From Paludibacteraceae bacterium (GTDB lineage: Bacteria > Bacteroidota > Bacteroidia > Bacteroidales > Paludibacteraceae), in NCBI GenBank assembly GCA_024399835.1, contig JAKSNK010000011.1:1-57517 (forward strand): a stretch of 57,517 bases of DNA. The letters run 5' to 3'. Positions 1 to 57,517 of the stretch are shown here, one piece after another; position 1 is the stretch's first letter, and every line of letters starts with the position of its first letter. A program made the position numbers and the translations under genes. The notes beneath the pieces were generated by a model. The model searched no databases. It saw only the letters and a list, made by a program, of their open reading frames with translations, and had not been told where the DNA came from.

Positions 1-68
1 CCACCGCGGTGAGTGTTGGCACACTCCGTTTTGACACTTCAAAACTCCCCAGCGCAGGAATTCGATTG

Positions 69-100
69 CAAAGTTACAAACATTTTTTGATATATGCAAA
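69..100 (-). promoter_or_regulatory. Bacteroidetes-type promoter firing off the left edge
   Basis: Read on the minus strand, TTTG (97-100) is followed after exactly 20 nt by TAACTTTG (69-76), matching TTTG-N20-TAnnTTTG. It points leftwards, so a divergent gene should begin beyond base 1. The 60 bases inside the window show no start codon, but hold two small hairpins (GAGTGT/ACACTC near 11-26 and GTTTTGA/TCAAAAC near 29-46) that would lie in its leader. Confidence 0.6.
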
Positions 101-125
101 TATTTCTGTATTTTGCATAAAATTA

Positions 126-157
126 TTTGCGTATGTCATTTAATTTTATTACTTTTG
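126..157 (+). promoter_or_regulatory. Promoter of the PfkB-family kinase gene
   Basis: TTTG at 126-129, a 20-nt spacer and TACTTTTG at 150-157 fit the Bacteroidetes -33/-7 consensus. Transcription would start near 164. This rules out the upstream in-frame ATG at 113 and supports the ATG at 194 as the real start. Confidence 0.65.
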
Positions 158-193
158 CATCGTTTTAGGCATTTGGTAAAACAAAGCATAACT

Positions 194-1165
194 ATGCGAC
201 GAATAATAGGAATAGGCGAAACCGTTCTCGATGTGGTTTTTCATAACGACCAGCCGCAAGCAGCCGTGCCGGGCGGGAGTACATTTAACGCGTTGGTAAG
301 TTTGGGACGCACCGTCGGAGTGCAGTACCCGCAGGTGCCTATCACGATGATTACACAAGTGGGAGACGACCATATAGGCGACATGGTGATGCACTTTATG
401 CAACAAAACCATATCGACACTACCCATGTGGTGCGCCATAAGGATACGCAGACGCATGTCTCGATGGCGTTCCTGGACAAAAACAACGATGCACAATACG
501 AGTTCTACAAAGACCATGCACATGCCCATTTGGAGCAGGAAACACTTGACTCGTTTGCTTTCCGACAGGACGATATCGTCGTCTTTGGCTCGTTCTTTGC
601 CGTCAATCCTGTCATACATGCGGTTGTCTCTTCGCTACTCCGTCGGGCACACGAAGCAGGCGCCATACTCTATTACGACATCAATTTCCGTCCGTCGCAT
701 ATACAGGATCTGCCCGAAGTGATGGACAGCATATTGGAGAACTGCCGAATGAGCGACATCGTTCGCGGTTCGGCGGAAGATTTTCTGTACCTTTTCGGCA
801 CAACCGATGCACTGACTGTCTATGAGCAGCATATCCGCCCTCTTTGCCCGAATTTTATTTTTACCAACGGCGCAGAGGCGATAGAGACATTCTCGCCCGG
901 AATACATTGCCTGTTCCGCCCGTTACGCTGTAAGACCGTTTCTACGATAGGTGCAGGCGATAATTTCAATGCCGGTATCGTTTATTCGTTGGTGCGTGAC
1001 GGTGTTCATAAGAACGGTACAACGAAGCCCGTAACCATTGGTGCGGATAAATGGACACGCTTTGTGCGCATAGCGCGCCGCTTCTCTGCCGCTGTCTGCC
1101 GCAGTATATACAACTATGTGGACGAAGATTTTATATCCACGATTGCAAATGTAAAACAACAATAA
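194..1165 (+). CDS. PfkB-family carbohydrate kinase
   Basis: A cytosolic sugar kinase of the ribokinase/PfkB fold, 323 aa, a usual length for the family. The N-terminal signature region has the substrate-binding AVPGGSTFN segment (about residues 26-34). The C-terminal PfkB signature STIGAGDNFNAG carries the GAGD anion hole and the catalytic aspartate. It most resembles bacterial fructokinase/ribokinase-type proteins, but the sugar cannot be decided from sequence. The start at 194 is chosen because the promoter at 126-157 lies downstream of the longer in-frame ATG, and MRRIIGIGETVLDV is the expected first strand of the fold. The DUF2147 gene follows 13 nt downstream, so the two are probably co-transcribed up to the hairpin at 1641-1665. 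Confidence 0.85.
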   Translation: MRRIIGIGETVLDVVFHNDQPQAAVPGGSTFNALVSLGRTVGVQYPQVPITMITQVGDDHIGDMVMHFMQQNHIDTTHVVRHKDTQTHVSMAFLDKNNDAQYEFYKDHAHAHLEQETLDSFAFRQDDIVVFGSFFAVNPVIHAVVSSLLRRAHEAGAILYYDINFRPSHIQDLPEVMDSILENCRMSDIVRGSAEDFLYLFGTTDALTVYEQHIRPLCPNFIFTNGAEAIETFSPGIHCLFRPLRCKTVSTIGAGDNFNAGIVYSLVRDGVHKNGTTKPVTIGADKWTRFVRIARRFSAAVCRSIYNYVDEDFISTIANVKQQ

Positions 1166-1178
1166 ACAACAACAAACA

Positions 1179-1604
1179 ATGAAAAAAACTGTATTAACAG
1201 CCGTTCTGGGACTGATGACCATGGCGGCTTGCGCCCAAGTGAACCAAATAGTGGGCGACTGGAAAACCGTAGATGACAAAACGGGAGAAAAGAAATCGGT
1301 GGTGCATATCTTCAAAGCCACGGACGGACTATACTATGGCAAGATTATCGACCTGCTCAAAGGTCCCAAAGACTGCGTCTGCATAGCGTGCGAAGGTGCA
1401 GACAACGGCAAACCTATCATAGGTCTGCAAATCATACGGGGCATGAAAGAGGAAAACGGTGAACTGGTCGGCGGACATGTACTTGACCCCGAAAGCGGCA
1501 AGATGTACTATGCCAAGTTGTACCTCAAGGACGGCAAATTGGTTCTGCGTGGCAGCTTGGACAAAAAGGGCATGCTCGGCCGCAACCAAATATGGGTCAG
1601 ATAA
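1179..1604 (+). CDS. DUF2147 family secreted protein
   Basis: A 141-aa protein with an N-terminal signal peptide (MKKTVLTAVLGLMTMAACAQ). It may be a lipoprotein, because a cysteine sits in a plausible but imperfect lipobox. The rest matches the DUF2147/COG4731 pattern: GDWKTVDDKTGEKKS at the start of the mature chain, LYYGKI in the first strand pair, and a closing KLVLRGS...GRNQIWVR strand. DUF2147 proteins are small envelope beta-barrels of unknown function. Two adjacent cysteines (CVCIAC, about residues 67-72) could form a disulfide or bind metal. It follows the sugar kinase by 13 nt and ends just before a bidirectional terminator. Confidence 0.8.
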   Translation: MKKTVLTAVLGLMTMAACAQVNQIVGDWKTVDDKTGEKKSVVHIFKATDGLYYGKIIDLLKGPKDCVCIACEGADNGKPIIGLQIIRGMKEENGELVGGHVLDPESGKMYYAKLYLKDGKLVLRGSLDKKGMLGRNQIWVR

Positions 1605-1640
1605 GAACCCAGACTGGGTGAAAGCACCCCTAATCAACAA

Positions 1641-1665
1641 AAAAGAGACCATTGAGGTCTCTTTT
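1641..1665. terminator. Bidirectional intrinsic terminator
   Basis: A 10-bp perfect stem (1641-1650 with 1656-1665, AAAAGAGACC/GGTCTCTTTT) encloses a 5-nt loop. It has a T-run on the plus strand and A's, read as T's, on the other side. It can stop plus-strand transcription from the DUF2147 gene and minus-strand transcription from tRNA-Gln. Confidence 0.75.
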
Positions 1666-1666
1666 G

Positions 1667-1737
1667 TTGCCTAACCAGGACTCGAACCCAGACAGACAGA
1701 ACCAGAATCTGTAGTGCTACCATTACACCATTAGGCA
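1667..1737 (-). tRNA. tRNA-Gln(CTG)
   Basis: A minus-strand cloverleaf of 71 nt. The acceptor stem is TGCCTAA/TTAGGCA with discriminator A, and the D-arm is GTG...CAC. The anticodon stem ACAGA/TCTGT has loop TTCTGGT (anticodon CTG), and the T-loop is TTCGAGT. The CCA end is not encoded. A promoter lies upstream at 1783-1814 and a hairpin terminator directly downstream. Confidence 0.95.
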
Positions 1738-1782
1738 TCGCTTCGGCAAATATCGAAACAGGTATTGTTCCGAAAAAGCATG

Positions 1783-1814
1783 CAAAGGTACTGCTTTTTT
1801 TTTACATGAGCAAA
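1783..1814 (-). promoter_or_regulatory. Promoter of tRNA-Gln
   Basis: On the minus strand, TTTG (1811-1814), a 20-nt spacer and TACCTTTG (1783-1790) match the Bacteroidetes promoter, placed about 45 nt before the tRNA 5' end. Confidence 0.65.
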
Positions 1815-1830
1815 TAATTATGCAAAAAAA

Positions 1831-2553
1831 TTACTTTTTCTGCATTTTTTGCTTCAGTTCGGGCAAATAAACATCCCGCAGGTACGCAAAATGCGGATGT
1901 CGCTTCAATACCTTTTGCGCCTGCACAAGTGCCTTTTCCAATTCGCCAGTCTTCTCATATCCCTGTGCAATACACAGTTGGATAGCCGGCAAATTCCACA
2001 AATACCGAAAAGCCGTGTCGGCTAACATGATTCGCTCCGCCTTGATAAAAGTTTCCAACGCTCTCTGCTTGTCTCCGCCAAAGAACCTCGGCGCATAGAA
2101 ATCTATATTTCCCCGCAGGGTGAGCGCAATGGGATTGTTGTTGTCGGCATTGACCGCCTGCTTTGCCAGTTTGAACGACGCAGCCCCGTCGGACAGTAGT
2201 TTGCCCTTGTCCAATAGGTACTCATACGCATGTGCCGCCGACGAATAGCTGAGGTAATCCGCCTTGCTCAATACCGGCTGCATGTCACTCAAATGCCGCT
2301 CATACTGCGTGAGATACCGCCGTGCCTGCTCCATGCGCTGTTGGTCAGCCAAGACAGGCACATAGCCGTATTCGTAATTGAGCAGCCGTTTACGCTCGGC
2401 TGTACTCATCTCAGACCACACTTGCGCATCAATATACTGTCCCCATACATCCAAATTGCCGGACATATAGGCATTATACAATTGCTCGTCGCTAAACCGG
2501 CAATAAGCCAATTCAGCGACAAGCAACATGACTAAAAGCACATACTTACGCAT
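1831..2553 (-). CDS. Secreted TPR-like protein of unknown function
   Basis: A 240-aa protein starting with a signal peptide ([18 protein letters not shown]), so probably periplasmic. The cysteine at the end could also be a poor lipobox. From about residue 90 it is entirely helical. It contains tetratricopeptide-like helix pairs near residues 120-170 ([20 protein letters not shown]) and 185-225 ([20 protein letters not shown]), usually protein-interaction scaffolds. Its first 8 bases overlap the end of pfp, so it is translationally coupled and last in the ispG-pfp operon. I do not recognise a more specific family. Confidence 0.6.
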
Positions 2554-4195
2554 TTTCGAGAATTAAAGTGCGTGTGGGTTGGTCACATACTTCTGTCGGA
2601 CCGTAGTATTGAATAGGTCCGGGATAGATATAATCCATTTCGGCATCTGCCCAAGCGGCACGGTGCTCCTCCAAATACTTAAACGGTTTGCCGTTGAGGT
2701 CCACCAATGCCTTTTGAATAACAGGTTTCATCTTGCCGTTCCGTTTCTCCATATTGAACATCATGGTGATAGGCACACCGCCTGCAATCCATTCGGCAGC
2801 CGGTTTGGTCAGGTTGCGTACAACTGCCATATACCCTGTTTTACCTGCGGCAATCAGATGAGTAGCCGTTTGTCCGAGTGAGTAGCAATAGTCGGCGTCA
2901 AAGTTGGACGGAGTGGCGCAACGACCCTCGTAACCGAAGAAGTGGTGCTGTGTGGAGAACTTGCCGATATAAGTGCCCGATGCTTTCATCTGGGCGAGTT
3001 TTTTGCCTACCATCTCGATAAGCAGTTTCTCGGTTTCAATCAAGCTGACTTGCACATTTCCGTGCGGGTCGCGGTCCATCGTGAGCTGTTTGGCGATTGC
3101 CTTAGGCAGCGAGCGGTAGAGTTCGCAACTGATAGGCGTGAGCATCGATTTGATATACTCGCGCTTGGCATCGTCGCCCTCCATACCGGCAAACTCTTCG
3201 TTATTGGCAAGCAGGTCGTTGAGTTCCTGAATGAGTCGGCGCATAGCGGGAATAAACTCAATCAGTCCCTCAGGAATGAGGACTGTACCGAAGTTCTGTC
3301 CTGCTTTGGCACGGTCTGCCACCACTTGTGCTATCTGGTCAACGATTTCTTGCAAGGTCATATTCTTGGCTTCCACTTCCTCGGAGATGATGCAGATATT
3401 GGGTTGGCTCTGCAACGCACATTCCAAAGCAATATGGCTGGCACTACGACCCATCAGACGGATAAAGTGCCAATATTTCTTAGCCGAGTTGGCGTCACGC
3501 TGGATATTACCGATCAATTCGCTATACACCTTGCAGGCAGTATCAAAACCGAAAGATGTCTCAATCATTTCGTTCTTGAGGTCACCGTCAATGGTCTTCG
3601 GGCAACCAATCACCTGTATGCCGCATTTCTTCTTTTGGTAATACTCCGCCAAAATGCAGGCATTGGTATTGCTGTCGTCACCGCCGATGATAACGATGGC
3701 TGTGATACCCAACTTTTTGCAAATCTCGATTCCGTTGTCAAACTGCCACTCTTCCTCGAGTTTGGTACGCCCCGAACCGATGATGTCAAAGCCGCCGGTA
3801 TTGCGGTATTCGTCAATGATGTCGGATGTCAGCTCCTCGTATTTACCTTCAATCAGTCCGCTGGGACCTCCTAAGAAACCATAGAGTTTGTTGTTGGGGT
3901 TCATCTTCTTGAGTCCGTCAAACAATCCGCAAATCACATTGTGTCCGCCGGGTGCTTGACCGCCACTCAAAATAACTCCAACATGCACAGGGCGTGCCGT
4001 AACAACATCGGCATCTGCCGGCTCCAAGGTCAACATCGGCATTCCGTATGTGTTTGGGAACAATGCCTTGATTTCAACTTGGTCTGCCACCGACTCTGTG
4101 GCTTGACCTTCTCTTACTACTACTTGTCCAAGCAATGCCTTCGGCATCTTGGGTTGATACGATTGACGAGCAATCTGTAAAGGACTTTTTAACAT
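2546..4195 (-). CDS. pfp: Diphosphate-dependent 6-phosphofructokinase (PPi-PFK)
   Basis: Converts fructose 6-phosphate and pyrophosphate to fructose 1,6-bisphosphate and phosphate, reversibly, in glycolysis/gluconeogenesis. At 549 aa it belongs to the 'long' clade found in Bacteroidetes and plants. Visible motifs are the N-terminal [13 protein letters not shown] loop, GGDDSNTNA (the Asp that replaces Gly in ATP-dependent enzymes and marks pyrophosphate specificity), the catalytic [10 protein letters not shown], and [11 protein letters not shown] for sugar-phosphate binding. It lies 24 nt downstream of ispG and overlaps the following TPR-like gene by 8 nt, suggesting one transcript. Confidence 0.93.
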
Positions 4196-4219
4196 GGTAA
4201 TTAAGAATTTTGATAATTA

Positions 4220-5665
4220 TTATTGATTATTAGAATTAGAATTTTGAATCAGTTCAATCAGCCGGGCAACGGCTTCCTCTTGCGGGATATTCTTCAGCAC
4301 GCACTCTTTGCCCCGGTAGAGCGAAACGCGGTCCCGTCCTGCACCGACATAGCCAAAGTCTGCATCCGCCATCTCTCCGGGACCATTGACTATACAACCC
4401 ATAACGGCAATTTTTGGGAATTGGGGAATCGGGGAACCGGTAAATCGGTGAGTCGGTAAAAGGTGAATCGGTGAGTTGGCGAAGGCGGACTTGATGTCTG
4501 CGACCGTTTGCTGCAGGTCAAACATCGTTCGTCCACAGCCCGGACAACTGACAAACTCCGTCTTATAGCGGATAATCCCTGCTGCCTGCAGGATATCTTT
4601 GGCTAATGGTGCCGTATCTATGTTCGCGTTGTCGGTACGAATCTCCAATTGCCTGCAGTCGTATTGCCACAGCAACCGACCGCACTCGGCAGCGGCATAG
4701 AGTGGCAGCAACGCACAATCGGCATTAGGGTAGGCATAAATGAGTTTATCCCCTTCCACTTCCGCCGTAATGCCGTGATAACGCGGCGAATCGGGACATG
4801 CAAAATAGTCGGCAAGCGCTTTTGCCACAGGTATTTCCGCTTCGGGCGCTTCGCTCAAACTGACACGGATGGTGTCGCCTATTCCTTCTGCCAACAGAGC
4901 ACCTATGCCTACGGCAGATTTGATACGCCCGTCTTGACCTTCGCCTGCCTCGGTAACCCCTAAATGCAAGGGGAAATGCATATCTTCTTGGTCCATCGTC
5001 TGCACCAACAGCCGCACCGTATCTACCATGATACGCGTGTTGGACGCCTTGATACTCAATACAATATCGTGAAAATCTTCTTCTACCGCGATACGCAGAA
5101 ACTCCATACACGATACCACCATCCCTTGTGGCGTGTCGCCGTATTGGTCCATGATACGACGAGCCAGCGAACCGTGGTTGACACCAATGCGAATAGCGGT
5201 ATGGTGGCGCTTGCAGATGTCAATCAAATGCGTAAAACGCTCCCGAATAGTCGTCGGGTCGTTGGCATAATTACCCGGGTTAATACGCACTTTTTCGACC
5301 ACCTGTGCCGCCGCATCCGCTACATCCGAACGGAAGTGAATGTCTGCGACCAGAGGTATATGACAGGTGTCGGACGATTGCTCTATATCTAATTCGACCG
5401 TCGGTCGACCGTCGGTAAACTCCCTATGTAACAAGTCATGAATCTGATGCAAAGATTCGACTTCACGCATGCCCTGTGTGGTAAACCTAAACAGTTCAGC
5501 TCCTGCCTGCCGGCAACGGACAACTTGCTCCACCGAAGCATCAATATCGTTGGTCGAAGTATTCGCCATCGTTTGTATGCGAATAGGGTAGTCAGACCCA
5601 ATCATCAAACCGCCAATATGCGTTGTAGAGGTCTTCCTTCGGTCGTATTTGAAAGAAATATTCAT
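4220..5665 (-). CDS. ispG: 4-hydroxy-3-methylbut-2-en-1-yl diphosphate synthase IspG, with an in-frame repeat insertion
   Basis: The [4Fe-4S] enzyme of the MEP isoprenoid pathway, which reductively opens MEcPP to HMBPP. The TIM-barrel half carries TMANTSTNDIDASVEQV and PLVADIHFRSDVA. The cluster ligands are seen in VSCPGCGRTMFDL and MGCIVNGPGE at the C-terminus. At 481 aa it is between the short (~370 aa) type and the ~600-aa type I associate with Bacteroidetes. Residues about 396-416, between the two cysteine motifs, are encoded by a 63-bp degenerate octamer array (4416-4478) that keeps the frame. It is first in an operon with pfp and diverges from tRNA-Lys. No clear promoter is visible upstream. 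Confidence 0.93.
   Translation of the reverse strand: MNISFKYDRRKTSTTHIGGLMIGSDYPIRIQTMANTSTNDIDASVEQVVRCRQAGAELFRFTTQGMREVESLHQIHDLLHREFTDGRPTVELDIEQSSDTCHIPLVADIHFRSDVADAAAQVVEKVRINPGNYANDPTTIRERFTHLIDICKRHHTAIRIGVNHGSLARRIMDQYGDTPQGMVVSCMEFLRIAVEEDFHDIVLSIKASNTRIMVDTVRLLVQTMDQEDMHFPLHLGVTEAGEGQDGRIKSAVGIGALLAEGIGDTIRVSLSEAPEAEIPVAKALADYFACPDSPRYHGITAEVEGDKLIYAYPNADCALLPLYAAAECGRLLWQYDCRQLEIRTDNANIDTAPLAKDILQAAGIIRYKTEFVSCPGCGRTMFDLQQTVADIKSAFANSPIHLLPTHRFTGSPIPQFPKIAVMGCIVNGPGEMADADFGYVGAGRDRVSLYRGKECVLKNIPQEEAVARLIELIQNSNSNNQ
4416..4478 (-). repeat. Octamer tandem array inside ispG
   Basis: Eight successive degenerate units on the plus strand: GGGAATTG, GGGAATCG, GGGAACCG, GTAAATCG, GTGAGTCG, GTAAAAG (7 nt), GTGAATCG, GTGAGTTG. 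This is the reverse complement of the GATTCACC family seen between genes elsewhere in the window. Seven 8-mers plus one 7-mer give 63 bp, exactly 21 codons. Confidence 0.85.
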
Positions 5666-5701
5666 TTTTTATTACTAAAAGAGCATTTTTTTGTTCAAAA
5701 A

Positions 5702-5733
5702 TTTGGTCATGTCAAAAAAATGTTGTACCTTTG
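5702..5733 (+). promoter_or_regulatory. Promoter of tRNA-Lys
   Basis: TTTG (5702-5705), 20-nt spacer, TACCTTTG (5726-5733), ending 25 nt before the tRNA 5' end. Confidence 0.7.
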
Positions 5734-5758
5734 CATCCGCTTTTGAAAAATAAAGCAT

Positions 5759-5831
5759 GATTCAGTAGCTCAGCAGGTAGAGCACATCCCTTTTAAGGAT
5801 GGGGTCCTGGGTTCGAGCCCCAGCTGGATCA
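5759..5831 (+). tRNA. tRNA-Lys(TTT)
   Basis: A 73-nt cloverleaf. The acceptor is GATTCAG/CTGGATC with discriminator A, and the D-arm is GCTC/GAGC. The anticodon stem CATCC/GGATG has loop CTTTTAA (anticodon TTT), and the T-arm is CTGGG-TTCGAGC-CCCAG. CCA is not encoded. A promoter precedes it and a terminator follows. Confidence 0.96.
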
Positions 5832-5833
5832 CG

Positions 5834-5857
5834 AGAGGTCGCGCAGACCTCTTTTTT
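5834..5857 (+). terminator. Terminator of tRNA-Lys
   Basis: Stem AGAGGTC (5834-5840) with GACCTCT (5846-5852), loop GCGCA, followed by a T-run to 5857. Confidence 0.75.
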
Positions 5858-5861
5858 GTTT

Positions 5862-8621
5862 TCACACAACGATATTCACTATTCGTCCCGGAACGACAAT
5901 GACTTTCTTGGGCGCAGCGCCGTTCAGGTATTTAGCGGTATCTTCGTGACTCATTACGGTCTGCTCAATATCCTCTTTACCCATAGTCTTAGGCAACTCG
6001 ACGGTAAAACGCACTTTGCCGTTGAATTGAACAGGGTATTTGACAGTATCTTCAGTCAGGTATGTCTCGTCACATTCGCACCATTGTGCATCCACTACAA
6101 AAGTTGTTTCTCCACACCGATGCCACATGGCTTCGGCAATATGCGGAGCGTATGGTGCCATCAAAATAGCCAATTGGCGCAAGATGGCGCGTTTGTTGCA
6201 ACGCAATGCAGACAACTCGTTCTGCGCAATCATAAAGGCAGGAATGGAGGTGTTGAAAGAGAAATTTTCAATGTCCCATGTGATTTTCTTAATCAGTTTG
6301 TGCAGGGCTTTGTATTCCTCGCGTGTCGGTTCTTCGTCAGAGATGTCTTCGTACATGTTCCACAGTTTGCGCATGAAACGATGCACACCGTCTATTCCCT
6401 TCGTATCCCATGGTTTGGACATTTCCAACGGACCAAGGAACATCTCGTACAAACGAAGCGTATCGGCGCCGTATTGCTCGACGATATCGTCAGGGTTGAC
6501 CACATTATACATTGATTTGGACATTTTCTCTACCGCCCAACCACAGATATACTGCTTTTCGGCAGGCGTACCGAGATACGGATTATCGTTGTCGGTCGTG
6601 CCGTCCGAATAAACGAATTGGGCATTCTTGTACTCAGGCAGCCAATTGCGGAAGGCGGCAATGTCAAGAATGTCGTTGTGTACGATATTCACATTGACAT
6701 GGATAGGTTGCACCTTGTCTTTGTATTCGGGATTGTCGATGAGGTTGTAACTGATATACAGATTGCCTGTAGCCCCTTCGCCTATATAACGATAGACAAA
6801 ATTGGAACGCCCCTGAATCATACCCTGGTTGATGAGCTTTTGGAACGGTTCGTCCTCGCAAATATACCCAAGGTCATAAAGGAACTTGTTCCAGAAACGG
6901 CTATAAATGAGGTGCCCCGTAGCGTGTTCGGTACCGCCTATGTACAGGTTGACCTGTCGCCAATAGGCATTAACATCCTTATCTACCAGGGCGTTGGCGT
7001 TGTGGTTGTCCATATAACGCAGATAATACGCCGATGAACCGGCAAAGCCGGGCATGGTATTCAGTTCGAGCGGATAGCCGTTGTATGTCCAATCTTTGGC
7101 ATTGCCCAATGGAGGACGCCCGTCACTGGTGGGCTTGAAGTCGCTCACTTCGGGCAGCATGAGCGGCAGGTCTTTCTCGTCAATGGTGTATGGCATACCG
7201 TCCTTATAGTAAACGGGGAACGGTTCGCCCCAATAGCGCTGGCGCGAGAAAATAGCATCACGCAGACGATAATTGACCTTGACCCGACCGATGCCGGTAT
7301 TGGTGATATATTCCTTCATTTTGGCAATTGCATCGGGTACTTCCAAACCATTGAGGAAACCGGAGTTGATCATTTTGCCTTCCTTGGCATCAAAACTCTG
7401 CTCGCTGACATCCGCCCCCTCAATCAGAGGAATAATCGGCAGATTGAAATGCTTGGCAAAAGCATAGTCACGACTGTCGTGCGCCGGCACAGCCATGATG
7501 GCACCTGTGCCGTAACCGCTTAGTACATAGTCGGATATGTAAATAGGTATTTCTGTATGTGTGAGAGGGTTGATGGCATACGAACCGGTAAAGACACCCG
7601 TCACTTTGCGGTCGGCGATGCGCTCGCGCTCGGTACGGTGTTTGCAACGGTCAAGGTAAGCATCCACTTCGTCCTGCTGCTCGGGCTTGACTACGCGTTT
7701 TACATATTCGCTTTCGGGCGCAAGAACCATAAAGGTAACGCCAAACACCGTGTCGGCACGGGTAGTAAAGATGGTGAATGGTGCATCTTGCCCCTTAATA
7801 CTAAACTGCATTTCTGCGCCTTCCGAACGCCCTATCCAGTTGCGTTGTGTCTCCTTGAGCGACTCTGTCCAGTCGAGTTTCTTCAACCCTTCGAGCAATC
7901 TGCCGGCATACGCGCTGACACGGATACTCCATTGGCGCATCACGCGTTGTTCTACAGGGAAACCGCCACGAACGGACAATCCTTCGCTCACTTCGTCATT
8001 GGCAAGAACGGTGCCGAGTTGCGGACACCAGTTAACTTTGGTATCGCTCAGGTAGGCAATACGGAACTTCATAAGGCGTTCCTGTTGCTGTTGCTCGGTC
8101 AGAGTAGCCCATGTGGGGTCGTCCTGCTCCCACTTGTGAATGAGTTCGGAGATAGGGCGTGCTTTTTGCTGTGCAGTATCGTAATACGAATTGAACATCT
8201 GTATGAATGCCCATTGTGTCCATTTATAGAAGTCGGGGTCGCAGGTCTTTACCTCGCGGTCCCAGTCGTAGCAGAAACCAATCTTTTTGAGTTGCTCGAT
8301 GTATCGGGCAATATTCTTCATGGTGGTCACTTCGGGATGTTGCCCCGTCTGTATGGCATATTGCTCGGCAGGCAGACCGTATGAGTCAAATCCCATCGGG
8401 TGCAATACATTAAACCCTTGCAGGCGTTTGTAACGCGCGTAAATATCGCTGGCAATATAGCCGAGTGGGTGTCCGACATGCAAACCCGCTCCACTGGGAT
8501 AGGGAAACATATCCAATACATAAAACGGCTTTTTGTCGCTTTTGTTGCTGACTTGGTAAACATGTGCTTTTTCCCATTCAGCTTGCCATTGCTGTTCAAT
8601 CTCCTTAAAATTGTAATCCAT
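5862..8621 (-). CDS. leuS: Leucyl-tRNA synthetase
   Basis: A class I synthetase charging tRNA-Leu, 919 aa, near full length for Bacteroidales. The HIGH signature lies in [16 protein letters not shown] near residue 40. The CP1 editing domain includes [19 protein letters not shown], with [12 protein letters not shown] further on. The KMSKS loop is in [16 protein letters not shown], followed by the anticodon-binding helical domain. The gene is last in a minus-strand series after tkt. The 50-nt gap between them is almost wholly an octamer repeat array. It converges on tRNA-Lys. Confidence 0.97.
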
Positions 8622-8644
8622 ATTTGTTTATCTGCTTATTTTTC

Positions 8645-8684
8645 AATTCACCGATTCCCCGATTCCCCGATTTACCGATTCACC
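8645..8684 (+). repeat. Octamer tandem array at the tkt/leuS junction
   Basis: Units AATTCACC, GATTCCCC, GATTCCCC, GATTTACC, GATTCACC, then a degenerate AACTC. The TTA inside the fourth unit is, on the minus strand, the TAA stop of transketolase, so the last residues of Tkt (VNR) are repeat-encoded. Confidence 0.85.
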
Positions 8685-10690
8685 AACTCTTTGACTTGCT
8701 TATATACATTTTCGGCGGTAAAACCGAGTTTCTCGTCCAATACTTTGTAGGGTGCCGAATACCCAAAACTGTCCAGCCCCCAAATAGCACCGTTCTCTCC
8801 GACCAGCCCTTGCAGCGTGCAACTCAGTCCGGCGGTCAGTCCGAAACGGCGAATGCCGGCAGGCAGTACCTGCTGCTGATAGTCAATAGATTGGCTTCTG
8901 AATAGTCCTTCAGAAGGTGCGCTGACTATTTGCAACCGGATACCCTCTTTGCGCAATAGTTCCGCGCCTGCCATCAGGGTCGCTACTTCACTTCCGGAAG
9001 CGATTAATACCGCTTGCGGGTTGTCGTCCCGACTGACGATGTATGCCCCGTGTCGAAAGCCGTTGAGGTCTGTTCCCGATACCGAAGGTATATCTTGACG
9101 GCTGAGAATGAGTGCCGACGGCGTGTGGGTGTTCTCGATTGCCGTCCTCCATGCCATAGTGGTCTCTTCGGCATCGGCAGGACGCAGTACCAACATAGAC
9201 GGTTTGCCGCTATGATTGTGCAGTTTCTCCATTAGGCGTATTTGCGCTTCCTGCTCTACCGGTTCATGGGTAGGACCGTCCTCGCCCACGCGGAAGGCAT
9301 CGTGGCTCCAAATGAAGATAACAGGCGTTTCCATCAGAGCAGCCATGCGCACAGCCGGCTTCATATAGTCGCTAAAGACGAAGAATGTGCCGCAAGCAGG
9401 GATAATGCCGCCGTGCAGCGACATGCCTATCATGATGCAAGCCATAGTCAGTTCGCTCACGCCGGCTTGCAAGAACTGTCCCGAGAAATCTCCCTTGCGG
9501 AAAGCGGTTGTCTGCTTGAGGAACCCGTCCGTCTTGTCGGAATTGCTCAAATCGGCAGAACTGACAATCATATTGCCCACATGCTGTGCCAAGTAACCGA
9601 GTACGGTAGCACTTGCAGCACGGGTAGAAACATCGGCTTTTTGAATTATTTCGCTCCAGTCGATACAAGGTGTCTCGCCGGACATATAGGTCTGATAGAG
9701 ACGGGCATCCACGGGGTTGCCGTTTGCCCATTGCTGATAGCGTTGCCGGTACAGGCGACTCATTTCCAACAGTTCATCTTGCCGCTGTAGGTACATTTCT
9801 GCCACTTCGGGGAAGATACAAAACGGGTCGTCAGGATTGCCGCCAAGGTGACTGATGGTTTGACGAATATCCGCACCGGCTTTTGAGAGCGGTTGACCGT
9901 GGGTCGAACATTGGTTCTCAAAACTCGTTCCGTCCTCTTTGAGACAACCTTTACCCATAACGGTATGCCCGATAATCAGCGATGGGCGGTTGGTCTCCTC
10001 TTTGGCAAGCCGAATGGCTTCGCGAATGGCATCGGGGTCGTTGCCGGAAATCTCCTGCACAAACCAGCCCCATGCTTTGTATTTGCTGACTACATCTTCG
10101 CTGGTGACTATGTCGCATGTGGTGGATAATTGGATGGCGTTGCTGTCATAGAACATGATGAGGTTGTCCAATCCCAAGTGTCCTGCCAGTCGTCCTGCTC
10201 CTTGCGAAATCTCCTCTTGTATGCCTCCGTCGGAAATGAAAGCATAAATAGTGGGACGGTGTATATCGCCAAATCGGGCATTAAACCACTTGGCGGCAAT
10301 TGCTGCGCCCACGGCATAGGTATGTCCCTGTCCGAGCGGTCCGCTCGTATTCTCGATACCGCGGGCGATATTGCGCTCCGGGTGACCGGGAACGACGCTT
10401 TGCCATTGCCGCAAGGTCTGTAGTTCGTCTAAAGTGTATTTGCCCGCCAAACACAATTGCCCATACAGCATAGGTGCCATGTGCCCCGGATCTAAAAAGA
10501 AACGGTCTCTGGCAGCCCAATCGGGGTGCTGAGGGTCGTATTCCAAGAATTCAGAGAAAAGAACATTCATGAAATCGGCTCCTCCCATTGCTCCTCCGGG
10601 GTGTCCGCTCTTGGCTTTCTCGACCATAGCTGCGGCTAAAATGCGAATATTGTCCGCTGCACGATTCATCAATTCTGTTTGGTGTTTCAT
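8672..10690 (-). CDS. tkt: Transketolase
   Basis: The thiamine-diphosphate enzyme of the non-oxidative pentose phosphate pathway, 672 aa (typical). It shows the N-terminal KSGHPGGAMGGADFM segment, the cofactor-binding SDGGIQEEISQGAG region (SDG where GDG is usual) ending in the metal-binding DSN, and the pyrimidine-domain RVGEDGPTHEPVEQ. The C-terminal domain has GLDSFGYSAP. The last three residues and the stop codon come from an octamer repeat array. It lies 10 nt after the DUF6048 gene and before leuS, probably in one transcript. Confidence 0.95.
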   Translation of the reverse strand: MKHQTELMNRAADNIRILAAAMVEKAKSGHPGGAMGGADFMNVLFSEFLEYDPQHPDWAARDRFFLDPGHMAPMLYGQLCLAGKYTLDELQTLRQWQSVVPGHPERNIARGIENTSGPLGQGHTYAVGAAIAAKWFNARFGDIHRPTIYAFISDGGIQEEISQGAGRLAGHLGLDNLIMFYDSNAIQLSTTCDIVTSEDVVSKYKAWGWFVQEISGNDPDAIREAIRLAKEETNRPSLIIGHTVMGKGCLKEDGTSFENQCSTHGQPLSKAGADIRQTISHLGGNPDDPFCIFPEVAEMYLQRQDELLEMSRLYRQRYQQWANGNPVDARLYQTYMSGETPCIDWSEIIQKADVSTRAASATVLGYLAQHVGNMIVSSADLSNSDKTDGFLKQTTAFRKGDFSGQFLQAGVSELTMACIMIGMSLHGGIIPACGTFFVFSDYMKPAVRMAALMETPVIFIWSHDAFRVGEDGPTHEPVEQEAQIRLMEKLHNHSGKPSMLVLRPADAEETTMAWRTAIENTHTPSALILSRQDIPSVSGTDLNGFRHGAYIVSRDDNPQAVLIASGSEVATLMAGAELLRKEGIRLQIVSAPSEGLFRSQSIDYQQQVLPAGIRRFGLTAGLSCTLQGLVGENGAIWGLDSFGYSAPYKVLDEKLGFTAENVYKQVKELVNR

Positions 10691-10700
10691 ATTGTGTGTA

Positions 10701-11408
10701 TTAAAATTTCCAACCTATGTAATAACTGATTCCCCATTGCGTAAAATCCCGATAACCGTATCCGGGGACAAAATACGGAAGCGGTTCGCCGTCTGCCACC
10801 TTGCGTGTGAAGAGCAGTTTATACCGCAAGTACCAACCCATTGTCAGTCCGCTATATACATTCACTTGGCATCCTGCTACAATCTCGCCCCAACATTCCG
10901 TGCGTTTTTGGTTGGTAAACTGCATTTCTACTTCTTTCTGCCAATAACTGTCCTCCACATTGACATTGGTCAAATCGTATTGCTGTATGGATGTACCTAC
11001 GCGGAAACCGACGAGTAGGGCGTTTTGACTCTCAATGGCGCGTCTCAGTCCGTTGATATCCAGTCCGACACTCGCCCAACCGCCCGTGCCGTTCCATAAG
11101 GTACCGGTTGCTCCCAGTTCGCCTTGCGTATAACCTAACTCGAGGGTGGGGTAAAAACGGTTTTTGAGGCGTGTATTGACGGCAATCTCATAGGTTTGCA
11201 TCTTGCCCAACGAACGCCCCAAATAGTAGCAGGTATTGAATAAATCCAATTTGAGGTTGACGCCCTGAAAAATGGCTGAGTCGCTGTAAATCTTCATGTT
11301 GTTCACATACAATCCGTCGCGGTGCATCACGCTGTCGGGTTGGTGCGTTTTGGCGTTGGCGGTCAGTCCTGTTGCCAATAGGAATACTATGAAGAGGTAC
11401 TTTCTCAA
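10701..11408 (-). CDS. DUF6048-like outer membrane protein
   Basis: A 235-aa protein with signal peptide MRKYLFIVFLLATGLTANA. The rest alternates short amphipathic strands (LKLDLFNTCYYLGRSLGKMQ, FYPTLELGYTQGE) and ends GISYYIGWKF, with the terminal aromatic residue typical of an outer-membrane beta-barrel. I recall the paired DUF6452-DUF6048 arrangement from Bacteroides genomes, and this gene follows a DUF6452-like lipoprotein gene by 7 nt. The function is unknown. The family name rests on memory of context, not a search. Confidence 0.65.
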   Translation of the reverse strand: MRKYLFIVFLLATGLTANAKTHQPDSVMHRDGLYVNNMKIYSDSAIFQGVNLKLDLFNTCYYLGRSLGKMQTYEIAVNTRLKNRFYPTLELGYTQGELGATGTLWNGTGGWASVGLDINGLRRAIESQNALLVGFRVGTSIQQYDLTNVNVEDSYWQKEVEMQFTNQKRTECWGEIVAGCQVNVYSGLTMGWYLRYKLLFTRKVADGEPLPYFVPGYGYRDFTQWGISYYIGWKF

Positions 11409-11415
11409 AACTTTA

Positions 11416-11901
11416 TCAATTCCGTTCTGTCCGTAAGTAATAGATATTGGTCTCTCCCTGTCGGGTCATTTGGTTGTCTATCACGGCGATAGAGTCTATC
11501 CAATGGCGTGTGTAGGAAAGGTGCAGTACATCGTGGTTATAGACACATCCGCACTCCACACTGACGAAATTGCGTTCGCTGGTATGCCATGTGTAAAGGG
11601 TGTCGGTGCATCCCCTGTAGGTGAGAACAAACCCCGTGCTGTCTATATCGTGCCGCATGGGAAGAACAATCTTGCCGATGTTCTTGCGGTTGTCGTATAG
11701 CAGACTGTCCGAACCGATGCCTTGCACGGTAATGCTGTCCCATGCGGTGCGCAGTTGCGGCTGATTGTTGTTGTCCGGGTATGTCTCGCGCAGTTCGCCT
11801 ACCAAACCTACCGTGAGTGCCTCTCGGCATACGGCATCGGGGCGACAGCTGTATAGCGTTGCAACCAACAGAAGAATACTATAGCAGAGAGCGTGCTTCA
11901 T
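11416..11901 (-). CDS. DUF6452-like lipoprotein
   Basis: A 161-aa protein with a lipoprotein signal (MKHALCYSILLLVATLYSC, lipidated Cys about residue 19), followed by RPDAVCREALTVGLVGEL and mostly beta-strand sequence. Several further cysteines (CTDTLY, CGCVYNHD) could form disulfides in the periplasm. It overlaps the end of the upstream DUF7935-like gene by 23 nt and precedes the DUF6048-like barrel gene by 7 nt. The two envelope proteins are probably partners. Function unknown. Confidence 0.65.
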   Translation of the reverse strand: MKHALCYSILLLVATLYSCRPDAVCREALTVGLVGELRETYPDNNNQPQLRTAWDSITVQGIGSDSLLYDNRKNIGKIVLPMRHDIDSTGFVLTYRGCTDTLYTWHTSERNFVSVECGCVYNHDVLHLSYTRHWIDSIAVIDNQMTRQGETNIYYLRTERN

Positions 11902-12403
11902 CTTTTAGTGCCTGCAAGGCAGTCTCATGGGGAGTCTCTCCGTTCAGGTGGTATGCCTGAATCAGGGTCTTCATATAATCTACACCGGTGCTGCCGGGTT
12001 TGAGTTGAATAGCCATTTGGTTGACAAAAGCAGCCATCTCGTCACGCGCCAACATGATTTTTTGCCACACTTCGTCGCTCACATATACTTGCTGACTCAT
12101 GTTATGGTCAAACTCTATGCGAATACGCTGCAGCAGTTCGCGCTGAATGTCCATTACGGTCTTGTTGATCCAATCGCGGTCGTCCATCAACTCTTTGAGC
12201 ATGGCTTCGGGCTCGGTTCGCTCTAACAGCAAACTCAAGCGTTCGTAAGCGCGCATGCGGATAGGAGAAATGCTTTTTTGGCTCTCGCGTTTTAACTCAA
12301 ACTGCCGTTTGCGTTCTTCGTTTTTGAACATGGCGTGTTGGATGATCCATACACCCAATACCACCACCAGCGCCGGTATTATGTATTTTAGTATCTCTAT
12401 CAT
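11879..12403 (-). CDS. Membrane-anchored helical protein (DUF7935-like)
   Basis: A 174-aa protein with one N-terminal transmembrane helix (about residues 5-24, LKYIIPALVVVLGVWIIQHA), then a charged helix (EERKRQFELKRESQKSISPI) and a helical cytoplasmic domain with RMRAYERLSLLLERTEPEAM. This layout recurs in small Bacteroidetes proteins that I associate with DUF7935. No enzymatic motif is visible. It is downstream of serS, separated by an octamer repeat array, and overlaps the next gene by 23 nt. Confidence 0.55.
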   Translation of the reverse strand: MIEILKYIIPALVVVLGVWIIQHAMFKNEERKRQFELKRESQKSISPIRMRAYERLSLLLERTEPEAMLKELMDDRDWINKTVMDIQRELLQRIRIEFDHNMSQQVYVSDEVWQKIMLARDEMAAFVNQMAIQLKPGSTGVDYMKTLIQAYHLNGETPHETALQALKDEARSLL

Positions 12404-12436
12404 ATCTCTTGTTGGTGATTTGGTTGGTTAATCGCC

Positions 12437-12500
12437 GATTCCCCGATTCCCCGATTCCCCGATTCACCGATTCACCGATTCACCGATTCACCGATTTACC
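12437..12500 (+). repeat. Octamer tandem array at the serS 3' end
   Basis: Eight perfectly phased units: three GATTCCCC, four GATTCACC and one GATTTACC, preceded by decayed units from about 12421. The TTA in the last unit is the minus-strand stop codon of serS. This is the cleanest array of the family in the window. Confidence 0.9.
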
Positions 12501-13887
12501 GAATCATATCATCCCCGAAGTACGGTTGCAATGCCTTAGGAATGCGGATACCCTCCTCACATTGGTTGTTCTCTAATAGAGCAGCCACGATACGTGGCAA
12601 TGCCAAGGCAGAACCGTTGAGAGTGTGAGCAATCTGCACTTTCTTGTCGTCTTTGCCGCGATAACGGCATTTGAGACGGTTGGCTTGGTAGGTGTCGAAA
12701 TTACTGGTCGAACTTACTTCGAGCCAACGGTGTTGTGCCTCGCTGTAAACCTCAAAGTCATAGCATATAGCGGCGGTAAAACTCATATCTCCGCCACATA
12801 AGCGCAATATGCGATAGGGTAATTCCAGTTTCTTCAGCAGTCCTTCTACATGTGCCAGCATCTCTCTGTGCGAAGCGTCACTATGCTCGGGGGTGTCAAT
12901 GCGCACAATCTCAATCTTGCTGAACTCATGCAGGCGGTTCAGTCCGCGTACATCCTTACCGTAACTGCCTGCTTCGCGACGGAAACACTCGGTATAGGCG
13001 CAATTCTTGATAGGCAACTGGTCCTCGTCAATGATAACATCGCGGTAGAGATTGGTCACCGGCACTTCGGCGGTCGGAATCAGGTAAAGGTCATCCACCT
13101 CACAATGGTACATCTGTCCCTCCTTGTCGGGCAGTTGACCTGTTCCGTAACCGGAAGCGGCGTTGACTACCGTCGGCGGCATAATCTCGGTATAACCGGC
13201 TTTGGTGGCTTCGTCCAGGAAGAAATCTATCAACGCGCGTTGCAGGCGTGCACCTTGACCGATATAAACGGGAAAACCTGCTCCGCTGATTTTAACGCCG
13301 AGGTCAAAATCAATCAGGTTGTATTTCTTAGCCAAGTCCCAGTGGGGCAGTTTTGCAAATTCGGGTTGCGGGTTCCATTCGTCTTTCCAGTCTTTGAGTG
13401 CTACGGCAGCACCGTCTTTGTCGAATGCGTGGGCATTATCTACCAGTTTACCGATTCCACGATTCACCGATTCACCGGCTGGAATCTCCCAGCCGCCGAC
13501 TTTTACTGCCAAGTTGTCTTCGGCACTTCTGCCTTCGGGAACGAGCGAGTAGGGTACATTGGGGATAGTGAGTAGCAGCAGGCGTTGTTTTTCTTCGGCA
13601 TCTGCCATTTCCTGCTCGTATTGTTTGATGTTCTCTTTCAGTTCGCCGGTCTTGGCTTTGGCTGCCTCGGCTTCGTCTTTTTGTCCTTTTGCCATCAGCA
13701 TGCCGATGGATTTGCTTATTTGGTTCATCTCAGCGGAGGCAGCATCTTTTTTCTGCTGAGCGGCTTTGCGCTCTTGGTCGAGTGCGATAACTTGGTCGAT
13801 AGCTTCTTCGGCTCCGGCGAAATGTTTCTTGTTGAGACCTGCCACAATAGCGGCTTTGTCTTCGTAAATTTGTTTAAGTGTTAACAT
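12496..13887 (-). CDS. serS: Seryl-tRNA synthetase with an insertion between the arm and catalytic domains
   Basis: A class II synthetase for tRNA-Ser, 463 aa against the ~420-430 expected. The N-terminal coiled-coil arm spans about residues 30-105. The catalytic core has motif 2 FRREAGSYGKDVRGLNRLHEF and motif 3 LNGSALALPRIVAALLENNQ. Between NVPYSLVPEGRSAEDNLAVKV and LPHWDLAKKYNLIDFDLG it carries about 35-40 residues that I do not expect in the family. Part of this (about residues 137-148, GESVNRGIGKL) is encoded by octamer units at 13445-13476. The stop codon is also repeat-derived. The insertion sits on the loop linking arm and core, where it could be tolerated. Confidence 0.95.
   Translation of the reverse strand: MLTLKQIYEDKAAIVAGLNKKHFAGAEEAIDQVIALDQERKAAQQKKDAASAEMNQISKSIGMLMAKGQKDEAEAAKAKTGELKENIKQYEQEMADAEEKQRLLLLTIPNVPYSLVPEGRSAEDNLAVKVGGWEIPAGESVNRGIGKLVDNAHAFDKDGAAVALKDWKDEWNPQPEFAKLPHWDLAKKYNLIDFDLGVKISGAGFPVYIGQGARLQRALIDFFLDEATKAGYTEIMPPTVVNAASGYGTGQLPDKEGQMYHCEVDDLYLIPTAEVPVTNLYRDVIIDEDQLPIKNCAYTECFRREAGSYGKDVRGLNRLHEFSKIEIVRIDTPEHSDASHREMLAHVEGLLKKLELPYRILRLCGGDMSFTAAICYDFEVYSEAQHRWLEVSSTSNFDTYQANRLKCRYRGKDDKKVQIAHTLNGSALALPRIVAALLENNQCEEGIRIPKALQPYFGDDMIR
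13445..13476 (+). repeat. Octamer array inside serS
   Basis: Four units AGTTTACC, GATTCCAC, GATTCACC, GATTCACC lie within the serS coding frame. Being 32 bp, they must be accompanied by further inserted or lost bases to keep the frame. Confidence 0.8.
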
Positions 13888-13902
13888 ATAGTTGTTTTTT
13901 TT

Positions 13903-13934
13903 GGTTAATCGGTGAGTTGGTTAATCGGTGAATC
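13903..13934 (-). repeat. Octamer array at the 3' end of the four-helix-bundle gene
   Basis: On the plus strand GGTTAATC, GGTGAGTT, GGTTAATC, GGTGAATC: the inverted orientation relative to the 12437-12500 array. It encodes the C-terminal NDSPINQLTD tail and the stop codon of the adjacent gene. Confidence 0.8.
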
Positions 13935-14357
13935 GTTTCTCCGCTCGTCGGGGAATTCTACTTCCCCTTGCCGCGGGGCGCTCCCCTCCATCCTTCGTTC
14001 TATGGCTCGAGCGAAACTATTGAGTTTATTGGCAAGTTTGTCCACTTGTTGTTGAATGTCTTTGAATGTTTTTTCGTCAATATAGTTGATGTCTAACGCT
14101 ATATACCATTGGTTATAGGTCTCCATCAGCGAGGCGTAGGCAACTTCTATAAATCGTAATTCTTCTTTGGGCGTTTTTCGGGATACTCCTTCTGTGATAT
14201 TTGAGGATATGGAAACTGCTGCTCTTTGTATTTGACTGCTCAATCCATACATCTCTGAGGCAGGGAAATGTGCTTTAGTAATTTCGTACACGCGCTTTGC
14301 GTACGCGCGCGATAACTGCCACACCTCTAAATTTTCAAAAGAGTATTTATAAGTCAT
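13905..14357 (-). CDS. Four helix bundle protein (23S rRNA intervening-sequence protein family)
   Basis: A 150-aa protein of the S23/IVP family, distantly related to the Avd proteins of diversity-generating retroelements. The hallmark start FENLEVWQLSRAYAKRVYE, AVSISSNITEGVSR in helix 2 and LRFIEVAYASLMETYNQWYIA in helix 3 are all present. The family forms positively charged pentameric bundles, and the free-standing role in Bacteroidetes is unknown. No reverse transcriptase or template/variable repeat is nearby, so nothing supports a retroelement here. The last ten residues come from an octamer array. The preceding stretch SAPRQGEVEFPDERR comes from a GC-rich, palindrome-like segment, so the tail is probably an accretion. 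Confidence 0.85.
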   Translation of the reverse strand: MTYKYSFENLEVWQLSRAYAKRVYEITKAHFPASEMYGLSSQIQRAAVSISSNITEGVSRKTPKEELRFIEVAYASLMETYNQWYIALDINYIDEKTFKDIQQQVDKLANKLNSFARAIERRMEGSAPRQGEVEFPDERRNDSPINQLTD

Positions 14358-14393
14358 TTATGGAATATATAAATATATAATGCATAAATTCTC

Positions 14394-14407
14394 CCCTCTT
14401 GAGAGGG
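14394..14407. repeat. Short CCCTCT/AGAGGG palindromic element
   Basis: Inverted repeat CCCTCT-TG-AGAGGG in the gap between rpmA and the four-helix-bundle gene, followed by TTACCCCC. It resembles the palindrome inserted in the pseudouridine synthase gene at 45292-45311. Confidence 0.4.
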
Positions 14408-14459
14408 TTACCCCCAACAATAGGAGAGAATAAATGTTTGTATTTACAAAGAAAAAACC

Positions 14460-14491
14460 GATTAACCGACTTACCGATTAACCGATTCCCC
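14460..14491 (+). repeat. Octamer array downstream of rpmA
   Basis: Units GATTAACC, GACTTACC, GATTAACC, GATTCCCC, ending 10 nt before the rpmA stop codon. Confidence 0.85.
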
Positions 14492-14500
14492 CTGTAGATA

Positions 14501-14764
14501 TTACGCCTCAGCGATGGGCTGAATGCTTACATAACTTTTGTCGTTGCGCTTGCGTGTGAAGGTTACTATACCATCGCACAAAGCGTACAAAGTGTGGTCA
14601 CTACCCATGCCCATGTTGGCTCCGGGATTATGTACGGTACCACGCTGGCGAACGATGATGTTTCCTGCTTTGGCAAATTGACCACCCCAAATTTTCACGC
14701 CAAGGCGTTTGCTTTCTGATTCACGGCCGTTCTTAGAACTACCGACACCTTTCTTATGTGCCAT
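14501..14764 (-). CDS. rpmA: 50S ribosomal protein L27
   Basis: An 87-aa ribosomal protein whose N-terminal tail reaches the peptidyl-transferase centre. It begins [20 protein letters not shown] and contains [19 protein letters not shown], the classical L27 signature. No N-terminal extension of the Firmicutes type is present. It follows rplU by 19 nt, the usual L21-L27 operon. Confidence 0.97.
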
Positions 14765-14783
14765 AATTTAATTCCTTTCTTTT

Positions 14784-15101
14784 TTAAGCGAGAACAATCT
14801 CTTTAACGATAACATTGGTCAAATCCTGACGGTGACCGTTCAATTTTTTGTAACCTTTGCGGCGTTTCTTGTGGAATACTAAGATTTTCTCAGCACGGCA
14901 TTCGTTGTCAAGAATCTCGCAAACTACTTTGGCACCTTTTACATAAGGAGCACCTACTTTTACTTTGCCCTCATTGTCAATCAAGAGCACCTTGTCAAAT
15001 TCCAGAGCGGCACCTTTTTCGCCCTCTGTGCGGTTGATGAACAGCTTCTTGCCGACTTCGGCTTTAAATTGCTGTCCCATCATGTCTACAATTGCATACA
15101 T
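14784..15101 (-). CDS. rplU: 50S ribosomal protein L21
   Basis: 105 aa, binding 23S rRNA. It starts [19 protein letters not shown] and includes the L21 signature [20 protein letters not shown]-like segment near residues 73-92. It is first in the rplU-rpmA operon. The promoter at 15272-15303 leaves a leader of about 165 nt, which contains an octamer array. Confidence 0.97.
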
Positions 15102-15137
15102 TGTATTAATTGGTTTTTATGTTGGGTCTCGCTTCTC

Positions 15138-15169
15138 GGTTTACCGATTTACCGATTCACCGATTCCCC
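15138..15169 (+). repeat. Octamer array in the rplU leader
   Basis: Units GGTTTACC, GATTTACC, GATTCACC, GATTCCCC, then decaying AACTTC. It lies between the predicted rplU promoter and its start codon, so it is transcribed into the 5' leader. Confidence 0.85.
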
Positions 15170-15271
15170 AACTTCGTTACGGCGGTGAGGCGTTCCTATG
15201 TCTGTGCGCTGCTGTGGTTAAACTCATACGCTGCATGGACTCTTATCGTGCCTATTCCGCAAAAAATCGTG

Positions 15272-15303
15272 CAAAGATACAACAAATATTTGACTTATGC
15301 AAA
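15272..15303 (-). promoter_or_regulatory. Promoter of the rplU-rpmA operon
   Basis: On the minus strand TTTG (15300-15303), 20-nt spacer, TATCTTTG (15272-15279). Confidence 0.65.
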
Positions 15304-15424
15304 TTTTTTTTGACAAAAAAGTATTTTTTATCCTCTTTATGACCTGTTTTGTTTTCTTTTGTTTTCTTTTCTTTTCTTTTTCTTCGCACCGTCCTCTCGG
15401 CTTGCTCAGTATAGAATATTCCCC

Positions 15425-15456
15425 GATTCACCAACTCCCCAACTCCCCAACTCCCC
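15425..15456 (+). repeat. Octamer array, AACTCCCC variant
   Basis: GATTCACC followed by three AACTCCCC units and decayed copies to about 15468. It lies in the 685-bp gene-free gap between rplU and the first secreted-protein gene. That gap also holds the rplU promoter, a polypyrimidine stretch (15346-15383), an 11-bp array and the promoter at 15728. Confidence 0.8.
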
Positions 15457-15487
15457 ACTCCCAACTCGCTTGTTTCCCGATTCTTTT

Positions 15488-15520
15488 ACGGTACATATAC
15501 GGTACATATACGGTACATAA
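15488..15520 (+). repeat. 11-bp tandem array ACGGTACATAT x3
   Basis: Three head-to-tail 11-bp units, the last ending AA instead of AT, about 210 bp upstream of the promoter at 15728-15759. The same unit recurs upstream of the paralogous gene at 32279. Confidence 0.9.
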
Positions 15521-15727
15521 CTGAAATGTTACTGAGGTTTTACTATACACCGACCCTGTACTATATCCTGTGCTGTGCCTGTTTTTCTGTGAATGCTTTT
15601 ACGAAGTGATATGGGTTTCATATTGTTTGATTTTCATTGTAAATGCATAAACTTTTGCTCAAAAAACCGCAAAATGCATAGAAAAATGTAATATTTTTTA
15701 CACAAAATATTTTTTTTTGCATTTTTA

Positions 15728-15759
15728 TTTGGATATTTCAAAAAAATGTTGTAACTTTG
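15728..15759 (+). promoter_or_regulatory. Promoter of the adhesin operon, with palindromic start site
   Basis: TTTG (15728-15731), 20-nt spacer, TAACTTTG (15752-15759). A 14-bp perfect palindrome GCGAAAATTTTCGC (15759-15772) covers the expected transcription start and could be an operator or an RNA hairpin. Confidence 0.7.
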
Positions 15760-15786
15760 CGAAAATTTTCGCGTATGTAGGCGCGA

Positions 15787-18700
15787 GTGTATTATATAAT
15801 GACTATGTGTAAGAATAAAATACTTTTCGTTTTAGGGTTGGCTTTGATGTTGCCGACTGTGTTGATGGCACAAACTATTACGGTGCCATATTTTATGGGT
15901 TTTGAAGATGCAGAATCTGCAGAGTTGAGTAATTGGGTTCTTAATTCGGGTGCGCAAGCCGCCTCTTGTGCCGACCGGTGGATTGTCGGTTCCAGCCAAA
16001 AGAGTAGTGGCAGCAAGGCGTTGTATATCGCTACGGGCGGATCTACTGCCGCTCAGTTTGGGTCAGACCCTTGTTTGCAATATGCTTATCGTGACATTGT
16101 ATTGCCCAACGGTATGTACGATATCAGTTTCGATTGGTATTGTGTGGGTTCTTCCAATGCTTCGTTGCGGTATGGATACATCCAGGGAACGAGTGTGGCT
16201 CTTGATGCCAACGCTTCTTCGGGAAATATCAATGCTACCATTAACGGCTATTTGCAAAGTAATGTGTTGAGAAATTCCCAGTCGTGGCAGAATGAGTCGT
16301 TCCAGTTCCGTTCCAGAGGTACGGCGATTCGTTTGTTCTTCGTATGGAGCAACAACAATACGGATTCAACCTTGGCTAATCCTGTTGGCGGATGTATTGA
16401 CAATATCCAAATTACTTCTGCCAATAGCAAGCGCCCGTCTAATGTTACGGCTACTGCATTGAGTTGTGATAGTGTCCTGCTGTCTTGGTCGGGTACTTCC
16501 GGCGAGTATCAGTTGGGCTACCGCAAGGTAGGTGCTTTGGCATGGCAGACAATATCCAATCTGCCGGGTGGCTCGACGGGTAGTACCGTAGTGGAAAATT
16601 TGGACGAAGGTAGTTACGATTTCCGTGTGCGTGGTATCAATACGGTTGACACCAGCGCATGGACCTATTTGAGTTCGTATGTGGTGTTCTGCCCTGAGCG
16701 CCACTGTATCAATTATGTGGATTTGACTGCCCCGGGTGTCGTTTGCACCTATGGTGACGGTTATAATGGTTATCATTCCAATCCGCAATGTGCGTACGAG
16801 AACCGGGGCGTGATTGATTACGGACCGGACGATATGCGTTCGCGCCATACTGTCAATTGGGACCGTACTGCCAAAGACCCGCGTACGGGTAATGCTTTGT
16901 CTTTGGTTCCCGCTAATGATTATGCTTCTATCCGTTTGGGTAACTGGGATACCAACGGTGAAGCGGAGTCGGTTAGTTTCAGTTATCTGGTAGATAGTGC
17001 CAATGCTATTTTGCTGATGAAATATGCTATCGTGTTGCAGGATCCTGACCATGATTCGGACGAACAGCCGCGTTTCGTGTTGGATATATTGGACGAACAT
17101 GGCGATTTGGTTGATCCTACTTGCGGCCACTGCAATTTCGCTGCCAATTCCAAAGCTTCCGGCTGGCATACTTACGGCTCGGGCTATGATATGGTTACTT
17201 GGAAGGACTGGACTACGGTCGGTTTGCATTTGCAGGATTATGTAGGACAGGTGCTGACTATCCGTTTGACGACTTACGACTGCTCGTTGTACGGTCACTA
17301 CGGTTATGCTTACTTTACTTTGGATTGCGCTTCTGCTACGATTGAAACCAAGTCTTGTGCCAAAGATCCTTCTGTGGGTATGAACTTGAAAGCACCGGAC
17401 GGCTTTAGGTATCAATGGTATGACAAGTATGATAATCCTATTCCCGGAGCGACTTCTTCTTCCTTTGTGCCTACTGATACGGCTACCTATCGTTGCCGTC
17501 TGACTTCGTTGGAGGAGGGTGCCTGCTATTTCGACCTCTATTCACAATGTATTCCTCGCTTGCCGAAACCTGAGTTCAAGGCAATCTATGCTCCCGAGAA
17601 GTGCGTGAATCGTGTGAAAATACAAAACAACAGTTATGTGCTCACTATTTTGAGAAACGATACGATTAAAAACCTCAAGGAGAAATGTGATGTTTACCAA
17701 TGGGAAGTTTCTTCTGCAGGTGTTGTGGTATCAACGGCTGAGGGTGAGAGTCCTATTTTCTCGTTGCCCTCTGACGGAGGTACTTACGACATCCGTCTGA
17801 CCGCCTTGCTCAATGGTGGTTGTGAAGAGAGTATAGAGCACTCGATTACATTGCCTAAGATACAGGATACCTTTGAGGCGTTTGACACGCTCCTTTGTCA
17901 GGGTGAGTTCATCCAATGGGGAGATAAACTGATTGCGCAGAGTGGTGTTTATCCTTTGGAGTTGAAGAGTGTAGCCGGTTGTGATAGTGTGCGTGAAATG
18001 ACAGTACATATATTGCCCAACTATTCCATTGAGTTGGATACGGCTTATATTTGCTTTGGCGATAAATACTGTGTGGACGGCGATTGCTATCGTGGCACGG
18101 AATCCGGTATGTTCGTGCGCAATCTGCAAACTACACTCGGTTGCGACAGTACCGTTCTGCAATATGTAGAGATTGCCGACGAGATTATACCTGTCTTTAC
18201 GATTGACAGTATCAATTTGGAGAAAGAAAAATATACTGCCGATATCGAGGTATCGGGTACCGGCTTTGATCACTTCGAGGTGATGTATGTAGAGGACGAT
18301 ACGATTCGTGAATACCATTTGTTCGGCGAAGGACTTCACAACTTAAAAGCCAACATCTATCACTTCACCTTATATAATTCTATCGAGTGTGCGCGCGAGG
18401 AAGATATCGTGATAGGTGGCACATGTTTGGATATTACTTTGGAACCTCAGCAGCAATGTGAAGATAATCAACCTGTTATTATCTATCCCTATGTGGTCAA
18501 CGAGGGCATTGCTACCCGTTATAGTGTGGCATTTAGTGACAAAGCCAAAGCTGCCGGATTTACGGATATTAGCAAAACTTCTGTGAGTGGCGGCGAGATT
18601 CAACTTGCCATTCCTGACGGATTGCGTCCTGACCGGTACGAGGCAGAAATAACATTTGAAGATTTTGTATGCGGAGACAAGAGTTTCCTTTTGGATATTA

Positions 18701-19083
18701 TGGTAACTTATCCTTCTACGGTTATTTTCCATCGTTGGGATGATGTTATCTCTGTCAAGAATGCCGATGCGGCAGGGTATGGTAGCGATTTCGCCTTTGA
18801 TTCGTATGAATGGTATCTCAATGGCGCACCTGTTGATGGCGCCTGGATGTCGTATTACAACCAGCGGGGCGGTTTGCAGATGGACGGCGAGTATCAGGTT
18901 AAGATGCGCCGTACCGATGGTGTTGAGTTTATGACTTGCCCGTATATCCCTAACCGACATTTGACGGTTACCCCCACACAAGCACCGCAACATTATTACA
19001 ATGTGCTCGGTCAACCTGTGGACGAGTCGCATCAGGGAGTGACGGTTTATCATGGTGGAAAACAAGCAATTCTGATAAAATAA
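15787..19083 (+). CDS. Large secreted multidomain surface protein (paralogue of the 32279 gene)
   Basis: 1098 aa with a signal peptide. Three in-frame ATGs (15787, 15799, 15805) are possible starts; the latter two give a cleaner signal. Order of parts: N-terminal jelly-roll (choice-of-anchor type, FMGFEDAESAELSNW) to about residue 215; one FnIII domain (about 216-300); a cysteine-containing beta-rich domain (300-520) ending YDCSLYGHYGYAYFTLDC; an Ig-like region; two 'C-x-G...G-x-Y...GCDS' repeats (about 695-800); and a short tail YNVLGQPV...KQAILIK. That tail resembles C-terminal sorting domains of type IX secretion substrates. It is co-transcribed with the giant gene 46 nt downstream. The likely role is as a surface or secreted adhesin; the ligand is unknown. 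Confidence 0.75.
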   Translation: MYYIMTMCKNKILFVLGLALMLPTVLMAQTITVPYFMGFEDAESAELSNWVLNSGAQAASCADRWIVGSSQKSSGSKALYIATGGSTAAQFGSDPCLQYAYRDIVLPNGMYDISFDWYCVGSSNASLRYGYIQGTSVALDANASSGNINATINGYLQSNVLRNSQSWQNESFQFRSRGTAIRLFFVWSNNNTDSTLANPVGGCIDNIQITSANSKRPSNVTATALSCDSVLLSWSGTSGEYQLGYRKVGALAWQTISNLPGGSTGSTVVENLDEGSYDFRVRGINTVDTSAWTYLSSYVVFCPERHCINYVDLTAPGVVCTYGDGYNGYHSNPQCAYENRGVIDYGPDDMRSRHTVNWDRTAKDPRTGNALSLVPANDYASIRLGNWDTNGEAESVSFSYLVDSANAILLMKYAIVLQDPDHDSDEQPRFVLDILDEHGDLVDPTCGHCNFAANSKASGWHTYGSGYDMVTWKDWTTVGLHLQDYVGQVLTIRLTTYDCSLYGHYGYAYFTLDCASATIETKSCAKDPSVGMNLKAPDGFRYQWYDKYDNPIPGATSSSFVPTDTATYRCRLTSLEEGACYFDLYSQCIPRLPKPEFKAIYAPEKCVNRVKIQNNSYVLTILRNDTIKNLKEKCDVYQWEVSSAGVVVSTAEGESPIFSLPSDGGTYDIRLTALLNGGCEESIEHSITLPKIQDTFEAFDTLLCQGEFIQWGDKLIAQSGVYPLELKSVAGCDSVREMTVHILPNYSIELDTAYICFGDKYCVDGDCYRGTESGMFVRNLQTTLGCDSTVLQYVEIADEIIPVFTIDSINLEKEKYTADIEVSGTGFDHFEVMYVEDDTIREYHLFGEGLHNLKANIYHFTLYNSIECAREEDIVIGGTCLDITLEPQQQCEDNQPVIIYPYVVNEGIATRYSVAFSDKAKAAGFTDISKTSVSGGEIQLAIPDGLRPDRYEAEITFEDFVCGDKSFLLDIMVTYPSTVIFHRWDDVISVKNADAAGYGSDFAFDSYEWYLNGAPVDGAWMSYYNQRGGLQMDGEYQVKMRRTDGVEFMTCPYIPNRHLTVTPTQAPQHYYNVLGQPVDESHQGVTVYHGGKQAILIK

Positions 19084-19129
19084 AGAAAAAATACAATTAA
19101 CTCTATTATTAACAAAAAACAATTAGCGT

Positions 19130-22100
19130 ATGAAAAAGATTTTACTTTTGTCATTTGGGCTTTGTTTGTGTGCAATGGCTGCTTTTTCTGCTCCTGTTTA
19201 TCATTTGCAAGAGGGGTTTGAAGATGGCGCTATTCCTGCAACATGGACTCAAGAAGTGTTGAGTACTGCTTCCGCCGCTTGGACAGTCGAGACACAATCT
19301 GAATCGACTCCGTTGACAAATCCGAACGGAGCTGCCGAAGGCAATAGTCGCGTAGTGTTGAGGAATGAATCGGGTGAGACGCAGAACTATGTCGTTCGTT
19401 TAATTACTCCTGAGTTGAACTTGATGGGAGCTTATCAACCTGTTTTGGTGTTCTCGCATGCTCAACCCAATCGTAGTGGACAATTTGATGTACTCAAGGT
19501 GTACTACCGTACTGCCCCGGGTGAAGATTGGAAGCTGTTGGTATCTTACGATGCTAATATCGGTAGCTGGCAAACGGACACTTTGGATTTGGTGGAAGCT
19601 TCTGGTACCTACCAATTGGCATTCGAGGCAAACGAGAACTTTGGTCGAGGAGTATTGCTGGATGCTATTAGAGTGATGAACTCTTCCATGTGTACGGGTA
19701 TAAAGAGCGTTTCCGTTACCGCAATGGCTCAAAGTGCTTCTTTAGTCCTCAATTCGGACGATGAGGCATTTGATGTATTGGTAAGCAATACCGCTCTGGC
19801 TGATCCGTCGGAAGCAGACTGCCTTTCGCTCATTTTCTGCCAAAAGGGTACGACTGAAACATCGGTAATTATCCCTGATTTGGCATCTCAGACGAAGTAT
19901 TATGTATATGTTCGTTCTACTTGTGATGACAACGAATCGGGTTATACCCCTTGGGTATCGACTACCTTTACTACTTCGATTGGCTTCCCCTTTATTGAGG
20001 ACTTCTCTGCTTATTCCGCAATGCCCGATGGCTGGCAAGCGCTCAAGGGTAGCTTTGATGATGTCTTTGCCGATGCTTCCAATTTGGTTCCTCATACCGG
20101 TAGTGGTGGCTGGAAATTTGAAGCATCTTCCGGTGTGATGAACGGTGCCCATGTTTGGTGCGATCACTATTATACATCTAATCCTCCATTGTGGCTTGTC
20201 TCTCCTGCTATTGACCTCAGTAGTGCTGAAATAGCAGAACTGACATTCAATGCCGCTTTGGTAATAGGTACTAGCGGAACGGCTATAGGAACTTCGTCCG
20301 TTACCGATGGCTCATTGGATATTCTCTTCTCGGCAGACGGTGGTAAGACTTGGTCGTCTGCTAATGAAAAAATCATCTCTTACAACGAACTGACCAATTC
20401 GCCCAAACGCTTCCGCGTGAATATGAATGCGTTGGTTGGTCAGATTGTCAAGATTGCCTTTGTGGTAGATCAACCGAATAATTCGACATCCCAAAGTTTC
20501 CAAGTGGATGATATCTCGATTGATACATACGACATCAATTGCGGTGGCGCAGATAAATTAAAACTTTCGTGCAGTAGTCACTCTATTTCTGCTTCATGGG
20601 CAACCAATGGTAAGGATAGCGTAGTATTGCAATTGTCGTCTGCTAAATCCTTTGCCGATATTATAGAATCGGATACATTGGAGGTTAAGTCGTATTCCTT
20701 TGAAGACTTGGATCCGGGCAAAGTATATTATGTGCGCGTAAAACAATGCTGCGAAGATGCCGATTGGGTAATGGGCAGTATTCAGACATCGTATGCTATC
20801 CCGTATGCCAATCCGTTTACAGGCAGCACGATACCCCCTACATGGACACAATATAGTGGTACTTCGGCAGAAAGTGTATTTGCAGGTGGTAGTTTGGGCT
20901 CAAGCAGTTCTTCTGTTTGGTCTGTCAGCAACTTGGCACCTCGCTTTGGTATGACGAGCGGATATTGTGTGTATGCCAGCATGTCTTCTTATGGAAGTAA
21001 TAGGTGGTTGATATCACCGATAATAGATGTGGCTTTGGAAGAAGACGAAAATGCTCGCTTGAGTTTTATGTTGGCTGTTACTTCCAATTATAACACACCA
21101 AAGCAGCCCGATCTATCTAAAAATGAGGATCAATTCATGGTGATAGTTAGCGAAGATGGTGGTGCTACATGGAATCGCAGCAATGCTACCGTTTGGTCTT
21201 GCTCGGATTCAACGGACTACGATTTGCGCCAATGCTCGTCTATGGCACAAAAGATATATGTTGACTTGTCTCAATATAGAGGCAAAAATATCAAAGTGGC
21301 TCTCTACACCGAGTCTGGTATATCTGAGTCTGGATGGTATCTGTTTATTGGCGATCTCAAAATGGAGAAATACGATGCCAACTGTGGTGGCATCAGCAAA
21401 CTGAAGATTATGGCAGAGTCCGACCAAATGACTGCCAATTGGTCTGCTATCGGTACAACCGCTGCCAAAGCATTCATCAGTTCTAAAGCCGATTACTCCG
21501 ATACATTGTTCACACAAGAGGTAAATGCTACATCGGTTAACTTTACCGGCTTGGAACCCAATACACAATACTATTTCGCTGTTAAACAGAGTTGCGAAGA
21601 GGGCGAATGGGCACAAGCTGCCTTCAAGACTCCTTGCGCGCCGGAAGAAGTACCATATACAATGGACTTTGAGAACGAATCGGCAAATGCTGATCCTTCT
21701 TGCTGGACGATTGTCCGTAAAGGTGGCTCATATCCTACCGTTAGTAGCTCAACCTCATCGGCTTACAAGGGTAGCAAATTCTTGACTTGGGGCACCAGTA
21801 CCACTTCGAGTACGGAATACAATTCTTGGGCAAGCATGCCGGCAATGGAGAATATCAGCAATCTGATAGTATCTTTCCGTTTGCGCCGTGCTTCCACCTC
21901 TTACGAAAATCCCGATACGCTGATGGTAGGTGTCATGACCGACCCCAACGACCCGGAGACCTTTGAGATGGTTGCAGAGTTCGAGCCCAAGGGTACAACT
22001 TACGAAATGGTTGAAGTCAATATGTCCTCTTACACCGGCACGGGCAAATATATCTGCTTTGCCAATAAACTTGGTCAAGGGCAATTTGTAGAAGGTAGTT

Positions 22101-25100
22101 GGTATGACTACACTTATTTTACTCCGTTCTCCATTGACGAGATAGAGGTAGATGTTATTCCTACTTGCGACCGTATGGGAGTAATTACGGCTTCCAAACC
22201 CACTGCTCATGGTGCAACGGTAAGTTTTGCCGCTACCAATGCCGCTAATTATCAGATTATCTTCGTTACCGAAGCTATCCGCCCCGACACATTGGATAAT
22301 GTAGATCCTGCCAAGATTGCTTACAATCAGGTAAATGCCGGTGTAGAACAGGTAATTAGCGACCCGGCAAATATCGCAGACAACACCTTATATTATATAT
22401 ACGCGCGTGGAGTATGCAGCGATAGTGACAAGGGTAAGTGGTCGGATGGTGTTTCTATTAAAACACTCTGCGATCCGTTCACAATCGAGGAATTTGGCAC
22501 GGAAGACTTCTCCGACAAATCTCATTTGGACTGCTGGACTTTGGGCTTCTTGACCGATAGTACCTCTGGTTCTCTCCCCGAATGCAAGACCAATGCCAAA
22601 TTCGGCAATTACTTATATCTGTCCAAGAGTGGTACTTATGCAACCTATAGCGATGGTGCGTATGCTATTACGCCTATGTTCCAGTTCGCTGACGGAGATT
22701 CTATCAATCATTATGAGGTTTCCTTCTCGGCTGCAACAGACAAAAATGAAAGCACCAACTTCAAAAAAATGAATGTAAGTATTATCTTTGATCCTGCTAA
22801 TCCTGTTCCCGATGAGGAAGCTATATGGTCGATTGATATAGACTATGCTGCTGATTCTACGGCAATAAAAGACTACACGATTAGTTTTGCCGACTATATG
22901 GGTGATGTGGATGGTAACATGGGACAATATATTATGTTCGCTTTGGCAGAACCTGCCAACCATGACTCTACCAACTATGTCATACTTGACAATATCAAAC
23001 TTTCTCCTGCCAGCACTTGTGCACAGGTGGTTGAGAGCAAGATAAGCAATATCACGGATAGCGGGGCTGATTATACTTGGAACAATACAGGTGCTGCCAA
23101 GTACGAAGTTTTGGTATCTACCATCTCGACAAAAGCAGTAGATACGCTTTCTACATATGCTTTTGACCAAATAGTCGATGCAGACAATAAAATGCAAATC
23201 ACCGGTCTCAATGGCAATACCATGTACTATGCGTATGTCCGTGGTATTTGTGGCGAAGGCGATACCGCTAAGTGGAGCAATAGTGTGGCTTTCCGTACGG
23301 AGTGCGCTTCCATTACCACTTTCCCATGGACAGAGAACTTTGATAATCGTGCGACGGGTGTGATTGCATTTGATTGCTGGACGAATGAACATATTGCAGG
23401 AACAGGTACTGGTAAGTTGGGCGTTTCCACGGAAGCTAAAGGTTCTAATAGTACAGGTAAGTTAGAACTTGCAGATGAGCAATCGGGCAATGTCAAGAAG
23501 TTAACCCTTCCGTTCATGAATATCCCTGAAGCGAATGCATACGAATTCCGAATGGATATGTATCGTACTTCTAGTTATGATACTAAGTTGAATGAAGGTT
23601 TCCTCATCACCGTAGAAGGAGAAGAAGGAATAGATACGATAGGTCATGTACTGCGTGTTACAAAAAATTCGAACGAATATATAGATGCTGTCGCCGCTGA
23701 TGGTTGGTACACTTACGCATTCACTATCCCTCAAGCCGGTAATCTTCATATTTGTGTATATGGTATTAGTGAATATGGTGCTGCCTCTTATGCAGACAAT
23801 TTCGAAGTGCGTGCATTGCCTACTTGTCCTGATCCAAAGAAAATTATAATAGATGAGGTAACAACTACTTCCGCATCGCTCTCTTGGATTGGCTCTTCCG
23901 CTCAATATGATTTGTATATCCTGCAAGGTGCAGATACCGTAGCATCGCATAAGGGAATAACCGAAAATTCGATTGAAATTACGGGCTTGTCATCTGCTAC
24001 ATCCTATAATGCACGCTTGCAAGGTATTTGTGCAAACGATTCAACAGAATTTATAGAGACAACCTTCAAGACGGCTTTAGGTCTGCCATATAGCGAGAAC
24101 TTTGAAGGTTCTAGCTCGCTGCCAAGTGGTTGGGGTAACTATATAGGTGATATTATGTCTGGTGCATCGTTGTCATCAGGTAGCCGTTGGAGCATCACAT
24201 CTTCTTATGCAGCTACATCTAATGCAGCTAAGACCAATATATATAGTACCAATAAGGGTGTGCTGACTACACCTGCAATCGTTTTGAGCAATGGTACTGA
24301 TCCTATTGAATTATCCTTTGAATTGGCTTATACTGGATATAACAAAAAGACGGCTCCTACTTCTACAGATGGGCAGAAAGTGGGTGTGCTGATTTCTGAA
24401 GACAATGGTGCAACATGGACCACAATTTTGTTGTTCGACACCGTTGCCACGGCTTATGCTCCTATCACCAGCATTCCTACTACGCTTACTCAATACACCA
24501 TAGATTTGAGCAGTTATGCAGGCAAGTCTATTATGGTGGCATTTGAGGCATATTCGGATAAAAACGACAATGATTTGTATGTAGATAATGTTTCTATCAA
24601 ACAGATTATTGCCGACTGCGACAATCCTGATAGTTTGGCTATTAGTGATATTACGGGCAATAGTGCTGTCTTGACTTGGCAAGGTGATGCTGCTAAACCC
24701 ACTATCATCTCTTTGTCAAAGAATAGCGACCTGTCTGCTGCTGTCAAAGACACTATTGAAAGTGGCTTGACATACACCTTCGAGGGATTGTCTGCTTCAT
24801 TACATTACTATGTGGGCATACAGCAAATCTGTCAAGGTGGTCTCACCGACCAAAAGACAATCGACTTCCTGACTTCTTGCGAAGCAATCGCAGAATTCCC
24901 GTGGAGCGAGGACTTTGATTCGTATAAGACGACGGCTAATTTGGATGTTCCTTGCTGGCGTAATGAACATATCGTTTCTGTAGAAGGAAAAACCGCTGTG
25001 TTTAAGACTTATACAACAGCGCAAGGTGGTAACTCAACAACCCAACTCCAATTGCCGGATATGACAGCTGGTAATAAAGCTATGCTTGTATTGCCAGAAA

Positions 25101-28100
25101 TGAATCTGCCTGAGGCTTATGAGTTTAAGATTGATGTATACCGCAATGGTACTCCCTCTACCTATGGTGATGTTACCAAAGAAGGTGTTCGCATCTATAT
25201 CTCACAAAGCGACACTATTGATGTTTCTGCACAAGAACTAGGCTTTATCAGCCGTAGCTTTGATACAGCAGATGCTGCTCATGGTATTCCTGCTGAATCT
25301 GCTTCTGGTTGGTACACCTATACATTTGCTTTGCCGGTATCCGGTAATAACCATATTATTGTAGTAGGTGAAAGCCAGTATTGCTCCAGCACATATATAG
25401 ACAACTTCCTAGTTCGTGCTCAGCCTACCTGCAAAGATATGGGTGCTGTATCTGTTGTCGAAATAGGTGCAGATAGCGCTATCGTATCGTATCCGGGTAC
25501 AGGCGCAGCCAATTACGAGGTTATCGTTTCTACATCCAATGTAGATTTGGCTGCTGGCGGAGTCTTGGCTGATACCGTCTTCCGCAACGATGCTGTAGCA
25601 GATACCTTCGTAGTGGCTAATGAACTTGCTCCTGCTACTACTTACTATGCGTATGTACGCGGTCTGTGTGGAGAAGAACAAGGCGCTTGGAGTAGTGCTG
25701 CTCCATTCATCACAGAGTGCCAGCCGGTGGCTGAATTCCCATGGAGCGAGAACTTTGATTCGTACAAGACATCGGCTAACTTTAATGCAATATGCTGGCG
25801 TAATGAACATATCGTTTCTGTAAGTAGCAAAACCGATGTATTCATGACTTCTACAACAGCGCAAGGTGGTAACGCTACCACACAAATTAAATTGCCGGAT
25901 ATGAATGCTGGTAATATCACAAAACTGACATTGCCTGCGATGAATATTCCTGAAGCCGATGCTTACGAGTTCCGCATGGATATGTATCGTACATCTGATT
26001 ATGACACTAAGTTGAATGAAGGTTTCCTTATTACGGTAGAAGGTGAAGAAGGAATTGATACGATAGGTCATGTATTGCGTGTTACGAAAAATTCAAACGA
26101 ATATGTGGGGGCTGTAGATGCAGCTGGCTGGTACACTTATGCATTTAATATCCCGCAATCAGGTGATATACATATCTGTGTATATGGTATTAGCGAATAT
26201 GGATCTGCCTCTTATGCTGATAATTTTGAGGTTCGTAAACAACCTACTTGCAAAGACATCGCGTCTGTTAGTGCTATGGAAGTTGGTGCAACTTCTGCTA
26301 AGATTGGTTTCGCTAAAGCCAATGCTGCCGACTACCAATTGGTAATCGCTAACGGTGTTATCAATCCTGATTCTGCTGCTACTTCGGATGCGGCTAAGGT
26401 TATCTATAATCAAACGATTCAGGATACAACCGTTATCAGCGACTTGTTGTCCAATACTACTTACCATGTTTATATGCGTGGTCTTTGTGGCGATGAGGAT
26501 AAGAGTGCTTGGAGCAAGGAAGTTGTCTTTACTACACTTTGCTTGGAGAATATACCTTATTCGATGGACTTTGATGATGCAGCTGACCAAAAACCTGTTT
26601 ATGGAACATCTTCGTATGTTATTCCTTCTTGCTGGAATGAATCGTATGGTTCGACTTCGTATCTGTCGTACATAGTTAACAATAATGGTTCGTACTATAC
26701 CTACGACTATGCATATTCGGGCAGTTATGCAATGTACCTCTATTCGTACTATTCGTCTTACTCTGATTATAGCAACTATGTTGTTCTGCCGGAAATGAAC
26801 ATGCCGTTGGATAGCTTGCAAATTTCCTTCAAAGCGCGTGCAATGTATAGTTATAATTCTAGTTATGGTAGCCCGTCGGTTTCCAACTATGCGACCTCTT
26901 CGTATGCTCACAGCGTGCGTGTAGGTACTTTGACCGATCCGAACGATCCTTCTACCTTCGAGGAAATCGAAACGGTTGTTCTGCCGGAGGTGTCTTCTAC
27001 TCCTTCTGCATCCGAATTGGCTTCATATTGGGAGAGTGTAACCATCTTCCTGCAGGGGGCTAAAGGCAAATACATCTGCTTCGCCAATGATTTCTCCAAG
27101 TCCAACTATGTTTGGATTGACGATGTGATGATTGAGAAAGCACCCGACTGCATGGCTCCGTCTGCTGTCAAAGTTGTTGCCGGTGGCAAAGATGCTACTG
27201 CCGAATGGGTTAGCTTGGCAGATAGTTTCCAAGTCGCTATTGACGAGGCGGGCTTTGATGTGAAGACCTTCGCAGCCGATAAACTCATCAATGTAGATAC
27301 CGCATATCTCAAGATTGATACTTTAAGTCCTTCTACCGACTACGACCTCTATGTGCGTGCCGTTTGTGGTGACGGACTCTACTCACAATGGTCTAAAGTG
27401 ACTTCATTCTCCACCTCTTGCCTTGTTGCTATGGGCGTGAAGTATGATTTCGACGATCCTTCTTCTCGCTATGTACATCATACGGATGAGGAAGAAGATT
27501 GGTATTCCTATGATATGATTGAGACCCCTGTTTACATGGAGAACTGTTGGGGTGCGCTTGGCGAAATGGTAGAGGATTATTATTATGGTACAATCGGTTA
27601 TTATCCGTTCGTTATAGAGAATGCTTCTTCCTCCTATGGCACAGTGTATAATTATGCGCATTCCGGTTCGGGTGCTTTGGCATTAGATTATAGTACATCT
27701 AGTAGCGATGCTCCTCAAGTCGCAGTTATGCCTGCTGTTGACGGAGATTTGGATACGATGAAACTGACCTTCTGGGCACGCCCGGGTTACGAAACGGTAA
27801 GTTCTTCGTCCGGTTCGTCCATGAGCTATGGCACTTCTGCTTATGCTCGCGCTATCAAGGTCGGTACGATGACCAACCCGAACGATGTGAATACCTTCAA
27901 ACTCATTGAACTCGTTCAAATGGATGTTGTTACGGGTGCTCCTGCAGGCGACCCCAATGGCACCGACTATTGGCGTAAGTACGACATCGCACTGGAAAAT
28001 GCCGAAGGTGCATACATCGCCTTTATGTGGGATGGTGATCAGAATAATGTAGTCTGCATCGACGATGTGGAACTCCTGCATGCTGATGCTTGCGCTAAAC

Positions 28101-31100
28101 CTGCAATGCCGGTAGTTGGCAAGGTAGGCATATCTGATGCACTCGTTTCCTGGAAAGCGACCAAAGCTTCCGACTATGAGTTGGCAGTTGTGGTTGCCGG
28201 TGCTACGGATACGGCATTCGTTCCTGTAGAGGATACTACGGCTTATCAACTCACCGAGTTGCTGCCCGGTACTTCCTATCAAGTGCGTCTGCGCGCTGCA
28301 TGTGAGGACGGTGTCGTTTCTGAATGGACCGATGCTGTCAACTTCATGACAGAGTGCCTCATAGACGCTCCTGTTACTTACAACTTCGATGACGAAGCCG
28401 ATTGGAAAACAATTGATGGTACTTCCTACAAGATGCAGAATTGCTGGAATGTAGGTCAGGATATCTTCTCTTCCTCTTACATCCCGCAAATGACTACCAA
28501 TTCGTCATATTATAATTATTCGAAGTCCGGTTCGTCTTGCTTGTACTTCGCCCATTATTATAGTACCGGTTATAGTTATCCGGATTCTATCTGGGCTGTT
28601 ATGCCGGCTTTGAATAGCGACCGGATGGATACACTCCAGTTGATATTCGCTGCTCGTGCCGTTAGTGAGTATGTTTCTTCTGCCACCGTAAGTAGTACAT
28701 CTTATGCTACGGCTTCGTATGCACATAGTATTCGCATTGGTTTGGTGGAGAACCCGAATGACCTCTCTACATTCTATGAGTTGAAGAACTTTACTACTCA
28801 ATTGGTTCCTTCGTCGGCTGCTATGTCGGCTGACCCGAATGGCAACAATTATTGGGAAACGGTCAAGGTTAACTTGCAAGAGGGTCATGGTAAGTATATC
28901 GTCTTCCTCAGCAACTATGGCATATCCAACTACATGTGGATTGACGATGTTACCATTAGTGCACAATCTCATTGCCAAGATGTAGATTCTGTCAAGGCAG
29001 ATGTTACTACCAATAGTGCAACGATTTCTTGGAAATCCGATGCAGAGCAATTCAATGTGATTGTTTATAGCGGGAAAGACACTGTCTTCAACGATGTGGT
29101 AATGAACGATACACTTGTCTTGAACGCATTGAGTTCAATGACAAGCTACAAGGTGAAAGTTCAAACCGTCTGCGGTGAGGAAACTGCCGACTGGGTAAGT
29201 GCTACCTTCGCTACGAAAGCAGGTGTTCCGTTTAACGAGAACTTTGATCTGTGTGACGGTACTACCTTGTCATCCGGTTGGTCCACCAAGAAGGGCTTGG
29301 CTTCTGACATCTTTGCCGGTACAGCTAAGTTAGCAGATTATTCGCCTTCATCTGTTACCGGTTGGTATGGCACTACATCTGCAGTAGTTACCGGATCGGC
29401 TCATCCGTATATCAATGTCTATGGTGGAGGTTGCCAATACTGGCTCATCTCTCCGAATATTGATTTGTCAGATGTTGCAGGTGAGTCCTTGCAATTGACC
29501 TTTGACATTGCTTTGACTAAGAGCTCATCTGCGGCTTCTGCACCTACAGGATTGACTTCTGAATCGGACGATAAATTTATGGTTATCGTTTCTACCGATG
29601 GTGGTGCTACTTGGTCTGCTGCCAATGCTACCGTTTGGGCTTCCGACGGCTCTGGTGCCAACAACTTCAAGTCGTTGAACGAGAAGGTACAAACCGTCAA
29701 ACTGGATATGTCGGAATATGCAGGCGGATCGGCTATGATTGCCTTCTATGGCGAATCGACTACCGCCAATGCCGACAACTATTTGGCTATTGACAATGTT
29801 AAATTGAATACTTTCAATCCGAATTGTCAAGGTATCGAAAATATCCAAGTGAACAACATTACCTTCAATGGCGTTGATGTTACCTTTGATTATGTCGGTC
29901 TGGCTAATGGTGATGCCGTTCTCGCTTTGTCCAAAGAGTCGGTGCTCGATTTGAACAAGGTAGTGGCAATAGACACTGTCCGTGGTGTGTCCAACTATAG
30001 TTTCGTTACTCCTTTGGATGCCAATAGCGACTACTATGTATTTGTTGAGCAACTCTGCGAGGGCGATGAAACATCTGCTTGGGAAAGCAAGAAGTTCCAA
30101 ACGCCTAAGGGACTGCCGTTCACTGCTGCTTTCGAATCTACTACATTGCCTTCCGATTGGAAACGATATAGTGGTTCGATGGATGATGTGCTCGCCGGTA
30201 GTAGCACACTCACTTCTGAAACACCTTCTAGTGCAATGTCTGGTTGGGTGTTAACAAGTGCGGATGCTACGATTGATAATATCCATTTCTATGGTAATAT
30301 CTATGGTACATCTTGGAAGCATTGGATTGTTTCACCCGCTATCGATATGTCAAATGCGCTTGGTTCGGGTGTCGTACTCAATATGGATGCTTATATTAAA
30401 CCTTACACGGAAAGTACAAGCAAAGATGGCGTGGACGATCGTTTCGCAGTACTTGTTTCTGCCGACAATGGCGCTACTTGGACCAAGGTGGCTGAGTGGA
30501 ACAATGCCGGAACGGGTGACTATGTGTATAACGATGTGGTTGATGGACTTCGTCACTATACTATCAACCTCTCTGACTATGCCGGTCAAAGCATCCAACT
30601 CGCTTTCTATGGTGAATCGACTGTCGCCAATGCCGACAACTATTTCCACTTCGGAAATATCGCTTTGGACAAAGTGAATGCTATCAACTATTCAGGTCGC
30701 ATCTGCTATGGTGATGACTACGATGGTACTCCTGACAACTCGTTCGTAGTTGAATATCCGAATTACCATTCAGGTCTCAATGTATATAGCAAGTTCACTC
30801 CTGCTACCGAAACCACAATGGCGAAGATGGAAATTCTGAACCTCATGGTTGATTCTGTGGGAGCTACCGAGTACAACGCAACGGCTTGCTTGGGTGAACA
30901 CTATCACGATAATAACTTCGACTTTATCGTTACGGAAAAAGATACTCGTCGTCAGAAACTTTACACTTCTGTAGGTGGCTGCGATAGTATGGTTACACTC
31001 TACCTGAATATTATCGAGCCGATTAAGGTCGATACGTTCGATACGATCTGCGCCGGTGATTATGTTGAGTGGAAAGGTCAGAAGATTTACCAGAAGGGTG

Positions 31101-31771
31101 TTTATCCTGATACGCTCGTTTCTGCAGTTACAGGGTGCGACAGCATCGTTATTCTCTATCTGAATGTAATGACTGCCGGCGAGGAACATCTGGATATGAT
31201 TCTCTGCCATGGTGAGACCTACACGATGAACGATGGTACGGTTATTTCCGAACCGGGTATATACGAAGAGCACTTCAAGACTGCTTTGGATTGCGACAGC
31301 GTAGTTTACTGGAATGTAAGCGTTCTGCCTGCTCTTGGCTCGCATAAGAATGCCGCTATCTGCCAGGGTGAAACCTACACGGACGAAACATTTGTCAGCT
31401 TGTCGCTGCCGAAACGCTACTCCATCACCGTTAAGTCTAAACTTGGTGAGTGCGATAGCTTGGTTTCACTCAACTTGATGATGCCCGATGCCAACAAGAT
31501 GATGTTCGACACGGTTTCCGTTGAGCAGTTGCCTTACATCCTCAATGGTGTTGAGCTGCTGGATGCTTCTGCCGAACCGGGCATTTACACCAAGCCGGTT
31601 ACCCTCTCTTGTGGTGAGGCATCTATCCAAATCTTGGTGAATGCGGCTACCGGCTGGAGAGACATCTTCATGGATAAGAAGAATGATGTCAAGAAGATTA
31701 TCAAGGATAACCGCTTGCTCATCATCCGCGGAGGTGTTATCTACAACGCACAAGGCGGTAAAGTAGAGTAA
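19130..31771 (+). CDS. Giant modular secreted protein with 14 jelly-roll and 13 FnIII repeats
   Basis: 4213 aa with signal peptide MKKILLLSFGLCLCAMAAFS. It is built from about 13 modules of 250-310 residues, each a choice-of-anchor/cleaved-adhesin jelly-roll followed by a fibronectin type III domain. Module starts are marked by P-F/Y-x-x-x-F-D/E motifs near residues 284, 557, 842, 1124, 1399, 1652, 1924, 2204, 2476, 2771, 3083, 3367 and 3663. FnIII domains end in Y-V-R-x-x-C-G type strands. After about residue 3854 come four 'C-x-G-x-x-Y ... GCDS' repeats and a 38-residue tail ending YNAQGGKVE, probably an export/anchor signal. Related modules occur in the adhesin parts of Porphyromonas gingipains. 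Modules 6 and 9, and 8 and 9, are recent duplicates. No protease motif was found. Confidence 0.8.
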   Translation: MKKILLLSFGLCLCAMAAFSAPVYHLQEGFEDGAIPATWTQEVLSTASAAWTVETQSESTPLTNPNGAAEGNSRVVLRNESGETQNYVVRLITPELNLMGAYQPVLVFSHAQPNRSGQFDVLKVYYRTAPGEDWKLLVSYDANIGSWQTDTLDLVEASGTYQLAFEANENFGRGVLLDAIRVMNSSMCTGIKSVSVTAMAQSASLVLNSDDEAFDVLVSNTALADPSEADCLSLIFCQKGTTETSVIIPDLASQTKYYVYVRSTCDDNESGYTPWVSTTFTTSIGFPFIEDFSAYSAMPDGWQALKGSFDDVFADASNLVPHTGSGGWKFEASSGVMNGAHVWCDHYYTSNPPLWLVSPAIDLSSAEIAELTFNAALVIGTSGTAIGTSSVTDGSLDILFSADGGKTWSSANEKIISYNELTNSPKRFRVNMNALVGQIVKIAFVVDQPNNSTSQSFQVDDISIDTYDINCGGADKLKLSCSSHSISASWATNGKDSVVLQLSSAKSFADIIESDTLEVKSYSFEDLDPGKVYYVRVKQCCEDADWVMGSIQTSYAIPYANPFTGSTIPPTWTQYSGTSAESVFAGGSLGSSSSSVWSVSNLAPRFGMTSGYCVYASMSSYGSNRWLISPIIDVALEEDENARLSFMLAVTSNYNTPKQPDLSKNEDQFMVIVSEDGGATWNRSNATVWSCSDSTDYDLRQCSSMAQKIYVDLSQYRGKNIKVALYTESGISESGWYLFIGDLKMEKYDANCGGISKLKIMAESDQMTANWSAIGTTAAKAFISSKADYSDTLFTQEVNATSVNFTGLEPNTQYYFAVKQSCEEGEWAQAAFKTPCAPEEVPYTMDFENESANADPSCWTIVRKGGSYPTVSSSTSSAYKGSKFLTWGTSTTSSTEYNSWASMPAMENISNLIVSFRLRRASTSYENPDTLMVGVMTDPNDPETFEMVAEFEPKGTTYEMVEVNMSSYTGTGKYICFANKLGQGQFVEGSWYDYTYFTPFSIDEIEVDVIPTCDRMGVITASKPTAHGATVSFAATNAANYQIIFVTEAIRPDTLDNVDPAKIAYNQVNAGVEQVISDPANIADNTLYYIYARGVCSDSDKGKWSDGVSIKTLCDPFTIEEFGTEDFSDKSHLDCWTLGFLTDSTSGSLPECKTNAKFGNYLYLSKSGTYATYSDGAYAITPMFQFADGDSINHYEVSFSAATDKNESTNFKKMNVSIIFDPANPVPDEEAIWSIDIDYAADSTAIKDYTISFADYMGDVDGNMGQYIMFALAEPANHDSTNYVILDNIKLSPASTCAQVVESKISNITDSGADYTWNNTGAAKYEVLVSTISTKAVDTLSTYAFDQIVDADNKMQITGLNGNTMYYAYVRGICGEGDTAKWSNSVAFRTECASITTFPWTENFDNRATGVIAFDCWTNEHIAGTGTGKLGVSTEAKGSNSTGKLELADEQSGNVKKLTLPFMNIPEANAYEFRMDMYRTSSYDTKLNEGFLITVEGEEGIDTIGHVLRVTKNSNEYIDAVAADGWYTYAFTIPQAGNLHICVYGISEYGAASYADNFEVRALPTCPDPKKIIIDEVTTTSASLSWIGSSAQYDLYILQGADTVASHKGITENSIEITGLSSATSYNARLQGICANDSTEFIETTFKTALGLPYSENFEGSSSLPSGWGNYIGDIMSGASLSSGSRWSITSSYAATSNAAKTNIYSTNKGVLTTPAIVLSNGTDPIELSFELAYTGYNKKTAPTSTDGQKVGVLISEDNGATWTTILLFDTVATAYAPITSIPTTLTQYTIDLSSYAGKSIMVAFEAYSDKNDNDLYVDNVSIKQIIADCDNPDSLAISDITGNSAVLTWQGDAAKPTIISLSKNSDLSAAVKDTIESGLTYTFEGLSASLHYYVGIQQICQGGLTDQKTIDFLTSCEAIAEFPWSEDFDSYKTTANLDVPCWRNEHIVSVEGKTAVFKTYTTAQGGNSTTQLQLPDMTAGNKAMLVLPEMNLPEAYEFKIDVYRNGTPSTYGDVTKEGVRIYISQSDTIDVSAQELGFISRSFDTADAAHGIPAESASGWYTYTFALPVSGNNHIIVVGESQYCSSTYIDNFLVRAQPTCKDMGAVSVVEIGADSAIVSYPGTGAANYEVIVSTSNVDLAAGGVLADTVFRNDAVADTFVVANELAPATTYYAYVRGLCGEEQGAWSSAAPFITECQPVAEFPWSENFDSYKTSANFNAICWRNEHIVSVSSKTDVFMTSTTAQGGNATTQIKLPDMNAGNITKLTLPAMNIPEADAYEFRMDMYRTSDYDTKLNEGFLITVEGEEGIDTIGHVLRVTKNSNEYVGAVDAAGWYTYAFNIPQSGDIHICVYGISEYGSASYADNFEVRKQPTCKDIASVSAMEVGATSAKIGFAKANAADYQLVIANGVINPDSAATSDAAKVIYNQTIQDTTVISDLLSNTTYHVYMRGLCGDEDKSAWSKEVVFTTLCLENIPYSMDFDDAADQKPVYGTSSYVIPSCWNESYGSTSYLSYIVNNNGSYYTYDYAYSGSYAMYLYSYYSSYSDYSNYVVLPEMNMPLDSLQISFKARAMYSYNSSYGSPSVSNYATSSYAHSVRVGTLTDPNDPSTFEEIETVVLPEVSSTPSASELASYWESVTIFLQGAKGKYICFANDFSKSNYVWIDDVMIEKAPDCMAPSAVKVVAGGKDATAEWVSLADSFQVAIDEAGFDVKTFAADKLINVDTAYLKIDTLSPSTDYDLYVRAVCGDGLYSQWSKVTSFSTSCLVAMGVKYDFDDPSSRYVHHTDEEEDWYSYDMIETPVYMENCWGALGEMVEDYYYGTIGYYPFVIENASSSYGTVYNYAHSGSGALALDYSTSSSDAPQVAVMPAVDGDLDTMKLTFWARPGYETVSSSSGSSMSYGTSAYARAIKVGTMTNPNDVNTFKLIELVQMDVVTGAPAGDPNGTDYWRKYDIALENAEGAYIAFMWDGDQNNVVCIDDVELLHADACAKPAMPVVGKVGISDALVSWKATKASDYELAVVVAGATDTAFVPVEDTTAYQLTELLPGTSYQVRLRAACEDGVVSEWTDAVNFMTECLIDAPVTYNFDDEADWKTIDGTSYKMQNCWNVGQDIFSSSYIPQMTTNSSYYNYSKSGSSCLYFAHYYSTGYSYPDSIWAVMPALNSDRMDTLQLIFAARAVSEYVSSATVSSTSYATASYAHSIRIGLVENPNDLSTFYELKNFTTQLVPSSAAMSADPNGNNYWETVKVNLQEGHGKYIVFLSNYGISNYMWIDDVTISAQSHCQDVDSVKADVTTNSATISWKSDAEQFNVIVYSGKDTVFNDVVMNDTLVLNALSSMTSYKVKVQTVCGEETADWVSATFATKAGVPFNENFDLCDGTTLSSGWSTKKGLASDIFAGTAKLADYSPSSVTGWYGTTSAVVTGSAHPYINVYGGGCQYWLISPNIDLSDVAGESLQLTFDIALTKSSSAASAPTGLTSESDDKFMVIVSTDGGATWSAANATVWASDGSGANNFKSLNEKVQTVKLDMSEYAGGSAMIAFYGESTTANADNYLAIDNVKLNTFNPNCQGIENIQVNNITFNGVDVTFDYVGLANGDAVLALSKESVLDLNKVVAIDTVRGVSNYSFVTPLDANSDYYVFVEQLCEGDETSAWESKKFQTPKGLPFTAAFESTTLPSDWKRYSGSMDDVLAGSSTLTSETPSSAMSGWVLTSADATIDNIHFYGNIYGTSWKHWIVSPAIDMSNALGSGVVLNMDAYIKPYTESTSKDGVDDRFAVLVSADNGATWTKVAEWNNAGTGDYVYNDVVDGLRHYTINLSDYAGQSIQLAFYGESTVANADNYFHFGNIALDKVNAINYSGRICYGDDYDGTPDNSFVVEYPNYHSGLNVYSKFTPATETTMAKMEILNLMVDSVGATEYNATACLGEHYHDNNFDFIVTEKDTRRQKLYTSVGGCDSMVTLYLNIIEPIKVDTFDTICAGDYVEWKGQKIYQKGVYPDTLVSAVTGCDSIVILYLNVMTAGEEHLDMILCHGETYTMNDGTVISEPGIYEEHFKTALDCDSVVYWNVSVLPALGSHKNAAICQGETYTDETFVSLSLPKRYSITVKSKLGECDSLVSLNLMMPDANKMMFDTVSVEQLPYILNGVELLDASAEPGIYTKPVTLSCGEASIQILVNAATGWRDIFMDKKNDVKKIIKDNRLLIIRGGVIYNAQGGKVE

Positions 31772-31841
31772 ATAGCGTACTTATCGTACTTATATAGTAC
31801 TTATAGTACATAAAGTAAGGTCTTATACCTTATATATCGTC

Positions 31842-31869
31842 AAAGCCCTGCCCTCACCGGCAGGGCTTT
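31842..31869 (+). terminator. Hairpin after the giant gene
   Basis: An 11-bp perfect stem AAAGCCCTGCC/GGCAGGGCTTT with a 6-nt loop, followed by a weak T-rich tract (GTGTTTCTT). It lies 71 nt after the stop codon. The 507-bp gap to the next gene also contains TACTTAT-type short repeats (31778-31812), an octamer array, an 11-bp array and a promoter. Confidence 0.65.
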
Positions 31870-31880
31870 GTGTTTCTTCC

Positions 31881-31912
31881 CTCATTCCCTCATTCCCTCA
31901 TTCCCTCATTCC
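31881..31912 (+). repeat. Octamer tandem array CTCATTCC x4
   Basis: Four identical 8-bp units followed by degenerate copies. The period equals that of the GATTCACC family, and the phase-shifted unit ATTCCCTC differs from GATTCCCC mainly at the ends, so it may be a diverged member. Confidence 0.8.
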
Positions 31913-31994
31913 ATCAGTTCCTCTGCGCCAGTTCAATGCTTTATTATTTATTGTTTATTATCTATTATTTATCCGTGTCTTTCCTGTGAGTATT

Positions 31995-32037
31995 ACGGTA
32001 CATATACGGTACATATACGGTACATACATGGTACATA
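31995..32037 (+). repeat. 11-bp tandem array ACGGTACATAT x3-4
   Basis: Two perfect and two degenerate units of the same 11-mer as at 15488-15520. It lies about 160 bp upstream of the promoter of the paralogous secreted-protein gene. Confidence 0.9.
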
Positions 32038-32193
32038 ACAAATACTTGGTGCCGATTTCGTGTGTGCCGTGCCCTTTCCTTGTCCTGCTTATCCTATATT
32101 GATTTGCATTCTTCAAAAAATGTTGTCTTTGGGGCTTGTTTATTTGACAAAAATCAAAAAATACTACTGATTCTGTAAAAAAATGCACAAAAA

Positions 32194-32225
32194 TTTGGAA
32201 TTTTGATAAAAAAATTGTAACTTTG
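32194..32225 (+). promoter_or_regulatory. Promoter of the second surface-protein operon
   Basis: TTTG (32194-32197), 20-nt spacer, TAACTTTG (32218-32225). The following GCAGGAATTTTCGC is a degenerate copy of the palindrome at 15759-15772, so promoter and leader match the other paralogue. Confidence 0.7.
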
Positions 32226-32278
32226 CAGGAATTTTCGCTTACCGTGCGCAAATTACGACAAACGAACAATAGAATATC

Positions 32279-35200
32279 TTGAAAAAATTTAGTAACATAT
32301 TATTGCTTTTATTGCTGTTCTCGGCAACTGCTTTCGCGCAATCCGTAACATCGTATCGTTGTGACTTTGAGGATAGACAGGAGAACTTGCAATGGTCTCT
32401 CAATGTGGGTACGCGTGCCCCGCAATGCGAGAATAAATGGTATATAGGTGCCGCCGGCAGTTTTGGTGCCAATAGTACCAAGGGATTGTATATCTCGTCC
32501 GGTTTGGAACAGGATACGGTGCAAAGCATTTATACTTGTGTCAATTGGAACTATATCATTGCTACACGCACCATCAACCTTGCTGCCGGTACTTACACCT
32601 TGATGTTCGACTGGATTGGTCAGGGACAGAACGATGATGTACTTTATGTGGCATGGATTGATGATGCTACTACCAATACCAATTCCAATTACAACACCAA
32701 GCAGAAATTGACTGCTCCTACTTGGATGCCCGCCAGTGCTGCAATGGTGCGTGGCGGTGCTACATGGCAGAGTTATTCTACCACGATTACCTCTACCGGC
32801 AAAACCGGCAAACTGGTAATTATGTTCCTCAATACGCGCGGTACGGCGATTACTCCTTCGTTTGCGCTGGATAATATAGAAATCATGTCGTGCAACCTCG
32901 CTTCTCCGACGGACATCAGGTATGACGGCGATTCGAAGTCTATTTCATGGAAAGGTACATCCTCTATCTATGATGTGATGGTTTATAATTTCCATACCAA
33001 ATCGACTTCGTACTATCCCGATGTAAACGGCAAGTCGATGGTCCTGTCGGACTTGACGGAAGAAGGTATGTACTATTTCTATGTGCGTTCTTCTGACGGG
33101 GCGGGTTGCCATAGTACATGGACTTTTACGAATAAATTCGTATGGATTAAGGGTGCGCGTTGTATCGACTTCTTGGATTTGACGCCGGATAACTCGGGTG
33201 CTGCCAAGTGTTACTATACCGACCAGTGCGATTACGGAGGTAGTGGGTATAACAATTTGTATGAACATTCGGGTCAGGTGGATAGAGGATACGACAATCC
33301 GCAGAGCCGTCACACCATTCATTATATGATAGGCGAAACGGATGCGCGCACGGAAAACAAACTGAAAACCATCCCCGATGGCGAAATAGCTTCTGTTCGT
33401 GTCAATGGTTTCTGGGATACCGCCGGCGACCATGCTTCTACCATTGAGTATGACTATCAGGTACAAGCCGGTGTCAGCGACTTGCTGATTCTGCAATATG
33501 CCGTTGTGCTGCAAAACCCTGCACACGATGAAGACGAACAACCGCGTTTCAAATTGGAAGTGCTTCACAACGGGCAAGTCATTGACCAGTGTGCCCAATG
33601 CGACTTGAAAGCCGGTTTCGGTGACGCTGCCGCTTGGCACCATGTCAATCAGGGAACATACGACCAGGTCGATTGGTGCGACTGGCAGAGTATCACTATC
33701 AGCTTGCGTAACTACATCGGTGCTACGCTCAAACTGCGTCTTACGGCGTATGACTGTACTTTGAGCGGTCACTACGGATATGCTTACTTTACATTGAATT
33801 GTAAGGGCGGCGACTTGCAGGGTATTGCCTGCGGTGACTATTCGACCGACCACTTTGATGCTCCCGAGGGATTCAACTACCGCTGGTACAAGGCAACCGA
33901 TTCACGCAATATATTGGCTACTACACAACGGTTTAATATCGACCGTACGGATACATGTATCTACTGCGTGGATGTGATTAACAAGGTTAAACAGCAGTGC
34001 TTCTATACTCTTACTGCCAATCCTAATCCTCGTTTCCCTGAGGCAAAGGCAACGCCTACCGTTACATCCAAAGATTGTCAGAACAAGGTTTCTTTCCTCA
34101 ACCAGTCTCGTGTCGTTATTATCAACCGTAAGGATAGCACGCATTCCTATTCGCCGGAAGCGTTGGGTTCTGTTTATTGGGACTTCGGTGACGGAACGAC
34201 AGAGTCCAATATGGACAATTTGGTAAACCATGTCTATCCTGCCGAAGGTGGACATTTTGTCGTGACTTGTACCGCCGGCATGTCGGCTGATGTATGTCAG
34301 GATACTTATACCATGACATTGGATTTGCCCAATTTGTTGAATTCTGACATGGATACTGTTATTCATGTGTGCGATAGCGTGGATATCGACTCGCACGGCA
34401 TTAAGCATTTCGCTTCGGATAGCATTTATTATATTGATACCGTAGGTACGATTGTCAACCAGTACGGTTGCGAAGCTACCCAATTGCGTACCGTATATTT
34501 CCACCCCAAATACGACACCTTGTATAATGTGCGTATATGCGAGGGAACAAAATATGTATGGCCTGCCGACGGCAAGGTTTACACCACGAGTACCCAAGCT
34601 GTTCACAATGTGCCTACCGCTTGGGGTTGTGACAGCATAATGCGTTTGAACCTGGTGGTTGACCCTGCTCTGCGTGTGCGTTACGACGATACCGTTTATG
34701 TTTGCTACGACTCGTTGGCAATGTATATTGACTACGAAGTGCTGTCCGGCTCTATCGACTCGATCTTCGTCTATTTCGATGCCGCTGCACAGTTGGAGGG
34801 CTTTGATTCGGTATATAAGTTCGTAATGGGAGAAGCGTTAATCGTGCCTGTCCCCAAGACGGGAGCACTTCGTCCGGGCAATCACCGCGCATCGCTATAT
34901 TTCAACGGTGAATATTGTGCCTTGGATCCGATAGATATCTGCGTACAAGTGCAATATCCTGCATCCATTGTGATGATGACCGACGGCTTTATTGCCATTC
35001 AAAATGCCGGTTACAATGGCGGATATAACTTTGCAGAGTTCCAATGGTTCCGCAATGGAATGGCTATGGATGCAGAGCAGTCATATATACCTGTTTCTCC
35101 GGCAGATGTCAATGCGGTCTATACGATACGCTTGCGCCGGGAGGGAGAAAATTATACGATTGATTCGTGCCCGATTGTCTTCCGCTTGTGGACGGGATTG

Positions 35201-35356
35201 GGAGAAATATCGGCTGATGACCCCGTTCAGGCATACAATCTGTTGGGTATGCCGATTGCTTCGTTCCGCACGATGCGCGAGGCGGTATCGGTACTCCCCA
35301 TAGGTGCATATATCTTGCATAGTAATCATAAAACTCAAACTATAGTTGTCCGTTAA
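32279..35356 (+). CDS. Large secreted multidomain surface protein with PKD domain (paralogue of the 15787 gene)
   Basis: 1025 aa, starting at a TTG codon. No in-frame ATG exists before the signal peptide KKFSNILLLLLLFSATAFAQ. It has the same order as the 15787 product: jelly-roll (YRCDFEDRQENLQWSLN), a short FnIII-like segment, then a cysteine-containing domain ending YDCTLSGHYGYAYFTLNC (nearly the same as the paralogue). It adds a PKD domain (VYWDFGDGTTES, about residue 630), two 'C-D-S/GCDS' repeats, and a tail AYNLLGMPIAS...TIVVR resembling a type IX secretion sorting domain. It overlaps the following barrel gene by 11 nt, so the two are coupled. Probably surface-exposed. Confidence 0.75.
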   Translation: MKKFSNILLLLLLFSATAFAQSVTSYRCDFEDRQENLQWSLNVGTRAPQCENKWYIGAAGSFGANSTKGLYISSGLEQDTVQSIYTCVNWNYIIATRTINLAAGTYTLMFDWIGQGQNDDVLYVAWIDDATTNTNSNYNTKQKLTAPTWMPASAAMVRGGATWQSYSTTITSTGKTGKLVIMFLNTRGTAITPSFALDNIEIMSCNLASPTDIRYDGDSKSISWKGTSSIYDVMVYNFHTKSTSYYPDVNGKSMVLSDLTEEGMYYFYVRSSDGAGCHSTWTFTNKFVWIKGARCIDFLDLTPDNSGAAKCYYTDQCDYGGSGYNNLYEHSGQVDRGYDNPQSRHTIHYMIGETDARTENKLKTIPDGEIASVRVNGFWDTAGDHASTIEYDYQVQAGVSDLLILQYAVVLQNPAHDEDEQPRFKLEVLHNGQVIDQCAQCDLKAGFGDAAAWHHVNQGTYDQVDWCDWQSITISLRNYIGATLKLRLTAYDCTLSGHYGYAYFTLNCKGGDLQGIACGDYSTDHFDAPEGFNYRWYKATDSRNILATTQRFNIDRTDTCIYCVDVINKVKQQCFYTLTANPNPRFPEAKATPTVTSKDCQNKVSFLNQSRVVIINRKDSTHSYSPEALGSVYWDFGDGTTESNMDNLVNHVYPAEGGHFVVTCTAGMSADVCQDTYTMTLDLPNLLNSDMDTVIHVCDSVDIDSHGIKHFASDSIYYIDTVGTIVNQYGCEATQLRTVYFHPKYDTLYNVRICEGTKYVWPADGKVYTTSTQAVHNVPTAWGCDSIMRLNLVVDPALRVRYDDTVYVCYDSLAMYIDYEVLSGSIDSIFVYFDAAAQLEGFDSVYKFVMGEALIVPVPKTGALRPGNHRASLYFNGEYCALDPIDICVQVQYPASIVMMTDGFIAIQNAGYNGGYNFAEFQWFRNGMAMDAEQSYIPVSPADVNAVYTIRLRREGENYTIDSCPIVFRLWTGLGEISADDPVQAYNLLGMPIASFRTMREAVSVLPIGAYILHSNHKTQTIVVR

Positions 35357-36314
35357 ACATTACATAGTAGGTCTTGTGTTGGCAGTCGGATTGATGCCGT
35401 TGTCTGCACAGCGTTATTTCTCCTCGGTTACGGGAGGTACGCAGCATTTCCTGAATCTCAGCGTTTCGGCAGGTGCTTTGCTGCCGACTACCAAGGGAGA
35501 GGGTTTGACCAATCAGATAGGTGCCGACGGACAGATAGCGTTCAGTTATGAGATAGCCAAACGCAGTTTCTTTGTCAATCTGGGTGTAGGTGCGCAATAC
35601 AACCTGTCTCGCCGTCGCTTGGACCACTTTGTGGATGCAACACCGGCAGTAGATCCCAATATGCACGCGCTTACTTATCGCTATGTGTTTGACAATTTTG
35701 CGGAGATGCAGCATGATTTGATGCTGACCGTTCCTTTGCAGGTGGGATATTTCCTGACCAACGACCTCTATTTGGCGGTGGGCGCTAAAGTGCAATTGCC
35801 CTTCTATGGTACATACAAGACGAAAACCAATTTATATACCGAGGGTGAATACATTAATTTGATGGAATATATCTCCCGTAATGTGCCTTCGTTTGGCTAC
35901 TATCCGGAGGAGAAATATACTTATGGCGCCAACCGTAATGTGTCGTTGGGACAGGTGATTCGTGTCGCTCCGGGTATTGAGTTCGGCGGCTTGTTCCAAA
36001 TACGAAAACGGTTGAGTTGCAAGGTGGCTTTCTATGCTGAATATTCGATACTCGTAGTTGCTCCGTCGGTGGAGTATGATGTGGTGGACTATAGCAATGT
36101 GGCTTCACAGCCGGGTATGCGCAATATGGACAATTTGAAAGAGAACTTGGTTTTCTTGCCCATTACGGAAAGCCGGTACAATAGCTCTGTTATTGATTAT
36201 GCAGGGCAGGATATATTGGCAAAAGCCGCGCAAAATGTTGCCTTCGGGGTGCGATTTACTTTGCATCTGAATGTATCCAGAACACCCAAAATATGTAACT
36301 GTGTCAAAGATTAA
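35346..36314 (+). CDS. Outer-membrane beta-barrel protein
   Basis: 322 aa, apparently starting at TTG 35346, with a signal peptide ending VGLMPLSAQ. It has repeated amphipathic strands (FFVNLGVGAQYNL, LMLTVPLQVGYFLTNDLYL, VAFGVRFTLHLNV), an outer-membrane barrel pattern. Its first 11 bases overlap the secreted-protein gene, and the OmpA gene starts 4 nt after its stop. The order adhesin-barrel-OmpA recalls SprB/SprF and PorP-type export pairs of type IX systems, but I see no diagnostic PorP/SprF motif. It could be the outer-membrane partner of the upstream protein. Confidence 0.65.
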   Translation: MSVKHYIVGLVLAVGLMPLSAQRYFSSVTGGTQHFLNLSVSAGALLPTTKGEGLTNQIGADGQIAFSYEIAKRSFFVNLGVGAQYNLSRRRLDHFVDATPAVDPNMHALTYRYVFDNFAEMQHDLMLTVPLQVGYFLTNDLYLAVGAKVQLPFYGTYKTKTNLYTEGEYINLMEYISRNVPSFGYYPEEKYTYGANRNVSLGQVIRVAPGIEFGGLFQIRKRLSCKVAFYAEYSILVVAPSVEYDVVDYSNVASQPGMRNMDNLKENLVFLPITESRYNSSVIDYAGQDILAKAAQNVAFGVRFTLHLNVSRTPKICNCVKD

Positions 36315-36318
36315 CAAT

Positions 36319-38190
36319 ATGAAATATAATTACTTCCGCTTTTTAGTATGTTTGATGATGGGGTGCTTGTTGTTGGCACCTGAGGTGACTAATGCTGCGC
36401 CTGCTAAAGGTAAGGATTCGAAATATGCCAAGAATAAATTGGACTTGTACCAGATTCACAACTTGAGTTTGTGGGGCGGTATAGGGTATTCCGGCATGGT
36501 AAATAAGCACCCGATGGAATACAACTTGGGCGTGGACGGAACATCCAAGTTTGTCGGTGGAGCAGGAGGAATGTTGGGCGTTGGCTATGAGTGGCACTAC
36601 AAGAAATTTATGCTGTCCGTAGGTCCTGAATTTCGCTTGCTGTCCAGTACGGATAAATTGTCTTATGAAGATAAGTACAGCATTGTCGGTACAGACCCTG
36701 CTTCCCCGTATGTTTTGCCGGGACAAATCAAGTACTTTGATTTGCAGAATATGCGCGAAAACCATGCGGTCGGTCAGATTATGTTGCCCGTTATGGTCGG
36801 TGGTAACTGGGAAGAAACAGATATCCCGATGTATTTTATGGCAGGTGTCAAAGTGGGTTATACTGTATTGAAAAGTTACAAGCAGAAAGCAGATTTGGAG
36901 ACCACTTTGCATGATGATATGGCAATGGATCCTTTGTGGCGTAATATTCGCGATTTGGGAACCGAGAAATATATTTCCAAAGGTAAAAACAATTTCGGTT
37001 TGGATGTTGCACTTAGTGCAGAAGTCGGACTGACTTTGGATAAATATCTTCCTGCCGAGTTCCAGAGTGAGAATGAAGACCGCCGTTATCCGTGGCACAT
37101 GCGTGTGGCGTTGTTTATGGATTACGGATTGCCTCTGCATACCGTCGGCAACCCCGACATTGCTATGCGTACTGCTACCGAGTCGGAAATGACAACGGCT
37201 TCGTTCTTTGATTCGTACAACGAGTCTAAGGTCAATTCGTTGCTGGTAGGTGCTAAATTCACTGCCTTGCTGCAGTTGAACAGACCGAAACAAATGAAAC
37301 CCAAGAACCCGTATGTGGTGATTCATTTGATAAATGGTCGCACCAACAAACCTGAGCAGGCAGAAGTGTCAATCACTCGTGTCAGCACGGGGCGTGCGCT
37401 GAAAAAGAATGCAAACTCCAAGGGTATGATTGTGCAACGCTCTGCTCCGGGAGATTATACTGTTTCTGTCAAAAAACCGGGTTACTTGCCGGTTGATCCT
37501 GCTTCCATTACTTTGGTGCAAGACCAAAACAACGACTTGAAGATGAAGCTGGATACCACTACTTTTGTATTGTGGCCTATTCCTGTCTTCACTTGCACGA
37601 TTCGTGATAGCAAGACGGGTGCTTTGATTCCTGCTACGGTATCTTTGATAGAGAATCATGAAGACGACAGTAAACCAATCGCCCAACTCAAGCAGGATGT
37701 GCTCAAGGGCTCTGTTTCCTATGAGTTGCCGATGGGTCAAGACTATAGTGCATTGGTCAATGCCGAGAACTACCAGCAACAGATTTATCAAATCGGTGTG
37801 CAGGACTTGTATGATATCAACAAGGAATTTACTTTGGATCCAATTGAAAAGGGTCGCACTTATGTGATTCAAAACTTGTTCTTTGCTTCGGCAGAAACCA
37901 CTATTCTGCCTCAGTCCGAACCGTCGTTGCAGGAGTTGTTTGATTACTTGAACGATAATCCTGAGATTCGTATTCGTATCGTCGGTCATACCGACTGGGT
38001 TGGTACGGATCGCGATAACCAAATCTTGTCAGAAGGTCGTGCTAAGAGCGTTAAACAGTCAATGGTGGATCGTGGTATAGATCCGTCGCGTATAGAAACG
38101 GAAGGTAAGGGTGAATCCATGCCTATTGACACCAACGAGACTGAAGAAGGTCGTCAAAACAACCGCCGTGTAGAATTTACAATCTTGTAA
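36319..38190 (+). CDS. Barrel-OmpA peptidoglycan-anchoring protein
   Basis: 623 aa from the ATG at 36319, chosen because it opens a clear signal peptide (MKYNYFRFLVCLMMGCLLLA) right after the previous stop codon. Residues about 30-325 form a beta-barrel. About 325-500 hold two carboxypeptidase-regulatory/Ig-like domains (VIHLINGRTNKPEQAEVSI and FTCTIRDSKTGALIPATVSL). The C-terminal 110 residues are an OmpA-like domain with IRIVGHTDWVGTDRDNQILS and GRQNNRRVEF, which binds meso-diaminopimelate in peptidoglycan. It is likely the cell-wall anchor for the surface operon 32279-39692. Confidence 0.85.
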   Translation: MKYNYFRFLVCLMMGCLLLAPEVTNAAPAKGKDSKYAKNKLDLYQIHNLSLWGGIGYSGMVNKHPMEYNLGVDGTSKFVGGAGGMLGVGYEWHYKKFMLSVGPEFRLLSSTDKLSYEDKYSIVGTDPASPYVLPGQIKYFDLQNMRENHAVGQIMLPVMVGGNWEETDIPMYFMAGVKVGYTVLKSYKQKADLETTLHDDMAMDPLWRNIRDLGTEKYISKGKNNFGLDVALSAEVGLTLDKYLPAEFQSENEDRRYPWHMRVALFMDYGLPLHTVGNPDIAMRTATESEMTTASFFDSYNESKVNSLLVGAKFTALLQLNRPKQMKPKNPYVVIHLINGRTNKPEQAEVSITRVSTGRALKKNANSKGMIVQRSAPGDYTVSVKKPGYLPVDPASITLVQDQNNDLKMKLDTTTFVLWPIPVFTCTIRDSKTGALIPATVSLIENHEDDSKPIAQLKQDVLKGSVSYELPMGQDYSALVNAENYQQQIYQIGVQDLYDINKEFTLDPIEKGRTYVIQNLFFASAETTILPQSEPSLQELFDYLNDNPEIRIRIVGHTDWVGTDRDNQILSEGRAKSVKQSMVDRGIDPSRIETEGKGESMPIDTNETEEGRQNNRRVEFTIL

Positions 38191-38213
38191 AATATAAGTA
38201 TAATTTTAGTTTT

Positions 38214-39692
38214 ATGAAAAAGATTCTTTCTCTTTTGATGGCATCAGTCCTAATCATGGGACTCTATGCCGCACCCGTTCGCAAACATGCGAGTAAGAAA
38301 ATGGTTCGTCCTGAAAAAGCAATGATGCGCAAAGCATCCCATGCTGCTATGGCAACGAGTTTGACTATGGATGCAGGTACTTTGGTATCTTATGGTGTTA
38401 ACCCCGATGGTACTTATAATCTGCAGTTGGACTTGTTTGATGGAGCAACATGGCTTCCGTATATGGTAGTATTCATTTATCCGTCCAGCGATACGGATAT
38501 TTCCGGTACTTATAATGCAGACAACGAGAATGTTGGTATTGAAAGTTCCTATTTTTACTTTGGCGAAGGAGATGATGATTACGACTACATGGGGGATGAC
38601 TTTACCATGACTATTACCAAAACCGGCAGCACTTATTCCGTTAGCGGCTCTTTTACATCTTTCTTTGATGAAATAGCATATACTTTCTCAGCCAATAATA
38701 TCGAACTTGTGGCAGAAGACGCGTATAATTTTGATTTTGAGCCGGACGAGGTAATCACCATCAATTATACACCGACTTCGTATGAATTGGATGACAGTGA
38801 TTTCGATACATACGGTGTGTTGTATGCTTACTTGGATGGTTCGGAATATCAAATGGTTTTGGAATTTAATGTAGATAACGAAATCGCTCAAATTCCTGCA
38901 GGTGTTTATCCTATTGACGCAACTTATGCTCCTAATACCGTCACGGCTTCTCCGGGTGGTGATGACATGTATGACTATGGCAGTTATATCATGACGGATA
39001 TTGATGAAGAAGGTTATGGCGCTGCTTACTACCTTGTTTCCGGCACGGTTACGGTTAGTTATGATCAGGATGGTGCTATGACGATTGCCGTTGCGGCTAC
39101 TACTGCTAAGGGTTCTACGGTGGATGTAACCTATACCGCCGGTCCGGCTCCAACTCCCATAGATGGCATTACCATTGTGTTTGCCGACTATATGAGTCAT
39201 AAGGACGATCTTTCTTTCACGGCTAAAAATGTTACTTTCGCTCCTGCAAAGGGAAGTGCAACCAATAATCCTCCTTATGTGATCAATGAAAATTCGTACG
39301 ATGCACGCTTCTATGCAGGCAGTAAGTTGACGATTAGTTATGTGAGCGAGATGGTACAGATTGATTTCTACATTTCCGAAAAGGGCTTGAAGCGTCAGGC
39401 AACCATCACACCGTCTTCCGGTCAAATGAATTATGATATGGCAAACGGTATCGTTTCTTGGACGGGAAATGCTTCGTCCGTGACATTCTCTGTAGGTACA
39501 TCTTCTGACTATGGCACGGAGACCGGCGCAGGTCAGTTTGACTTTACCAAAGTCGTTATCGCTCCTGCTTCAGCCAGCGGTTGGACGGATGTAATCATGC
39601 GTGACAAGGTGATGAAATTCATTCATAACGGTCGCTTGATGATTCGTCACGAGAACCGTATATGGGATGCTATGGGTACGATTATTCGCTAA
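38214..39692 (+). CDS. Secreted beta-rich protein with a shared C-terminal tail
   Basis: 492 aa with signal peptide MKKILSLLMASVLIMGLYAA. The mature part has two repeats of an acidic, Tyr/Asp-rich beta domain (about residues 50-180 and 185-310; each opens with a TYNLQLDLF- or EYQMVLEFN-type strand and includes an I-SGTYNA or IPAGVYPIDATYA turn). A third beta domain (320-455) follows. The last 35 residues (GWTDVIMRDKVMKFIHNGRL...) closely parallel the tail of the 4213-aa protein. No enzyme motif is recognised. It is last in the operon, 23 nt after the OmpA gene. Confidence 0.65.
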   Translation: MKKILSLLMASVLIMGLYAAPVRKHASKKMVRPEKAMMRKASHAAMATSLTMDAGTLVSYGVNPDGTYNLQLDLFDGATWLPYMVVFIYPSSDTDISGTYNADNENVGIESSYFYFGEGDDDYDYMGDDFTMTITKTGSTYSVSGSFTSFFDEIAYTFSANNIELVAEDAYNFDFEPDEVITINYTPTSYELDDSDFDTYGVLYAYLDGSEYQMVLEFNVDNEIAQIPAGVYPIDATYAPNTVTASPGGDDMYDYGSYIMTDIDEEGYGAAYYLVSGTVTVSYDQDGAMTIAVAATTAKGSTVDVTYTAGPAPTPIDGITIVFADYMSHKDDLSFTAKNVTFAPAKGSATNNPPYVINENSYDARFYAGSKLTISYVSEMVQIDFYISEKGLKRQATITPSSGQMNYDMANGIVSWTGNASSVTFSVGTSSDYGTETGAGQFDFTKVVIAPASASGWTDVIMRDKVMKFIHNGRLMIRHENRIWDAMGTIIR

Positions 39693-39725
39693 AACGAATA
39701 GAAAGTACGGACAAAATAGAAAAAA

Positions 39726-39759
39726 TGGCTCTGTAATTTGGCAGAGTCATTTTTTTTTT
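39726..39759 (+). terminator. Terminator of the surface operon, overlapping the pnp promoter
   Basis: Stem TGGCTCTG (39726-39733) with CAGAGTCA (39742-39749, one G-T pair), 8-nt loop, then a run of ten T's. The TTTG -33 element of the next promoter lies in the loop. Confidence 0.75.
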
Positions 39760-39768
39760 GTATCTTTG
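39737..39768 (+). promoter_or_regulatory. Promoter of pnp
   Basis: TTTG (39737-39740), 20-nt spacer, TATCTTTG (39761-39768). It gives a leader of about 70 nt before pnp. Confidence 0.65.
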
Positions 39769-39844
39769 CAACGACATTTAGGGTCTGAAAAAATAATCGG
39801 ACACAATACGGTGTCCTATCGTTTAATTTAAACATTTTAGTACA

Positions 39845-42112
39845 ATGAACATTGTTACAAAAGAGATTGCTTTGCCGGATGGTCGTATCGTCAAGTTGGA
39901 GACAGGTAAACTGGCTAAGCAAGCCGATGGTGCAGTAATGGCTACCATTGGTAACACGATGATTTTGGCTACTGTTTGCAGTGCCAAAGATGCAGTTCCC
40001 GGTACGGATTTTATGCCGTTGACCGTGGAGTACAAAGAAAAATTTGCCAGTGCAGGTCGTTTCCCGGGCGGTTTTACCCGTCGTGAGGGCAAGGCATCGG
40101 ATTATGAGATTTTGATTGCTCGTTTGATTGACCGCGCTTTGCGCCCGTTGTTCCCCGCTACTTATCACGCAGAGACATTTGTTAATGTCACTATGTATAG
40201 TGCTGACGGAGTAGATATGCCCGAGTCGATAGCCGGTTTGGCTGCCGGTGCAGCACTCGCTTGCTCCGACATACCTTTTGAGGGTCCCGTTTCAGAAGTG
40301 CGTGTAGCGCGTGTGAACGGAGAGATGGTGATTAACCCGACCTTTGAGCAATGCGAACATGCAGACTTGGAGTTGATGGTGGCTGCTACCTATGACAATA
40401 TCATGATGGTAGAGGGTGAGATGAAAGAAGTGCCCGAAAGCGTTATGCTGGAAGCAATCAAGGCAGCTCACGAAGCAATCAAACCTCAATGTCTCGCTAT
40501 CAACGAGATGATGAAGGAGTATGGCAAAGAGGTAAAACGCGAGTATTGCCACGAGGTAAATGATGACGAACTCCGTCAAGCCGTTCATGACTTCTCTTAT
40601 GCCCGTGCATACGCACAAGCTACCAGCGCTGATACGGATAAGCATCATCGTGAAGCCATGTTCTCGCAGATTTGTGCAGACTTTAAGGAAGAAAAACTGG
40701 AATATATGCAGCAGCGTGCTGAGGCACTTGGTGTAGATGTGGACGAGATTGCCGCTATGGTTGATCGTTATTACCACGATGTTGAAAAAGAGGCAATGCG
40801 CCGTGCCGTGTTGGACGAAGGCAAACGATTGGATGGCCGTAAAACGACTGATATTCGTCCTATCTGGTGCGAAGTGGGTTATCTGCCCGGTCCTCACGGA
40901 TCGAGTATCTTTACCCGTGGCGAGACACAGTCTCTCTCTACGGTTACTCTGGGTACTGCCCGTGACGAGAAAATGGTGGACGAAGCCCTTATTCAGGGTT
41001 CGGAGCGTTTCCTGCTGCACTACAACTTCCCGCCGTTTGCTACCGGCGAGGCAAAAGCCGCTCGTGGCGTAGGTCGCCGTGAAATTGGTCATGGCAATTT
41101 GGCTTGCCGTGCGCTCAAGAATATGATTCCCGAAGATTTCCCCTACAGCGTGCGCGTAGTATCGGATATTTTGGAGAGTAACGGTTCGTCGTCTATGGCA
41201 ACCGTTTGTGCCGGTACACTTGCTTTGATGGATGCCGGTGTACCTATCAAAAAGCCCGTTAGCGGTATTGCAATGGGTATGATTAGCGAACTTGTGGGCG
41301 ATAAACTGAATTATAAGATTTTGTCGGATATTTTGGGTGACGAGGATCACTTGGGCGACATGGACTTTAAGACCACGGGTACACGCGACGGTTTGACCGC
41401 TTGCCAAATGGATATCAAGGTGGACGGTTTGAGTTATGAGGTATTGGAGAATGCTTTGGCTCAGGCACATCAGGCACGCATGTATATCCTTGACAAGATT
41501 TTGGAGACTATGCCTGCTCCCCGTCCTGACCTCAAACCCCATGCTCCGCGTATCACTACTTTCTATATTCCGAAAGACCTTATCGGTGCTGTGATTGGTC
41601 CCGGCGGTAAGGTTATTCAAGGTATCCAAGCCGAGACAGGCGCAGTAGTCAGCATTGACGAAGACGAAAAGGGCGGTAAGGTGGAAATCGCTTCCAATAA
41701 CGGTGAGGCAATGGCAGCTGCTATGGCTAAGATTAAAGCCATCGTTGCTATGCCGGAAATCGGAGAAACCTATGAAGCTACCGTCAGAAGCATTATGCCT
41801 TATGGCTGCTTCGTAGAGTTCATGCCCGGCAAAGAGGGTCTGTTGCATATTTCCGAAATAGATTGGAAACGCTACGAGACTATGGAAGAAACCGGCATCA
41901 AGGAGGGCGACAAGGTTATGATCAAACTGCTTGAGATAGACGAGAAGACCGGTAAGTTCCGTCTGAGTGCCCGCGCTCTGAAAGAAAAACCCGAAGGGTA
42001 TGTAGAGCCGGAGCGTCCTGCCCGTCCTGCCAGAGGTGACCGCGGACCGAGACCTGAGCGTCGTGGTTCACGCCCGGAGCATCGCGAACATCATGAACAT
42101 CATGAAGAATAA
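39845..42112 (+). CDS. pnp: Polyribonucleotide nucleotidyltransferase (PNPase)
   Basis: A phosphorolytic 3'-5' exoribonuclease, 755 aa. It has two RNase PH-like cores ([20 protein letters not shown] in the first; [20 protein letters not shown] and [17 protein letters not shown] in the second) separated by the alpha-helical domain. A KH domain ([19 protein letters not shown]) and an S1 domain ([20 protein letters not shown]) follow. The C-terminus is an Arg/Pro/His-rich tail ([20 protein letters not shown]) probably contacting RNA. It is preceded by its own promoter and followed by a hairpin. Confidence 0.97.
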
Positions 42113-42117
42113 GTAAG

Positions 42118-42150
42118 ATAAGCCCCAATATGACAAGTGTTGGGGCTTAT
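42118..42150 (+). terminator. Hairpin after pnp
   Basis: An 11-bp perfect stem ATAAGCCCCAA/TTGGGGCTTAT with an 11-nt loop. The T-tract is weak, so termination may be partial. Confidence 0.6.
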
Positions 42151-42195
42151 TTGAAGGCAAATTAATAGTATAGAACACTTTAGCATAACAAAAAT

Positions 42196-44769
42196 ATGGT
42201 ATCTTCTTTTAAAACACTATTCCGAGAAATGACCAAAATGACCGTCCTCAGCATGGTTATTTATGTTGTTTTGTTTGTGGCGCTATGGCTGATGGAAATG
42301 GCTCACCCTGCATTAAAGGGCGAATTACTGCAATGGAATGATTTGGCGTTTATTGTGGGTATTCCTGCCAGCGTGTTGGGAACGGCTTATGTGCTGACTA
42401 TTCGTAATCCGAAGAACTATTTGGGATTCTATTTAGGTGTAGCAATGTCTGTCCTGTTGGCATGGCAGTTCTATTTGCAAGGCAGTTATGACTTGGTGAT
42501 TCTATACATTGCTATTTTTATTCCTTTCCAATTGCGCTCTTTGTTCCGTTGGCGCAAAGATACGATGGAAGAACATGAGGACGAAGGGGCTTTTATGCCG
42601 GAATTCTTATCGAAGAAGCATGCCCTGTTTACTCAACTGATTGCGATAACGATTGTTGCTATTGATTATGTTATTGCCACCAAGGTAATTAACCATGACG
42701 GCTGGTTGGATAATTCGGCTATCAAGGTTGCCGGTGCCTGCACCATCGCTTCCTCGTTCTTGGCGAACTTTTGGATGATATACAAGAAAAATGATGCTTG
42801 GCTATGCTGGGTGTTCTATTGCACAGCAGGGTTGGTCTTGTTTATTTTGATTGGTAATATCTTCTCGATTGTGCTATTCCTGATTATGCTGGTTATCAAT
42901 ATGAATGCTCAATTTGCTTGGCTTAAGATTACGGGATTGGACCATTTCGGTTGGATGGGTAATCGTGAGCGAATAGAGAGATTGCTGGAGCAACATAACA
43001 AGGCACTTTTGCAACGCGACGGACGCCGTGAGATTGTGCTGCAACGACAGGAACAGTGGCTGCTGAAGCAATTGGAGCAGAACCGTATAAGACAAAGCAA
43101 TCTGTTAACACAGAAAAACGCTATACAAGTCAAGTTCGCGCATATCGTGGATGTGGTCAATCGCCGTATCTTTGATGGCGAGATAGAAATACAGAACGGT
43201 ATCATTACGCGTATTACCGAGGCAGTCGTACCCGCTTCGGCGCCGTATATATTGCCGGGCTTTTATGATGCGCATATTCATATCGAGTCCACGCTTTTGC
43301 TGCCTGAATATTATGCCCGTATGGCGGTGGAACAGGGTACGATAGGTGCTATTTGCGACCCGCATGAGATAGCCAATGTGTTGGGAACGAGTGGAGTGGA
43401 GTATATGATAAAGAACGGCAAAAAGGTCAATTTCTATTTCAATTTCGCTGCTCCGTCGTGTGTGCCTGCTACACCGTTTGAAACATCAGGCGCTACATTG
43501 GACGCGAAGGATATCAAGGAACTGCTCAAGCGCGAAGAAATATACGGTTTAGGTGAGGTGATGAATGTGCCGGGTGTGCTGAACAAAGACCCCGAACTGA
43601 TGCGTAAGATAGAGGAAACCTTGGCATGCGGCAAGGCAGTTGACGGTCATGCGCCGGGCGTGATGGGTGACGCCCTGTCTGCTTACCATGCTGCAGGCAT
43701 AACCACCGACCACGAGTGTACTACGATAGAGGAGGCGCGCGAGCGTATCAAGGAGGGTATGCTTGTACAGGTGCGTGAGGGTTCTGCTGCTTGCGACTTT
43801 GACCAACTGTGGCAAATCATTGCGGAAGCGCCTGAGCAAGTCATGTTCTGCTCGGACGACAAGTATCCTGACGAACTGGCAAAGGGTTATATTAACGAGA
43901 TGTGCCGTCGCGCCGTGCATAACGGTGTCGATGTGATGGATGTGCTGACTGCCGCCTGTGTTACTCCCGTGCGCCACTATGGACTCAAATCGGGCTTGCT
44001 GCAAGTGGGCGACTCGGCTGACTTTATTGTGGTGGACAATCTGCGCGAGTTCAATCTGTCGGAGACATATATCCATGGTAAACAAGTGGTGGAGGACGGT
44101 ATTTTTACCAGCCGGCTCATTATTGACGGCACACCCGAGGAAATGCCTTATCCCAACCATTTCCTGGCAAACAAGATAACCGTAGAGGATATACATGTTA
44201 CTCCGCAGGAGGGGCAACTCAAGGTGATTGCTTCTACCGAAGGTTCGTTGCTGACCAAGCAGGTTTTGGTAACTCCTAAGGTTGAGAACGGCAATGTGGT
44301 GAGCGATACGGATAACGATGTGCTCAAATTGGTTTGCCTCAGTCGCCATTCCGACCAAAAACCTGCGGTGGCATTTATTCGCGGTTTCGGACTCAAACAA
44401 GGTGCGTTGGCATCGACGATTGGTCATGATGCGCATAATATCATCGCTTTGGGTGCTACCGACAAGGATATCGTGGATGCTGTCAATGCCCTGATAGATT
44501 TGAAGGGCGGTTTAATGGTATCGGATGGCAAGGAAATGGTCGAATTGATGTTGCCCGTAGCCGGATTGATGTCTTACCGCGACGGTGACAAGGTGGCACG
44601 CCGTCATCATCAACTCAAAAATATCGCCGAACGCATAGGATGTAAATATAAGGCACCGTTTATGACCTTGGCATTTATGTCTTTGAGCGTTATCCCCGAA
44701 CTCAAACTGACCGACAAAGGTCTGTTTGACGGCACTAAATTTGAGTTTACGGACTTGTGGGTGAAGTGA
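42196..44769 (+). CDS. ade: PnuC-type transporter fused to adenine deaminase
   Basis: 857 aa in one uninterrupted frame. Residues about 1-245 have seven or eight hydrophobic helices with the two related halves of the PnuC family (NPKNYLGFYLGVAMSVLLAW in the first; KKNDAWLCWVFYCTAGLVLF in the second). PnuC proteins facilitate uptake of nicotinamide riboside, thiamine or riboflavin and trap them by intracellular modification. About 250-305 is a charged coiled helix (RERIERLLEQHNKALLQRDG). From about 310 onward is a full adenine deaminase: PGFYDAHIHIES (metal HxH), CDPHEIANVLG, DGHAPGVMGD, TTDHECT, CSDDKYPDEL and the C-terminal GFGLKQGALASTIGHDAHN. This enzyme makes hypoxanthine from adenine. 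The fusion suggests purine uptake coupled to deamination. Confidence 0.85.
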   Translation: MVSSFKTLFREMTKMTVLSMVIYVVLFVALWLMEMAHPALKGELLQWNDLAFIVGIPASVLGTAYVLTIRNPKNYLGFYLGVAMSVLLAWQFYLQGSYDLVILYIAIFIPFQLRSLFRWRKDTMEEHEDEGAFMPEFLSKKHALFTQLIAITIVAIDYVIATKVINHDGWLDNSAIKVAGACTIASSFLANFWMIYKKNDAWLCWVFYCTAGLVLFILIGNIFSIVLFLIMLVINMNAQFAWLKITGLDHFGWMGNRERIERLLEQHNKALLQRDGRREIVLQRQEQWLLKQLEQNRIRQSNLLTQKNAIQVKFAHIVDVVNRRIFDGEIEIQNGIITRITEAVVPASAPYILPGFYDAHIHIESTLLLPEYYARMAVEQGTIGAICDPHEIANVLGTSGVEYMIKNGKKVNFYFNFAAPSCVPATPFETSGATLDAKDIKELLKREEIYGLGEVMNVPGVLNKDPELMRKIEETLACGKAVDGHAPGVMGDALSAYHAAGITTDHECTTIEEARERIKEGMLVQVREGSAACDFDQLWQIIAEAPEQVMFCSDDKYPDELAKGYINEMCRRAVHNGVDVMDVLTAACVTPVRHYGLKSGLLQVGDSADFIVVDNLREFNLSETYIHGKQVVEDGIFTSRLIIDGTPEEMPYPNHFLANKITVEDIHVTPQEGQLKVIASTEGSLLTKQVLVTPKVENGNVVSDTDNDVLKLVCLSRHSDQKPAVAFIRGFGLKQGALASTIGHDAHNIIALGATDKDIVDAVNALIDLKGGLMVSDGKEMVELMLPVAGLMSYRDGDKVARRHHQLKNIAERIGCKYKAPFMTLAFMSLSVIPELKLTDKGLFDGTKFEFTDLWVK

Positions 44770-44773
44770 AAAT

Positions 44774-44817
44774 AGTATAGGATGAGTATAGGATGAGTAT
44801 AGGATGAGTATAGGATA
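44774..44817 (+). repeat. 11-bp tandem array AGTATAGGATG x4
   Basis: Four head-to-tail 11-bp units (the last ends ATA). They fill the gap between the deaminase fusion and the pseudouridine synthase, ending 6 nt before the latter's ATG and so occupying its ribosome-binding region. Confidence 0.9.
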
Positions 44818-44823
44818 AGAGGT

Positions 44824-45561
44824 ATGCGCTACGAACTCAAACATCCCAAAGTACAACTATTGTATGAGGACGAACACCTTATTGTGGTGAATAAGGAACG
44901 CGGTTTTTTGACGGTTGCCACCCATTCGGGAGCAACCCAACAAACGGTTTTCTCTGTTCTCAAGGCATACCAACGCCGTCAAAATCCTCGCAATGGTATT
45001 TATGTGGTACATCGCTTAGACCGCGAGACAAGCGGTGTGCTGGTGTGGGCTAAAACACCCAAAATGCAGCAGTATATGCGAACCTATTGGCGCGAGATAG
45101 TGACTGACCGAACTTATGTTGCTTTGGTAGAAGGTATCTTAGACCAAAAGGAGGGACAAATTCGCTCGTGGTTGACCGAAGATAAACAGAACTATGTGAC
45201 TTATTCGTCGCCCTATGATGATGGCGGACAGCTTGCTATCACAAACTACAAGGTCATCAAGGAATGTCCTGCTTCTAAACACTCTACTTCTCCCTCTCTT
45301 TCAGGAGAGGGCAAGGGTGGGGCATATTCCCTCGTCGAACTGCATTTGGAAACAGGACGAACCAATCAAATTCGTGTTCAGTTGGCTTCTATCGGTCATC
45401 CTGTTGTGGGCGACCGCAAATATGGTCATGGCAACGACAACAGTCCTGTGGACCGCTTATGCCTGCATGCCAAGGTGCTGGAATTTATCCATCCTGCTAC
45501 CGAACAGGTCGTTCGCTTTGAGAGCCCCGTTCCGAAAGAATTCCGTAAATTACTCCAATAA
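44824..45561 (+). CDS. RluA-family pseudouridine synthase with a palindromic insertion
   Basis: 245 aa, isomerising uridines in rRNA or tRNA; the target is not decidable. Motif II with the catalytic aspartate is [18 protein letters not shown], and motif III is [30 protein letters not shown]. No S4 domain is present. Between VIKECPA and YSLVELHLE lies an extra, Ser/Gly-rich stretch ([14 protein letters not shown]), encoded by a GC-rich palindromic element at about 45285-45325 and absent from the family pattern I know. The 3' end overlaps the convergent trmD by 12 nt. Confidence 0.88.
45292..45311. repeat. Palindromic element inside the pseudouridine synthase gene
   Basis: CCCTCTC (45292-45298) pairs with GAGAGGG (45305-45311) around TTTCAG, followed by CAAGGGTGGGG. 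It is in frame and encodes [12 protein letters not shown] similar CCCTCT/AGAGGG palindrome is intergenic at 14394-14407. Confidence 0.6.
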
Positions 45562-46224
45562 ATCCGGTCTGCGTTCCCGGGTATGACGGAGGGACTCTTC
45601 GTAGAGCCAATCCTCCACTTTGGCTTGGTTGCCGCTAATCAGTATGTCCGGCACACGCCAACCCTTGTATTCGGCAGGGCGCGTATAGACTCCTGCTTCC
45701 AATAGACCGTCCTGAAAACTGTCATTCAGGGCGCTTTCTATATCTCCCAAAGCACCCGGCAACAGGCGCACAATAGCGTCCGTCATAATGGCAGCAGGCA
45801 TCTCGCCTCCCGTCAGGACATAGTCGCCTATCGTGTATTCCTTGGTAATAAAATGGTCACGCACACGCTGGTCAACCCCCTTGTAATGCCCGCACAGAAT
45901 AATCAAATTCTTGCAGAGCGAGAGCGTATTGGCTGCTTTTTGGTCAAACTTCTCTCCGTCAGGGGCGGTAAAGATGACTTCGTCATAGTCGCGCTCGGCT
46001 TTGAGTGCGGATATACAGCGGTCAATGGGTTCGATCTGCAATACCATGCCTGCCCCAAAACCGAAGGCGTAATCGTCCACCTTGCGATGTTTGTCCAAAG
46101 TGTAATCGCGCAGGTTATGCACATATATTTCGGCAAGCCCTTTGTCTTTGGCACGCTGAACGATAGAATGGTTGAGAGGTGACTCCAACAACTCGGGGCA
46201 ACAGGTAATGATATCTATTCTCAT
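45550..46224 (-). CDS. trmD: tRNA (guanine-N1)-methyltransferase TrmD
   Basis: The SPOUT-fold enzyme making m1G37 in tRNAs, which prevents +1 frameshifting; 224 aa. It has [21 protein letters not shown], the SAM-binding trefoil knot [15 protein letters not shown] and [20 protein letters not shown], and [21 protein letters not shown] with the catalytic Asp region. It is the last gene of the minus-strand LOG-DUF4271-hemD-rnpA-yidD-trmD series. The 52-nt gap to yidD consists of 11-bp duplications. Confidence 0.97.
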
Positions 46225-46231
46225 TATATAC

Positions 46232-46277
46232 TGATGTTATGTTGATGTTATGTTATAAACCGCTATTAAACCGCTAT
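46232..46277 (+). repeat. Two adjacent 11-bp tandem duplications
   Basis: TGATGTTATGT twice (46232-46253), then, after 2 nt, TAAACCGCTAT twice (46256-46277). Sequence is unrelated between the two, but the unit length is the same. They fill the trmD-yidD gap, and the end touches the yidD stop codon. Confidence 0.85.
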
Positions 46278-46513
46278 TACCAATGAAAAACCTCGGGCAC
46301 GGGGTCGTAGCCGCTTCCTCCCCACGGGTTGCAACGCAGGATGCGCTTAATACCCAGCCAGCCGCCTTTGATAACGCCATGTTTCATCACGGCTTCTACC
46401 ATGTATTGGCTGCAAGTGGGCGTAAAGCGGCAAGAGGGCGGAGTAAGGGGGGATATGCAGTAGCGGTAGAAATAGACGGGCAGGAGGAATATTTTTCTAA
46501 TCAGTTGTTTCAT
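46277..46513 (-). CDS. yidD: Membrane protein insertion efficiency factor YidD
   Basis: 78 aa from the ATG at 46511-46513. The frame continues upstream but only inside rnpA. It has an amphipathic N-terminal helix, then [28 protein letters not shown] and [17 protein letters not shown], the full YidD/DUF37 signature with three cysteines. It supports YidC-mediated membrane insertion at the inner membrane. It overlaps rnpA by 17 nt, the classical rnpA-yidD order. Confidence 0.93.
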
Positions 46514-46853
46514 TGGTCGCATCGGCAAGGTTGATTTTTCGTATGGCTTTTTGCATGGCACGGGCGATGGCGGCATAGGGTTGTTGTACTTTGTCCATAT
46601 AGTTGAAAGCAATCCAATACGGTCGGTCGGGCTGTTCGCTCAGTCGCCATGCCTCACGCATCTGCCGGCGCAACCGGTTTCTATCTACGGCGTGTTTGAA
46701 CAGCGACTTGGGCGCCCAAATCAGAACTTGCGTTCGCGGGGCGGGGCAATAGGTGACACGCAGAGGCCAAACGGTCATTTTGTGACCGGTATGATAGAGT
46801 TGGTCAATGCGTAATTGTCCGCACAACTTGTCCGATTTAGGGAAAGTGTTCAC
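46497..46853 (-). CDS. rnpA: Ribonuclease P protein component
   Basis: 118 aa, the protein subunit that helps RNase P RNA bind pre-tRNA leaders. The RNR signature is seen in [21 protein letters not shown], and the chain is basic overall. It overlaps hemD by 4 nt upstream and yidD by 17 nt downstream. Confidence 0.93.
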
Positions 46854-47599
46854 TTGCTCTGCTCCTCTAAGTAATGGGCAATAGCGCCTGTTATGCTGGG
46901 GAACTCAGGCGACGGTGCCTTGATGTCGGCATGAAAACCTGCGGTTTCCAATGCCGACAGCGTGCTTTGACCGAAGCATGCAATCACTTTGTCGCCGTCT
47001 TTGAGGTCGGGGAAGTTCTTCTTGAGCGCCTGCACGCCGTGCGGAGTAAAGAGAACCACCATATCGTGGTCAAACGGCTCGTCTTTGGGCCATTCCGTCT
47101 CGATGGTGCGGTACATGACTGCCGGCTGAATGATAATTTTGTGCTCGGCAAAAGCATGAATAATATCGTCATGGTGTACATCGGATGCCACCATCATGTA
47201 TTTCTCGTTGGGACGACGGTTCATCGTTTGGAGCAAGTCCAGGAAATTGTTGTTCTCGCTATAGAAAACTTTCCGTTTGCGGTACTGGATGTATTTCTGC
47301 AAATACTGTGCTACAGAGGCGGAAATGCAGTAGTAGTGCATGGACTCGGGCACTTGAATGCGTAATTCTTCGCAAATGCGGAAATAGTGGTCGATACTAT
47401 ACCTCGAATTGACCAAAACGGCAGTATAATCCAAGGGATTGATGTGTTGCTGACGAAATTCTTTGCCACTCAACCCCTCAATATGAATGAGTTGGCGAAA
47501 ATCACATTGCACGCCATACTCTTTTTCCAGCGTGGCATAGGGATTGCGCTCTGTGTTAGGACGGGGCTGCGATACCAATATTTTGCGAATTGTTTTCAT
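46850..47599 (-). CDS. hemD: Uroporphyrinogen-III synthase
   Basis: 249 aa, closing the tetrapyrrole ring with inversion of ring D. The family is poorly conserved. The supporting features are the start KILVSQPRPNTERNPYATLE, the inter-domain segment AVLVNSRYSIDHYFRI, and the late VLFTPHGVQALKKNFPD and IACFGQSTLSALE strands that follow the two-domain HemD fold. The DUF4271 neighbour 12 nt upstream is the usual Bacteroidetes context. No other heme genes are in the window. Confidence 0.85.
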   Translation of the reverse strand: MKTIRKILVSQPRPNTERNPYATLEKEYGVQCDFRQLIHIEGLSGKEFRQQHINPLDYTAVLVNSRYSIDHYFRICEELRIQVPESMHYYCISASVAQYLQKYIQYRKRKVFYSENNNFLDLLQTMNRRPNEKYMMVASDVHHDDIIHAFAEHKIIIQPAVMYRTIETEWPKDEPFDHDMVVLFTPHGVQALKKNFPDLKDGDKVIACFGQSTLSALETAGFHADIKAPSPEFPSITGAIAHYLEEQSK

Positions 47600-47611
47600 T
47601 TTCGAACTGAA

Positions 47612-48256
47612 TTATGCGACAATTAAGTATGTTCCCCATGCGACGAGGGCGATGGGCAGTACTTCCAAATGAACAAAGTATAGTAACAGGTATAAACTGT
47701 TTTTGATGCTGATGCTGAAGGACGGGATGACCTTCCATGCAACTGAGATGATATAAACAACGAGCAGACAGCATGGAATCCATCCGCGCAGGGATAGAGA
47801 CAAATACGGCGCTGCCAGCAGATAAATGAAACCGACCAGACAGAACATCATCCAAACGGAAGTGTAGTGTTTTTTCCAGTCAGACCATTGCATGCTGAGA
47901 GCGAAAGTGTAATGAATATATTTCATCAGTACTATTTTGCCTACCCAAACGCCGGCAATCAAGGCAATGATTTGCCCGAAATGACGGATGTCTGCGATGC
48001 CGTTGATGCCGTATATCGCCGTCATGGATACCAAAGTTACCAGGGCAAGTGTTCCTCCCTGAAAGAGGGTCAATAATGTGTTTTGCAATATATTGGAGTC
48101 TTCGTCTTCGTAGCAACGCTGAATAGGGGACAGGAACATCCTCCAAATATTCTGTAGCACTTTAGGACGGGTGGTCGTTGCAATCAGAATAACCATCAGC
48201 AGAGCAAACTCTGTCCAACTCAACCAGTATGCGAATATGTCAGATAGCGGCTTCAC
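47612..48256 (-). CDS. DUF4271 membrane protein
   Basis: 214 aa with about six or seven transmembrane helices (for example residues 10-27, 65-85, 90-110, 128-150). The DUF4271 pattern, a hydrophobic protein with FLSPIQRCYEDED after the first helix and next to hemD, fits. The function is unknown; the conserved link to hemD suggests a role in heme precursor handling or redox, which is inference. It overlaps the LOG-family gene by 17 nt. Confidence 0.8.
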   Translation of the reverse strand: MKPLSDIFAYWLSWTEFALLMVILIATTTRPKVLQNIWRMFLSPIQRCYEDEDSNILQNTLLTLFQGGTLALVTLVSMTAIYGINGIADIRHFGQIIALIAGVWVGKIVLMKYIHYTFALSMQWSDWKKHYTSVWMMFCLVGFIYLLAAPYLSLSLRGWIPCCLLVVYIISVAWKVIPSFSISIKNSLYLLLYFVHLEVLPIALVAWGTYLIVA

Positions 48257-48839
48257 GGCGAATAGCGGGGCTCCATTCGGGAGCGTTCATTAATGCGGGT
48301 AATACTTCTTCGGGCGTATTGACCACGGTAAACATCTCTTGTCGGTGAATGGGACGCATCATGTTCTCCTCTACCATGTAATCCAAGTATCCTAACAGGC
48401 GGTCGTAATAGCCGTCGGTATTGAGAATAACCACAGGTTTGGTGTGCAGACCCAATTGTTTCCAAGTCAGGCACTCTGCCAATTCCTCCAGCGTACCGAT
48501 TCCTCCGGGTAATGCCACCATGGCATCGCTGACCTTTTCTATATACGCCTTGCGCTCGTGCATGGAGGCAACGATATGCGTATGGGTCGAACGGGGGTTG
48601 TTCCAGCCCTCATCCACCATAAACTGGGGGATAACCCCCAAGACCTCCCCTCCGGCGCTCAGGGCACCGTCGGCAAGGGCTTCCATCAGACCGATACCTC
48701 CGTCGCCGTACACCAGACGAATGCCGGCTTGGGCTGCCAGCACACCCAACTGCCGGGCTGCCGAATAGTAAGAAGGACGGCTCTGATTGGACGAAGCGCA
48801 ATATACGCAAAGGTTGTGGATGGGGTGCATTTTACTCAT
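48240..48839 (-). CDS. LOG-family protein (nucleoside 5'-monophosphate phosphoribohydrolase type)
   Basis: 199 aa from ATG 48837-48839; an in-frame ATG also exists at 48828-48830. The longer frame is rejected because it would begin upstream of the minus promoter at 48857. The Rossmann-fold LYS-decarboxylase-like motif pair is seen: LVYGDGGIGLMEALADGAL and ALPGGIGTLEELAECLTWKQLG, the PGGxGTxxE signature that hydrolyses the N-glycosidic bond of cytokinin or purine nucleotide monophosphates. It is first in the minus-strand operon that runs to trmD. Confidence 0.88.
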   Translation of the reverse strand: MSKMHPIHNLCVYCASSNQSRPSYYSAARQLGVLAAQAGIRLVYGDGGIGLMEALADGALSAGGEVLGVIPQFMVDEGWNNPRSTHTHIVASMHERKAYIEKVSDAMVALPGGIGTLEELAECLTWKQLGLHTKPVVILNTDGYYDRLLGYLDYMVEENMMRPIHRQEMFTVVNTPEEVLPALMNAPEWSPAIRREAAI

Positions 48840-48856
48840 TCTAACAAAAATGGCTA

Positions 48857-48887
48857 CAAAATTACAAAAAAATTTGCACATATCAAA
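48857..48887 (-). promoter_or_regulatory. Promoter of the LOG-...-trmD operon
   Basis: On the minus strand TTTG (48884-48887), 19-nt spacer, TAATTTTG (48857-48864). It interleaves with the fur-side promoter on the other strand. Confidence 0.55.
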
Positions 48888-48904
48888 ATTTATTAGTAAT
48901 TTTG
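48873..48904 (+). promoter_or_regulatory. Promoter of the Fur-family gene
   Basis: TTTG (48873-48876), 20-nt spacer, TAATTTTG (48897-48904). It overlaps the divergent LOG promoter by 15 bp, so the two compete, or share an operator that the Fur-family protein could itself occupy. Confidence 0.6.
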
Positions 48905-48925
48905 CATCCAAATTCGCGATTTTGT

Positions 48926-49369
48926 ATGCAAAATAATGAAAAGTATCACGAGGTTGAGCAAATCTTGATGGAATATCAGGGACTGCATCATCTGCGCAAT
49001 ACGCCGGAACGGCTGAAGATTTTGCATCAGATAGTGGACCATACGGGGGCTTTTTCGGCAGCGGATGTGCAGAAGTGGGTGAAGGATGATTTTATTTCTC
49101 CGGCTACGGTGTACAACACTTTGGCATTGTTGGAAAAGGCGCGTATCGTGCATTGCCTGCGCAAGCAGCACAGCAGCCGTACTCTGCAATACGAATTGGC
49201 GGTAGGAGAACAATGCACCATGCAGATTGTCTGCACGCGATGCGGACGGGTCAGTATGGTCAAAGACAAATCTGCCGAGACGGCACTCAAAATGAAAAAC
49301 TATCCGAACTTTATCATGCAACATTATTCGGTATATGTGTTCGGAGAGTGTAAACATTGTAAGAAATAA
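48926..49369 (+). CDS. Fur-family transcriptional regulator
   Basis: 147 aa from ATG 48926; the upstream ATG at 48902 is inside the promoter. It has a winged-helix N-terminus (RNTPERLKILHQIVDHTGAF, ATVYNTLALLEKARIV) and a dimerisation domain with two CxxC zinc sites (CTRCGR, CKHCKK). It could be Fur, PerR or Zur; the sensing residues do not settle the metal. Octamer units follow the gene. The divergent promoter arrangement suggests autoregulation and control of the LOG operon. Confidence 0.88.
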   Translation: MQNNEKYHEVEQILMEYQGLHHLRNTPERLKILHQIVDHTGAFSAADVQKWVKDDFISPATVYNTLALLEKARIVHCLRKQHSSRTLQYELAVGEQCTMQIVCTRCGRVSMVKDKSAETALKMKNYPNFIMQHYSVYVFGECKHCKK

Positions 49370-49411
49370 AATAGGGTGAACCGCCAGTTTAGAACTGGAG
49401 CAGTTAAAACC

Positions 49412-49435
49412 GATTAACCAACTAACCGATTAACC
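49412..49435 (+). repeat. Octamer array GATTAACC variant
   Basis: GATTAACC, AACTAACC, GATTAACC, then GAC, 14 nt before the peptidase start codon. It is preceded by the palindrome CCAGTTTAGAACTGG (49384-49398). Confidence 0.8.
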
Positions 49436-49448
49436 GACAAAGAATAGT

Positions 49449-50108
49449 ATGTATTGGATTATTTTTATTGTTTTTGCAGTCCTGAGTTGGATTGTGTCGC
49501 AAAGTTTGGAACGCAAGTTCGCCAAGTATAGTCAAGTGGGCATTTCGATGACCGGCAGGGAAGTGGCAGAGAAAATGCTGCGTGACCACGGTATCATGGA
49601 TGTGCGTGTTACCTGCACGAAAGGGCATTTGACCGACCACTATAATCCTGTGGACAAGACCATTAACCTCAGCGAGGGAGTGTATAACTCCGCTTCTATT
49701 GCTGCGGCAGCGGTGGCTGCTCACGAGTGCGGACATGCCGTGCAACATCAGGTGGAGTACGCTCCGCTCAAGATGCGTACGGCATTGGTGCCGGTGGTCA
49801 ATTTTGCCAACCGTTGGGTAATGTGGGTAATATTGGCTGGTATGCTGCTGTTTGAGGCATTTCCGCAGTTGCTGTCTGTCGGCATTGGCTTGTACGCCTT
49901 GACTACGCTGTTTGCGTTTGTGACTTTGCCTGTGGAGGTGAATGCCAGTCAGCGTGCCGTGGATTGGTTGGAAGAGAGTGGAATAGCCAACCGTGAGACG
50001 AAGGAAATGGCATCGTCTGCCCTGCATAGCGCAGCATATACTTATGTAGTGGCAGCGTTGAGTAGTCTGGCGTATCTGCTGTACCTGATTTTGGGTTCAC
50101 GCAGATAA
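49449..50108 (+). CDS. Zinc metallopeptidase, YugP family
   Basis: 219 aa membrane peptidase. It has an N-terminal transmembrane helix (WIIFIVFAVLSWIVSQSL), the zinc motif AAHECGHAVQHQ (HExxH-type, about residues 96-100), then two further hydrophobic helices near residues 125-160 and a C-terminal one (AALSSLAYLLYLILG). The PVEVNASQRAVDWLEESGI segment supplies the third ligand region typical of the family. The substrate is unknown. Confidence 0.88.
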   Translation: MYWIIFIVFAVLSWIVSQSLERKFAKYSQVGISMTGREVAEKMLRDHGIMDVRVTCTKGHLTDHYNPVDKTINLSEGVYNSASIAAAAVAAHECGHAVQHQVEYAPLKMRTALVPVVNFANRWVMWVILAGMLLFEAFPQLLSVGIGLYALTTLFAFVTLPVEVNASQRAVDWLEESGIANRETKEMASSALHSAAYTYVVAALSSLAYLLYLILGSRR

Positions 50109-50127
50109 AGATGAAAATAAGTGCCTC

Positions 50128-50211
50128 TCAATAAAAAAACATCGAGACACAACTCGTTGTGACTCGAAGAGGAGGAGTAACCGAGCGCTCTAATTTGTAT
50201 AGCAAATTCAT
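50128..50211 (-). other. Mini-ORF (27 codons) in repeat copy 1
   Basis: On the minus strand, ATG at 50209-50211 opens MNLLYKLERSVTPPLR and then diverges, ending at TGA 50128-50130. It shares its first 17 codons with the mini-ORF in the second repeat copy, apart from one residue. Coding status is unproven; it may just be an open frame in a conserved repeat. Confidence 0.2.
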
Positions 50212-50227
50212 TTTAGCGAGGTTAACT
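50165..50227. repeat. 63-bp direct repeat, copy 1
   Basis: CGAAGAGGAGGAGTAACCGA...AGCGAGGTTAACT. It differs from copy 2 at only two positions (TAT against CGT near 50198-50200). It contains a nested inverted repeat (CGCT..AATTTG/CAAATT..AGCG) and is directly preceded by a hairpin CGAGaCACAA-CTCG-TTGTGaCTCG. Confidence 0.9.
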
Positions 50228-50317
50228 TTATGAAGAATCGTCGCTAATATCGACAAAAGCTGGCTTTTGTCGAAGAGGAGGAGTAACCGAGCGCTCTAAT
50301 TTGCGTAGCAAATTCAT
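50228..50317 (-). other. Mini-ORF (29 codons) in repeat copy 2
   Basis: On the minus strand, ATG at 50315-50317 opens MNLLRKLERSVTPPLR, continues QKPAFVDISDDSS and ends at TAA 50228-50230. It is the sister of the 50128-50211 frame. Coding status is unproven. Confidence 0.2.
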
Positions 50318-50333
50318 TTTAGCGAGGTTAACT
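50271..50333. repeat. 63-bp direct repeat, copy 2
   Basis: 61 of 63 bases match copy 1. It is directly preceded by a different perfect hairpin (CGACAAAAGC/GCTTTTGTCG). It ends 8 nt before tRNA-Arg. Confidence 0.9.
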
Positions 50334-50341
50334 CCGACGAA

Positions 50342-50415
50342 GGCTCCGTAGCTCAGTTGTATAGAGCATCAGATTCCGGTTCTGAGTGTCGAGGGTTAGA
50401 GTCCCTCCGGGGTCA
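50342..50415 (+). tRNA. tRNA-Arg(CCG) with an unusual D-loop/T-loop pair
   Basis: A 74-nt cloverleaf. The acceptor is GGCTCCG/CGGGGTC with discriminator A, and the D-stem is GCTC/GAGC. The anticodon stem TCAGA/TCTGA has loop TTCCGGT (anticodon CCG), and the T-stem is GAGGG/CCCTC. The D-loop AGTTGTATA has T at position 19 where G is almost universal, and the T-loop TTAGAGT has A at position 56 where C is almost universal. Together they can form a U19-A56 pair in place of G19-C56. CCA is not encoded. Confidence 0.9.
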
Positions 50416-50431
50416 CTTTTTTGTGAAAAAA

Positions 50432-50463
50432 TTTGCACAGGTCAAAAACTTTTTGTACCTTTG
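50432..50463 (+). promoter_or_regulatory. Promoter of tRNA-Ser
   Basis: TTTG (50432-50435), 20-nt spacer, TACCTTTG (50456-50463). A CCGCCAT/ATGGCGG hairpin lies in the leader (50494-50508) just before the tRNA. Confidence 0.7.
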
Positions 50464-50509
50464 CACCCGCTTTCGTAAGAAAGTGTATTGTTGCCGCCAT
50501 AATGGCGGA

Positions 50510-50594
50510 GGAAAGATGGCGGAGTGGTCGATCGCGGCGGTCTTGAAAACCGTTGAACTGAGAGGTTCCGGGGGTTCGAATCCCTCTCTTTCCG
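50510..50594 (+). tRNA. tRNA-Ser(TGA)
   Basis: An 85-nt class II tRNA. The acceptor is GGAAAGA/TCTTTCC with discriminator G. The anticodon stem GCGGT/ACCGT has loop CTTGAAA (anticodon TGA). A long variable arm follows, then T-arm GGGGG-TTCGAAT-CCCTC. Its 3' 21-23 nt plus downstream flank recur at 50821 and 50958, marking an integration hotspot. Confidence 0.95.
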
Positions 50595-50599
50595 CAAGG
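50577..50599 (+). repeat. att-like core, copy 1 (tRNA-Ser 3' end)
   Basis: CGAATCCCTCTCTTTCCGC followed by AAGG: T-loop edge, T-stem, acceptor 3' strand and 5 flanking bases of tRNA-Ser. It is repeated in direct orientation at 50821-50843 and 50958-50978. Confidence 0.85.
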
Positions 50600-50617
50600 T
50601 AAAATGGCGGATAAAGC

Positions 50618-50649
50618 AAAAAAGAATGGAAAATTTCCATCCTTTTTTT
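50618..50649 (+). terminator. Terminator of tRNA-Ser
   Basis: ATGGAAA/TTTCCAT hairpin flanked by A's and followed by a run of seven T's. Confidence 0.65.
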
Positions 50650-50820
50650 GTTTGCTCTTGTTCTATATTATGCAAGCATATATCGCCCAATCGCAAACAA
50701 TCTCATCGCGAGATTCGCTCTTTTTGCTTTATTCGCCAACCCCGAACAAATGAGAGGGCTTCTCGCCCTTGGGGTTCTCCTTCGCAATGCTCAGTCGATC
50801 TGCTCACTACGTTCGCCGTA

Positions 50821-50843
50821 CGAATCCCTCTCTTTCCGCAAGG
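50821..50843 (+). repeat. att-like core, copy 2
   Basis: A 23-nt exact copy of 50577-50599. The bases upstream do not continue the tRNA, so only its 3' end is duplicated. The 221 bases between copies 1 and 2 hold the tRNA-Ser terminator but no gene I can support. Confidence 0.85.
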
Positions 50844-50957
50844 AAAGTTTAGACTTTTAGCCAAGACGACGGCTAAGTTTACTTAAAGAGGAGTACTTGG
50901 ATAAAAGGATAGGCTCCTTGCAAGGATGCTCCTGGTAAGGAGTGGGGATTACGCAGA

Positions 50958-50978
50958 AATCCCTCTCTTTCCGCAAGG
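50958..50978 (+). repeat. att-like core, copy 3
   Basis: A 21-nt exact match (AATCCCTCTCTTTCCGC plus AAGG) to the tRNA-Ser 3' end. It is preceded by GGGGATTACGCAGA, which can mimic a T-stem. The 220 bases from here to 51200 contain only AT-rich leader sequence and promoters. Confidence 0.85.
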
Positions 50979-51056
50979 GGTACGATTTTTTTTCTCATAA
51001 TTCTTAGCCACAAGGGCACGATTTTCTCAAAATTCTTAATTCAAAATTACAAAATA

Positions 51057-51088
51057 TTTGCACATATCAAAATTAATCCGTATCTTTG
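51057..51088 (+). promoter_or_regulatory. Promoter of the DUF1016 gene
   Basis: TTTG (51057-51060), 20-nt spacer, TATCTTTG (51081-51088). A second -7-like TACCTTTG (51155-51162) without a matching -33 lies nearer the gene. Confidence 0.6.
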
Positions 51089-51199
51089 TAGGCAAAAATA
51101 GAAAAAAAAACGAAAAAAACTACAATGTGACACCAAAATGACACTTTGAAGTTGTACCTTTGTAGGCGGAAAGGAAAAAATCGAAAAGAGATAAAGGAT

Positions 51200-52357
51200 A
51201 TGGAACTGAAAAAAAATATGAATTTTTCTTTTGATTTGTTAGTACAAAAGATAGAACAAGCGCAGTATGTATTGCAAAATAGTGCTCGATTGGTTGTTAA
51301 TCGTCATGTAACAACTAAGGCGTGGCTGACGGGCTATTATATCGTGGAATATGAGCAGCACGGATTGGATAGGGCGCAATATGGGGAGAATGTTATTAAA
51401 AATCTATCACAAAGATTAGGAGGCAATCAGTTTAGTCCTTCTACATTGAAGATATATCGTCAGTTTTATCTTACGTATCCACAACTTCTGCCAGAAATAT
51501 CGCATTTCTTGTTGCCATTTATGCAAAAAGGTCAGCCATTGATTGACCAATTGCAACTTCCTGGTAATCAACCAATAGTAATTAGCCAGTCGGTGACTGA
51601 CCAATTTGAGATGCAATCAAGTGGAAGTTATCTTGTTGCACCAGAAGACTTGTTCAATCGTTTGTCTTTTACGCATTTGGTCACATTGTTACCTATTGAG
51701 GACTCACTAAAGAGGGCGTTTTATGAGACTATGGCAATAAAAGGGACATGGTCTGTTCGAGAATTGGAGAGACAAATAGATACTAATTTGTATGAGCGGA
51801 GCGGCTATAGCAACAATCCTGACAAATTAGTTGAATTAACGAATAATAAAGCAGAAATAGCTACTTTAAGTAGTGACATAAAGTCTCCGTATATTTTTGA
51901 ATTTTTAGGGTTGAAGGCAAAGGATGTTGTAGAGGAAAGTGATTTAGAGTCAGCTATTATAGATCATTTGCAGGAATTTATTTTGGAATTGGGAATGGGT
52001 TTTTGTTTTGAGGAACGTCAAAAGAAGATGTTGATAGATGATCGTTATTATAAGGCGGATTTAGTGTTTTATCATCGTATATTGAAGCGACATATTATTA
52101 TTGAACTCAAGGCGCATCGTTTGGATTATTCAGATGCTACTCAACTTAAGTTATATTTGGCCTATTATCGTAAGCATATTATGCGTATGGATGACAATCC
52201 TCCTATTGGTATTTTAATGTGTACGGAGGTTGGACAGGAAATGGCGGAATATTTAGCGACAGATATGGATAAGGAAGTATTTATCAGCAAATATCATTTA
52301 GATATTCCCAATGAGCAACAAATGAGGCAATTTTTGGAGGAACAAAATAAAGAATAA
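51200..52357 (+). CDS. DUF1016 (YhcG) family PDDEXK nuclease
   Basis: 385 aa from ATG 51200; the longer frame from 51146 starts upstream of a -7-like element and adds a basic, non-conserved stretch. The N-terminal DUF1016 domain is helical (ARLVVNRHVTTKAWLTGYYI, about residues 27-46; GENVIKNLSQRLGGNQFS). The C-terminal nuclease fold shows YKADLVFYHRILKRHIIIEL followed by KAHRLDY, with the D and E-x-K catalytic residues near residues 285-303. The family is widespread in bacterial genomic islands, often beside restriction-modification genes, and is presumed to act on DNA. Here it lies between tRNA-linked att copies and the NurA/HerA operon. Confidence 0.88.
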   Translation: MELKKNMNFSFDLLVQKIEQAQYVLQNSARLVVNRHVTTKAWLTGYYIVEYEQHGLDRAQYGENVIKNLSQRLGGNQFSPSTLKIYRQFYLTYPQLLPEISHFLLPFMQKGQPLIDQLQLPGNQPIVISQSVTDQFEMQSSGSYLVAPEDLFNRLSFTHLVTLLPIEDSLKRAFYETMAIKGTWSVRELERQIDTNLYERSGYSNNPDKLVELTNNKAEIATLSSDIKSPYIFEFLGLKAKDVVEESDLESAIIDHLQEFILELGMGFCFEERQKKMLIDDRYYKADLVFYHRILKRHIIIELKAHRLDYSDATQLKLYLAYYRKHIMRMDDNPPIGILMCTEVGQEMAEYLATDMDKEVFISKYHLDIPNEQQMRQFLEEQNKE

Positions 52358-52398
52358 TTAATTAAAATGTGTGCTTCGCAGATTGTAAAAACGATAGA

Positions 52399-52449
52399 AT
52401 GAAAAGGAAATATACATTTGTAGATTTGTTTGCAAATGGATGTTGTTAA
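52399..52449 (+). pseudogene. Possible remnant of a C5-cytosine DNA methyltransferase start
   Basis: A 16-codon frame reading MKRKYTFVDLFANGCC before a stop. MK-x-YTFVDLFAG-x-GG is the start and motif I (SAM-binding) of C5-cytosine methyltransferases, so this may be a decayed end of a lost restriction-modification gene. The match is only about ten residues, so chance is possible. It lies 42 nt after the DUF1016 gene. Confidence 0.35.
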
Positions 52450-52488
52450 CAAAAAAAGTGAACAATAAAGAAAAAAAATAGTATAGAT

Positions 52489-52887
52489 ATGAAAAATATT
52501 ATTGTATTTGTTAATTTATGTATGGTTTCATTACTAGTTATGTCTTGCCAGCCGAAACTCGCAGCAGAAGAAGCTGCTGATGCTATTATGTCTGGTGAGG
52601 AAGATCGATTGCCTGTACTTCTGCAAAAGATGTCCTTTGTAGATACTATAACAATTGATAGTATGCGTATTTGTTGTACAGATGAGCCAATGGATGGTTA
52701 TTTATATACAACATGGACATATCAAAAGAAAGAATGGAAACATTGGACAATGCATCAATATAAAACGACCAGATCTATAATAATTGAAGTGGATAGTATT
52801 AAGCGTAGTAAGGATCATAAAGGATATATTGAATGGCAATCGAATTGGGATGATGCTTACAGTATTGTGTGGAAAGATGCGCTCTAA
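52489..52887 (+). CDS. Small lipoprotein of unknown function
   Basis: 132 aa with a lipoprotein signal (hydrophobic residues 4-18, lipobox LVMSC, Cys20), then a short acidic helix and beta strands containing CC (about residues 62-63). I recognise no family. It has AT-rich codon use like the DUF1016 gene and unlike the housekeeping genes to the left, consistent with island DNA. No promoter with the full consensus is seen. It ends 65 nt before the promoter of the nuclease-motor operon. Confidence 0.55.
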   Translation: MKNIIVFVNLCMVSLLVMSCQPKLAAEEAADAIMSGEEDRLPVLLQKMSFVDTITIDSMRICCTDEPMDGYLYTTWTYQKKEWKHWTMHQYKTTRSIIIEVDSIKRSKDHKGYIEWQSNWDDAYSIVWKDAL

Positions 52888-52951
52888 TCTTAGTCCACAA
52901 TCAGCATAGAGAAATTAATAGACAGGACTCTTATGACACCGGCAAATTAAA

Positions 52952-52983
52952 TTTGTTTATTCCAAAAATTTTTAGTACCTTTG
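52952..52983 (+). promoter_or_regulatory. Promoter of the NurA-HerA-GHKL-radical SAM operon
   Basis: TTTG (52952-52955), 20-nt spacer, TACCTTTG (52976-52983), 57 nt before the first start codon. The foreign-looking island thus uses the host promoter type. Confidence 0.65.
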
Positions 52984-53040
52984 TGGGCGAAATAGGAAAA
53001 TAAGAAATTAAGGTAATCTTAAACATATAAATTTATTGAA

Positions 53041-54213
53041 ATGGGCAAGATACTAGATTTTATAAGTAAAGAAACTGATGGCAGTTGTTTTACATCATAC
53101 AAGCATAGCTATGATGATGCTGGTATTCCTAGCATTGAATATGAGGCACAAGAAGATACTTACATCAACCTAAAAGAATATGCTGAAGATATTAAAGATC
53201 CCAAACCACGGGATTTGACGCAACGAGCCCAAATTTGTATGCAAGGACCACCGCTTTTCAAGTTTTTCTTAGATGGTTCCCGTAAGGTCTATAAACTTGA
53301 TGACATCCAATACGATAGAAAAGTATATCCCATTGTAGGAGGTCAAATTTCGGTAGCATGTTGTGGTCGAGATTCGGATGAAAATGGTCATTATGTGGGA
53401 TTTCATAAAATTGAAGAAACATCATATTCTGTCCTATGCCTTCCAGTGAAAGCCAATGGCGACGGCATAGACCATAATGTTTTTTTTCGCAATCTTGCAG
53501 ATAAAATAAAAAGTTTACCGTCTCTACATGCGAATAACATACACTTTGAAAAAGTATTATACTACCAAACGAAACTTGAAGGTAGAGAGACTTTGGAGAA
53601 TAAAGCCATCGCACGTATTCAAGATGAAATGGTTGATTGTGAGAAACGCATTGTGTCTGAGTTGATGAATCGTCATCTACTAACACAAGATAGTTACCTA
53701 ATAAAAGATGGGTCTATTCAATATAAACCTATGAAAACTGGCGACTACAAAGAATTGACGCGAATCAGAAGTAATTACCGGCATGTAATTGGAGTCTCAA
53801 AAAAATTTAATCCAAATTTAATGCGAGATCAAAAAGATCAAAGTAATGCTGGTGCGATTGCTCGCTTGCCTCTCTATCATCGTACTCCTGCTTTCTTATG
53901 GCAACCCGGTGAAGAATGGGGAAATGTAACATTTGCTATTTGGTATGTACGTCTTCACGATAGGAAATATACAGACTCTCCATATGCTGGCATCGTAAAA
54001 GTGGAAAAGATGTTGATGACTGGGCACGAAGCTGAATATGGTTTATTAACAGACGAAATAGATACAATCACGGCAAATCTCATAAATGAGCGTAATCCTG
54101 TATGTTATGGAAATGACGAGCGATGGGCAAATCACATTTATCCAGTTTATATGACGGAATGTTATTGTAAAAGCCGTTTCGTAAGTGATTATTACTTTAT
54201 GAACATTTTCTAA
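53041..54213 (+). CDS. NurA-like nuclease
   Basis: 390 aa. I assign it to the NurA nuclease fold (RNase H-like, 5'-3' nuclease that works with HerA) from four features. These are FFLDGSRKVYKL with the first catalytic Asp (D78), the following VGGQISVACCGRD strand, DSYLIKDGSIQYKP with the second Asp (D223), and HVIGVSKKFNP, plus a C-terminal FAIWYVRLHD...GIVKVEK segment containing E322. In family terms these are the AxDGS, DGxL, GxxK and R/VE elements. The HerA-like gene 12 nt downstream strongly supports the call. No signal peptide is present, so it acts in the cytoplasm, probably degrading or resecting DNA ends. The family assignment is from motif reading only. Confidence 0.7.
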   Translation: MGKILDFISKETDGSCFTSYKHSYDDAGIPSIEYEAQEDTYINLKEYAEDIKDPKPRDLTQRAQICMQGPPLFKFFLDGSRKVYKLDDIQYDRKVYPIVGGQISVACCGRDSDENGHYVGFHKIEETSYSVLCLPVKANGDGIDHNVFFRNLADKIKSLPSLHANNIHFEKVLYYQTKLEGRETLENKAIARIQDEMVDCEKRIVSELMNRHLLTQDSYLIKDGSIQYKPMKTGDYKELTRIRSNYRHVIGVSKKFNPNLMRDQKDQSNAGAIARLPLYHRTPAFLWQPGEEWGNVTFAIWYVRLHDRKYTDSPYAGIVKVEKMLMTGHEAEYGLLTDEIDTITANLINERNPVCYGNDERWANHIYPVYMTECYCKSRFVSDYYFMNIF

Positions 54214-54225
54214 AAATCAGATATA

Positions 54226-55881
54226 ATGGAGACCATAGGAAAAATTATTGCGACGGAAAAGCAACCGTCCACCATCGAGGAATTTACTTTTTGGACTCGA
54301 AAAGATTTAAAGTTAAAACCATTTGATGTGGTTGTAGTTGAGCATGTAGAAGAATCAAAGACATATGGTGTAGTTGAAGAAATTTCACATATGACGGATT
54401 CTCCCAGTGCACTATCTGGCTATATTTCCAGCGATTTTGGTGATGTTGAAGCGATGGCATATACTGAGCGTATAGGAATGAACTATGTAAAATGCAAGGT
54501 GGTCGGGAATGACCGAAATGTTTATATACCAGTGCAGGAAGGTCGTAAAGTTTTTCTTGCGACAAAAGAAGAAATTATGGAGGCACTTGGTCTAAATGAT
54601 GTCAAAAATCCATTGCCAGCTGGTTATATGGAAATGTATGATGGCGCTAATCGGCAAATGCTTCCTGTGCATTTTAATTCTCATTTTCTTATTGGTCCTG
54701 AAGGCGCACATCTTAATATTTCAGGTATATCTGGTTTGGCTTCTAAAACTTCTTATGCTATGTTCTTGATGAAAGCCATTCAAGATCAAATGAGTAAACA
54801 AGATAAAGAGTCTGTCGCGTTCATTATGATGAATGTAAAGGGAACCGACTTACTCAAAATCGACCAACTCAACGAACGTAAGGATGAACTAGAAGAAATC
54901 CGTCCAATCTATGAAAAACTTGGTATGGATATGAAACCTTTCCAACAGGTAAAATATTATTACCCATACTCTAAAGATAATATTTCCTATACTTATGAGA
55001 AAGAACAAGTTATCAAAGATCGTATAGCAGCTGGTAAGGCATTCCAATATAAATACCTATTTGAAAATGATGAAGATAAAGAATGTCTAGACCTCCTTTT
55101 TGCTAATGTTGATGATCCGAATGATACTATTGAAAGTATTATCAATTTCATTATTTCCAATGGCGGAAACTTTAAAGGAGTAGAAAGTTGGGAAGAATTT
55201 AAACAAGCATTGTATCAGCAGACACAAACAGAAACAGCATCTAAAGCAGGAAAAGAAATTTCTGTTATGAGTTGGCGCAAATTCTATCGCCTATTCAACA
55301 AAAGTTTCCAAAAATGCCGTCAAATGTTTACGGAGAAACTTGGAGGGCAAAGTGTACGTCTCCGTGATGAGGTTGCAAAGATTAAGAAAAACGATGTAAT
55401 GGTGGTAGATATTGCCAAAATGGATGAAGAATCTCAGGGATTTGTGTTTGGCGATGTTATGCGTGCTGTCTATAACCTCAAATTGGGAGATACCCCTGAA
55501 CGTGAAGATATTCCAGATCGTATTATTATTTTCATTGACGAATTGAACAAGTATGCATCTAACGATGTTCCTAAGTCTTCACCAATTCTTCGTCAACTTC
55601 TGGATATTACGGAACGTGGGCGCTCGTTGGGTATTGTCCTCTTTGGAGCAGAACAATTTGTAAGCGATATTCACAAACGCGTAAAAGGCAATTGTGCTAC
55701 ACAAGCATTTGGTCGTACCAATGCAATTGAAATCACTAAAGAAGATTTCCGTTTCGTGCCGTCTGTTTATAAAACAATGCTTACTCGTCAAAAGCAAGGC
55801 GAATATATTATTCAGAATCCGGTCTTCCGCTCAATGCTGAATATCAAGTTCCCCAAACCCATTTATAAATACTACGAATAA
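54226..55881 (+). CDS. HerA-like DNA translocase ATPase with a variant Walker A
   Basis: 551 aa. It has an N-terminal beta-barrel (HAS-barrel like, about residues 1-130: FWTRKDLKLKPFDVVVVEHV), then a RecA/FtsK-type ATPase core. The P-loop reads GISGLASKTS (167-176), with one residue more than HerA's GxxGxGKS/T. A helical insertion covers about 215-385. Walker B is IIIFIDELNKYAS (D438, E439), and TERGRSLGIVLFGAEQFVS and ATQAFGRTNAIEI are the sensor and arginine-finger regions of HerA/FtsK hexamers. It would form a hexameric motor that feeds DNA to the NurA-like nuclease. It sits 12 nt after that gene and 2 nt before the GHKL ATPase gene. Confidence 0.75.
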   Translation: METIGKIIATEKQPSTIEEFTFWTRKDLKLKPFDVVVVEHVEESKTYGVVEEISHMTDSPSALSGYISSDFGDVEAMAYTERIGMNYVKCKVVGNDRNVYIPVQEGRKVFLATKEEIMEALGLNDVKNPLPAGYMEMYDGANRQMLPVHFNSHFLIGPEGAHLNISGISGLASKTSYAMFLMKAIQDQMSKQDKESVAFIMMNVKGTDLLKIDQLNERKDELEEIRPIYEKLGMDMKPFQQVKYYYPYSKDNISYTYEKEQVIKDRIAAGKAFQYKYLFENDEDKECLDLLFANVDDPNDTIESIINFIISNGGNFKGVESWEEFKQALYQQTQTETASKAGKEISVMSWRKFYRLFNKSFQKCRQMFTEKLGGQSVRLRDEVAKIKKNDVMVVDIAKMDEESQGFVFGDVMRAVYNLKLGDTPEREDIPDRIIIFIDELNKYASNDVPKSSPILRQLLDITERGRSLGIVLFGAEQFVSDIHKRVKGNCATQAFGRTNAIEITKEDFRFVPSVYKTMLTRQKQGEYIIQNPVFRSMLNIKFPKPIYKYYE

Positions 55882-55883
55882 TT

Positions 55884-57460
55884 ATGTCAGAAACTAAAAT
55901 AGGAAAATATGCTATTGAGTCGCTCACTCGTAAGTATGTATGAAGATAGTCGCTGCATTTATCGTGAATATGTCCAAAATGCAGCAGATCAAATAGATAT
56001 TGCTTGCGAACAACATCTTGATCCAAGCAATTATTATGATATTCAGATATGGATTGACGAGGAAAATCGTCGAATAGAAATTGAAGACACTGCAACAGGT
56101 GTTTCAAAAGAAAGGGTTAATCTTCTCCGTGATGTTGCTTGTTCAACCAAACATCGCGGAAAGCAAAAGGGATTCCGTGGTATTGGACGTTTGGGAGGTC
56201 TTGGATATTGCTCTAATTTGATTTTCATAACATCATTCAAAGGGGAAGATGTGCAGACTATTATGCGCTGGGATGCTGATAGAATGAATCAACTCATAGA
56301 TGATGAGATGGATGATAGTGAGGCAGGAGCAGTTATCGACCAATGCGTTTCTTATGAATACAAACACGAGGATTCCGAAAAACATTATTTCCGCGTAGTT
56401 ATGGAGCATGTTACTGATGATAAACTTCTCCAAGTTGATGCTATCTCCCAATATCTTAGCATGGTTGCACCTGTTGATTATCCTACTGCATTTAGTAAAT
56501 TTGGTCATCAAATCAAGCAGTATATGCGCGACAATAATTTGTCCCTTGATACATATAATTTGTTTGTGAATGGAGACCAAATATACAAGGGCTATACTAC
56601 GCGTATTGTGGATGCCAAAAATGGTGACTATGATGTTACAGATATCCAATTCTTCAGTCAAAAAGATTCTAACGAAAAATTCCTCTATTGGGGATGGTAT
56701 TCAGTATCTGAATTGCGTGGACAGATTCCTGCTTATAACATTCCGTATGGTATGCGTCTCCGTTGCAAGAACATTCAAATAGGAGATGAGACGACTTGTC
56801 GTAGGTTTTTTAATGCAGATGGTGATAGGCGTTTTGCTCAATATTTTTATGGTGAGGTAAATGTTGTTAACCCAGATTTACAGCCAGATGGACGTCGTGA
56901 CTATTTTAGAGAAGGAGATTTACGCCGGCATTTTGAAAAACTACTCACCACCGATTTCCAAATACTCAAAGTTTTGTGTAATGAAGCTTCCGACATACGT
57001 GGTACAGTCAAGAAGTTTACTACAGCAGTTAATGGTCAAGAGACTATTCAGAAAAAAACGCACAACGGGATTTGTCAGCCAAGCAGAAAAGGATAGCAGC
57101 GAGCAACAGTTCCAAAGATATCAAAAGGACAAAGAAAAATATGCCGCTCAGTTCAGCAATATGCAAGCTAAGTCGCAGCAAGCAGGTTCGCCATTGAGTT
57201 TTATGTTTCAAAATGTGACAGAAACACAACCTGCTATTTCACAGTTAACAAAGCAGCAAGATCCTGTACAAACACAAACACCTTCAGTACCAGAAAGTGA
57301 CATTACTAAACTTCGTACTGATAATGCAACATATTGCAAGTTTGGTAAAAAGGAGAGATATATTATTCAAACTATTTACGATGCTATCTATGCTGCTATC
57401 GCAGATGATATGATGCGAGAGAGTTTGATAAATAGAATCGAGAGTGCATTAATAAAATGA
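55884..57460 (+). pseudogene. GHKL (Hsp90/MutL-type) ATPase, interrupted by two frameshifts
   Basis: The intact product would be about 524 aa. Translation from ATG 55884 gives MSETKIGKYAIESLTR, then runs into TGA at 55941. The second frame from about 55933 continues SMYEDSRCIYREYVQNAADQ, the GHKL N-box with E28 and N32. The ATP motifs are IEDTATGVS (D68) and RGIGRLGGLG (about 98-107). At an A7 run (57052-57058) the frame shifts again: one frame stops at 57096, the other carries the Gln-rich linker and helical tail to 57460. Removing one base at each site restores a single frame. It may be a decayed gene, a phase-variable or recoded gene, or an assembly error. It is coupled to HerA (2 nt) and the radical SAM gene (overlap ATGA). 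Confidence 0.7.
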
Positions 57461-57517
57461 GGAATATTTTATTATTAGAACCCAACTATAAGAATAAGTT
57501 TCCCCCTATCGGACTCA
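57457..57517 (+). CDS. Start of a B12-binding radical SAM protein (truncated by window edge)
   Basis: Only 20 codons are present: MRNILLLEPNYKNKFPPIGL. The pattern ILLLEPNYKNK-x-PP-x-GL is the usual start of B12-binding-domain radical SAM proteins, though the CxxxCxxC cluster motif lies outside the window. The ATG overlaps the stop of the GHKL gene (ATGA at 57457-57460), so it belongs to the same operon. Confidence 0.5.
   Translation, partial: MRNILLLEPNYKNKFPPIGL

Follow-up and report, generated by a model that had tools for sequence, protein, structure and literature searches.

The four-gene operon at the end of the window, i.e. of the whole 57,517-nt stretch of DNA analysed, is read here as an undescribed restriction-like system. 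Our preferred explanation, to which we assign a probability of roughly 0.55, is a mobile system directed against foreign DNA, in which a NurA-HerA pair would be the effector, an exchangeable GHKL ATPase would provide recognition or triggering, and a radical SAM enzyme would mark self. The four genes are arranged as the sequence-only reading had described them, with a gap of 12 nt between the NurA and HerA genes, 2 nt between the HerA stop and the GHKL start codon (ATG at 55884), and a 4-nt overlap of the GHKL stop at 57460 with the radical SAM start codon at 57457 (Table 1). That reading had also placed them behind one promoter. A candidate is indeed present upstream, matching the Bacteroidetes-type consensus, but alone it is weak, because this loose pattern occurs nine times on the plus strand of the window. 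Only about 20 codons of the radical SAM gene fall within the window, which is cut off by the end of its contig. The first 55 bases of contig C22 from the same genome are identical to the last 55 bases of the window, and this contig supplies the remainder of the radical SAM gene as well as a fifth gene. The latter was rejected as a core gene; apart from the window, 11 of the loci fetched contained a member of its family.

Table 1. Features of the operon and its surroundings (L003, coordinates on contig C22)
Feature	Position	Strand	Details
Bacteroidetes-type promoter candidate	52952..52983	+	TTTG at 52952, 20 nt, TACCTTTG at 52976
NurA-like nuclease gene	53041..54213	+	390 aa; LDGS at aa 77, KDGS at 222, GVSK at 251, RWANH at 361
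HerA-like DNA translocase gene	54226..55881	+	551 aa; HAS barrel; GISGLASKTS at aa 167, FIDELNK at aa 436
GHKL (Hsp90-like) ATPase gene, broken	55884..57460	+	three frames: first 55884-55943, second (core) 55909-57096, third (tail) to 57460
GHKL core motifs	N box 55963, G1 56086, G2 56170	+	second frame
Predicted B12-binding-type radical SAM gene, start	57457..57517	+	rest on contig C22 (L003:1-1902); 633 aa read there; CX3CX2C
Fifth gene	L003:1899-2918	same strand	339 aa; 4-nt overlap with radical SAM gene
Hairpin closing the operon	arms L003:2937-2953 and 2958-2974		followed by a T run

Profile searches bore out the proposed identities of the first two proteins, with different strength. The 551-aa protein is firmly predicted to be a HerA translocase. 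HerA of Deinococcus radiodurans (PDB 7F6D) was matched at 7.1e-46 with a profile of close relatives and at 3.6e-112 with a wide profile, the alignment covering almost the entire chain. The protein has Walker A-like and Walker B motifs, and a HAS-barrel match (3.5e-4) lies under the Pfam cut-off. The prediction of the 390-aa protein as a NurA nuclease is of moderate strength. NurA of 7F6D was the best match of three of the four NurA profiles. The first and narrowest profile, built from 7 close relatives, had no PDB match up to E 10, and hence wider profiles were needed. A profile of 57 relatives matched 7F6D NurA alone (E 0.017), a profile of 14 proteins including methylase-type NurA matched it at 6.4e-4 (next match omega, 0.028), and a profile of 17, enlarged by three further proteins taken to be NurA, at 5.3e-9; one of these three, a plasmid protein, gave 0.81 when searched alone. 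Neither Pfam nor PHROGs yielded a NurA match for this protein, and the Pfam family NurA (PF09376) was found neither in the genome of the window nor in nine records behind related loci. Residues D78, E201, D223 and K254 are invariant in the NurA-like proteins, and the conserved acidic motifs presumably are catalytic.

By its N, G1 and G2 boxes the third gene is assigned to the Hsp90-like GHKL ATPases, which is supported by matches to Pfam HATPase_c_3 (3.6e-6) and HtpG (3.7e-10) and by residues E31, N35, D71 and G75 being invariant in 45 sequences. The sequence-only reading had missed the breakage of this copy. In the window the gene is split over three frames with breaks near 55930 and 57055, whereas relatives have a single reading frame of about 525 aa. 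An intact GHKL gene was rejected for the window, the gene being broken twice relative to its relatives; the breaks may be either genuine mutations or errors of the assembly, and the operon copy of the window itself may be inactive. The fourth protein is a putative B12-type radical SAM enzyme. It has a CX3CX2C motif (first two cysteines invariant, the third in at least 90% of 52 sequences), and its matches to both the B12-binding and the Radical_SAM domain remained below the Pfam cut-offs. The protein matches phage radical SAM proteins of phrog_9298 (7.5e-39). The profile of the latter has 305 positions and two short relatives comprise 289 and 360 aa, compared with about 635 aa in the operon.

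The four-gene order, whose absence elsewhere would have counted against the sequence-only reading, does recur. Among the 80 best HerA matches, 66 loci could be assessed and all of them show it; one of these 66 (L084) has the same match lines as another (L082). At least 455 candidate stretches encode HerA relatives, not all of which need be the four-gene system. Starting from the radical SAM protein, 6 of 395 genomes of the window's phylum were detected, 5 of them with all four genes (one being the window's own) and one with a fragment. Within the window's order, HerA occurred in 8 of 295 genomes and a strong radical SAM match (E < 1e-40) in 11. Seven of these 11 have it beside HerA, the window by contig overlap and G174 in a degraded form; in the other four, two loci are cut by contig ends, one genome (G057) has a split GHKL gene without NurA-HerA, and one has a fragment. 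In the phylum of Thermotalea the radical SAM gene was found in 8 of 378 genomes, four of which carry the complete set (one being the chosen centre). In the remaining four loci, which are related among each other, its neighbours encode a DndD-type ATPase, a restriction-type helicase and a small protein resembling dnd_assoc_4; the DGQHR domain excepted, these partners stay below the NCBIfam cut-offs. In seven further NurA-HerA loci of this sample there is a methylase-type gene (1,083-1,111 aa; fragmentary in G599), accompanied in four cases by another of 409-420 aa. HerA-NurA without GHKL and radical SAM genes was seen in 7 of the 11 strong HerA genomes of the sample and is common among more distant relatives. 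The strong counts do not include 41 weaker genomes of the order search and three weak ones of the 378-genome HerA search. Since the samples overlap (L024 and the contig of G289 are the same, G303 contains L050, and further matches from whole genomes may be among L020-L099), these tallies are not independent.

According to these sequence comparisons the operon is patchily distributed and evidently moves horizontally. In four genomes HerA is 80-90% identical, with a ParA-like protein at 59-70%; among the five genomes in which ParA matches well, there is one where the similarity of HerA does not exceed that of ParA. Exchange was also observed inside the operon. Between loci L037 and L038 NurA, HerA and the radical SAM protein share 99, 100 and 99% identity, compared with 63% for GHKL, and DNA identity drops at the borders of the GHKL gene. 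Of 24 close pairs (L084 having been left out of this comparison), 19 differ most in GHKL, and the radical SAM gene was the least conserved in the other five, so that the latter is exchangeable too, as in L025 and L027 (75% versus 96-99% for the other genes). The clearest GHKL exchange pairs come from metagenome-assembled genomes, in which chimeric assembly is possible. GHKL differs between operons that are otherwise nearly identical, with a loss of identity at the gene borders, as though it were a recognition part open to exchange.

Distribution and exchange also bear on whether the operon encodes DNA-repair machinery, with NurA-HerA resecting ends as predicted for D. radiodurans. Among solved structures, the sole NurA chain and the best HerA chain that were matched both belong to this organism, for whose HerA-NurA an end-resection role is predicted in the sections of PMC12977600 cited here. 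In the three of six matched plasmid records that were opened, distant HerA relatives adjoin an SbcD-type exonuclease and large genes, annotated as SMC in two, which also fits repair. Nevertheless, we consider repair unlikely in view of the sparse and patchy presence (within the order, HerA in 8 of 295 genomes; in another phylum, the full set in 4 of 378, one of them chosen), the horizontal movement, the repeated exchange of one gene and the breakage of some copies. Moreover, according to the same sections, knockouts of nurA or herA did not reduce, or even raised, damage resistance (PMC12977600).

Occurrence in viral sequences raises the question of a DNA-processing module by which phages or integrative elements act on their own DNA. 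Of five related IMG/VR contigs, four contain the complete gene set and one has NurA-HerA, Marinitoga camini virus 1 combines NurA-HerA with a phrog_9298 radical SAM gene on the opposite strand, and an unannotated 8.9-kb 'Bacteriophage sp.' record encodes a HerA with 56% identity. Relaxase, integrase and transposase domains were present among the neighbours, but none of integrase, relaxase or structural genes was a common neighbour in the clustered loci, and matches were few (5 viral contigs, 2 of 50,697 phage records and 6 of 72,556 plasmid records), which renders this explanation improbable.

A role in signalling or nucleotide poisoning is quite unlikely as well. The radical SAM enzyme would then produce a modified small molecule, comparable to viperin, or modify a peptide, GHKL would act as a sensor, and NurA-HerA would be activated. 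The variability of GHKL in 19 of 24 close pairs fits such a sensor, and radical SAM viperins are antiviral (PMC12926258, sections cited). However, neighbour clustering of genes of at least 80 aa revealed no further gene common to more than 12 loci, and thus nothing in the way of a conserved cyclase, kinase or precursor; the match to phrog_9298 and the position of radical SAM relatives beside Dnd-type genes likewise argue against it.

Among known systems, SIR2-HerA and HerA-DUF4297 join a HerA motor to an effector. Our operon shares the motor, whereas its effector would be NurA, no SIR2 or DUF4297 match being obtained in the scans. With D. radiodurans (7F6D) it shares a homologous HerA including the GISGxATKTS loop, a NurA profile match and adjacency of both genes. 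In contrast, the operon described here additionally comprises GHKL and radical SAM genes, is patchy and mobile, and has a far diverged NurA without Pfam NurA match. Radical SAM relatives, two of the four together with GHKL, adjoin genes for a DndD-type ATPase and for proteins resembling dnd_assoc_4 and dnd_restrict_1, which resembles the CxC ABC-ATPase/DndE systems (PbeABCD; PMC10853773). The window operon, however, has no Pfam or NCBIfam match to a CxC ABC ATPase, DndE or HKD-SF2 helicase, and NurA-HerA takes their place. HerA/FtsK capture systems, among them DndFGH and BREX-related ones, combine a HerA-type translocase, a nuclease and fast-evolving sensory parts (PMC10853773, PMC12839542, sections cited). 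In contrast to these, scans of all operon proteins with Pfam and NCBIfam and of the window proteins with PADLOC gave no match to DndFGH, PglZ, Orc/Cdc6, GNAT or TGT. From MADS only mad8 was matched, weakly (PADLOC, 1.1e-8), by HerA among the operon proteins scanned. PMC10853773 does not contain the words NurA or GHKL and mentions radical SAM solely in relation to DndC; PMC12839542 contains neither radical SAM nor GHKL. No description of the NurA-HerA-GHKL-radical SAM set was found in the literature searched, in agreement with the sequence-only reading, which knew of no characterised system with these genes.

The surroundings of the operon gave mixed indications of defence. Among 150 neighbours and 150 control genes, 149 and 97 PADLOC models were matched, respectively, and the sets were not cleanly separated. 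The control is imperfect because some of its 19 stretches come from operon-carrying genomes; two (L175, L179) share a contig with it, no more than about 25 kb away. Among the Pfam domains of the 150 neighbours, RhuM occurred three times, and DUF1016, relaxase, integrase and two transposase domains occurred twice each; the families listed for the control do not include them, each of the two lists giving no more than 25 families. The suggested link to defence is supported indirectly, by GHKL exchange, horizontal transfer, Dnd/Pbe-type or methylase sister systems and some broken copies. As to the supposed tRNA-linked att-like hotspot, an 18-nt piece of the tRNA-Ser 3'-end occurs in three exact copies (50581, 50825 and 50960; none in 100 shuffles), but no copy was detected beyond the operon: the searched genome contained no further copy of 17 of the repeat bases with up to one mismatch, nor did the first 20,000 bases of C22 contain the repeat with up to three mismatches. 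Since a distal repeat was not found, an att-bounded island around the operon is not supported.

In the restriction-like system proposed here, NurA and HerA would form the conserved effector, the HerA motor pulling DNA into the NurA nuclease, as suggested by the family members of D. radiodurans and archaea. The Hsp90-like GHKL protein, for which exchange is observed, would be the recognition or triggering subunit and might license HerA-NurA by ATP-driven clamping on an invader signal. From its gene context, the putative B12-type radical SAM enzyme appears to take the place of the DNA-modifying enzymes of sister systems and most likely would mark DNA or a component of the complex, thereby sparing self. 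A stricter analogy to restriction-modification, with a novel DNA mark installed by the radical SAM enzyme, GHKL as specificity subunit (counterpart of HsdS) and NurA-HerA as restricting motor-nuclease, is put forward tentatively. The recognition idea is open to direct testing with near-identical operons that differ in their GHKL genes. If our reading is right, this strictly ordered and widely spread four-gene system would give bacterial NurA-HerA a role in defence, with an Hsp90-like ATPase as swappable recognition part and a radical SAM enzyme as candidate DNA-modifying enzyme.

The window spans contig C3 of its genome from the first base to the last, and the operon runs off its 3'-end. The 55 bases at this break also open contig C22 of the same genome; no other DNA match to the operon was found elsewhere in this genome. 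Via these shared bases the operon could be completed beyond position 57517, and the fourth gene, the radical SAM (rSAM) gene proposed in the sequence-only reading, continues there. On C22 it is followed, with a 4-nt overlap, by a fifth gene, whose 339-aa product had no significant family match, and then by a hairpin and T's. In the window's genome the operon comprises five genes, four of which are general.

Coordinates of the operon genes and of other features discussed
Feature	Sequence	Position	Strand	Basis
NurA-like ORF	window	53041-54213	+	ORF call
HerA-like ORF	window	54226-55881	+	ORF call
GHKL gene	window	from 55884	+	ORF call
rSAM gene, start only	window	from 57457	+	ORF call
rSAM gene, remainder	C22	1-1902		open frame
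Three exact tRNA-Ser 3'-end copies	window	50581-50977		
YhcG/DUF1016-type PDDEXK nuclease	window	51146-52357		
Small lipoprotein-like ORF, 132 aa	window	52489-52887		
rSAM comparison	L027	8755-10764		
rSAM comparison	L025	8460-10373		
NurA-HerA and phrog_9298 radical SAM gene, Marinitoga camini virus 1	L118	4927-8753		
Short radical SAM gene, 289 aa (phrog_9298)	L111	1264-2133		

The four-gene order, regarded in the window as a candidate undescribed system, recurs elsewhere. A scan of genome contigs for HerA relatives gave at least 455 candidate stretches, of which the best 80 (L020-L099) were kept, a sample skewed to close HerA relatives and including near duplicates. Among these best 80 of at least 455, NurA was upstream of HerA in 76 of 76 loci that extended far enough, GHKL downstream of HerA in 77 of 77 and rSAM downstream in 69 of 69 testable loci, and all four were in order on a single strand in 66 of 66 testable loci. 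Most measured gaps were within -30 to 60 nt (74 of 76, 73 of 78, and 63 of 74), the remainder being due to accessory genes or ORF-start calling. By record title the carriers were Bacteroidales, Flavobacteria, Clostridia, Ignavibacteria, Treponema, Thermoguttaceae, and others, with doubtful MAG labels at L025, L082, and L084. The latter two, from MAGs with the labels Ignavibacteriales and Syntrophaceae, agree exactly in operon coordinates and in scores, and mis-binning is likely.

Profile searches firmly supported HerA and gave moderate support for NurA. HerA matched the Pfam HAS-barrel under cut-off. Against PDB, a profile of 7 close relatives found the HerA chain of 7F6D, the D. radiodurans complex according to PMC12977600, at 7.1e-46, and a wide profile of 17 proteins at 3.6e-112 (residues 10-601 of 618), the alignment including an unusual GISGxATKTS loop. 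The 390-aa NurA-like protein had no match in Pfam, nor had its profile of 7 close relatives in PDB. Profiles of 57, 14, and 17 proteins found the 7F6D NurA chain at 0.017 (no other match), 6.4e-4 (top, before RNA polymerase omega at 0.028 and Vipp1 at 0.4), and 5.3e-9 (runner-up omega at 0.24), the last profile including three proteins, one from a phage and two from plasmids, that were assumed to be NurA by their position before HerA. Since the HerA partner matches the same complex and D78, E201, D223, and K254 are invariant, NurA identity of the first gene product is moderately supported. GHKL matched Pfam HATPase_c_3 and, best in PDB, HtpG (3.7e-10), with its boxes invariant in 45 sequences. 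rSAM matched B12-binding and Radical_SAM in Pfam, both weakly, and phrog_9298 at 7.5e-39, with no PDB match below 0.02.

Exchange of one gene while the rest of the operon stays fixed is known from recognition subunits, e.g. HsdS. Across 59 loci with four intact genes, gene distances correlated with r 0.90-0.95 for NurA, HerA, and rSAM and 0.74-0.79 for GHKL; each value was reached by 0 of 500 permutations, and shared descent alone could yield such correlations. Of 24 pairs whose HerA identity was 90% or higher, 19 had GHKL as their least conserved gene and 5 had rSAM. In 6 of the 24, GHKL was at 60-64% and the other genes at 87% or above, representing few independent events as L037 and L030 recur. 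Between L037 and L038, DNA identity in 150-base steps was 87-100% in NurA and HerA, 50-73% in GHKL, and 91-100% in rSAM; L030 and L032 gave a similar pattern. The window's copy fits this pattern of GHKL exchange: compared with L020, NurA is at 83, HerA at 93, rSAM at 79, and the GHKL core at 46%, the core reaching 67% with L022. L048 and L050 keep both ends; their difference lies in the stretch from the first GHKL to rSAM, where one carries a second GHKL and a 340-aa gene, and the other a 461-aa ATPase (AAA_15 by the L043 homologue), a 273-aa gene, and likewise a second GHKL. Between the L027 and L025 operons rSAM seems to have been exchanged (75%, NurA, HerA, and GHKL 96-99%).

The GHKL core of the window, about 380 residues in one frame, was matched by all five GHKL queries from relatives, the C-terminal 135-160 residues in a second frame by three (L021, L022, L023), and a short N-terminal part in a third frame by four, strongly only for L022 (94%, 16 aa, E 2.8e-5). 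The GHKL gene of the window's copy is accordingly read as broken. An internal stop is also present in the GHKL gene of Parabacteroides chinchillae. In a length test of L020-L099, 10 genes in 8 loci lacked a normal full-length ORF; L033 GHKL and L085 rSAM were over-long ORF calls, and their removal left 8 such genes in 6 of 80 loci. Among the sampled genomes, G292 has a 428-aa ORF on the opposite strand within HerA and G174 a split rSAM.

Horizontal transfer of the operon is indicated by HerA identities between the window and Hoylesella (90%), Parabacteroides (82%), and two Alistipes MAGs (80-82%) that exceed those of a ParA-like protein (named by eye; 70, 70, and 59-60%, respectively); a good ParA match was absent in 2 of 7 genomes compared. 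For Chryseobacterium transfer is not indicated, because ParA and HerA are equally similar there (63% and 63-64%). The postulated tRNA-linked att-like hotspot was borne out in part: the tRNA-Ser end copies lie within 400 bp, a pattern that repeated integration would leave, and no distal copy was found in the window's genome or the first 20,000 bases of C22. The YhcG-type nuclease, for which the ATG at 51200 is the more probable start, matched the PADLOC candidate family PDC-S02 (9.9e-113); the 132-aa ORF matched nothing in Pfam or PADLOC. Defence-gene enrichment around the operon is suggestive at most: 150 of 236 collected neighbour genes matched 149 PADLOC models (redundant models, not genes) and 129 Pfam families, versus 97 and 205 for 150 of 163 control genes. 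The full-text literature matches listed, from a coverage mostly without subscription papers and preprints, held no description of the four-gene set, which may possibly be described elsewhere; the only paper among them with NurA, HerA, and radical SAM mentions these apart from each other (PMC11229311).

Among 295 genomes of the window's order, taken to be Bacteroidales since G289 is the contig of P. chinchillae, HerA occurred in 8 and some rSAM match in 52 (strong in 11). All 7 genomes with HerA and strong rSAM had them in one cluster (rSAM degraded in G174). The rSAM loci of G083 and G183 were cut by contig ends, G057 had rSAM and a split GHKL without adjoining NurA-HerA, and G294 an rSAM fragment; in G274, HerA lay at the end of a contig. 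Across the window's phylum (395 genomes), rSAM was found in 6, with the full set in 5 (window's genome counted) and a fragment in 1.

The phylum of Thermotalea, which we take to be Bacillota, offered other partners. HerA was matched in 14 of 378 genomes, strongly in 11, and 4 of these carried the four-gene set (G393, G559, G305, and G300, the chosen centre of the sample). Six others had NurA-HerA with a gene for 1,083-1,111 aa, four of them also with one for 409-420 aa, and a seventh, G599, had a broken copy of the large-gene arrangement. The large partners are 47-83% alike, the small ones 38-41% when compared with the L157 protein. A single representative of either size was scanned, and these passed the Pfam cut-offs for N6_Mtase/Eco57I and N6_N4_Mtase. 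In loci L155-L160, which show this second arrangement, NurA-HerA is joined by a PglX/MADS2-like methylase (about 1,090 aa) and, in 4 of 6, by a second methylase-like gene (about 410 aa); this may be a separate restriction-modification-like system. rSAM occurred in 8 of the 378 genomes, in four (G322, G477, G625, G578) without adjoining NurA-HerA and next to a coiled-coil ATPase, a small protein, and a large helicase, each related among the four. NCBIfam scans gave DndD-like (1.8e-49 and 5.3e-43, two scanned), dnd_assoc_4 (6.1e-5 and 6.6e-12, two scanned), and TIGR04095 (1.2e-141, one scanned), respectively. G322 additionally has a DGQHR/DndB-like protein. These neighbours are called relatives because all are under NCBIfam cut-offs except the DGQHR domain. 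GHKL was present in 2 of the 4 loci. Loci L161, L162, L163, and L166, with rSAM relatives beside a DndD-type ATPase, dnd_assoc_4-like protein, and restriction-type helicase, are possibly an rSAM variant of CxC/Pbe systems. In Marinitoga camini virus 1, NurA-HerA adjoins its radical SAM gene on the opposite strand; the short gene in L111 lies in a prophage-like stretch near DNA methylase-like and PAPS-reductase-like genes (by eye).

From their protein families, HerA-NurA would translocate and cut DNA. The alternative partners at sister loci suggest two swaps: next to NurA-HerA, GHKL-rSAM would take the place of DNA methylases or the reverse, and next to rSAM, NurA-HerA would likewise alternate with Dnd/Pbe-type restriction genes. 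Modification enzymes are swapped around Dnd cores, as described in PMC10853773, and by analogy we infer that the same swapping may extend to rSAM.
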